Shown here in pieces: positions 1-33,744 of a DNA stretch of 33,744 bases (within the stretch, counting starts at the first letter, position 1; each line of letters begins with the position of its first letter). This DNA comes from Clostridiales bacterium GWE2_32_10 (GTDB lineage: Bacteria > Bacillota > Clostridia > Lachnospirales > UBA12420), in the NCBI GenBank assembly GCA_001797255.1, contig MGOW01000083.1, forward strand, positions 1 to 33,744, in the 5' to 3' direction. The translations under genes were made by a program, and so were the position numbers. The notes below the pieces were generated by a model. The model worked only from the letters and a program-made list of their open reading frames with translations. It ran no database searches and was not told the DNA's origin.

Positions 1-1
1 A

Positions 2-418
2 GATGAAAACGGGGATTTGAAGCTAGAAATAGTACTAGAAAAATTTCAACTACTAATGAAACAGGAATACAGGAAACAAGACATAAAATTTATAGAAAAG
101 CAAGGGCGACTATTGTTTTTATGCTTTATAAGACCAATAATAAATGGAACAGGATTTTATTACGTAGAGCCACAAACAAGACAAGACAACAGAATGGATA
201 TAGTGATAACCTATAACAGAAAGCAATATATAATAGAGCTAAAAATCTGGCATGGCAAGGTGCAAGAGGAAAAGGGAATAGACCAGGTTGTGAGGTATTT
301 AGACTCACAAAATGAAAACACAGGGTATCTGGTATTGTTTAGCTTCAATAAAAAGAAGGAATATACACTGAAATGGGTGGATGTAGAAGGGAAGAGGATT
401 TTTGAAGTAGTGGTGTGA
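2..418 (+). CDS. C-terminal part of a PD-(D/E)XK nuclease / AAA-ATPase-like protein (5' end outside window)
   Basis: The frame is open to the left edge, so the true start lies outside the window; the TTG at 17 has no ribosome binding site. The visible part, about 138 residues, contains the stretch RMDIVITYNRKQYIIELKIW followed by HG. This matches the catalytic core (D...ExK) of the PD-(D/E)XK domain at the C-terminus of the DUF1703-type AAA-ATPase family, in which an N-terminal ATPase half is followed by this nuclease-like half. Members are common, often multicopy accessory genes in Clostridia and Bacteroidetes, and their function is poorly known. The ATPase half cannot be seen here. The last codons are echoed by a short remnant at about 3002-3064, which suggests a second, decayed copy nearby. 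The family call is fairly sure; the role is unknown. Confidence 0.7.
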   Translation, partial: DENGDLKLEIVLEKFQLLMKQEYRKQDIKFIEKQGRLLFLCFIRPIINGTGFYYVEPQTRQDNRMDIVITYNRKQYIIELKIWHGKVQEEKGIDQVVRYLDSQNENTGYLVLFSFNKKKEYTLKWVDVEGKRIFEVVV

Positions 419-477
419 TTACGACATGAAAAAATAAAAATAAAAACAAGAACACGAGAAACTGAGGGATGAAAAAT

Positions 478-2181
478 ATGAATAAAAATAACGTAAACGG
501 ATTCACGTTACTGGAGCTACTAGCAGTACTAGTAGTAATGGCAGCACTAGCAGTAATAGCGGTACCGGTATTTGTAAGTAAAGGCAATGAAGCTAGACTA
601 CAGGCACATAAAGCTAATATACGAGAGATAAACAATGCAATACAAAGGTATGAGTGGAGTGGGGAAGCTATAGCAACTGATACATATTACAATATATTAG
701 ATGACAACAATGCACTAGTAACATCAAAATACCTACATGCAGAAGTATCATCACCCTACGATGCAACAAGCACATTAGATGTAGTAGGTGGAGGAACTGA
801 TGATGCAAGTAACTTTACGTACTTTATAGGAAAGGATGCAAATGGGAGAACGGAGGTAAGGCTGATAAGACTAGGGTCAGGTGAGGTGCCGACTAGAGCA
901 GGAGCATTGACTAATGATGTGTTTAATGCATATGGAACAACAGCAACAACGATACATGAAATACTAATAGATGGAACGATAAAGAAATCAGATGGAGGAG
1001 TTGTGGGGGATACAGACCCACCAAGCATAGTATTAGCTAATCTAGGGGGAAACGTAACTAGTGAAATAGTAACAGCAACGATAACAGATGTAAGTGCGAT
1101 AAGCAGTAAAAAGTGGGCAAGTGGAACACAAAATGTGGCATATTTTGCAACTGGGGGAATGGATATAACAGATACGACTTTTGGGGTGGTAGCGAATGGG
1201 ATATATACGGTGTATGCGAAGGATGCAGCGGGGAATGAGGCGGTGCAGACGATAGATATAGGGAATATAGTAACAATAGCAGAAGGGCAGTATATAAAAT
1301 TTGGTAGTTATTTAGGGCAGCCGATAGTATGGAGGATAATACATAAAGTAACGGCACAGGATTTAATAAATGAACCTAGTAGTGGATTGCATGAAGGGGA
1401 TTTATACCTATTGTCGGATAGAATAATAACAATGAAACCATATGATGCAAAAGACCCAGCAGCACCAAGTACGGATGGGCAAAGAGCTGTATATGGAAGT
1501 AACTATTGGGGAAATAGTAACATAAGAGAGTGGTTAAACAGTACAGATGCAACAGTAGCGTATAGTACACAAAAACCAGATACAAGTCATGTATGGTCAT
1601 CGGTAAACTCATATGAAACAGAAGCAGGGTTTCTGACAAACTTTACAGCAAACGAAAAAAATCAAATAATACAAGTAACACATAAGAGTATAGTGGATAA
1701 TAACTCAGATGGACATGATGGAGGAACGGTAGAACACGGAAATGTAGAAACAGGAATAGATGAATCAGTAGCAGCAGGAACCAATTATAGTACAGCATAC
1801 TATAAAAACACAACAGATAAGATATTTTTGGCAAGTTTAGGAGAATTGGCAACATATGTAGATGGGGTGCTAAATCACCCAAGTACATCAACAAAATATC
1901 AGATAGCATATACAACACAGCAAGCGAGAACCCAAAGTACTTATGCAAGTGATCCAGCAAATGATACGACAGCATGGTATTATTGGACTAGAGATGCTTA
2001 TACGTTTAATTCGTCTGGTGTTCATGGCATTAATGGACTTCTCACGCTCGGTCACCCTGAAGCTTTTAGTGGAAATTTTGGGGTGCGTCCAGCAACGTTT
2101 ATAAAATCATTAACTCTAACCCTAGACAACGCAAGCGGAGCTGATGCATTCAATGCATACACAATAACAAGCTTTAACTAA
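478..2181 (+). CDS. Prepilin-like protein with Ig-like and C-terminal DUF6273 (C-type-lectin-like) domains; candidate DGR target
   Basis: The start at 478 is preferred because the GAGGG site at 464-468 is 9 bases away; the ATG at 469 directly abuts it. Residues 7-30 form a class III prepilin signal: NG, then FTLLELLAVLVVMAALAVIA, with cleavage expected after Gly8 and Glu at mature position 5. A pilin-type helix follows, then an Ig-like domain (about 180-265) beginning TDPPSIVL. From about 270 comes a DUF6273 domain (IKFGSYLGQPIVWRII; YGSNYWGNSNIREWLNS; YYWTRDAY; ending NFGVRPATFI), a fold related to C-type-lectin/FGE-like variable proteins. At 567 residues it is far longer than an ordinary pilin. 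Most of the gene favours A-ending codons, but about 1979-2090 switches to Y-ending ones (see findings). The protein probably sits on a pilus or pseudopilus tip as a binding protein; that is inference. No pilus assembly genes are in the window. Confidence 0.8.
   Translation: MNKNNVNGFTLLELLAVLVVMAALAVIAVPVFVSKGNEARLQAHKANIREINNAIQRYEWSGEAIATDTYYNILDDNNALVTSKYLHAEVSSPYDATSTLDVVGGGTDDASNFTYFIGKDANGRTEVRLIRLGSGEVPTRAGALTNDVFNAYGTTATTIHEILIDGTIKKSDGGVVGDTDPPSIVLANLGGNVTSEIVTATITDVSAISSKKWASGTQNVAYFATGGMDITDTTFGVVANGIYTVYAKDAAGNEAVQTIDIGNIVTIAEGQYIKFGSYLGQPIVWRIIHKVTAQDLINEPSSGLHEGDLYLLSDRIITMKPYDAKDPAAPSTDGQRAVYGSNYWGNSNIREWLNSTDATVAYSTQKPDTSHVWSSVNSYETEAGFLTNFTANEKNQIIQVTHKSIVDNNSDGHDGGTVEHGNVETGIDESVAAGTNYSTAYYKNTTDKIFLASLGELATYVDGVLNHPSTSTKYQIAYTTQQARTQSTYASDPANDTTAWYYWTRDAYTFNSSGVHGINGLLTLGHPEAFSGNFGVRPATFIKSLTLTLDNASGADAFNAYTITSFN
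1979..2095 (+). other. Candidate hypervariable region (DGR VR-like segment) of the prepilin/DUF6273 gene
   Basis: From the codon for Thr in YYWTRD to the one before GVRP, I count 32 codons, of which 24 end in T or C. The gene upstream is dominated by A-ending codons. A run of NNY codons just before a conserved GC-rich end (GGGGTGCGTCC) is what adenine-directed mutagenesis of AAY codons produces in variable regions of diversity-generating retroelements. No template repeat or reverse transcriptase is visible in the window, so they would have to lie elsewhere. Confidence 0.45.
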
Positions 2182-2205
2182 ACTCAAGTAAGTAAAAAAC
2201 TCAAG

Positions 2206-2233
2206 TTAGAAAGTGCTTTCCTAATTTTTTTAT
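2206..2233 (+). terminator. Possible rho-independent terminator after the prepilin gene
   Basis: A short stem (TTAG-AAAG / CTTT-CTAA with one bulged base) is followed by a run of seven T residues. It lies 25 bases after the stop codon and just ahead of the promoter of the next gene. Confidence 0.5.
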
Positions 2234-2240
2234 AAAAATA

Positions 2241-2269
2241 TTTACAATAACACTTTGATATAGTATAAT
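2241..2269 (+). promoter_or_regulatory. Sigma-A-type promoter for the MNT gene
   Basis: TTTACA at 2241-2246 and TATAAT at 2264-2269 are separated by 17 bases, about 30 bases upstream of the start codon of the nucleotidyltransferase gene. Confidence 0.65.
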
Positions 2270-2301
2270 TCACATATAAAATAAAAAAGGAAGTGATTTT
2301 G

Positions 2302-2625
2302 ATGGATAAGAAAAATATATTTGAAGAGATTAATAAACTTGTTAATAAAATTAAACAACAATTTATTACAGAAGATATTATATTATTTGGTTCATATGCT
2401 CATGGAAATCCTACAGAAAATAGTGATATAGATTTATGTATTATAATAGGAAAAAACAATTTGAGAAAAATAGAAATATTAAAAGAAATCAGAAGAAGTT
2501 TGATAAAAATTACTACCAAATCAATTGACATATTAGTATATGATAAAGATGAATTTATGGAACGTTCTGCCTTAAAATCAACATTTGAGTATAAAATAAA
2601 AAATGAGGGGGTAAAGGTTGGATGA
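2302..2625 (+). CDS. MNT-type nucleotidyltransferase (antitoxin-like partner of a HEPN protein)
   Basis: A 107-residue minimal nucleotidyltransferase. The motif GSYAHGN begins at residue 30, and Asp42/Asp44 lie in SDIDL; together they form the GSx10-13DxD metal and nucleotide site of the pol-beta superfamily. MNT proteins neutralise HEPN RNases, in studied cases by AMPylating them. ATG 2302 is chosen because GGAAG at 2289-2293 is 8 bases away, while the upstream GTG at 2293 overlaps that site. The stop overlaps the ATG of the next reading frame (ATGA at 2622-2625). That frame begins like a HEPN gene but is broken. This copy is therefore an antitoxin-like gene whose toxin partner has decayed. 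A second, intact HEPN-MNT pair lies at 16939-17641. Confidence 0.8.
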   Translation: MDKKNIFEEINKLVNKIKQQFITEDIILFGSYAHGNPTENSDIDLCIIIGKNNLRKIEILKEIRRSLIKITTKSIDILVYDKDEFMERSALKSTFEYKIKNEGVKVG

Positions 2626-2781
2626 ACAACAAGGATGTAGCGAAAGAGTGGTTTAGCTTTGGGAGGGTTGATTTTGAATCAGCGGAGCATGCATAAAAGA
2701 AGATTATTATATGGTTGCTACAAGATATGGTTGATACAAGTAAAAAAATCGAGATAATAAAGAGTTTGATTGAGAAAGGTA
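2622..2781 (+). pseudogene. Degenerate HEPN-domain gene (partner of the MNT gene)
   Basis: The frame starts at the ATGA overlap and reads MNNKDVAKEWFSFGRVDFES and then AEHA before a stop at 2694. This is a typical HEPN N-terminus (WF..A..D...AE). Downstream, another frame reads EDYYMVATRYG, also HEPN-like, and a third reads KKIEIIKSLIEKGKYF. The middle of the domain, including the usual Rx4-6H RNase motif, is missing. I read this as a HEPN gene damaged by an internal deletion and frameshifts, with a small mobile element inserted at its 3' end. It could still make a 24-residue peptide, but that has no obvious role. Confidence 0.6.
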
Positions 2782-2966
2782 AATATTTCGTAACTATTCA
2801 GACCCCCCCTTATAATGTCATTGCGAGCATCTTTTCGCGAAGCAATCTCGTTTTTATATTTTTCTAAATCTTATATAAAATCAGGTTTAAAGAGAGATTG
2901 CTTCGTTCCTCGCAACGACAACATAAAGTGTTAACTTATGGGGGGGCTGAATAGTTACAATATTTC
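2782..2966. mobile_element. MITE-like palindromic element with 12-bp terminal inverted repeats and 8-bp target duplication
   Basis: The element runs from 2790 to 2958. It begins GTAACTATTCAG and ends CTGAATAGTTAC, a perfect 12-bp inverted repeat followed inwards by runs of C and G and by imperfectly palindromic arms. The direct repeat AATATTTC lies immediately outside at 2782-2789 and again at 2959-2966, as expected for a target duplication. No transposase is encoded, so it would be mobilised in trans. The inner arms carry ATTGCGAG and AAGCAATCTC, shared with the repeat at 28272-28305. Confidence 0.75.
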
Positions 2967-3001
2967 ACAATAAACAGAGCAAGACAATAAGGCAAAATTA
3001 C

Positions 3002-3064
3002 GACGTGGATAGAGGTAGGAGGATTTTTGAAGTAGTGTTTGAGAGTGGTGGTATAAAAGTGTAA
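3002..3064 (+). pseudogene. Short C-terminal remnant related to the PD-(D/E)XK gene at the left edge
   Basis: This frame reads DVDRGRRIFEVVFESGGIKV then stop, close to the DVEGKRIFEVVV end of the gene at 2-418. Nineteen bases, GAGGATTTTTGAAGTAGTG, are identical in both. No longer homologous frame is seen upstream, so only the tail survives. The rest of 3065-3199 shows only AT-rich DNA and a possible promoter. Confidence 0.5.
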
Positions 3065-3129
3065 AAATAATAATGGTAATACTGCTTCTTGATTTAAAGA
3101 AACTGGTGTATCCAAAATAAAATATTTAG

Positions 3130-3158
3130 TTGCTTTTTAATGTAAAATATAGTATGTA
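3130..3158 (+). promoter_or_regulatory. Possible promoter upstream of the secreted protein gene
   Basis: TTGCTT and TATGTA are separated by 17 bases, about 40 bases before the start codon at 3200. The match to the sigma-A consensus is partial. Confidence 0.3.
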
Positions 3159-3199
3159 TAAATTAAAATATAGATTTTTTAAGATGGAGTGATTATAGG

Positions 3200-4288
3200 A
3201 TGAATAAGTTAATAATGATACTAATATTGTTAACATTGGTAGTATCAGCAATATTTTATATATCAGAATATAATAATGAAGGTGAGGCATCAAAGACTAA
3301 TCTAGTTACACAATCATTACCAAACCAAACAGTCGTAAAGCAAGAAAAAAAATATATTAAAAATATTAAAAACTCTAAGGTGACTATTGAAAATGATGAG
3401 ATGGTTATATATAGAACAAAGGATAATGAAGTTCAAATATATAGCTTTCTTCCGGATGATAATATTTTGATAACAGTTTTCGAAAGAAAAGCATGGGGAA
3501 CGTGGAATATAGGTGGGTGGTATATAGCTAAAGATAAAAAGATACCATCTAAAAACTATTATCTTATTGCGGGAGGGCATTCAGATTGGGAATATGCTCT
3601 TAGAGTTAGGAAGGATTTGAAGAAAAAGTATGGCTTTTCAGGGGGGAGTCACGGAAAAGAGTATATGAAAACTCTTAAGCTTCTAAATCCAGATGATGAT
3701 TCTAATATATGGGTAAAAAAGGGAGATTTTAAGATTGTAAAGCAACTAAAGATTGAGGAAAAAACATTTCTAACGACTACACCTGAATATAATACAAAAT
3801 ATGCTGAAGTGGAACGTACATATATAGTATCACCGGCTGAAATATCGCTCAAGTCAAATTTTAAATTTACATCTAATGTTTTTATGGGAACATCATATGT
3901 ATGTATGTTGCCTATGCCAAAAGAATATGGGCGGTATGTTTGGTTTGAAGGAACCCTAGATTTTGTAACTACACCTAAAAAAGGTGAAACAGTAGCCAAC
4001 ACAAATATTGAAAACTATTATGGAAAGGAAAAGTCAACAGAGGTAAGAGTGTGGGGAGATACTAATCCAGCGTATGTTTTTGAAGTGTCAATTTTAAATA
4101 AAGATATGGTAGATAACTTTAAAAACTCACTAAAAACATTTTACTGGGATATAAATAAAGAAGCAAACAAATTATATTTCTCTAAATTCGAAACAGATCA
4201 GGATGAAAAAATAAATAAAGGAACGGAGTGGGAAAATTATTCCGAATGGAAATTACATGTAGCACCGGAAGCTCTAGCTATGAAATAA
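3200..4288 (+). CDS. Secreted or membrane-anchored protein of unknown function
   Basis: A 362-residue protein. Residues 3-20 are a hydrophobic signal peptide or anchor (LIMILILLTLVVSAIFYI), and the rest is hydrophilic and presumably extracellular. I do not recognise the family. It is rich in aromatic residues, with WGTWNIGGWYIA near residue 98 and GGSHGKEY near residue 150, which could belong to a beta-rich carbohydrate-active or binding domain; that is only a guess. The ATG at 3200 has GGAGTG 9 bases upstream. The next gene, the SLH subtilase, begins 38 bases after its stop with no clear terminator between, so the two may be co-transcribed and both act at the cell surface. Confidence 0.7.
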   Translation: MNKLIMILILLTLVVSAIFYISEYNNEGEASKTNLVTQSLPNQTVVKQEKKYIKNIKNSKVTIENDEMVIYRTKDNEVQIYSFLPDDNILITVFERKAWGTWNIGGWYIAKDKKIPSKNYYLIAGGHSDWEYALRVRKDLKKKYGFSGGSHGKEYMKTLKLLNPDDDSNIWVKKGDFKIVKQLKIEEKTFLTTTPEYNTKYAEVERTYIVSPAEISLKSNFKFTSNVFMGTSYVCMLPMPKEYGRYVWFEGTLDFVTTPKKGETVANTNIENYYGKEKSTEVRVWGDTNPAYVFEVSILNKDMVDNFKNSLKTFYWDINKEANKLYFSKFETDQDEKINKGTEWENYSEWKLHVAPEALAMK

Positions 4289-4326
4289 ATTTTATTTAAT
4301 ATATAAAAAATACTAGGAGGAATAAT

Positions 4327-7300
4327 ATGAAAAATTTTAGAAGAATTGTAGCAAGTTTTTTGATTGTATCATTTGCAATAACACAAGTTTTACCAGCATC
4401 AGCAGCTGTGGATGCTGAAAACAAAGGAAATGTATCAAAAGCACAGATTGAAAAGCAGTTAAAGGAAAAAATTAATGAAAACAAAGAAAATGCTAAAGCA
4501 AAGAAATCCGTTAAATCAAAGTTTGATATTAATAGGTTTTCACCAAGTGAAAGAGAAATACTTCGTAGTAAAGGAATAAATAGCACTGACCAGAATGCTG
4601 AAAGTGAACTTAAGCTTCCTAGTATAAAAAGTGGACTTATAGGTACTAAGTCTGAAAAGGATACAGTACCAGGCAAAATTATTGTAAAGTATAAGGATGG
4701 AGTTAGTAGTGAACAAATAAAAACAATGACAACACAAATCGCAGCAAAAAAAGAGAAATCTTTTAGTAAATTAGGAATAGATGTGTTAAAAGTAAAAGCT
4801 ACAGAAACTAAGAATAAGATTAAAGAACTAATTGAAAATGAAAATGTAGAGTATGCCGAGCCAGTTTATGTGGTAAGAGCATTATCTATAGAAAGTCAAA
4901 ATGACCCAGCATATACAAGCTCAAGGCAATGGGGTCTTACAGCTATAAATCCTACAGATCTATGGGCGGATGTTTCAGAAGCAGATAGGGAGAATGTCAC
5001 ATTAGCTGTAATAGATACTGGGGTTGATATGGATCACCCTGATTTAGAAGATAACATAGTATCAGGATATGATTTTATAAACGATGATAACAATCCTGAT
5101 GATGATTATGGACATGGTACGCACGTTGCAGGTATTGCAGCTGGTATATCGGATAATGGTACAGGAATTGCAGGTGTGGCAAGTGGAATAAAAATAATGC
5201 CGATTAAAGCTTTAGATAGTGACGGAGCTGGAACTACAGAAACAATAGTAGCAGGGATTGACTATGCAGTAGGACATAATGTAGATGTAATCAATATGAG
5301 CTTAGGTAGTGATGCAGATAGTCATGCATTAGAAGATGCAGTAAATGATGCAGTAAATGCAGGAGTTATAGTTGTTGCAGCAGCAGGAAATGAATATGGA
5401 TCAGATGTATGCTATCCTGCGGCGTATGAAGGAGTTATTGGAGTAGGTGCTGCTGATTATATTGACGGACATTTTGAAGAAGCTGATTTTTCAAATGTAG
5501 GGCCTGAAGTGGATGTTGTTGCACCAGGTGTAGACATATACAGTACTGTACCTATTGAATTAGATAATTATAATACAAATGTTGGAGACTTAAATGAAGA
5601 TGGATATGCATTGTTGAGTGGTACATCTATGGCAACTCCTTTTGTTTCTGGTATGGCTGCACTTTTGCAGGCAAAAGCAAAAGCTAATGATAACAATTTA
5701 AATAGTGATGAAGTATGCACGATTTTAAAAGATACTGCTGTTGATATAGGAGATGTAGGTATAGACAATGAAACAGGTGCAGGTATCATAAATGGTGATG
5801 ATGAACAAGAATTAGGAAGTCTTGAATTTCATACGATAGACATAGAAGCATCAGATGAATATTTTGATGTAGGTGACACTATAGGTTTTGATATTAATCT
5901 TGGGGCTAATAGAAATACTTTAGATACAGAGACTGATATAGATACTCCTCTAAAATTAATGATGAGGAAATTTTCATATGATTATTTTAGTTTTGAGTGG
6001 ATATCTGAGCCAGAAGAAGTTATGGATGTAAACATTGCAAATGGTAATGCAAGTATCAATTATCAACCAATAAATTCGGGGCTATATGCTTTCTATGTAC
6101 AAGGGAATGACCAATATATGATGTCTAATACTTCGTTTATAGGTGTATATAAAGATACTAATAGTGAAATATCAGGTACTGTTTCATTACCGCAACATCA
6201 AGTTGCACCTAATGGAGGTTTAAATATTGATGTAATTGCATGGAATGGTGAAAATGAATTTAATGAGAATATTATTATTCCAGAAGGTGAAAATTCTGTG
6301 GATTATGCTATTGGGGTTGACGATCCGTTAGAAACAGACGTATATGAATATTACATAGAATATGATATAAAAACACAAGGAGTTAATGATTATGTGTTAC
6401 ATGGTTTTTATGGGGAAGATAACACAGAGGCTATCGAAGGTAATGCCTCTATAGTAGAGGTTACAGAGTTTGATAATGCTGAAAATATAGATATGGTACT
6501 TATACCTGGAGTCGCTATTTCAGGTACAATAGCTGTACCATATGATTGTGATGCAGATGGGGTTTATATAAGAGCACTCAATGCAGATACAAGTTATTAT
6601 GAACTAAAATATGTAGATTTAGATCAAGATACACAAAATGTTAGTTACAATATAGTAGTTCCAAAAACTTTAAAAAATTGGGTACCAACATTTGCTAATA
6701 TTAATAGTGATAATAATACTCCGAATGATAGTGAAGATGATTATAATGATTCGTACTTGGCTTCTCTGCAAATTAATGATGAAGAATTGACTTATTTGAT
6801 AAGTTATGATTTTTTAGGTGGAGAACCTGATGGTTTTTTGAATCAAGGGTATTATACAACAAATGAAACAGTACCAAATTATAATATTGCAAACAAAGTT
6901 AATATTGCGCAAGATACTCTTTCAAATATTAATTTTGAGATTTTAACCGCAAATACAATTAGAGGAAATTTGTCACTACCAGTGGGCGTTTTAGCTGAAG
7001 AAGAAATGGATATATATGTAGATGCTATTGCAGAAGACGGGACTGTATACACAGACAATATAAGCATAGAGGAAGGTCATAATGCAGAAGCTTATAAACT
7101 AAATGTAACACCTGGTGAAAACTATGTAGTAAGATATGAAATACCGGATATGGAATATTGGGGTGGTGACTATAATGAGGAATATTCATATATAGGATAC
7201 TATGCAGGTAATGAAAGCGTTTCACAAGAGCAATATGCTTCTCAACTTGATGTAGAAAATGCTGACATTTCAAATATAAATTTTCATATCATTAAAAATG

Positions 7301-9801
7301 CAACTATTATTGGGGAGATAAGTTTACCTGATGGAGTTGATGTACAGGATGTTGATTTAGAAGGTAGCATATTTGCTAATAGTGGTGATTTTTACTCTAA
7401 TGCCTATTATACAATTGGAAGTGGGGAAACATCAGCTGAGTTTACACTTAAAGTACCACCAACGGAGGAAGGTTATTATTTAGCATATACTTTAGATGAG
7501 TTTAGCCCTGATTTAGATATAGTAGGTCTAGGATATTATGCGGATAGTAGTAGCGTAACAGAATTTGATTCGGCAGTTTCTATTGATGTTAGTTCAGGTA
7601 ATGTTTCAGGGATTAATTTTAAAATGCTTACAATACCCGAACTTGAAAATGATGTAAGTAATACCAAGAATAATGCATATGAACTTGGGTTGAAAACAGT
7701 ATACAATGAAAGTCTTGATTATGGAGCTGATATAGATTATTATAAATTTACGACAGATGAAGCTGGAATTTATATAATCAAATCTACAGGCGAAACTGAT
7801 GTTTTTTGTAACCTATATAAAGTAGTGGGAGATGACTTAAACTTAATTGCTACTAATGATGATGCAAGTGAAACAAATTATAATTTTAGAATTGAAGAAG
7901 AATTGCAAGCGGATACAACCTACTATTTAAAAGTTACAGGATATGATTGTACAACAATTGGTGATTATGGTATAGTTGTAACAGATGAGCCTGAAAGCTT
8001 AGTGTCTATATCGGGAGATATTACTTCTAATGAGGCTATATTAGATTCAGAATTTTCATTTGAAGTTCCTGAAAATGAGGCAGGTTATAAAATATTTTAT
8101 TCTATACCAGTTGGATATAATGAAAATTATTCTAGTATAGGGTATTATGATGAGGGTGGTACAGTAAAAGCAGAAAATCAAGCAACACTGGTTATAGAAG
8201 AAAAAGATGATATAATATTGACATTGCTTAATAATGTAAAACCAGAGGCGACAGAAATTGGTGTATCAGGTACAGCGAAAGTTGGAAATACATTAACAGG
8301 TAGCTATATATATTATGATGAAGATGGTGACGTAGAGGGTACTACAACCTTTAAGTGGCTATCATCAAGCACTGTAGACGGTACTTATACAGCTATATCT
8401 GGGGCTAATGCAGCTACATATGAGTTAAAATCAAGTAATAAAGACAAATACATAAAATTTCAAGTAACACCAATAGCAGAAAATGGCATAAAATATGGAG
8501 TAGCCACTAGAAGTGAAGCTTTGGGACCAATAGAAGCTAGTAGTAATTCTTCAAGTGGAGGAAGCGGTGGTGGTGGAGGTGGAAGCAGTAGCGGTGGATC
8601 AACATCTACTACAACACCTAATCAGGAAACAAAAACTACAGAAAGTGGTAAAACTACTGTAAATACAGGAAGTGACGGAAAGGAAGTAGCCAATATAGTT
8701 GTAGACAGTAGTAAGTTAAGTTATGATATTACTTCAGATAAAGTTGATAAAGTAACAATTAATGCTACTACAACGAGTGCTGTAGACAATATATCGGTGT
8801 CTATACCTACCAATGTTTTAGACGATGCATCTAAAGCAACTAAACCAATATTAATAGAAAGTAATAATGTATCTCTCGAAATAGAACCAGGAACTATAAA
8901 CACGAACGATGTTACAGGAGATGTAGTTTTTGGGGTATCAGAATTATCACTTAAAGATGTAACAGGTGAGATATCAAATACACCTAGTGAATCTGATTTG
9001 GTATTTGCTGTGTTTGACTTTGATCTTAATGTAGGTGGCAAAAATGTAACAGCGTTTGATAAACCAATTACGATTACAGTTAAATTTGATATTACAAAAG
9101 TAAAAGATTTAGATAAAGTAGCAGTATTTTATTATAATGAAGTAGATAATAAGTGGGAATATGTAGGTGGTAAAGTAAATAAAAATGGTACTATTACATT
9201 TACAGTAGAACATTTTTCTGAATATGGTGTAATAGAAAACAACAAAACATTTGATGATATACAAACACATTGGGCAAAAAAAGATATAGAGTTTTTGGCA
9301 GCAAGACAAATAGTAAATGGCATAGATGACAAAAATTTTGCACCCAATAAAAATGTCACAAGAGCACAGTTTGTAACTATGATTGCAAAAGCACTTAGGC
9401 TAAAGAATAAAGAGAACACTAATATATTTACAGATATTGATAAAAATTCATATTACAAAGACGCAGTAAATGCAGCATATAGTGCTGGTATAGTAAGTGG
9501 AGTAGGAGCAACTTGGTTTTCACCAGATGACCTGATTACAAGAGAACAGATGGCGTGTATTATCGTTAGGGCATATGCATATAAGACAGGAGACAACATG
9601 GATGAAATAATGACTACTATGCAACTAAGATATACTGATGAAGGAAAAGTAAGTAGCTGGGCAAGAAGAAATGTAATACTTGCAAATGTTTTCGAATTAA
9701 TGAACGGTAACCTAAATAAAACATTTGCTCCACAGAACAACTCAACAAGAGCAGAAAGTGCAGCAGTAATAAAGAGATTGATAGTCAAGCTAGATTTATA
9801 A
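4327..9801 (+). CDS. Giant S8 subtilisin-like protease with SLH cell-wall anchor
   Basis: At 1824 residues, this is a modular exported protease. Residues 1-27 are a signal peptide ending ASA. A propeptide-like region (about 117-175, VPGKIIVKYKDGV) comes before the S8 catalytic domain, with Asp230 (VIDTGVD), His263 (GHGTHVAG), Asn355 (AAAGNE) and Ser434 (SGTSMATP) all intact. Next come about five modules opening with ISGTVSLP-like motifs (near 613, 730, 877, 994 and 1227). A PPC-type domain (about 1105-1219) sits between the last two. An Ig-like domain, a Gly/Ser linker (about 1405-1432) and a beta-rich domain follow. Three SLH motifs (1641 to the end) bind secondary cell-wall polymer. AGGAGG lies 7 bases before the ATG. 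It probably processes surface proteins or degrades external protein; the substrate is unknown. Confidence 0.95.
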   Translation: MKNFRRIVASFLIVSFAITQVLPASAAVDAENKGNVSKAQIEKQLKEKINENKENAKAKKSVKSKFDINRFSPSEREILRSKGINSTDQNAESELKLPSIKSGLIGTKSEKDTVPGKIIVKYKDGVSSEQIKTMTTQIAAKKEKSFSKLGIDVLKVKATETKNKIKELIENENVEYAEPVYVVRALSIESQNDPAYTSSRQWGLTAINPTDLWADVSEADRENVTLAVIDTGVDMDHPDLEDNIVSGYDFINDDNNPDDDYGHGTHVAGIAAGISDNGTGIAGVASGIKIMPIKALDSDGAGTTETIVAGIDYAVGHNVDVINMSLGSDADSHALEDAVNDAVNAGVIVVAAAGNEYGSDVCYPAAYEGVIGVGAADYIDGHFEEADFSNVGPEVDVVAPGVDIYSTVPIELDNYNTNVGDLNEDGYALLSGTSMATPFVSGMAALLQAKAKANDNNLNSDEVCTILKDTAVDIGDVGIDNETGAGIINGDDEQELGSLEFHTIDIEASDEYFDVGDTIGFDINLGANRNTLDTETDIDTPLKLMMRKFSYDYFSFEWISEPEEVMDVNIANGNASINYQPINSGLYAFYVQGNDQYMMSNTSFIGVYKDTNSEISGTVSLPQHQVAPNGGLNIDVIAWNGENEFNENIIIPEGENSVDYAIGVDDPLETDVYEYYIEYDIKTQGVNDYVLHGFYGEDNTEAIEGNASIVEVTEFDNAENIDMVLIPGVAISGTIAVPYDCDADGVYIRALNADTSYYELKYVDLDQDTQNVSYNIVVPKTLKNWVPTFANINSDNNTPNDSEDDYNDSYLASLQINDEELTYLISYDFLGGEPDGFLNQGYYTTNETVPNYNIANKVNIAQDTLSNINFEILTANTIRGNLSLPVGVLAEEEMDIYVDAIAEDGTVYTDNISIEEGHNAEAYKLNVTPGENYVVRYEIPDMEYWGGDYNEEYSYIGYYAGNESVSQEQYASQLDVENADISNINFHIIKNATIIGEISLPDGVDVQDVDLEGSIFANSGDFYSNAYYTIGSGETSAEFTLKVPPTEEGYYLAYTLDEFSPDLDIVGLGYYADSSSVTEFDSAVSIDVSSGNVSGINFKMLTIPELENDVSNTKNNAYELGLKTVYNESLDYGADIDYYKFTTDEAGIYIIKSTGETDVFCNLYKVVGDDLNLIATNDDASETNYNFRIEEELQADTTYYLKVTGYDCTTIGDYGIVVTDEPESLVSISGDITSNEAILDSEFSFEVPENEAGYKIFYSIPVGYNENYSSIGYYDEGGTVKAENQATLVIEEKDDIILTLLNNVKPEATEIGVSGTAKVGNTLTGSYIYYDEDGDVEGTTTFKWLSSSTVDGTYTAISGANAATYELKSSNKDKYIKFQVTPIAENGIKYGVATRSEALGPIEASSNSSSGGSGGGGGGSSSGGSTSTTTPNQETKTTESGKTTVNTGSDGKEVANIVVDSSKLSYDITSDKVDKVTINATTTSAVDNISVSIPTNVLDDASKATKPILIESNNVSLEIEPGTINTNDVTGDVVFGVSELSLKDVTGEISNTPSESDLVFAVFDFDLNVGGKNVTAFDKPITITVKFDITKVKDLDKVAVFYYNEVDNKWEYVGGKVNKNGTITFTVEHFSEYGVIENNKTFDDIQTHWAKKDIEFLAARQIVNGIDDKNFAPNKNVTRAQFVTMIAKALRLKNKENTNIFTDIDKNSYYKDAVNAAYSAGIVSGVGATWFSPDDLITREQMACIIVRAYAYKTGDNMDEIMTTMQLRYTDEGKVSSWARRNVILANVFELMNGNLNKTFAPQNNSTRAESAAVIKRLIVKLDL

Positions 9802-9809
9802 AAAAATAA

Positions 9810-9844
9810 CAATATAAAAAGTCCATATGGACTTTTTATATTGT
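9810..9844. terminator. Bidirectional terminator between the subtilase and the convergent PH-domain gene
   Basis: A perfect palindrome with arms AATATAAAAAGTCC and GGACTTTTTATATT around ATAT lies between two convergent genes and can terminate both. The minus-strand gene's stop codon lies within it. Confidence 0.85.
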
Positions 9845-10351
9845 TTCTAAAACTGCATTTCCACGATTACGTCTAGTTAATTCACTTATCTTATCTTTTA
9901 AAGCTTCAAAATCCCGGACGGCGACTAAAGTTGTAGTAGGATGGGAAAGATCAGTACTAAAGAGAATTACATCTCCTATACCATAAAATCTATAGGAAAG
10001 TGGCTGATAGGCTGCTATATCTTTTATACGATAAAGATGGAGGATATCCTTCCTAATATTAAACAGTCCAGTTTTAACCTCAAGTATATCTTTAGTTAGG
10101 GTATAGCTTACAGAGTATACCATAGCTGTAACCTTCAATATTTTATATATCGCAAAAAGCCCCATTATAGAACTAAATAAATAATCTATAATATACCAAA
10201 ACTCTTGCACAACATCAATATGTATATTTTTTTTAAGAAAGAATAAAGCAACGAATATTACTATAACTAGGATAGACATAACGACAGCTTCTGTTAATAT
10301 TAAATAACGAGAGGGCCTACCCACAAAAATAGCATCTTCATTTTCAATCAT
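9836..10351 (-). CDS. Membrane protein with bacterial PH domain (bPH_2)
   Basis: A 171-residue protein and the only recognised gene on the minus strand. It has two membrane segments (about 17-38 and 53-73). After them comes a YdbS/YdbT-like bacterial PH domain (about 76-150) with the typical YTLTKDILEVKTGLFNIRK and IRLKDI-like stretches (here YRIKDIAAYQP). Proteins of this group are small inner-membrane proteins of unclear function, often linked to envelope stress. The start is supported by GAGGTG 5 bases upstream on the minus strand. It is transcribed divergently from the DUF116 gene and convergently with the subtilase gene, so it is its own transcription unit. Confidence 0.8.
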   Translation of the reverse strand: MIENEDAIFVGRPSRYLILTEAVVMSILVIVIFVALFFLKKNIHIDVVQEFWYIIDYLFSSIMGLFAIYKILKVTAMVYSVSYTLTKDILEVKTGLFNIRKDILHLYRIKDIAAYQPLSYRFYGIGDVILFSTDLSHPTTTLVAVRDFEALKDKISELTRRNRGNAVLETI

Positions 10352-10427
10352 GATATCACCTCAAATATATTTTACAATACAATTAATAAAATTACAATAC
10401 TTAATTTAGAAAAAATATATAAAACAC

Positions 10428-10456
10428 TTGAAAAAAATTATAAATAAGTGTAGAAT
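10428..10456 (+). promoter_or_regulatory. Sigma-A-type promoter of the DUF116 gene
   Basis: TTGAAA and TAGAAT are separated by 17 bases, about 30-40 bases ahead of the start. The spacer and flanks (TTATAAATAAGTG) nearly repeat those upstream of the copper chaperone gene at 31505-31532. Confidence 0.65.
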
Positions 10457-10497
10457 TATATATAATTATATGATAGAAGAAAGGAATGATTGTTGCT

Positions 10498-11268
10498 TTG
10501 AAAAAAGAAAAAACAAAAGAAGTAGAGGTATTTAAGAATATTTCTATCTGGATTTTTATAGGTTTGATTTTTATATCTATTGGTTTTGTTATTTTAGAAA
10601 GAATAGGTGGGAAAATAGCTTATAGTTTTATTATATATTCTTTATCCATTATTATTACTATATTTGCTTTAATTTTTTTAAGCTCATCTATAATTTTATT
10701 ATTTATAGTTAAAAACAAAAAAGTAGTATTTTTTAAGTACAGTCAAATAAAACTATTAATCAAATTAAACTATTATTTTATGATTGTTATAGCTGATATA
10801 TGGAAAATAGATAAAAGACATATTAGAAGATTTTTTATTAAACTCAATAACATAGCAGTAGAAAGTCTAAATCTAAAAGTTAATGTAGATGATATTTTGA
10901 TACTTATTCCGCATTGTACTCAAAATTCTAAATGTAGGATAAAATTAACGGAAGATATAGGATTATGCCAAAACTGTGGTTTATGTAATATGAATGAAAT
11001 TAAAAAAATAAAAAATGAAATAGGAATAAAAGTTTCTGTTGTAAATGGTGGGACAGCAGCTCGTATGAGGATAAAAAATATAAAGCCAAAGTTTGTACTA
11101 GCGATTGCCTGTGAGAGGGATCTTATTGACGGAATAGTAGATACAGGGGAACAGCTGTATGTATATGGATTTTTAAATGAAAGGCCAAATGGACCATGTG
11201 TTGATACAACATTTGACATTAAAAAATTTAAAAAAATATTAATGGGTTTTGTGAGTGAAAAGACATAA
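10498..11268 (+). CDS. DUF116 family membrane-associated cysteine-rich protein
   Basis: About 256 residues. Two hydrophobic segments at the N-terminus (about residues 16-36 and 42-72) are followed by a cytosolic DUF116 domain. Its conserved pattern is clear: LIPHCTQ..KC, then CQNCGLCNM, VNGGTAARM, VLAIACERDL and ERPNGPCVDT. The many conserved cysteines suggest metal or Fe-S binding, but the family's biochemical function is unknown. In many Clostridia it lies near fmt and priA; here it stands alone. The start is uncertain. ATG 10486 almost touches the AAAGGA site, so TTG 10498, 12 bases downstream of it, is preferred; TTG starts also occur elsewhere in this window. Confidence 0.85.
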   Translation: MKKEKTKEVEVFKNISIWIFIGLIFISIGFVILERIGGKIAYSFIIYSLSIIITIFALIFLSSSIILLFIVKNKKVVFFKYSQIKLLIKLNYYFMIVIADIWKIDKRHIRRFFIKLNNIAVESLNLKVNVDDILILIPHCTQNSKCRIKLTEDIGLCQNCGLCNMNEIKKIKNEIGIKVSVVNGGTAARMRIKNIKPKFVLAIACERDLIDGIVDTGEQLYVYGFLNERPNGPCVDTTFDIKKFKKILMGFVSEKT

Positions 11269-11288
11269 TAGACAAGAAACTCTAAAGT

Positions 11289-11317
11289 TTTACAAAAAAT
11301 TAATATTATCGTAATAC
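11289..11317 (+). promoter_or_regulatory. Possible promoter of the SLH zinc protease gene
   Basis: TTTACA and TAATAC are separated by 17 bases, about 70 bases before the start codon. A second TATAAT at 11337-11342 lacks a good -35 box and is an alternative. Confidence 0.4.
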
Positions 11318-11386
11318 TTTCTCAATAAATTTAGGTTATAATAAGCTAGTCGTTAGAAAACAGTTATTGATAATAGGGGTGAAGGG

Positions 11387-13165
11387 ATGAAATTCATAAG
11401 AATACTATTTTTAAACATAATATTAATGATGCTATTTGTTAATATTTCTTTTGCAGAGCAAAGGGTAGAGTATGGAAAACCGATAGCAACATATGAAACG
11501 CCAATAGGTGTTAGATTTGTTAGCTTTTCAAAAAACTGGGATACACAAGAGAAGCTTGAGAAAATATATAATGAATTTTCCAAAAACTTTATGGCTCAGG
11601 AAGTGTTTTATTTAAGTTCGGTATATTTTTATCCAGATACACCCGACGGTGTTGCAGGGTATTATAGACCATCCATAGTAATAGATGGTAAAGGTAATTA
11701 TGCATACGGAAAGAATAATTACATAGAAATATTTGATACCAATGTCTACACAGATATATCAGAAATATCAAAGGTTTTATCTCATGAATATGGACATCAT
11801 TTTACAATGTATTATTTAGTTACAAAAGAAAATAAATACTTTTCAGAATGGAAGGATACAGGATATGCAAAAGCTAGAGACCTTACAAGGTTTTCTAAGG
11901 TGAAATATTATCCAGATTTGTATCAAAGTGATTATGAGCATAAATGGGATGTTACAGAAATAGCTGCGGAGGACTATGTTCAACTATTTGGTTCGCCACT
12001 TGCTAAGAAAAGCATGGATTATATAGATGTAAAAGATAGGATATTAAATAATATAAAGGATTATAGATATACTTCAAATACATTTAATCTGATTCCACAA
12101 GAAAATCTAGACATACCACTTGCAATAGAGGTAAATGGTTTGAGACAATACTGGCTAGGGCTTGCAGGGGTTAACAAGGTTCAACCAACAATACCAAATA
12201 GACCCAAAATTCAACTTGTAGAGGAAAAATTAATATTAAGTAAGTACAAATCATATAAAATAAACTGGAACGAAATTCAGGATAATAATAATTATGAATA
12301 CACGTTATTAATGTATCCAGAAGGAGATAATAGTTTTCCAATACCTATTAAAACAGTAAAAACAGGTGAAGAGATGAGTGCGTATGTAGGAAGCTACATG
12401 GTAGATCAACCAAGTGGTGGGGCTAAAGTTATAATGGAGAATTATAAAGGAAAATATTTATTGAGATTGTTTATAAAAGATGAGAACAATTTTATGTTTT
12501 CATCATGTGAATATAAAATAGACTTATCAAGTGCTAATAACGGAAAACTTCAAGAAGTATATGGAGCAAATATGGGTAATATTTATACAGCAAATAATGT
12601 AGTAAATGATAACTCAATATTTTCAGATATGAAAAGTACTTATTGGGCATATAATTATATTGTGCAATTAGTAAACAGTGGAGTAGTAAAAGGATATTCT
12701 GACGGAACCTATAAACCTGAAAATAGTATAACAAAAGCCGAATTTCTTGCTCTTGAGCTTAGGGTGCTCAAAATAGATGTAACCCCGTATAAGCAAGTAG
12801 GAGAAGCGGAATGGTTTACGAAGGATGGATATTTTGGTGCAGCCAAATCAATGGGTATAATACTGGAGAAAGATTATGGGCAAGGGTATAAAAATTTGCA
12901 AATAAATAGTAAAATAACTAGAGAAGAAATGGCATTCTTTATAGCTAGGGCTATAGTATATCAAAATGGATTTCAGACAAATGTAGATAATTTTTCCAGG
13001 GTATTTACAGACTCATCAAAAATAAAATACACTAATGAGCTTAATATAGCAATAAAATATGGTATAATAAGTGGATACACAGACAATACATTCAGACCAA
13101 CCAACGTAGCAACAAGGGCAGAAGCCAGTAAAATAATAAGCAAACTAAAATCGGTAGTTAGTTAG
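11387..13165 (+). CDS. S-layer-anchored zinc metalloprotease-like protein (HEYGH, three SLH motifs)
   Basis: A 592-residue exported protein. Residues 1-23 form a signal peptide (ending FAEQ). The N-terminal domain carries HEYGHH, with His133, Glu134 and His137 as a zincin HExxH site. The helix WDVTEIAAEDYVQLFG (from Trp187) offers Glu191 or Glu195 as a third ligand, as in gluzincin-type peptidases. A beta-rich domain (about 275-385) follows. The C-terminus has three SLH motifs (about 408-592: DMKSTYWAYNYI, then ITREEMAFFIARA, then FTDSSKIKY..AIKYGIISGYTDNTFRP). The start is supported by AGGGGTGAAGGG. The protein is probably held on the cell wall with its protease outside; the substrate is unknown. 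The peptidase family is not one I can name, but the zinc motif is clear. Confidence 0.85.
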   Translation: MKFIRILFLNIILMMLFVNISFAEQRVEYGKPIATYETPIGVRFVSFSKNWDTQEKLEKIYNEFSKNFMAQEVFYLSSVYFYPDTPDGVAGYYRPSIVIDGKGNYAYGKNNYIEIFDTNVYTDISEISKVLSHEYGHHFTMYYLVTKENKYFSEWKDTGYAKARDLTRFSKVKYYPDLYQSDYEHKWDVTEIAAEDYVQLFGSPLAKKSMDYIDVKDRILNNIKDYRYTSNTFNLIPQENLDIPLAIEVNGLRQYWLGLAGVNKVQPTIPNRPKIQLVEEKLILSKYKSYKINWNEIQDNNNYEYTLLMYPEGDNSFPIPIKTVKTGEEMSAYVGSYMVDQPSGGAKVIMENYKGKYLLRLFIKDENNFMFSSCEYKIDLSSANNGKLQEVYGANMGNIYTANNVVNDNSIFSDMKSTYWAYNYIVQLVNSGVVKGYSDGTYKPENSITKAEFLALELRVLKIDVTPYKQVGEAEWFTKDGYFGAAKSMGIILEKDYGQGYKNLQINSKITREEMAFFIARAIVYQNGFQTNVDNFSRVFTDSSKIKYTNELNIAIKYGIISGYTDNTFRPTNVATRAEASKIISKLKSVVS

Positions 13166-13194
13166 TCTAATTTCAATAAAAAGAGGTAAATACA

Positions 13195-13659
13195 ATGGAA
13201 AATAAAAAAATTATTGCTCAAAACAAGAAGGCGTATTATGATTATTTTATAGAACAGACCTTTGAGGCTGGTCTTGTTCTTGTGGGTACAGAGGTAAAAT
13301 CTATGAGGATGAGTAATTGTAGTATAAAAGAAAGCTTCATAAGGATTGACAAAGGCGAAGTTTTCATATATAATATGCATATAAACCCTTATGAAAGAGG
13401 GAATATATTTAATAAGGATCCTCTAAGGACAAGGAAGCTGTTACTTAATAAGCGAGAGATAAATAAACTTATCGGCTCATCAAAAGTAAAAGGATACACA
13501 GTAGTCCCTACAAAGGTTTATATTAAAGGCAGCCATATAAAAATGGAAATCGCACTTGCTAAGGGTAAGAAAAACTATGACAAACGCGATGAAATAGGAA
13601 AGCGTGACGCAGAAAGAAGAATAAAGCAAGCGATGAGCGAAAAAAACAGGGGGATGTAA
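13195..13659 (+). CDS. smpB: SsrA-binding protein SmpB
   Basis: At 154 residues this is the usual length. SmpB binds tmRNA and brings it to stalled ribosomes for trans-translation. Family features are seen in order: [47 protein letters not shown], and the basic tail [20 protein letters not shown] that probes the mRNA channel. AGAGGT lies 6 bases before the ATG. The gene begins 29 bases after the SLH protease, and its last codons overlap the 5' end of the tmRNA gene, so protein and RNA partner are adjacent. Confidence 0.97.
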
Positions 13660-14002
13660 AGGTTTCGACGGGGACGCTCAAGCATAGAGTAGCTATTCGT
13701 AGTCGCAAATCTACGTTAAAAATTGCAAAAATTAAATTAAACGCAGACAGAAATAATTTAGCATACGCAGCCTAATTTAAGGCGTGTATCGTTTTACCAG
13801 AGAACTCCCGCGGCTTTGGATAAAACGTCGATTAGTGGGCAACTTAAGTTTGTTTTTCTCGCCAAACTTTAAGCAAATAGAGAATACCTGAACTAGAGTT
13901 TGTCTTTAGACGCTAGCTAAGGGAAATTTAAAATAAAGACTATAATAGTAGAAGCTTTATGTAACAGGTTTTCGGACAGGGGTTCGATACCCCTCATCTC
14001 CA
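13650..14002 (+). ncRNA. ssrA: Transfer-messenger RNA (tmRNA)
   Basis: The tRNA-like ends are clear: 5' GGGGATG pairs with 3' CATCTCC (13995-14001) in a 7-bp acceptor stem, with discriminator A at 14002. The conserved GGTTTCGACGGGG lies near the 5' end, and the T-arm GGTTCGATACC near the 3' end. CCA is not encoded and must be added. The tag frame starts at GCA 13743, about 90 bases in, and encodes ADRNNLAYAA then TAA, ending in the YAA-type degron recognised by proteases. The 5' end overlaps the last 10 bases of smpB, so processing must release it from any smpB transcript. Confidence 0.96.
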
Positions 14003-14004
14003 TT

Positions 14005-14058
14005 AAATAAATCCACACCTATTTGCAAACTAATTGTAAATAGGTGTGGATTTATTTT
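14005..14058 (+). terminator. Strong terminator after tmRNA
   Basis: A long hairpin, AATAAATCCACACCTATTT paired with AAATAGGTGTGGATTTATT, is followed by T residues. It lies directly after the tmRNA 3' end. Confidence 0.88.
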
Positions 14059-14059
14059 A

Positions 14060-14215
14060 TAGTTCAGAGGTCATAAAGAGATATAAATTCCTATTCTGTC
14101 ATCGTGATGAGGGTGTTTTTCCCAATGTGGCGATCTGTGTATAAAACTAAAAAACAGATTGCCACGCCAAAAAACAGGCTCGCAATGACAGCTATAGGTC
14201 TGAAATGTAACTTAT
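14060..14215. repeat. Imperfect palindromic repeat between ssrA and the holin gene
   Basis: CTGTCATCGTGATGAGG...GTGGCGATCTGT on the left is an imperfect inverted copy of ACAGATTGCCACGCC...CGCAATGACAG on the right, around TATAAAACTAAAA. The right half is nearly identical to 20903-20962. The outer ends (TTCAGAGGTCAT / TAGGTCTGAA) also match partly. It looks like a decayed MITE related to the element at 2790. Confidence 0.6.
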
Positions 14216-14325
14216 TGTTTATATCATTGAATGTTCACGAATGTAATAGCTAGTACATATAATAAATTATGAGGTAACAGTAGATTAATGTGCAAGTTAA
14301 AAAATAAAAAAGGAGAGTGATACAT

Positions 14326-14514
14326 ATGCAAAATAGATTGAAATCTAAAGTTTTATGGGTATCGTTAGCAAGTGCTATTATAACGTTTTTAATAAACGCT
14401 GGATTAATTGATACAGGAATGTCAGAAACAGCGACACAAGGTGTAAATATATTATTAACTTTATTAGTTACATTTGGTATAGTTAATAATCCCACAAATG
14501 GAGATGGTTTTTAA
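14326..14514 (+). CDS. Small phage-type holin (phi LC3 family-like)
   Basis: A 62-residue protein with a hydrophobic stretch (WVSLASAIITFLINAGL), a second one (INILLTLLVTFGIV-like) and the ending GIVNNPTNGDG. This matches phi LC3-type holins, whose C-terminus typically reads GIVNDPTTKG. Holins form membrane holes that release phage endolysins. AGGAG lies 10 bases before the ATG; the GTG at 14317 overlaps that site. No endolysin or other phage gene is adjacent, so it is an orphan. It lies just downstream of ssrA, a common integration site, and may be a prophage relic or a gene recruited for protein release. It has its own promoter-like TATAAT (14258) and a terminator. Confidence 0.7.
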   Translation: MQNRLKSKVLWVSLASAIITFLINAGLIDTGMSETATQGVNILLTLLVTFGIVNNPTNGDGF

Positions 14515-14525
14515 AGATTAACTAC

Positions 14526-14554
14526 AGACCTATTGGATAGGTCTTTTTATTTTG
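14526..14554 (+). terminator. Terminator after the holin gene
   Basis: AGACCTAT and ATAGGTCT form a stem around TGG, followed by TTTTATTTT. Confidence 0.85.
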
Positions 14555-14631
14555 TAAGAAAAGCTAAGAGAGGGTTGTAGGTATAGTAAATTATATTCTA
14601 TTCCATTATTTTACATAAAGTTTAAAAAAGC

Positions 14632-14660
14632 TTGACACATATAAACTAAATTGATATACT
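14632..14660 (+). promoter_or_regulatory. Strong sigma-A promoter of the third SLH protein
   Basis: TTGACA and TATACT are separated by 17 bases. The start codon is about 85 bases downstream, leaving a leader that contains a hairpin at 14693-14715. Confidence 0.8.
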
Positions 14661-14692
14661 AAGTACATCTTATTTAAGATAAATAATAAACT

Positions 14693-14715
14693 CCGTCTTT
14701 CAATCTTGAAAACGG
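14693..14715 (+). promoter_or_regulatory. Stem-loop in the 5' leader of the third SLH protein mRNA
   Basis: CCGTCTTTCAA and TTGAAAACGG can pair with one mismatch around a TC loop. There is no T-tract after it, so it is not a terminator. It may stabilise the mRNA of an abundant surface protein or bind a regulator. Confidence 0.4.
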
Positions 14716-14747
14716 ACTAAAATAAATTTAAAAAAGGAGTGGTTTTT

Positions 14748-16790
14748 TTGAAGAAAAGGATTTTAAGTATTGTAATATGTTTAGTAATGTTGGTGCAAAT
14801 GGTTCAAGTAGTAAATGCAGGAAATCAAAGCTTTACAGATTTGCCAAGTAGTCATTGGGCGTATAGTGCAGTGCAGGATATGGTAAGTAAAGGGGTATTG
14901 ACAGGTTTTGAGGATGGAACATTTAGACCAAATGATGCTGTAACAAGAGAGCAATTTGCAAAGGTAATGGTATTGGCACTTAATTTGCCATTAAAAAATT
15001 CAGGAACACCTACATTTAGTGATGTTTCAAAAGATGATTGGTCATACCAATATGTAGAAAGTGCAAAAAAATATTTAACAGGATATAAAGAAAATGGAAA
15101 GATGATGTATATAGGTTCAGGAGTAGCAGTTAGAGAGGATATGGCTGTTGCAATGGTTACAGCAAAAGGACTACAAACAGAAACACCAGATTTAAGCCTA
15201 CTCAATAACTATACAGACAAAGAAAGTATATCACAAAGCCTAAGAGGATTTGTAGCGATAGCAATAAAGAACAAGATAATGGAAGGCGACGGCACAAAGT
15301 TCAACCCACAAAATACACTAACAAGAGCAGAGGCTTGTGCATTAATATATAAGGCAAGTGTTAATGTAAGCGGGGAGAAAGTAGCTATAGTAGATGAAAA
15401 TGTAGGGACAGAATATAAGGTATATAATGATGGAAATGTAACATTCAATTATCCAAGTTACATAAGTTTTAAAAAATCAGATATGTTTTCAAATAATGGT
15501 TATATAGGTCTGATTGGGAAAAATGAAAATGTAGAAATACAATTGCTTTATTATTCAATAGATGACAATACTTTATTTACCGATAATAATATTAAGGTGA
15601 ATACACTTGAGGGAATCAAAAAAGCTTATTCTACTACTGGAAACTTGGTAAAAAAATTAAACAACTGTGTAGTTGAATATGTTGAAGATAGTGACGGTAG
15701 TATATGGTATGAAATATTTGGACGGGGTATAGGAAAAATGTTCCCAGATGTTAGGATTTTCTCAAATGATAGTGAAAAATTAAATGAAGTAAAAACGATG
15801 ATTGTTGATTCATTTAAAGTAATTAATCCTAATCAACCATATAAAGGTTCAGTAGAGGATGATTCAGAATTAGCAAAAGTAGTAAATACAACTCCAGTAA
15901 ATGGGGCAAGTAATGTTAGTAATGAAGTAACTGTTACAATACAATATAGTAGAGATATAGCAGGGGCTAATATAAAAAATTCATATTATATTAATAAAGA
16001 AGACAATAAATCATATTTAGCAACAGGACAAATTGTGGGGAATAAAATAATATATTCACCATTAACGAATTTGGAGCCAGGAAAAGAGTATGAATTTCAA
16101 GTAGTGCAAATAGGAAATTATATTGAAGACTGTATATTTACATTTACTACAAAACCAGATGATAGTGGTTTAACAATAACAAAAATTACTCCAGCAAATG
16201 GCGAAACAAATGTAAATCCAAATCTTAATGTTGTATATGTTGAATTTTCGAAGAATGTCAATGTTAGTATATATCCATCTATTTATGACGAAAATGGAAG
16301 AGATGTAGCCACAGGGGAAAGTGGCCAATCAAATTATAAAGAGTATCCTGTTAGTCTACAATCTAATACAAAATATAAAGTTGTTTTTAGTGCAAAGGTT
16401 TTGAGTGATGGAACAAAATTTGAAGGTGGTACATATATGTTTACAACTGGTGATGCTGAAAAAATTGAAGATGCTACAGTTGTAGATACTAATCCTAAAG
16501 ATGGAGCTACAAATATAAGTACTAGTTTAGACAAAATAGTAATCAATTATTCATATCCTATTACGATACAAAATCAAGGTTGGATACAATCATTTACACA
16601 CGTGCAAGATCAAAATAATAATGATATACCATTTACTGCAGAAAGTAACGGAACGGTATTAACTCTTACACTTAGTAAAAGTTTGGAACCTAATACTAAA
16701 TATAATGTTTCACTACCTACAATGCTAATGGTTACTGATATTCCTCAATTTTCACAATCGTATACATTTAGTTTTACAACAGGTAATTGA
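14748..16790 (+). CDS. SLH-domain surface protein with three SbsA-type (Big_5) Ig-like domains
   Basis: About 680 residues. TTG 14748 is chosen because AAGGAG lies about 9 bases upstream; the GTG at 14739 overlaps that site. A signal peptide (about 1-24, ending VNAG) is followed by three SLH motifs: FTDLPSSHWAYSAVQDMV, then FSDVSKDDWSYQYVESA, then YTDKESISQSLRGFVAIAIK with LTRAEACALIYKA. A beta-rich middle domain (about 210-375) follows, then three Ig-like domains with recurring phrases TTPVNGASNVS, ITPANGETNVN and TNPKDGATNIS, each ending in a TFTT-like strand. N-terminal SLH plus tandem Big_5 is the layout of S-layer-like or adhesin proteins. Its own strong promoter, leader hairpin and terminator suggest high, independent expression. 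No catalytic domain is seen. Confidence 0.9.
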   Translation: MKKRILSIVICLVMLVQMVQVVNAGNQSFTDLPSSHWAYSAVQDMVSKGVLTGFEDGTFRPNDAVTREQFAKVMVLALNLPLKNSGTPTFSDVSKDDWSYQYVESAKKYLTGYKENGKMMYIGSGVAVREDMAVAMVTAKGLQTETPDLSLLNNYTDKESISQSLRGFVAIAIKNKIMEGDGTKFNPQNTLTRAEACALIYKASVNVSGEKVAIVDENVGTEYKVYNDGNVTFNYPSYISFKKSDMFSNNGYIGLIGKNENVEIQLLYYSIDDNTLFTDNNIKVNTLEGIKKAYSTTGNLVKKLNNCVVEYVEDSDGSIWYEIFGRGIGKMFPDVRIFSNDSEKLNEVKTMIVDSFKVINPNQPYKGSVEDDSELAKVVNTTPVNGASNVSNEVTVTIQYSRDIAGANIKNSYYINKEDNKSYLATGQIVGNKIIYSPLTNLEPGKEYEFQVVQIGNYIEDCIFTFTTKPDDSGLTITKITPANGETNVNPNLNVVYVEFSKNVNVSIYPSIYDENGRDVATGESGQSNYKEYPVSLQSNTKYKVVFSAKVLSDGTKFEGGTYMFTTGDAEKIEDATVVDTNPKDGATNISTSLDKIVINYSYPITIQNQGWIQSFTHVQDQNNNDIPFTAESNGTVLTLTLSKSLEPNTKYNVSLPTMLMVTDIPQFSQSYTFSFTTGN

Positions 16791-16842
16791 TAATAATAAA
16801 AAAGATATTCAAAATTGCTTGAATATCTTTTTTATTATTAGG
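16791..16842 (+). terminator. Terminator after the third SLH protein
   Basis: A long stem pairs TAATAATAAAAAAGATATTC with its complement around AAAATTGCTT. The second arm ends in a T-rich tract. Confidence 0.88.
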
Positions 16843-16869
16843 TTTTTGCAATAAAAAATAAAAAAATCC

Positions 16870-16898
16870 TTGCAAACGATAGATGAATATGTTAAAAT
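16870..16898 (+). promoter_or_regulatory. Promoter of the HEPN-MNT-TelA-TerD operon
   Basis: TTGCAA and TAAAAT are separated by 17 bases, about 40 bases upstream of the HEPN start. It is the only clear promoter seen before the six-gene cluster. Confidence 0.6.
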
Positions 16899-16938
16899 AA
16901 ATTTCAGTAATCATAATACATAGGTGGTGAAATAAAAA

Positions 16939-17340
16939 ATGGATAACCTAAAGGAAATAAGATGGAAACAACGATTTCATAATTTTGAGAAATCATATAA
17001 ATTAATAGATAAATATTCGAATCTAGAGGATATGGACGAATTAGATATTGCTGGACTTATACAGTTTTTTGAGGTGACATTAGAGCTTGCTTGGAAGGTT
17101 ATGAAAGACTATCTTGAATCGAAAGATTTTATCGTTAGATCACCACGTGAAACCATAAAAGAAGCTTTTTCATATGGAATTATCGATAATGGAACGGTAT
17201 GGCTTGAGGCATTAGATAGTAGAAACCGCACTGTACATACATATGACCAAGAATTTGCAATCGATATGAAAGATGAGATATTAAATATGTATTATCCCGA
17301 ATTTAAAAAGTTATATAAAAAATTAAGAGAGGAATTATGA
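16939..17340 (+). CDS. HEPN-domain protein, HI0074 family (toxin-like partner of MNT)
   Basis: A 133-residue all-helical protein of the nucleotidyltransferase substrate-binding (HI0074) type. RNRTVH at residues 95-100 is the Rx4H motif found in HEPN RNases. The phrases LIQFFEVTLELAWKVMKDYL and SPRETIKEAF are typical of the family. In characterised HEPN-MNT pairs the HEPN protein cleaves RNA and the MNT partner inactivates it by adding AMP. It starts at an ATG with AGGTGG upstream, and the MNT gene follows after a single base. Gene order is HEPN then MNT, the reverse of the decayed pair at 2302-2781. It is the first gene of a tight six-gene run. Confidence 0.88.
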   Translation: MDNLKEIRWKQRFHNFEKSYKLIDKYSNLEDMDELDIAGLIQFFEVTLELAWKVMKDYLESKDFIVRSPRETIKEAFSYGIIDNGTVWLEALDSRNRTVHTYDQEFAIDMKDEILNMYYPEFKKLYKKLREEL

Positions 17341-17341
17341 C

Positions 17342-17641
17342 ATGTTTGGACTAAGTGATGAGGATATTATAAAAATAAAAACAGCAATTAAAGAATTGCC
17401 AGAAATAGAAAGTGTGATTGTCTTTGGTAGTAGAGCAATGGGAAATTACAAAAAAGGTTCAGATGTAGACTTGGCTATATTGGGTAAAACTGTTACAAAA
17501 AAAACTGTACATAAAATAAATCAATTATTAAATGAAGAATGTATGTTACAGTATTTCTTTGATATTGTAGATTATGAATGCATAAAGAATGATGAATTAA
17601 AAGAACATATAGATAGATATGGGAAAAAATTTTGTTTATAA
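17342..17641 (+). CDS. MNT-type nucleotidyltransferase (antitoxin-like)
   Basis: A 99-residue minimal nucleotidyltransferase. GSRAMGN begins at Gly29, and Asp41 and Asp43 in SDVDLAI complete the GSx(10-13)DxD active site. AGAGGA lies 7 bases before the ATG, inside the end of the HEPN gene. With the HEPN protein it should form a type VII-like toxin-antitoxin complex. It ends only 13 bases before the XpaC-like gene, so the pair is likely transcribed together with the TelA/TerD genes downstream. Confidence 0.88.
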   Translation: MFGLSDEDIIKIKTAIKELPEIESVIVFGSRAMGNYKKGSDVDLAILGKTVTKKTVHKINQLLNEECMLQYFFDIVDYECIKNDELKEHIDRYGKKFCL

Positions 17642-17654
17642 AGGTGTGGCTAAG

Positions 17655-18119
17655 ATGTTTAGGTTATTTAAGAAAAAGGATGATACTGAGAATGATACAA
17701 AAGAGGTAGTACAGCAAGATATAGGAGAGCAAACAAGAAAAGTGATGGAAGATGCGAAAGCATCTTTGGGTGAAATAGAAAATAAGCTACACCGAGTAAA
17801 AGGTAAATATTTGTTTTCTAATCTGCTTTTGTTTATATCATATTATCATTTCATAATAGATTTTTACAATAAAAATATAGAAAGCATAATTTCAGTAAAA
17901 GAGCTATTATTATTAAAATATATAAATATGACAAAAGATATATTGACTAATTTTGATGAAAATATGGCTACAGTATCACAGAAAAAAGAAGTCCTAAAAG
18001 CATTAAAAACAGTAAATGATAAGCTTTATGTGACAATTAAAAATATAAAGGAAAAGACAGAAATGGATTTGAGTGTAGATTTAAAAACATTACAGGATTT
18101 GATAAAAACAGATTTTTAA
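17655..18119 (+). CDS. XpaC-like protein upstream of TelA
   Basis: A 154-residue helical protein. It begins MFRLFKKKDD, a basic N-terminus that could touch the membrane, and ends DLSVDLKTLQDLIKTDF, resembling the DL..EI..L...L..DG tail of XpaC proteins. The middle (SNLLLFISYYHFIIDFY) resembles the YYLP..LKLLEKY helix of that family. In Bacillus subtilis xpaC sits directly before a TelA homologue (yaaN), and the same order is seen here, which supports the call. XpaC function is not established. ATG 17655 is preferred because AAGGTG lies 8 bases upstream; frame-compatible upstream starts run into the MNT gene. Confidence 0.6.
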   Translation: MFRLFKKKDDTENDTKEVVQQDIGEQTRKVMEDAKASLGEIENKLHRVKGKYLFSNLLLFISYYHFIIDFYNKNIESIISVKELLLLKYINMTKDILTNFDENMATVSQKKEVLKALKTVNDKLYVTIKNIKEKTEMDLSVDLKTLQDLIKTDF

Positions 18120-18146
18120 AAAAATATTACAAAGGAGTTGTTCAAT

Positions 18147-19325
18147 ATGGCGTTTGAAAACTTATTAAATGATATTGAAGGAGAAGAAAATAATTCTCCT
18201 AAAAAAGAAGAAAATACTGCTGTTGAGGTAATAAATGTAACAGAACCTACCGCACCAGTTGGAACAAAGAGGGAGATAGATTTATCAAGATTTAGTGAAC
18301 AAGATAGAGAAACTCTAAATAAAATGAAGGATGCTATGAAATTTGATAATTCAAGTGATGTTGCAGGTCTAGGAGCGGAGGTTCAAAGTGGTATTGCAAA
18401 ATTTGCAGATGGGCTTCTAGAAGGGGTAAAAACAAAAGATACGGGTGCAGTAGGGCAAAATCTTACTACACTACTAACTACTATAAAGGATGTTGATTTA
18501 GAAGAGTTAAAAGAAAAAGACTCATTCATATCGAAAATCCCTATTTTGAAATCATTTGTTAATAAAGTATATAGTGCAAAAATCAAGCTTGAAAACGTTA
18601 CAGAGACTGTAGATAAAATCGTAGTTTCACTTGATACCGCAAGAAAAGAGTTAATACGAGATATTAATGTGCTAGAAATGCTATATAATAAAAATCTTGA
18701 ATACTTACATAACCTTGAGTTATGTATTGCAGCAGCTGAGTTAAAATATAACGAGCTTTCTGAAACAGTGTTAGTTGAACTTAAAAGTAAGGCTGAACAA
18801 ACACAGGATATGATTGATATTCAAAAATACAATGATTTTGCACAAATGCTTTCTGAAGTAGAAAAAAGAATACACGATTTAAAATTAAGTAGAGAAATTG
18901 CTATTCAAACTATGCCTCAGATTCGTATTATACAAGGCAATGACAAAGTATTATCGACTAAAATTCAAACTAGTATACTCACTACCATTCCAATCTGGAA
19001 AAACCAAATAGCATTAACGATTTCCCTAAATAGACAAAAAACCGCGTTAGAGCTACAAAAGAAGGTCTCAGACACGACTGAAGATTTATTAAAACAAAAT
19101 GCTAATCTTTTAAAGATGAACTCTATTGAGATTGCAAAGGAAAGTGAAAGAGGAGTTATAAGCATGGAAACATTAAAAGAAACTCATACTAAACTAATCG
19201 AGACAATCGAGGAATCTATGAAAATCTATTCAGATGGTAGAGCTAAACGTCAACTAGTAGAGAAAGAGCTTGCAGAGATGGAAACAAAGCAAAGACAAAA
19301 GCTGCTACAAATTAGGGATAATTAA
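18147..19325 (+). CDS. telA: TelA/KlaA family protein (toxic anion resistance)
   Basis: A 392-residue, largely helical, coiled-coil protein of the TelA family. A short acidic N-terminus is followed by IDLSRFSEQDRETLNKMKDA. Family phrases include FISKIPILKSFVNKV, DTARKELIRDINVLEMLY, ELCIAAAELKY and IWKNQIALTISLNRQ, then a long C-terminal coiled coil rich in E, K and Q. Family members give tellurite and cell-envelope stress tolerance in some hosts; their mechanism is unknown. AAAGGAG lies 9 bases before ATG 18147. It follows the XpaC-like gene by 27 bases and precedes an unknown gene and a TerD-like gene, forming a compact Ter-type module. Confidence 0.93.
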   Translation: MAFENLLNDIEGEENNSPKKEENTAVEVINVTEPTAPVGTKREIDLSRFSEQDRETLNKMKDAMKFDNSSDVAGLGAEVQSGIAKFADGLLEGVKTKDTGAVGQNLTTLLTTIKDVDLEELKEKDSFISKIPILKSFVNKVYSAKIKLENVTETVDKIVVSLDTARKELIRDINVLEMLYNKNLEYLHNLELCIAAAELKYNELSETVLVELKSKAEQTQDMIDIQKYNDFAQMLSEVEKRIHDLKLSREIAIQTMPQIRIIQGNDKVLSTKIQTSILTTIPIWKNQIALTISLNRQKTALELQKKVSDTTEDLLKQNANLLKMNSIEIAKESERGVISMETLKETHTKLIETIEESMKIYSDGRAKRQLVEKELAEMETKQRQKLLQIRDN

Positions 19326-19343
19326 ATTAATGAAGGTGATATG

Positions 19344-20156
19344 ATGGAAAACAAAGAGTGTCTGAATTTGATAAATAAACATTTTGAAGTGCAAAGCTGT
19401 ATAGCGTTACTCAAAAACCCAGATTTAAAGTTAAAGAGTCATATCTTCTTTTTTAATAACCTTTTTAAAGAGATAAGCGAAATAAAAATTCTTAGAGTAA
19501 AAGCTAAGAACCAGACAGATGATATAGCCTTTGACATATATTATGTTAAGGATGAATTTGAAGGATTATATCATGGATATTTTAGAATAAAACCGGAAAC
19601 AGATGCTGCAAGCAAGATATTTGAAGATGTGAGCAAAATGTGTACAGATTTGGGAGAATACATGTATTATTTGTATAAAAATAGTGATTTGTTGAATATA
19701 TATTTGCTATCTTTAGATATTCAAACTGCAATAGAACAATCAGATACAAAAGATGACCATCTAGAGTTTGACAAAATTAAAAAGAATATGTATAGAGAGA
19801 TTGCAGAATATGAGCAGGGTGAATTAGAGGGTACAATTTTAGATAGATGGATGAATAGAAAATATATATATAATTTTATTATGTTTAACTCAAAATGCTC
19901 CGAGACAGTTAAAATGTTTCTGTTAAATTTGCTTTCAAATAGGTATTCGAATAATATATGCATGATTAACTGGAGCTGTAACATAAAAAATTATATTTAC
20001 GTAAGCCCAAACACTGTATATTTTAATGGTAATAATCAGATAAGTGTATTTAGCTTGCTAGATAGTGTACTAAGCCAGAAATTTGTTATATTTATAAAAT
20101 TTGATTTTGATTTCGAAGGTGGAGGTAATGTTGGGAAAACACTTAGTAAAAGGTGA
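19344..20156 (+). CDS. Unknown protein between TelA and TerD-like genes
   Basis: A 270-residue soluble protein that I do not recognise. It has no signal peptide or membrane segment. It looks alpha/beta in the first half (IKILRVKAKNQTDDIAFDIYYVKDEFEGLYHGYFRI) and helical between about 85 and 165, with a hydrophobic C-terminal part (SVFSLLDSVLSQKFVIFIKF). AAGGTG lies 6 bases before ATG 19344; ATG 19341 is an alternative. Its end overlaps the TerD-like gene by 29 bases, a sign of translational coupling. Its place between telA and terD makes it a candidate dedicated partner of the module. Confidence 0.75.
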   Translation: MENKECLNLINKHFEVQSCIALLKNPDLKLKSHIFFFNNLFKEISEIKILRVKAKNQTDDIAFDIYYVKDEFEGLYHGYFRIKPETDAASKIFEDVSKMCTDLGEYMYYLYKNSDLLNIYLLSLDIQTAIEQSDTKDDHLEFDKIKKNMYREIAEYEQGELEGTILDRWMNRKYIYNFIMFNSKCSETVKMFLLNLLSNRYSNNICMINWSCNIKNYIYVSPNTVYFNGNNQISVFSLLDSVLSQKFVIFIKFDFDFEGGGNVGKTLSKR

Positions 20157-20694
20157 AAAGATAAATATAAGTAAAATAAGTGATTATTATAATAAATTTA
20201 CGATAGATATTACAAATAAAGTGAACAATGAAATATCATTTGACATTGATATTTTTTTGTGTATGTGTGAAGTTAACAATCGGATAAACAAGAAGAAGAT
20301 AATTTTTTATAACAATCCCGAAAATTCAGGAGAGAATATACGTTTTGAAGATTTCTTTACTGATGATATTGAAAATAAAAAGGTATTCCAAATCGATTTA
20401 AATAGTGTAGAAAAAGATATTTATAAACTAATCATTGGATATTCGGTTTATAAAAATAAGAAAAATATAGATAAGCACGGCACAACTAATATTACGATTA
20501 AATTTATAAACAGCACAATGCAGGCAGAAATATTCACGATGGATATACACGAGAATATTATAAATAATAACTCAGGTGTGATAGGGGAAATCTATAGATA
20601 TAAGGATTTTTGGAAGTTTAATGCTATTGAACATATTTCGAAGGAGGGTTTGATAGCTACGATAAGGGATTTATTTGATGTTGAGTTTTATTAA
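20128..20694 (+). CDS. Divergent TerD-family protein
   Basis: A 188-residue protein. The TerD pattern can be followed: an N-terminal strand KGEKINISKI, then FDIDIFLCMCEVNNRI, KKKIIFYNNPENSG, VFQIDLNSV, YKLIIGYSVY, then GVIGEIYRYKDFWKFNAIE and GLIATIRDLFDVEF at the end. The last two match the GELYR..G.WKF.A...G...GL..L...FGV signature of TerD. Calcium-binding Asp-rich segments are less conserved than in classic TerD. TerD proteins belong to stress systems for tellurite, phage and colicin. ATG 20128 has a strong GGTGGAGGT site inside the end of the preceding gene. It is the last gene of the six-gene cluster. Confidence 0.78.
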   Translation: MLGKHLVKGEKINISKISDYYNKFTIDITNKVNNEISFDIDIFLCMCEVNNRINKKKIIFYNNPENSGENIRFEDFFTDDIENKKVFQIDLNSVEKDIYKLIIGYSVYKNKKNIDKHGTTNITIKFINSTMQAEIFTMDIHENIINNNSGVIGEIYRYKDFWKFNAIEHISKEGLIATIRDLFDVEFY

Positions 20695-20878
20695 CTTGTT
20701 TTGAGTAATCTGGATAGTTCCTATTTCTGAAAGAATGACTTCAGAACTACGTTTACCAATACCAGGTAGTTCGTCAATTTTTTTGATGGCATCTTCATAA
20801 CCTTTCATTTGATTATCTATGATATCATCAAGCTCTTTGATACTACTAGTTAAAGTATTAAACTTACGAAGCTCTGTT
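20694..20878 (-). pseudogene. IS110-family transposase fragment
   Basis: On the minus strand this stretch reads without stop as ELRKFNTLTSSIKELDDI, then IKKIDELPGIGKRSSEVILS and EIGTI. This is the helix-hairpin-helix start of the Transposase_20 domain in IS110-type transposases. Neither the N-terminal DEDD catalytic domain nor the rest of the C-terminus is present. It abuts the stop codon of the TerD-like gene, and a palindromic repeat follows it, so the ancestral insertion sequence is mostly deleted. Confidence 0.75.
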
Positions 20879-20880
20879 TT

Positions 20881-20971
20881 TTAACTTAGTTATAGCAAAA
20901 CTTTATAAAACTAAAAAACAGATCGCCACGCCAAAGAACAGGCTAACAATGACAGCTATAGTCTAAGTTAT
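20881..20971. repeat. Short MITE-like palindromic element related to the repeat after ssrA
   Basis: The ends AACTTAGTTATAG (20883-20895) and CTATAGTCTAAGTT (20956-20969) are inverted repeats. The inside (ACTAAAAAACAGATCGCCAC onward) matches 14147-14190 with few changes. It lies next to the transposase fragment. From 20972 to 21052 only AT-rich DNA and a small GGGGTCG...CGCCCC motif are seen. Confidence 0.6.
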
Positions 20972-21097
20972 TTTCATTGTAGGGGTCGTACCTTGTGTCG
21001 CCCCGTTATGTATAAAAATTTGTCGAAAAGGTATTGACTTTAGTGTTTTGGTATGGAAAAATATAACAAATCTAAAACATTAAAGGAGACAGAATTT

Positions 21098-21286
21098 ATG
21101 AATACATCAACAGCAATAACAATTGTAGACAATGGAGTATATTTTAGTGAATCTGACCCTGAAGGTGAATCAACAGTAATTACAATGGAAGAATTAGATG
21201 AAGCAGGTATCATTAATCAAAGTTTTTGGCGTTGGGATAATCAAGCTTATAGAAAAGTAAGAGAAAAAGATGAAGACGTATTATAG
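21098..21286 (+). CDS. Small hypothetical protein
   Basis: A 62-residue acidic protein that I do not recognise. It starts at ATG 21098 with AAAGGAG 9 bases upstream and ends before a good terminator, so it looks like a real single-gene unit. It reads MNTSTAITIVDNGVYFSESD and then a section with EGESTVITMEELDEAG and FWRWDNQAYRKV, compatible with a small beta/alpha fold. No signal peptide, membrane segment or DNA-binding motif is seen. It lies between the repeat-rich end of the Ter-type cluster and dapF. Confidence 0.6.
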   Translation: MNTSTAITIVDNGVYFSESDPEGESTVITMEELDEAGIINQSFWRWDNQAYRKVREKDEDVL

Positions 21287-21306
21287 AAAAATTAATTCAA
21301 TTACCT

Positions 21307-21338
21307 AAAAAAAGCAAGAAAAGTTCTTGCTTTTTTTC
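21307..21338 (+). terminator. Terminator before dapF
   Basis: AAAAAAAGCAAGAA and TTCTTGCTTTTTTT pair around AAG, an ideal rho-independent terminator after the small hypothetical gene. Confidence 0.9.
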
Positions 21339-21394
21339 CGTTTTAAGGGTACAATTAGTAAAAGCAAAAATTTTAAAGCTTGGAGGTGGTGTTT

Positions 21395-22228
21395 ATGCAT
21401 TTTACAAAAATGCATGGGTTAGGTAATGACTTTGTTGTTGTAGATAATATAAATGATGAAATAGATAAGCCAAATGAGCTTGCTGTAAAGCTTTCAGATA
21501 GACATCTAGGAATTGGTGCTGATGGGTTGATACTTATATGCAAATCAGATATTGCTGATTTTCGTATGAGGATATTTAACTCAGATGGATCAGAAGCTGA
21601 GATGTGTGGCAATGGAATAAGGTGCGTAGGAAAATATGTATATGATAATAAATTTACAGATAAAATAAATGTAGAAATAGAAACTTTAGGTGGGATAAAG
21701 AAACTTGAGCTTATTTTGCAAGATGGGACAGTAACGCAAGTTAGAGTTGATATGGGTGAACCAATCCTTACACCTACAAAAATTCCTATGATCTCAGATA
21801 AAGATGAGATTATAAACGAAGTATTTGCTATAAACGGTGAAAAGTACAATATAACTGCGGTATCTGTAGGAAACCCACATGCTATAATTTTCGTAGAAAA
21901 TGCCGATAAAATAGATGTAGAGAAAATAGGCAAAATGATAGAAAACTATAAAGAATTGTTCCCTAATAGAACCAATGTCGAATTCATAGAAGTAATATCA
22001 GAAAATAAAATAAAAGTAAGAGTATGGGAACGAGGAGTAGGAGAAACCCAAGCCTGTGGAACAGCAGCATGTGCCAGCGTAGTCGCAAGCGTGCTAAATA
22101 ATAAAACATCAAGAAAGATTGAGGTTCTATTACTTGGAGGAGTCTTATATTTTGAATGGTTAGAAGACAATCACGTACTTATGACCGGACCAGCGGAAAC
22201 AGTATTTGTAGGGAGATGGTTAGGGTAA
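21395..22228 (+). CDS. dapF: Diaminopimelate epimerase DapF
   Basis: A 277-residue enzyme of usual length. It converts LL- to meso-diaminopimelate for lysine and peptidoglycan synthesis in the cytosol. Both catalytic cysteines are seen: Cys71 in MCGNGIRC and Cys221 in GETQACGTAACA. The N-terminus FTKMHGLGNDFVVVD and the end MTGPAETVFVGRW fit the family. GGAGGTG lies 6 bases before ATG 21395, so that start is clear. It stands after a terminator and 32 bases before the FlgJ-like gene, which probably shares its transcript. Confidence 0.97.
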   Translation: MHFTKMHGLGNDFVVVDNINDEIDKPNELAVKLSDRHLGIGADGLILICKSDIADFRMRIFNSDGSEAEMCGNGIRCVGKYVYDNKFTDKINVEIETLGGIKKLELILQDGTVTQVRVDMGEPILTPTKIPMISDKDEIINEVFAINGEKYNITAVSVGNPHAIIFVENADKIDVEKIGKMIENYKELFPNRTNVEFIEVISENKIKVRVWERGVGETQACGTAACASVVASVLNNKTSRKIEVLLLGGVLYFEWLEDNHVLMTGPAETVFVGRWLG

Positions 22229-22260
22229 GGGTAGTAAAATATTTGAGAGGAGAGATTGAT

Positions 22261-22611
22261 ATGCAAATCAGTGGAAATCTAAATAACATGATGGACAATA
22301 CTACTACTCAAATTAGTAGTATTAAAACTAATAATCTAAAAAGCAAAGCGGATGCTGCAGTTAAAGACAATGACGACACAGTTCTAATGGATGCTTGCAA
22401 GCAGTTTGAATCGTATTTTATTGACCAAATAATGAAGGAAATGAGAAATACATTAAGTAAAGACGATGGAGATTCTATGATTCCAAAGAGTAAAGGTGAA
22501 ACTATGTTTACTGAGATGAAGGATTCTGAGTATTCTAAACAGGCTACAGATAATGGTGGAATTGGGATAGCAAAATTGATGTTTGAGCAATTAAAGAAAA
22601 CTAATTCGTAA
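22261..22611 (+). CDS. FlgJ N-terminal-like rod-binding protein
   Basis: A 116-residue protein. The rod-binding domain occupies residues about 45-116: CKQFESYFIDQIMKEMRNTL, then ETMFTEMKDSEYSKQ and GGIGIAKLMFEQL. It equals the N-terminal half of FlgJ, the flagellar rod cap and scaffold, without the muramidase half, as is usual for Firmicutes stand-alone versions. GAGAGGAGAG lies upstream of ATG 22261. No other flagellar genes surround it here, though a chemotaxis receptor lies further along, so the organism is probably motile. Confidence 0.85.
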   Translation: MQISGNLNNMMDNTTTQISSIKTNNLKSKADAAVKDNDDTVLMDACKQFESYFIDQIMKEMRNTLSKDDGDSMIPKSKGETMFTEMKDSEYSKQATDNGGIGIAKLMFEQLKKTNS

Positions 22612-22624
22612 AAGGAAGATGCAA

Positions 22625-23380
22625 ATGGATTTTATAACAATATTATTATTAATATTAAAAATTATATTTATATTTTTGCTAGCAGTTCTTGGACTTATAT
22701 TTGTCGTTTTATGTATTCCAATAGGCTTTGAAGTAAACCTAATAAAAGACGATAAAATAAGTGGACATGCTAATATTTTATTGTTCTTTGGACTAATTAG
22801 ATTTATGAATAAAATAAAATTACCTATGGTAAAATCGGTGCTTGAGGTTTTAGGAAAAGAATTTAAAATTAATAGAATGGAAATTAAAGAAGATACTATA
22901 GAAGATGCTGTAGACGAGGATACAAATAAATTAGAAAAAGGGAAAAGTACAGAAGAAAGTACAGAACAAAATAAACAAAGATATAGCATAAATATTATAC
23001 AAAGATACAAAAAGTATAAAAATTATAAAAATTATAAATATAAGAAAGAAATAAAGAAAGAATTAATTACTCTTGCAAGAAGGATTATAACAGTAACAAA
23101 ATTTAAAACAGCAAAGGGCACATATGAAATCACACTTTCAGAACCAGTCAAATATGGTTATATGTCAGCTATAGCAGCTGTTTTGATACCTATTTTACCT
23201 AAGGATATCAAACTGCTAACTGCATATGGCGAGGATCATATAAAGTTTGACTTTTGTATAAAGGGATATATAATTCCTTTGGTGCTTTTAATATATGTTT
23301 TAATGTTTTTATTTTCAAAACCTGTATTCAGTGTTGTAATAAAACTAATTTTTAGAAAGGAAGGATCTTATGGAGTCTAA
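22625..23380 (+). CDS. ytfI: DUF2953 protein, YtfI-like
   Basis: A 251-residue membrane protein. An N-terminal membrane segment (about 4-30) precedes a soluble region with IPIGFEVNLIKDDKISGHANILLFFGLIRF. A charged stretch (E and K rich, about 85-140) follows. The C-terminal part with TKFKTAKGTYEITLSEPV and a final membrane segment is typical of DUF2953. As in Bacillus (ytfI-ytfJ) it lies directly before the gerW/ytfJ gene and overlaps it by 11 bases. ATG 22625, 8 bases after AAAGGAAG, is preferred to ATG 22619. It is thought to help sporulation or germination with YtfJ; its biochemical role is unknown. Confidence 0.85.
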   Translation: MDFITILLLILKIIFIFLLAVLGLIFVVLCIPIGFEVNLIKDDKISGHANILLFFGLIRFMNKIKLPMVKSVLEVLGKEFKINRMEIKEDTIEDAVDEDTNKLEKGKSTEESTEQNKQRYSINIIQRYKKYKNYKNYKYKKEIKKELITLARRIITVTKFKTAKGTYEITLSEPVKYGYMSAIAAVLIPILPKDIKLLTAYGEDHIKFDFCIKGYIIPLVLLIYVLMFLFSKPVFSVVIKLIFRKEGSYGV

Positions 23381-23723
23381 TATATCAAATAATTTAAAAG
23401 AAATGTTTAAAAGTATGGAGGAAGTTTTAACTAAAAAAACTGTAGTAGGTGAGCCTATAACAGTGGATGGAATAATAATAATTCCACTAGTAGATATAAG
23501 CTTTGGAATAGGTGCTGGTTCTGTACAAGCTAAGGGAGAAAAAGAAAGTGCTGGCGGAGGTATGGGGGCAAAAATATCACCTAACTCATTACTTATAATA
23601 AAAGACGGAAAACATCACGTAGTACATATACAAAACCAAGAGGGCATGGGTAAAATCCTTGATATGGTACCAGGAATAATAGCACAATTTGGGCTTGATA
23701 AACTGATGAAGAAAAAAGACTAA
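23370..23723 (+). CDS. ytfJ: Sporulation/germination protein GerW (YtfJ)
   Basis: A 117-residue protein of usual length. Family features are the N-terminal amphipathic NNLKEMFKSMEEVLTKKTVVGEPI, then IIPLVDISFGIGAGS, a glycine-rich SAGGGMGAKISP, and the C-terminal hydrophobic ILDMVPGIIAQFGL. GerW is made in the forespore and is needed for a normal germination response. GAAAGGAAGGA lies before the ATG inside the end of ytfI. Presence of the pair supports an endospore-forming host. Confidence 0.93.
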   Translation: MESNISNNLKEMFKSMEEVLTKKTVVGEPITVDGIIIIPLVDISFGIGAGSVQAKGEKESAGGGMGAKISPNSLLIIKDGKHHVVHIQNQEGMGKILDMVPGIIAQFGLDKLMKKKD

Positions 23724-23752
23724 AGCATTATAGACTGAAAGGAGTTTAACTA

Positions 23753-24352
23753 ATGATTTCATATTTAAACGGAATACTTACAGAGAAAGAGATAAATTAT
23801 GTTGTTGTTGATGTTTCTGGAGTCGGGTATCAGGTTTATATACCTGTACTCGACCATAGTAATCTGCCGCAAATAAAAGAACAAGTAAAGATATATACAT
23901 ACCTCTATGTTAAAGAGGATATTATGAAGCTTTATGGGTCTTTAGAAAAAAAGGCTCTAAGTGTTTTTGAAAAGCTTATATCTGTTTCTGGAATAGGTCC
24001 AAAGGTTGGAATGGGGATATTATCTGCTATGTATTTTAATGATGTGGTCATGGCTATATTAGAAGAAAATGCAAATGCATTTAGTAAATGCCCAGGTGTC
24101 GGTAATAAAACAGCACAGAAGATAATTTTAGAACTTAAAGATAAGTTTAAAAACTATCAAGTATCGAAAGAAGATGCTAATAGAGTAGGTAAAACATGTG
24201 CATTAGATTTAAATGAAGCAATAGAAGCATTACAATGTCTAGGTTATAGTAAAAAAGTATCAGAAGATATAGTAAAAAAAGTTACAAAGGACAAGAAAGA
24301 CGTGGAATTAGCAGATATAGTTAAGTTAGCACTCAAAGAACTTTCTAGATGA
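23753..24352 (+). CDS. ruvA: Holliday junction DNA-binding protein RuvA
   Basis: A 199-residue protein of usual length. RuvA tetramers hold the four-way junction and load the RuvB helicase during recombination. The OB-fold N-terminus (MISYLNGILTEKEINYVVVD), the two helix-hairpin-helix motifs (SVSGIGPKVGMGIL and KCPGVGNKTAQKIILEL) and the C-terminal RuvB-binding helix bundle (LNEAIEALQCLGYSKKVSE) are all present. GAAAGGAG lies upstream. ruvB is not downstream, where a carboxypeptidase gene lies instead; in most Firmicutes ruvA and ruvB are adjacent. Confidence 0.97.
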   Translation: MISYLNGILTEKEINYVVVDVSGVGYQVYIPVLDHSNLPQIKEQVKIYTYLYVKEDIMKLYGSLEKKALSVFEKLISVSGIGPKVGMGILSAMYFNDVVMAILEENANAFSKCPGVGNKTAQKIILELKDKFKNYQVSKEDANRVGKTCALDLNEAIEALQCLGYSKKVSEDIVKKVTKDKKDVELADIVKLALKELSR

Positions 24353-24422
24353 ATTTTATCTCATAAAAACACTTTCTCTTTAATATAAATTTAATATAAA
24401 TTTGTATTTGGAGGTTGGTGCT

Positions 24423-25583
24423 TTGAAAAGAAGAATATTTATAATGATAATATTTCTAAACATAATATTATCAACTACTATTTTGGCTGAAAATATAAAA
24501 GAACCTAATGTTTTAGCGGATGGTGCTATTTTAATGGATTACAAGACAGGTATGGTACTATGGGGGAAAAATATATACAAACCAAGACAGATGGCGAGTA
24601 CTACAAAAATAATGACATGTATATTTGCTCTTGAGAATGCAAAGCTAGATGATATTGTAACAATTACAAGACGAGCTGCTCTTGCTCCGAAGGTTAAGAT
24701 ATTTCTACGACCAAATGAAAAGCAGAGATTAGAGGATCTGCTCTATGCAATTATGTTGGTTTCAGCAAATGATGCAGCAGTTGCTATAGCTGAACACGTA
24801 AGTGGAAGTGTTGAAGAATTCTGTGCCCAAATGACTAAAAAAGCAAAGGAAATAGGGGCAAAGGATACTATATTTAAAACCCCCAATGGACTAGATAAAG
24901 AAGATCATCACTCTACTGCCTATGACATGGCACTAATAACGAGATATGCATTAAATAATAAAAAATTCAGAGAACTAATAAATACTAAAACTGTAATTAC
25001 TCCTGTGCACGGCGGAAACTATCGAAGCTTTAGCTTGACCAATCATAACAGACTGCTAAACGAATACCAAGGAGCAACTGGTGTAAAAACAGGCTTTACA
25101 AATGGTGCAGGTCACTGCTTTGCAGGCAGTGCACAAAGGGGGGATATGCAACTAATATCTGTTGTGCTTGCTAGCGGCTGGGGGGCTAGAGGAAAGGAAG
25201 GAAAGTGGACAGATACTAAGAAAATACTAGATTATGGATTTAATAACTTTAAATATGAAACTATACGTAAAAAAGATGATATTTTGATAAAAGATATAAA
25301 AGTTGAAAAAAGTAGAAAGAAAACTATAGACTTATTTCTAAAAAATGATATAATATTACCAATGAAACAATCAGATAGTGAAAATCTAAAAATCAGAATA
25401 TACTACCCTGAACTAATAGAAGCACCGCTTGAGAAAGGCGTCGAAATAGGATTAGCACGAATTTATATAAATGATGACTATATATGCGAGGAAGCATTGT
25501 TAGTTGATAGGGATGTAGAGGAGAATACTGTAAAAAGCAACTGGAAGAGAATAATGGATAGATATAAATTACAAAAGAGGTGA
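24423..25583 (+). CDS. D-alanyl-D-alanine carboxypeptidase (peptidase S11, DacF/DacB-like)
   Basis: A 386-residue penicillin-binding protein. TTG 24423 is preferred because GGAGGT lies 7 bases before it; upstream frame-compatible TTG codons overlap the site. A signal peptide occupies about 1-21. The S11 active-site motifs are intact: Ser59-TTK62 (STTK), Ser114-AN (SAN) and Lys222-TG (KTG). A C-terminal PBP5-like beta domain follows (about 265-360), and the end RIMDRYKLQKR is basic and could be the membrane-associating tail. It trims the terminal D-Ala of peptidoglycan stem peptides. Whether it is the vegetative or the sporulation (DacF/DacB) form cannot be decided. Confidence 0.93.
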   Translation: MKRRIFIMIIFLNIILSTTILAENIKEPNVLADGAILMDYKTGMVLWGKNIYKPRQMASTTKIMTCIFALENAKLDDIVTITRRAALAPKVKIFLRPNEKQRLEDLLYAIMLVSANDAAVAIAEHVSGSVEEFCAQMTKKAKEIGAKDTIFKTPNGLDKEDHHSTAYDMALITRYALNNKKFRELINTKTVITPVHGGNYRSFSLTNHNRLLNEYQGATGVKTGFTNGAGHCFAGSAQRGDMQLISVVLASGWGARGKEGKWTDTKKILDYGFNNFKYETIRKKDDILIKDIKVEKSRKKTIDLFLKNDIILPMKQSDSENLKIRIYYPELIEAPLEKGVEIGLARIYINDDYICEEALLVDRDVEENTVKSNWKRIMDRYKLQKR

Positions 25584-25589
25584 AAACTT

Positions 25590-25817
25590 ATGCAAGGTAC
25601 AACTGATAGTACAACAGCAAATAATGTCTTAATAGCAATAGCAATGTTTTTTGTTTTATTGCCAATTGTTATGTTATTAAACAGTCACACTAATTCTAAA
25701 TACACAAAACTTTTTATTATAGCTATTTTTGTAGGGATTATTGCTATCTTCGCTACTGGTTATATTTATACAACCCCAATAGGAAAGTTTATAATCAATC
25801 TCTTTGAAGCTTTATAG
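25590..25817 (+). CDS. Small membrane protein with two membrane segments
   Basis: A 75-residue protein that I do not recognise. Two hydrophobic helices (about 11-31 and 41-61) are separated by a short polar loop, NSHTNSKYTK. AGAGGTG lies 8 bases before the ATG, and the gene starts 6 bases after the carboxypeptidase, so the two are probably one operon and act at the membrane. Confidence 0.7.
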   Translation: MQGTTDSTTANNVLIAIAMFFVLLPIVMLLNSHTNSKYTKLFIIAIFVGIIAIFATGYIYTTPIGKFIINLFEAL

Positions 25818-25888
25818 GGGAAATAAATTTAATAGAGATGTGTAAATTAACCCGCAATAAAATTATATAAAAAGAATTTGCAAATCAC

Positions 25889-25917
25889 TTGCAAAAAATT
25901 ACAATATATGTTATAAT
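25889..25917 (+). promoter_or_regulatory. Sigma-A promoter of rpmE
   Basis: TTGCAA and a perfect TATAAT are separated by 17 bases. The leader to the rpmE start is about 95 bases and holds AT-rich direct repeats (GTGTAAATTAA occurs before and after the promoter) but no structure I can name. Confidence 0.75.
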
Positions 25918-26018
25918 TCACTAGTACGTCTTGAACGTGTAAATTAATCTAATAAAAGATTATATAATAATTTAAAATTGTGAATTGTGAATTATAGATA
26001 GAGGAGGTGCAGATGGTT

Positions 26019-26255
26019 ATGAAAAAAGAAATACATCCAGAGTTAAATAGTGTAGAGGTTAAATGTAGTTCATGTGGTACAGAATTTGCTACAGAATCAA
26101 CAAAAGCTGGCTTTACTAATGTGGAAGTTTGTTCTAAGTGTCATCCGTTTTATACTGGAAAAACTAAGAATGTAAGTAAAGGTGGACGTGTTGCGAAATT
26201 CAATCTTAAATATGCTTCAACTACTAAAACAACAGCAAAAACAGAAGAAAACTAG
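26019..26255 (+). CDS. rpmE: 50S ribosomal protein L31 (zinc-binding form)
   Basis: A 78-residue ribosomal protein. It begins [10 protein letters not shown], and four cysteines (Cys16, Cys19, Cys38, Cys41) in KCSSCGTEF and [12 protein letters not shown] form the zinc site of the C+ type. The FYTGK signature is typical. GAGGAGGTG lies upstream; ATG 26019 fits the family start best, with ATG 26013 possible. The tail after residue 62 is rich in Thr and Lys ([11 protein letters not shown]). A terminator follows, and then prmC. Confidence 0.95.
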
Positions 26256-26263
26256 ATTAACAA

Positions 26264-26306
26264 TGCAGATATACTTACGCTTGGTAGGTTTGTCTGCTTT
26301 TTTTAT
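26264..26306 (+). terminator. Terminator after rpmE
   Basis: GCAGATA and TGTCTGC form a stem with a long loop, followed by TTTTTTT. It may be leaky, allowing some reading into prmC. Confidence 0.65.
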
Positions 26307-26323
26307 GTAAAGGATTGATTTAT

Positions 26324-27181
26324 ATGAATGAGTTTATGCAAATTTTAAAGAAAGGTAAGGAAAAACTAAAACAAAGCGATATTACTACATTTTCATTAGA
26401 CGCTGAACTTATTATGGGGTATGTTACAGGTGAATCTAGAGAACGTATGCTCGCTGGACTTGTAAATGAAATATCGGATGATAATGCAGATAGATTTTTA
26501 GATCTAATAGATAGACGAGCATCAAAGTATCCGGTGCAATACATAACAAATTATCAGGAGTTTATGTCTTTGCCGTTTTATGTAGATGAGCGAGTTTTGA
26601 TCCCAAGACCCGATACAGAAATTTTGATAGAAAATGTCATAAAGTGTTGCAAAAATAAAAAAAATATAGTATTATTAGATATATGTACAGGAAGTGGATG
26701 TATTGCGATTTCAATTGCAAAATACATGGAGGATATAAGTATTATTGCTGTAGATATTTCAAATGACTCACTTATGGTAGCAACATATAATGCAGATATT
26801 AATAATGTTTTAGATAAAATAACTTTTATTCAAAGTGATTTATTTGAAAGCCTAGCAAAAGATTATATGAATGTTTTTGACATTATAGTCTCTAATCCAC
26901 CTTATATTGAAAGAGGAGAAATACCAAAGCTTTCTAGAGAGGTAAAAGACTTTGAACCTAGACTCGCCCTAGATGGAGGGAACTCAGGGCTTGACTTTTA
27001 TAGGAAGATAACTAAAGAAAGTGGAATGTATTTAAAAAATAATGGTAAAATTTTTTATGAGATTGGATATAATCAGGGAAATGCTGTGAAGAATATACTA
27101 GTAGAAAATGGATTTAGAGATATTGAAATAACAAAAGACTTAGCAGGACTCGATAGATGTGTTGTAGGTGAGTTAGAATAG
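26324..27181 (+). CDS. prmC: Release factor glutamine methyltransferase PrmC
   Basis: A 285-residue SAM-dependent enzyme that methylates the glutamine of the GGQ motif in release factors. The N-terminal helical domain is followed by RVLIPRPDTEILIE, the SAM-binding DICTGSGCIAIS and the substrate motif NPPY at residues 191-194, then GLDFYRKI and FEIGY-like IFYEIGYNQG. AAAGGA lies 9 bases before ATG 26324. Its substrate gene prfA follows by 12 bases, so enzyme and target are co-expressed. Confidence 0.96.
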   Translation: MNEFMQILKKGKEKLKQSDITTFSLDAELIMGYVTGESRERMLAGLVNEISDDNADRFLDLIDRRASKYPVQYITNYQEFMSLPFYVDERVLIPRPDTEILIENVIKCCKNKKNIVLLDICTGSGCIAISIAKYMEDISIIAVDISNDSLMVATYNADINNVLDKITFIQSDLFESLAKDYMNVFDIIVSNPPYIERGEIPKLSREVKDFEPRLALDGGNSGLDFYRKITKESGMYLKNNGKIFYEIGYNQGNAVKNILVENGFRDIEITKDLAGLDRCVVGELE

Positions 27182-27193
27182 GGAGGTTTAGAT

Positions 27194-28261
27194 ATGTTTG
27201 ATAAATTAGATGAGGTTGCTATACGATATGAGGAAGTATCAAGACTTATATCTGATCCTGATATTATTAATAATCAGAGTGAGTGGAGAAAGCTTATGAA
27301 AGAGCATAGCGACATAACACCGATAATAGAAAAATATAAGGAATACAAAAATGCTATTTCAGGTATTGCTGATGCTGAAGCTATGCTTAATGAAAAATTA
27401 GAAGATGAATTTAGGGAATTGGTTAAGGAGGAGCTTGCAAAAAATAAAGAGCTAGTGCCAAAACTAGAAGATGATCTTAAAGTGTTACTACTTCCCACGG
27501 ATCCTAATAATGATAAAAACGTTATAGTTGAAATACGAGCAGGAGCAGGTGGAGATGAGGCTGCTATTTTCGCTGGAGATTTATTTAGATTATATTCTAG
27601 GTACGCTGAAAGACGTGGATGGAAAACAGAACTAATGAGCACAAGCGAAAGTGGAGTAGGTGGCGTCAAGGAAGTAATATTTATGATACGTGGGGAAGGC
27701 GCATACTCTAGACTTAAATATGAAAGTGGAGTGCATAGAGTTCAAAGAGTTCCAGCGACAGAATCAGCTGGAAGAATCCATACCTCTACCGCAACTGTTG
27801 CAGTCTTAGCAGAGGTTGATGATGTTGAGGTTGAAATAAACCAAAATGACATTCGGATAGATGTATTTAGAGCCGGAGGAAATGGTGGGCAATGTGTAAA
27901 TACAACTGACTCTGCTGTTAGAGTGACACATCTTCCTACAGGGCTTGTGGTATCTTGCCAAGATGAGAAATCACAATTAAAGAATAAAGACAAAGCATTA
28001 AAGGTGCTCAGAGCGAGGTTATATGAGCTTGAACAAGATAAACAAAACTCTGCTGTTGCAGCTGAAAGAAAAAGCCAAGTAGGTACAGGGGATAGAAGCG
28101 AAAAGATAAGAACATACAATTATCCTCAAACTAGAATAACAGAACATAGAATACCTATTACTGTATACAAATTAGATTATGCTATGGACGGAGATATAGA
28201 TGAAATTATAGATGCATTAATAATGTTCTATCAAGCAGAAAAACTTAAAAACTTAGGGTAA
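27194..28261 (+). CDS. prfA: Peptide chain release factor 1 (RF1)
   Basis: A 355-residue protein of usual length. RF1 reads UAA and UAG and triggers peptide release on the ribosome. The stop-codon tripeptide motif PAT is at residues 187-189 in [10 protein letters not shown], and the catalytic GGQ is at 231-233 in RAGGNGGQ. The end [17 protein letters not shown] is typical of RF1. GGGAGG lies upstream of the ATG. prmC precedes it in an operon. Confidence 0.98.
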
Positions 28262-28271
28262 AAAATTTGTT

Positions 28272-28305
28272 ATGTCATTGCGAGGAACGAAGCAATCTCG
28301 GTTTT
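28272..28305. repeat. Short dispersed repeat (ATTGCGAGG...GAAGCAATCTC)
   Basis: The unit ATGTCATTGCGAGGAACGAA followed by GCAATCTCGG is a close match to the inner arms of the element at 2790-2958, in the same orientation as its left arm. ATTGC and GCAAT allow a small hairpin. It lies alone between prfA and the VanW gene. Confidence 0.6.
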
Positions 28306-28339
28306 TGGTAGTTATCAATAGAATGTGAGGTGGGGTAAG

Positions 28340-29725
28340 GTGAGTAAGAAGCTTAAAATATTTTTGCTAGGTTTAGTTATATTGATTGTAAGTTTTATTG
28401 GTATTGCAGCTTTTAAATTAAATGAAATTATAAACACCGTAAATTCTGATAAGATTTATACTAAAATAACGATAAATGATGTTGATGTAAGTGGGTTAAG
28501 CAAAGATGAAGCATTTAAAAAGGTTCTGGAAAGTGATACAAAGGTTTTTAGTGTTCCTATCTTAAATATTTATTATAAAGATATTAACAAGGATTTATAT
28601 TACGATGATATTATGGCTAGTAATAATGTTCAAGAATTAATTGATAAAGCATATGATATTGGTAGAGAGGGAGCTTTATTTGATAGATATGCGGTTATAA
28701 CAAAGCTGAAAAAAACACCACAGAATTTTCAAATATCATATTTGCCAGATAAAGAAAAAATATTTAAAACTATAGATTCGTTGAAAGAAAAGATAGAGAC
28801 AACGCCAATAAATGCAACTATGAAAAAGGATAAGATGCAATCTTTTGTTGTAACACCAGGAAAAACAGGTACACAAATTAACAAAGATAAGACCTTCGAA
28901 GCTATCCAAAATGCGATAAAGAAAAAAGAAAGTAAAGTAAAAATAATAGTAGACTCTATAAATCCACAATACACGAAGAATGCATTAGCTGAGATACAAA
29001 CGCCACTTGCTACCTATACAACTAAATTTAACAGATATGATAAATCACGAACTAACAATCTTCAAGTAGCAACTAGCTTTATAGATAGTAGCCTAGTAAA
29101 ACCAGGAGAAACATTTTCGGTAAATAATGCAATAAAATCTAGAACTGCAGCAAATGGATATCAAAGTGCTCATGTTATCGTAAACGGACAGCTTGTAGAT
29201 GGCATCGGTGGTGGAATATGCCAAGTGGCAACTACACTATATAATGCGGTAATGATTGCAGACCTTAAAGTAGTCGAAAGGCACAATCATTCATTAACAT
29301 CAACCTATGTATCACCAGGTAGAGATGCAACTGTTTCGGGGAGTTATCTAGATTTTAAATTTCAAAATACAACCAATAAACAGCTATACATACAAGGATA
29401 TCTTGATGGTGGTACGTTAACCTATACGATCTATGGTGACGCAGCGGCAGTACCAAAAAACAGGATAGATTTTGAGTATGCAGTAGTAAAAAGGATATCT
29501 CCACCACCTGAAAAAGTAACAGAAGATCCTACAATGGATTTAGGAAAACGCAAGGTTACAACAAAAGCAAAAGAAGGTATGGTTGTGAAGCTATATAAAC
29601 TTATTTATGATGCAAATAATGTATTGCTCAAAAAAGAATACGTAAGTCAAAGTACCTATAGAGCAACACAGGCTGAAGTTTTAGTCGGTACAAAACAACT
29701 TGTTGAGGTACCAGTAATGGAGTGA
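28340..29725 (+). CDS. VanW-family membrane-anchored cell-wall protein
   Basis: A 461-residue protein. GTG 28340 is preferred because GAGGTGGG lies 5 bases upstream. An N-terminal anchor (about 4-25) precedes a putative peptidoglycan-binding region (about 30-200). The VanW domain follows, with TPLATYTTKFNR (about 220), SLVKPGETFSVNN and GGGICQVATTLYNA (about 290), and then a G5-like C-terminus (about 385-450). VanW proteins occur in glycopeptide-resistance clusters but are also common in Clostridia without them, and their function is unsettled. No other van gene is in the window, so it should not be read as a resistance gene. It lies 6 bases before mnmH. Confidence 0.9.
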   Translation: MSKKLKIFLLGLVILIVSFIGIAAFKLNEIINTVNSDKIYTKITINDVDVSGLSKDEAFKKVLESDTKVFSVPILNIYYKDINKDLYYDDIMASNNVQELIDKAYDIGREGALFDRYAVITKLKKTPQNFQISYLPDKEKIFKTIDSLKEKIETTPINATMKKDKMQSFVVTPGKTGTQINKDKTFEAIQNAIKKKESKVKIIVDSINPQYTKNALAEIQTPLATYTTKFNRYDKSRTNNLQVATSFIDSSLVKPGETFSVNNAIKSRTAANGYQSAHVIVNGQLVDGIGGGICQVATTLYNAVMIADLKVVERHNHSLTSTYVSPGRDATVSGSYLDFKFQNTTNKQLYIQGYLDGGTLTYTIYGDAAAVPKNRIDFEYAVVKRISPPPEKVTEDPTMDLGKRKVTTKAKEGMVVKLYKLIYDANNVLLKKEYVSQSTYRATQAEVLVGTKQLVEVPVME

Positions 29726-29731
29726 AAAAAT

Positions 29732-30766
29732 ATGATAGAAATTGTAAACATAGAAAATATATATAACGATAAAAATGTAGTATTTATTGATGTCAGAAGT
29801 CCCAAGGAATATTTGGAGGATCACATTATCAATGCTATAAACATGCCAGTTCTCACAGATGAAGAGAGGCACGATGTGGGATATACATATAAAAATGAAA
29901 GCAAAGGGGAAGCAGTAAGGAAGGGGATTAGATATGCTTCTTATAAGATTTTAGATTATTATGATGAAGTGGACAGGCTATGTAGAGAAGGAAATAAGGT
30001 TGTGTTTTATTGCTTTAGAGGCGGAATGAGGAGTACATCGGTTGCTAAGACTATGGATGCTTTGAATAGACCGATTTATTTGCTGAAAGGTGGATATAAA
30101 GAATATAGAAAATACGTGCGAGACTGCATAGAAGAGATACCAAATAAATACGAGTTTATAATGCTACATGGACTTACAGGTGTTGGTAAAACAAAAATAC
30201 TTACAATGCTTAAGGAAAATGGAGAAGATGTTATAGATTTAGAATGTCTTGCAAGGCATAAAGGCTCTGCTTTTGGCAGAGTTGGGTATGATAATCCTAC
30301 AACACAGAGGTTTTTTGAATCTGAACTAGTGTACGAATTATCACGATTTAAAGGGAATAAAGTTTATATAGAAAGTGAAAGCCCTAAGGTTGGGAATATA
30401 GTTGTACCAGTCAGCCTTTTCCGTACTATGAAAGACGGGGTACACCTTTTAATACAAACATCTATAAAAAATAGAATCAAAATAATTTTAGATGATTATC
30501 TACCAGATGATAGTGCTAAAATATACAAATTTAATGAAGATATAATAGGCATGCTACTCAATCTAAAAAAAGCATTAGGTAAAGAAAAAGTGAATATATT
30601 AATAGAGTATATAAATAACGGCAACTATGAGAAATTTACAGAAGAGCTGCTTATTGATTACTATGATCCATTATATGCAAATTCAATAAAGAATTACGAG
30701 TATACTGCTGTTATAGACTATGAAAATATAGAAGATGCAGTTAAGGAAATAATTGAAAAGAGGTGA
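29732..30766 (+). CDS. mnmH: tRNA 2-selenouridine synthase (MnmH/SelU)
   Basis: A 344-residue protein of two parts. The rhodanese domain (about 1-125) has FIDVRSPKEYLEDHI and Cys94 in YCFRGGMRS, the persulfide/selenide carrier. A P-loop domain follows, with GLTGVGKT at residues 147-154 and then LARHKGSAFG. MnmH replaces sulfur with selenium at the wobble 2-thiouridine of some tRNAs, with selenophosphate as donor. GGAGTG lies 7 bases before the ATG. The presence of this gene implies that selD exists elsewhere in the genome; it is not in this window. Confidence 0.94.
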   Translation: MIEIVNIENIYNDKNVVFIDVRSPKEYLEDHIINAINMPVLTDEERHDVGYTYKNESKGEAVRKGIRYASYKILDYYDEVDRLCREGNKVVFYCFRGGMRSTSVAKTMDALNRPIYLLKGGYKEYRKYVRDCIEEIPNKYEFIMLHGLTGVGKTKILTMLKENGEDVIDLECLARHKGSAFGRVGYDNPTTQRFFESELVYELSRFKGNKVYIESESPKVGNIVVPVSLFRTMKDGVHLLIQTSIKNRIKIILDDYLPDDSAKIYKFNEDIIGMLLNLKKALGKEKVNILIEYINNGNYEKFTEELLIDYYDPLYANSIKNYEYTAVIDYENIEDAVKEIIEKR

Positions 30767-30846
30767 AGCTAATTTGAATGTAGATTTTTAGAAATGATTA
30801 ACGCATATAATCAATATATAGGATAATAATATAATGGGGTGATTAT

Positions 30847-31461
30847 ATGAATATAAAAGATGCGGTAAATATAATGAATTCTAATGATACTATAGATGTA
30901 TATTTAGGAGATAACAAGGTTTGGATTGAAAAGATTAATGAAAAAAATAAGACGGTGGATGTAAGATATTTAGATGGAGGTAAAACGGAGAGGGTTAGTG
31001 TTTCAATGATAATGCAAGATGATTACCTGGTTAATGAAATATGTAATTTCATACAAAGCAATAATTATGGAGTTCTTGCAACAAATTATGATTGTTACCC
31101 ACTTTCAAGTCCTGTGATATATTATGCCAACCAAAAAAATGAAATATATATACCTTCTGTGGGTGGAAATAAGTTTAAAAATCTTGGTAATAATAACAAT
31201 GTATGCTTGCTAGTTAATACTGAGTATGAGGATTATAATAAGATAAAAGGTGTTCAGGTATTTGGAAAAGCAGAAGTATACGATAAACATTCACAAGATT
31301 TTAAAAATGTATGTAGAAATATAAAAGATGAAGAAATAATACTAAACGATAATACAAAAATAATAAAAATTTCGCCAATTAAAATGATATATTTAAATTC
31401 ATTGGGTGATGGAGAAAGAAGAAAGTATGAGGTTGAAAGAAGAAAATATGAGATTGATTAA
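30847..31461 (+). CDS. H-type small acid-soluble spore protein (SspH-like) fused to a PPOX flavin split-barrel domain
   Basis: A 204-residue protein. Residues 1-58 (MNIKDAVNIMNSNDTIDVYL then KVWIEKINEKNKTVDVRYLD) match the whole H-type SASP family, normally a separate protein of about 60 residues made in the forespore. Residues 60-185 match the pyridoxamine-phosphate-oxidase-like FMN-binding split barrel: FIQSNNYGVLATNYDCYPLS, SPVIYY, GGNKFKNLGNNNNVCLLVN and GVQVFGKAEVY. The C-terminus carries two copies of ERRKYE from a 21-base tandem duplication (31414-31455). The frame is single and uninterrupted. The fusion suggests a flavin- or heme-binding oxidoreductase of spores; that is inference. 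The start has GGGGTGA upstream. Confidence 0.8.
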   Translation: MNIKDAVNIMNSNDTIDVYLGDNKVWIEKINEKNKTVDVRYLDGGKTERVSVSMIMQDDYLVNEICNFIQSNNYGVLATNYDCYPLSSPVIYYANQKNEIYIPSVGGNKFKNLGNNNNVCLLVNTEYEDYNKIKGVQVFGKAEVYDKHSQDFKNVCRNIKDEEIILNDNTKIIKISPIKMIYLNSLGDGERRKYEVERRKYEID

Positions 31462-31504
31462 ATAAAAAAATTCAGAACTGTTTTATAAGAAAGGTTTTAC
31501 ATTA

Positions 31505-31532
31505 TTGAAAAATTATAAATAAGTGATAATGT
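31505..31532 (+). promoter_or_regulatory. Possible promoter of the copper-chaperone-like gene
   Basis: TTGAAA and TAATGT are separated by 16 bases, about 25 bases before the start. The stretch TTATAAATAAGTG also occurs in the promoter region of the DUF116 gene. Confidence 0.45.
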
Positions 31533-31556
31533 AATAAATAAAGGGGAGAGAATAAA

Positions 31557-31787
31557 ATGGATAAAGTTGTTATAAATGTTTTAGGAATGTCTTGTAGTCA
31601 CTGTGAAAATAGTGTTAATGAGGCTATTTCAGAGCTAGATGGTGTAGAGGATGTAAGAGCGAGTGCTGTTGATAAAAATGTTGTGGTTGAATATGATTCA
31701 TCTAAAGTATCAAATAAAGATATAAAAAATGTTATCATAGATTTAGGATATGAAATAATAGAAGAAAAGAGTGTTTACGAACAATAG
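31557..31787 (+). CDS. copZ: Heavy-metal-associated domain protein, CopZ-like copper chaperone
   Basis: A 76-residue protein consisting of one HMA domain. The metal motif MSCSHC has Cys13 and Cys16, and the usual ferredoxin-like pattern GVEDVRASAVDKNVVVEYD and LGYEIIEE follows. Such proteins carry Cu(I) to CopA ATPases or to repressors. AAGGGGAGAG lies upstream. No copA or csoR gene is next to it; a terminator follows at once, so it is a single-gene unit. Confidence 0.9.
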   Translation: MDKVVINVLGMSCSHCENSVNEAISELDGVEDVRASAVDKNVVVEYDSSKVSNKDIKNVIIDLGYEIIEEKSVYEQ

Positions 31788-31800
31788 TCTGCTTCAAAAT

Positions 31801-31839
31801 AAAAGATGACTCCTGTAATTAAAGGAAGTCATCTTTTTT
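31801..31839 (+). terminator. Terminator after the copper chaperone gene
   Basis: AAAAGATGACTTCC-type arms (AAAAGATGACTCC and GGAAGTCATCTTTT) pair around TGTAATTAAA and are followed by TT. Confidence 0.88.
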
Positions 31840-31888
31840 GTATCTTCGAGGTAATTTACCTATAAAAAGTTATTTTAGTAAATTTCAC

Positions 31889-31917
31889 TTGACAATTATA
31901 TTTATAAAGTGTAAAAT
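31889..31917 (+). promoter_or_regulatory. Sigma-A promoter of the chemotaxis receptor gene
   Basis: TTGACA and TAAAAT are separated by 17 bases, 35 bases before the start codon. Confidence 0.7.
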
Positions 31918-31951
31918 TAGAAAAATGTAAAAAAATAAGAGGAGGCGCAGT

Positions 31952-33670
31952 ATGAGAAAAAATACTACGATTAAAAATAAAATTTTGTTTATTGGAATAT
32001 TGCCGATAATATTTTTTGTGGTATTAGTTTTTGCATATATAATTCCTAGTATACAAAATGATATTTATTCTGAAAAGAAGGATCAGCTTGTAAAAATGAT
32101 CGATATTGGTATGTCTGCATTTGAACATTATTATGAGCTAGAAAAATCGGGGGAAATGACACGTGAGGAAGCACAAAAAAATGCTCTTCAGACAATACAG
32201 TTTTTTAGATATGGGGCAGATAGAAAAGATTATTTCTGGATTAATGATTTTAATGAAAAAATGATAATGCACCCATTTAAACCACAACTAAATAATACAG
32301 ATATTTCTAATATTGAAGATGAAAAAGGCAAAAAATTATTTGTAGAAATGGTAGATGTGTGTAAGAAAAATGGTAGTGGATTTGTAGAATATTATTGGCA
32401 GTATTATGACGATACTACTAGGGCAGAACCAAAACTTTCATATGTCACTACATTTAAAGAATGGAACTGGATAATAGGGACAGGGATATACATAAATGAT
32501 CTTGATAGCATTTTATTTAACAAATTAATGACTATGCTTGGAATAATACTAATATTTACACTGATTAGTTTGCTTATAACATTAAAATGTACAAAAACAA
32601 TATCTAAAAATATTAATAAACTGTTTGAATGTATAGATAATCTTGGAAAGGGAAATTTTAATGCAGAGGTAAATATAAATACAAATGATGATTTGAAAGT
32701 AATGGGTAATAAACTAAATACGATGATAGGCAATATAAAACTACTTATAGGGCATGTAAAAACTTCTACTGTAGCAATCTTAGAATCATCTGATAAGCTA
32801 ACAGATACCATGATTGAGACTAAAGGATCTATTAATCAAATTTCAAAGGCCACTCAACATGTTGCTGACGGTGCAATAAAACAATCAGAGGATATAAATA
32901 TTAGTATGCAAAAAATGAATCAGCTAGATGAAAACGTTAGAAACGTTTTAACTGCAACTGATATTTTAGATGATGTATCTAATAAAACCGAAAGTCTGAA
33001 GGAAAAAGGGCTAGGAATAATAAATGTATTAGATGATAAAAACAAAGAGAATAATGAGGCAGTTAGTTTAGTTTTTAACAGTATACAAGACTCTACAAAT
33101 GCTACAAAACAAATAGAAACTATAACAAAAACAATAGAGCAAATATCAGAACAAACAAACTTACTTGCACTTAATGCAGCAATTGAAGCAGCACGAGCAG
33201 GAGAATATGGAAAAGGTTTTGCTGTTGTCGCTGAAGAAATCAGGAAGCTGTCTGAGCAATCAACAACTTCGACTAATGACATCAAAGGGCTTATAAACAA
33301 CATCCAGAAATACTCGAATTATGCGGTAGAATCAATGACTAAGGCTCAACATGCGGTTGAAGAACAAAACTTTTCAGTAAGAGAAACGAATGATCTTTTT
33401 AAAGAGCTTTCTGAAAATATTGTTAAAATGATTGATAATATAAGGAAAATAAAGGAATACAGTTTAACTATAAGTGATAATACTGGTTCAATAAGGACAT
33501 TCAACCAAAAAATTGCCGTTGAGGCTCAGAATAGTGTAGCTGCCACTGAACAAACAGCAGCAATTACACAAGAACAGCTAAGTTCGATGGAAGTTATAAA
33601 TTCTTATTTTACAAAAATGCAAGATTTAATATTACAGCTAGATGAGGATTTAAAGAAATTTAAATTTTAA
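31952..33670 (+). CDS. Methyl-accepting chemotaxis protein with single Cache sensor domain
   Basis: A 572-residue receptor. Membrane segment 1 (about 10-32) is followed by an extracellular sCache_2-type domain (about 35-180), with the typical [20 protein letters not shown] and [11 protein letters not shown]. Membrane segment 2 (about 188-212) and a HAMP region (about 212-264) follow. The long coiled-coil signalling domain has its hairpin tip at [19 protein letters not shown] (about 400-420). GAGGAGG lies upstream. sCache_2 domains often sense small organic acids; the ligand here cannot be told. It is transcribed alone. Confidence 0.95.
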
Positions 33671-33701
33671 AGGATAAAGAAAAAAACTAATCGGGGTCAG
33701 G

Positions 33702-33744
33702 CTTGACAATTAGACATTTGGATTCCAAATGTCTAATTGTCAAG
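33702..33744. repeat. Perfect 43-base palindrome at the right edge (REP/RAYT-like)
   Basis: Two arms of 21 bases (CTTGACAATTAGACATTTGG plus A, and its complement) surround a single central T. The left arm is preceded by GGGGTCAGG, so the palindrome probably continues past the window end with CCTGACCCC. GGGGTCAGG..CTTG is a familiar end of REP-like palindromes next to REP-associated tyrosine transposases. No gene follows within the window. Confidence 0.7.

Follow-up and report, generated by a model that had tools for sequence, protein, structure and literature searches.

The window, as we call the whole 33,744-nucleotide stretch of DNA analyzed here, carries on its plus strand an open reading frame of 570 amino acids (469..2181), which encodes a prepilin-DUF6273 protein of the type targeted by diversity-generating retroelements (DGRs) and which has homologs with variable regions (VRs) in the genus. 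Profile searches matched the protein to N_methyl (PF07963, residues 7–31, E 1.4e-5) and to DUF6273 (PF19789, residues 313–546, E 2.6e-19), the same two parts that a preliminary description of this DNA had read in it. The N-terminus (487..561, plus strand) is that of a class III prepilin with the motif GFTLLE, and it scored 23.0 bits against TIGR02532, above the cut-off of 16.3. With this signal, and with a Peptidase_A24 prepilin peptidase (PF01478) encoded in the window's genome, the protein is type IV pilin-like. The DUF6273 domain (1405..2106, plus strand), located in a search of the window's own genome, is of a kind that in phages bears DGR VRs at its C-terminus (PMC10743442, PMC11792537). 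At the corresponding end of the window's domain, codon analysis and positional alignment with the VRs and template repeat (TR) of sister species delimit a tract of foreign codon usage that is homologous to VRs (WYYWTRDAYT...GVRPA; 1975..2094, plus strand). This tract contains a hypervariable core (2005..2079) and ends in a GC-rich conserved tail, GGGGTGCGTCCAGCA (2080..2094), which encodes GVRPA. The tail was described beforehand as conserved in protein, and GVRPA is indeed identical in 17 of 18 paralogs of the genus. Since it lies at the IMH place of the sister TR and VR (GGGGTTCGCCCGGC), we infer that the tail has the role of an IMH.

The codon-usage patch that first drew attention to this tract was confirmed to the last codon: the 32 codons before GVRP (1984–2079) end 20 times in T and 4 times each in C, A and G. 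Twenty-four of 32 codons therefore end in T or C, whereas in the rest of the gene no run of 32 codons exceeds 15 such endings when scanned in 4-codon steps, or 16 in single-codon steps. Over a 39-codon tract, 27 codons end in T or C, compared with 16.7 expected under the codon usage of the rest of the gene. When the same amino acids were recoded with that usage, none of 20,000 simulated draws reached the observed count. The best-scoring tract of the codon analysis was 1975–2067. When the other genes in the window set the expected codon usage, the same patch is only mildly unusual (p ~0.04), so it is real relative to its own gene, and it is the body of the gene, with its A and G endings, that is the odd part relative to the genome. 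Free third positions in the gene body are 67% A, 20% G and 10% T; in neighboring genes they are about 50% A and 35% T. A T/C-ending patch was found in all 19 VRs of the genus, the window's included, with 19–25 of 32 codons against means of 8.7–12.3 in the gene bodies. Its presence in 18 of 18 aligned genus paralogs makes the patch a signature of the family.

Homologs of the domain occurred as 17 matching stretches in one other genome of the genus (G001) and as 5 in another (G002); at three loci, G001 matched contigs from Clostridiales bacterium UBA12072. Among these paralogs, the last 25 residues before GVRPA vary strongly around the fixed columns S, R, V, G, A and G, and the flanks of this core are conserved, with up to 28 of 30 residues of the window's upstream flank held in common. 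The window's core shares 2–7 of its 25 residues with each of the 18 aligned paralogs, while identity over the rest of the domain is 42–75%. The window also departs from two of the fixed columns: the R of 18/18 paralogs is H in the window, and the G of 17/18 is L. Both columns are fixed in the phage TRs that we compared as well.

The sister species G001 encodes a complete DGR. Its contig C38 carries, in order, an accessory gene, a TR, a reverse transcriptase (RT) gene and a prepilin-DUF6273 target. The accessory protein (locus L059, 2970–3650, minus strand) consists of MutS domain I fused to an Avd-like domain and matched PF01624, bAvd, NF033474 and the PHROG family “Avd protein of DGR.” The RT has the motifs IGNMTSQ and YVDD, and its gene overlaps the start of the target gene. 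The TR reads SYAPNSYNVRNVNTDGTVNNNNAYNGNNGVRPA, with AAC codons, and the VR differs from it at 16 of 28 adenines and at 1 of 56 other bases; thus, C38 combines an RT and a TR with a VR whose differences are limited to adenines. Targets elsewhere gave the same picture when compared with the G001 TR, with changes at 12/28 adenines and 0/56 other bases for the C15 target, 19/28 and 4/56 for the C11 target, and 16/28 and 2/56 for one target in G002. Two further RTs of G001 were set aside as DGR enzymes, the one on contig C30 being Drt2 and the one on contig C5 reading QGGIISP without the DGR motif. Low-complexity matches in G001 to an adenine-tolerant pattern were likewise rejected, since a reversed control pattern yielded an equal number.

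A second type of DGR is found on contig C33 of G002 (L063, positions 39000–48000 of the contig), with a target at 5793–7355 and an RT at 4433–5464 of that locus, both on the minus strand. Its target is also a prepilin, and its VR differs from the TR at 21 of 28 adenines and at none of 83 other bases (p 5e-17). The C-terminus of this target is FGE-like by motif, with no Pfam match there. One in-frame stop breaks the RT frame, which may reflect recent inactivation or a sequence error. Other targets are preceded by truncated remnants of the accessory gene and the RT, on contigs C17 and C11 of G002 and C26, C39 and C40 of G001, which suggests that whole cassettes were copied and then underwent deletion or decay. 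Internally deleted accessory-RT cassettes were seen 5′ of prepilin targets at L064 (3676–4009), L076 (7120–7212), L123, L124 and L125.

The position of the VR within DUF6273 extends beyond the genus. Over 97% of its length, the window's DUF6273 domain shares 31.5% identity with phage nd4, which has a tentaclin published as a DGR target (PMC10743442). In the targets of Faecalibacterium prophages, the VR likewise lies at the C-terminal end of DUF6273 (PMC11792537). In nd4 and in 10 IMG/VR contigs, each with a TR of its own, this upstream TR differs from the VR in the homologous domain at 9–17 adenines and 0–5 other bases; these pairs place the VR at the same position of DUF6273 in phages and in the clostridial genus. 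Two scans of viral sequences with the window's own domain as query gave no match; scanning with a phage homolog as query succeeded. AlphaFold2 yielded a mean pLDDT of 27 from a 4-sequence alignment and a moderate model from an 18-sequence alignment (pTM 0.69, mean pLDDT 60, with low values in the VR). The only good PDB match of the model was the DUF6273-like part of the IgA peptidase 9qa6, so the C-type-lectin likeness of DUF6273 is taken from PMC10743442 and not from the model. In 9qa6, residues 13–263 of chain A, an N-terminal part of the Thomasclavelia ramosa IgA peptidase, are related to the window's DUF6273 (E 2.2e-28), and the related part includes the GVRPA end.

Within the window's own genome (1,874,891 bases in 104 contigs, 92% complete), the preliminary description had proposed a search for a near copy of the segment differing mainly at adenines and for a DGR-type RT, and had counted the absence of both against its reading; neither turned up in the genome as assembled. 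The RVT_1 profile (PF00078) had no match in the assembly at E≤1. Two weak matches to the sister DGR RT proved to be out-of-frame prepilin starts, and were rejected because the RT gene overlaps the start of the target in the sister cassette. A blastn search of the assembly recovered no near copy of the VR, a 60-base adenine-tolerant pattern allowing ≤3 other mismatches found the VR itself only, and the sister TR region as query found nothing above noise. Searches of the assembly for an accessory protein (Avd, HRDC or MSL) gave a single weak match, to an 887-amino-acid MutS-like frame (E 0.008). The same genome does hold a second VR-like tract (C101, 10420–10545), in which 36 of 42 codons end in T or C; it forms the T/C-rich end of a prepilin-FGE-like gene that is frameshifted (L116, 3807–5550), and the assembly contains no TR for it. 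A third gene of this kind, prepilin-FGE-like as well, is truncated by the end of contig C10.

The window's VR aligns without gaps with the G001 TR, and it aligns position by position with the VRs of G001 and G002, which makes it a DGR target by homology. In base changes relative to the sister TR, 17/28 adenines and 27/56 other bases differ, with no significant bias toward adenines (p 0.2), a comparison made with a relative's template in place of the window's own. At the columns where the template has AAY, 10 of 11 window codons are NNY, little above the overall rate of T and C endings in the tract. As the assembly of the window's genome has neither TR nor RT, the derivation of this VR is not directly demonstrable; either it was written from an unfound template with T-ending codons, or loss of the writer left it to drift. 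The original proposal of a DGR variable region is thus supported as a statement of descent, given the exact VR position in sister-species and phage targets and the second prepilin DGR of the genus. It is not supported as a statement that a DGR serves the VR in its own genome, in whose assembly RT, accessory gene and TR are missing and in which the changes relative to the sister TR are not limited to adenines.

We consider that the segment is the VR of a DGR target by descent and is now most likely orphaned in the window's genome, a reading to which we assign a probability of roughly three in four. That the patch could instead be ordinary variation in codon usage at the end of a conserved domain, with no link to DGRs, is very improbable. 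The mild departure of the tract from its neighbors' usage would fit such variation, but the simulations with the gene's own usage do not, and the same tract is marked in every aligned paralog and serves as the VR in relatives whose TR/VR pairs are proven; these sister-species pairs largely refute the ordinary-variation reading. Exchange of a cassette with another DUF6273 gene, by recombination or gene conversion and not by reverse transcription, could account for the sharp boundary in codon usage and would have ample partners in the large paralog families of the genus. Yet its donor copy is absent from the genome's own assembly, it leaves unexplained why the tract in relatives differs from the TR at adenines, and the paralogs all differ mutually in the same columns; we regard such an exchange as improbable.

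An unlikely though credible alternative is that a live DGR still serves this VR from an RT-TR cassette that the assembly missed. The incompleteness and fragmentation of the assembly leave room for it, prepilin genes lie at the ends of contigs (the window's gene begins 469 bases into contig C83, and a prepilin-FGE-like gene is cut at the end of C10), and the cassette is present in the sister species. Against this, the assembly holds not even a fragment of an RT or accessory gene and no TR, the changes in the VR are not template-like, and a frameshift disrupts the gene with the second VR-like tract. The missing machinery and this broken gene lead us to favor loss of the cassette over non-assembly. 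With neither enzyme nor template in its own assembly, the VR patch in the window probably represents a target that is frozen or orphaned.

A target with this history would be a secreted prepilin-type protein presenting a hypervariable hairpin through its C-terminal DUF6273 domain. In the ancestor, as in the sister species now, an error-prone DGR RT together with the MutS-I/Avd fusion accessory would copy the adenine-rich TR, and the copy, with its adenines randomized, would replace roughly the 3′-terminal 100 bp of the target domain. Such writing would leave a sharp tract of codon usage unlike that of the gene body. In the window's genome, RT, accessory gene and TR would since have disappeared, and the VR would have changed at positions that a template holds fixed. 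The family seems to have spread as target genes or entire cassettes were copied and the RT part was then deleted. Once processed by the prepilin peptidase of its own genome, the window's protein would take its place on a pilus-like structure or pseudopilus and expose the DUF6273 hairpin as a putative binding face; both this display and the binding of a ligand are predictions from the domain content. More tentatively, and as a possibility that we hold at somewhat less than even odds, the genus may keep a large, dispersed repertoire of prepilin-anchored receptors written from one RT/TR with the MutS-I/Avd fusion accessory (17 homologous stretches in one species), parts of which individual lineages freeze by losing RT and TR; the window's gene would then be one such frozen clone.

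DGRs are commonly recorded beside their own RT, and large surveys state that remote targets get missed (PMC8144416). Treponema denticola already provides examples of remote targets and of targets that have outlived their RT and TR (PMC4891356), and DUF6273 targets are known in phages. The window's protein resembles the tentaclins of phages nd4 and nd12 (PMC10743442) and the Faecalibacterium prophage targets (PMC11792537) in having DUF6273 with the VR at the C-terminus. In contrast to these particle proteins with Ig domains or tail-fiber parts, it is a cellular protein that starts with a prepilin sequence, in a genome with no detected RT or TR. As in the DGR of T. denticola, one RT/TR core is accompanied by several dispersed target genes; some T. 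denticola strains that have lost RT and TR still retain targets, and some VRs show excess mutations (PMC4891356). The targets there are lipoproteins, up to 7 per genome (PMC4891356), whereas those of the genus studied here are of prepilin type, with 17 homologous stretches in G001. Variable C-type-lectin-like domains have been tied to pilus-type proteins before: passages of PMC6199706 and PMC10743442 cite a Bacteroides ovatus pilin tip with a DGR-type C-type lectin domain, and a passage of PMC6642488 cites “putative pilin structures” with DUF1566. Those cases involve another type of pilus and another domain, whereas the window's protein joins a class III prepilin signal to DUF6273. In the open full-text literature, a scope outside which key subscription papers lie, we found no paper combining “diversity-generating retroelement” with “prepilin.” Here, a VR was recognized by its codon endings alone, in a gene whose genome assembly yielded no RT, and was confirmed through sister species. 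In this genus, both a receptor repertoire that is written by a retroelement and displayed on pilins and the fate of its targets once the writer has gone can be put to the test.

Two other features of the window were observed. Positions 2–418 hold a partial PD-(D/E)XK-type open reading frame with A/G-ending codon usage like that of the target gene, and two further copies of this frame lie near another prepilin on contig C10 of the same genome (L118). At about 2795–2957, an imperfect inverted repeat read by eye (aactattcag.ccccccc ... ggggggg.ctgaatagtt) borders a stretch that resembles a small palindromic or mobile element.
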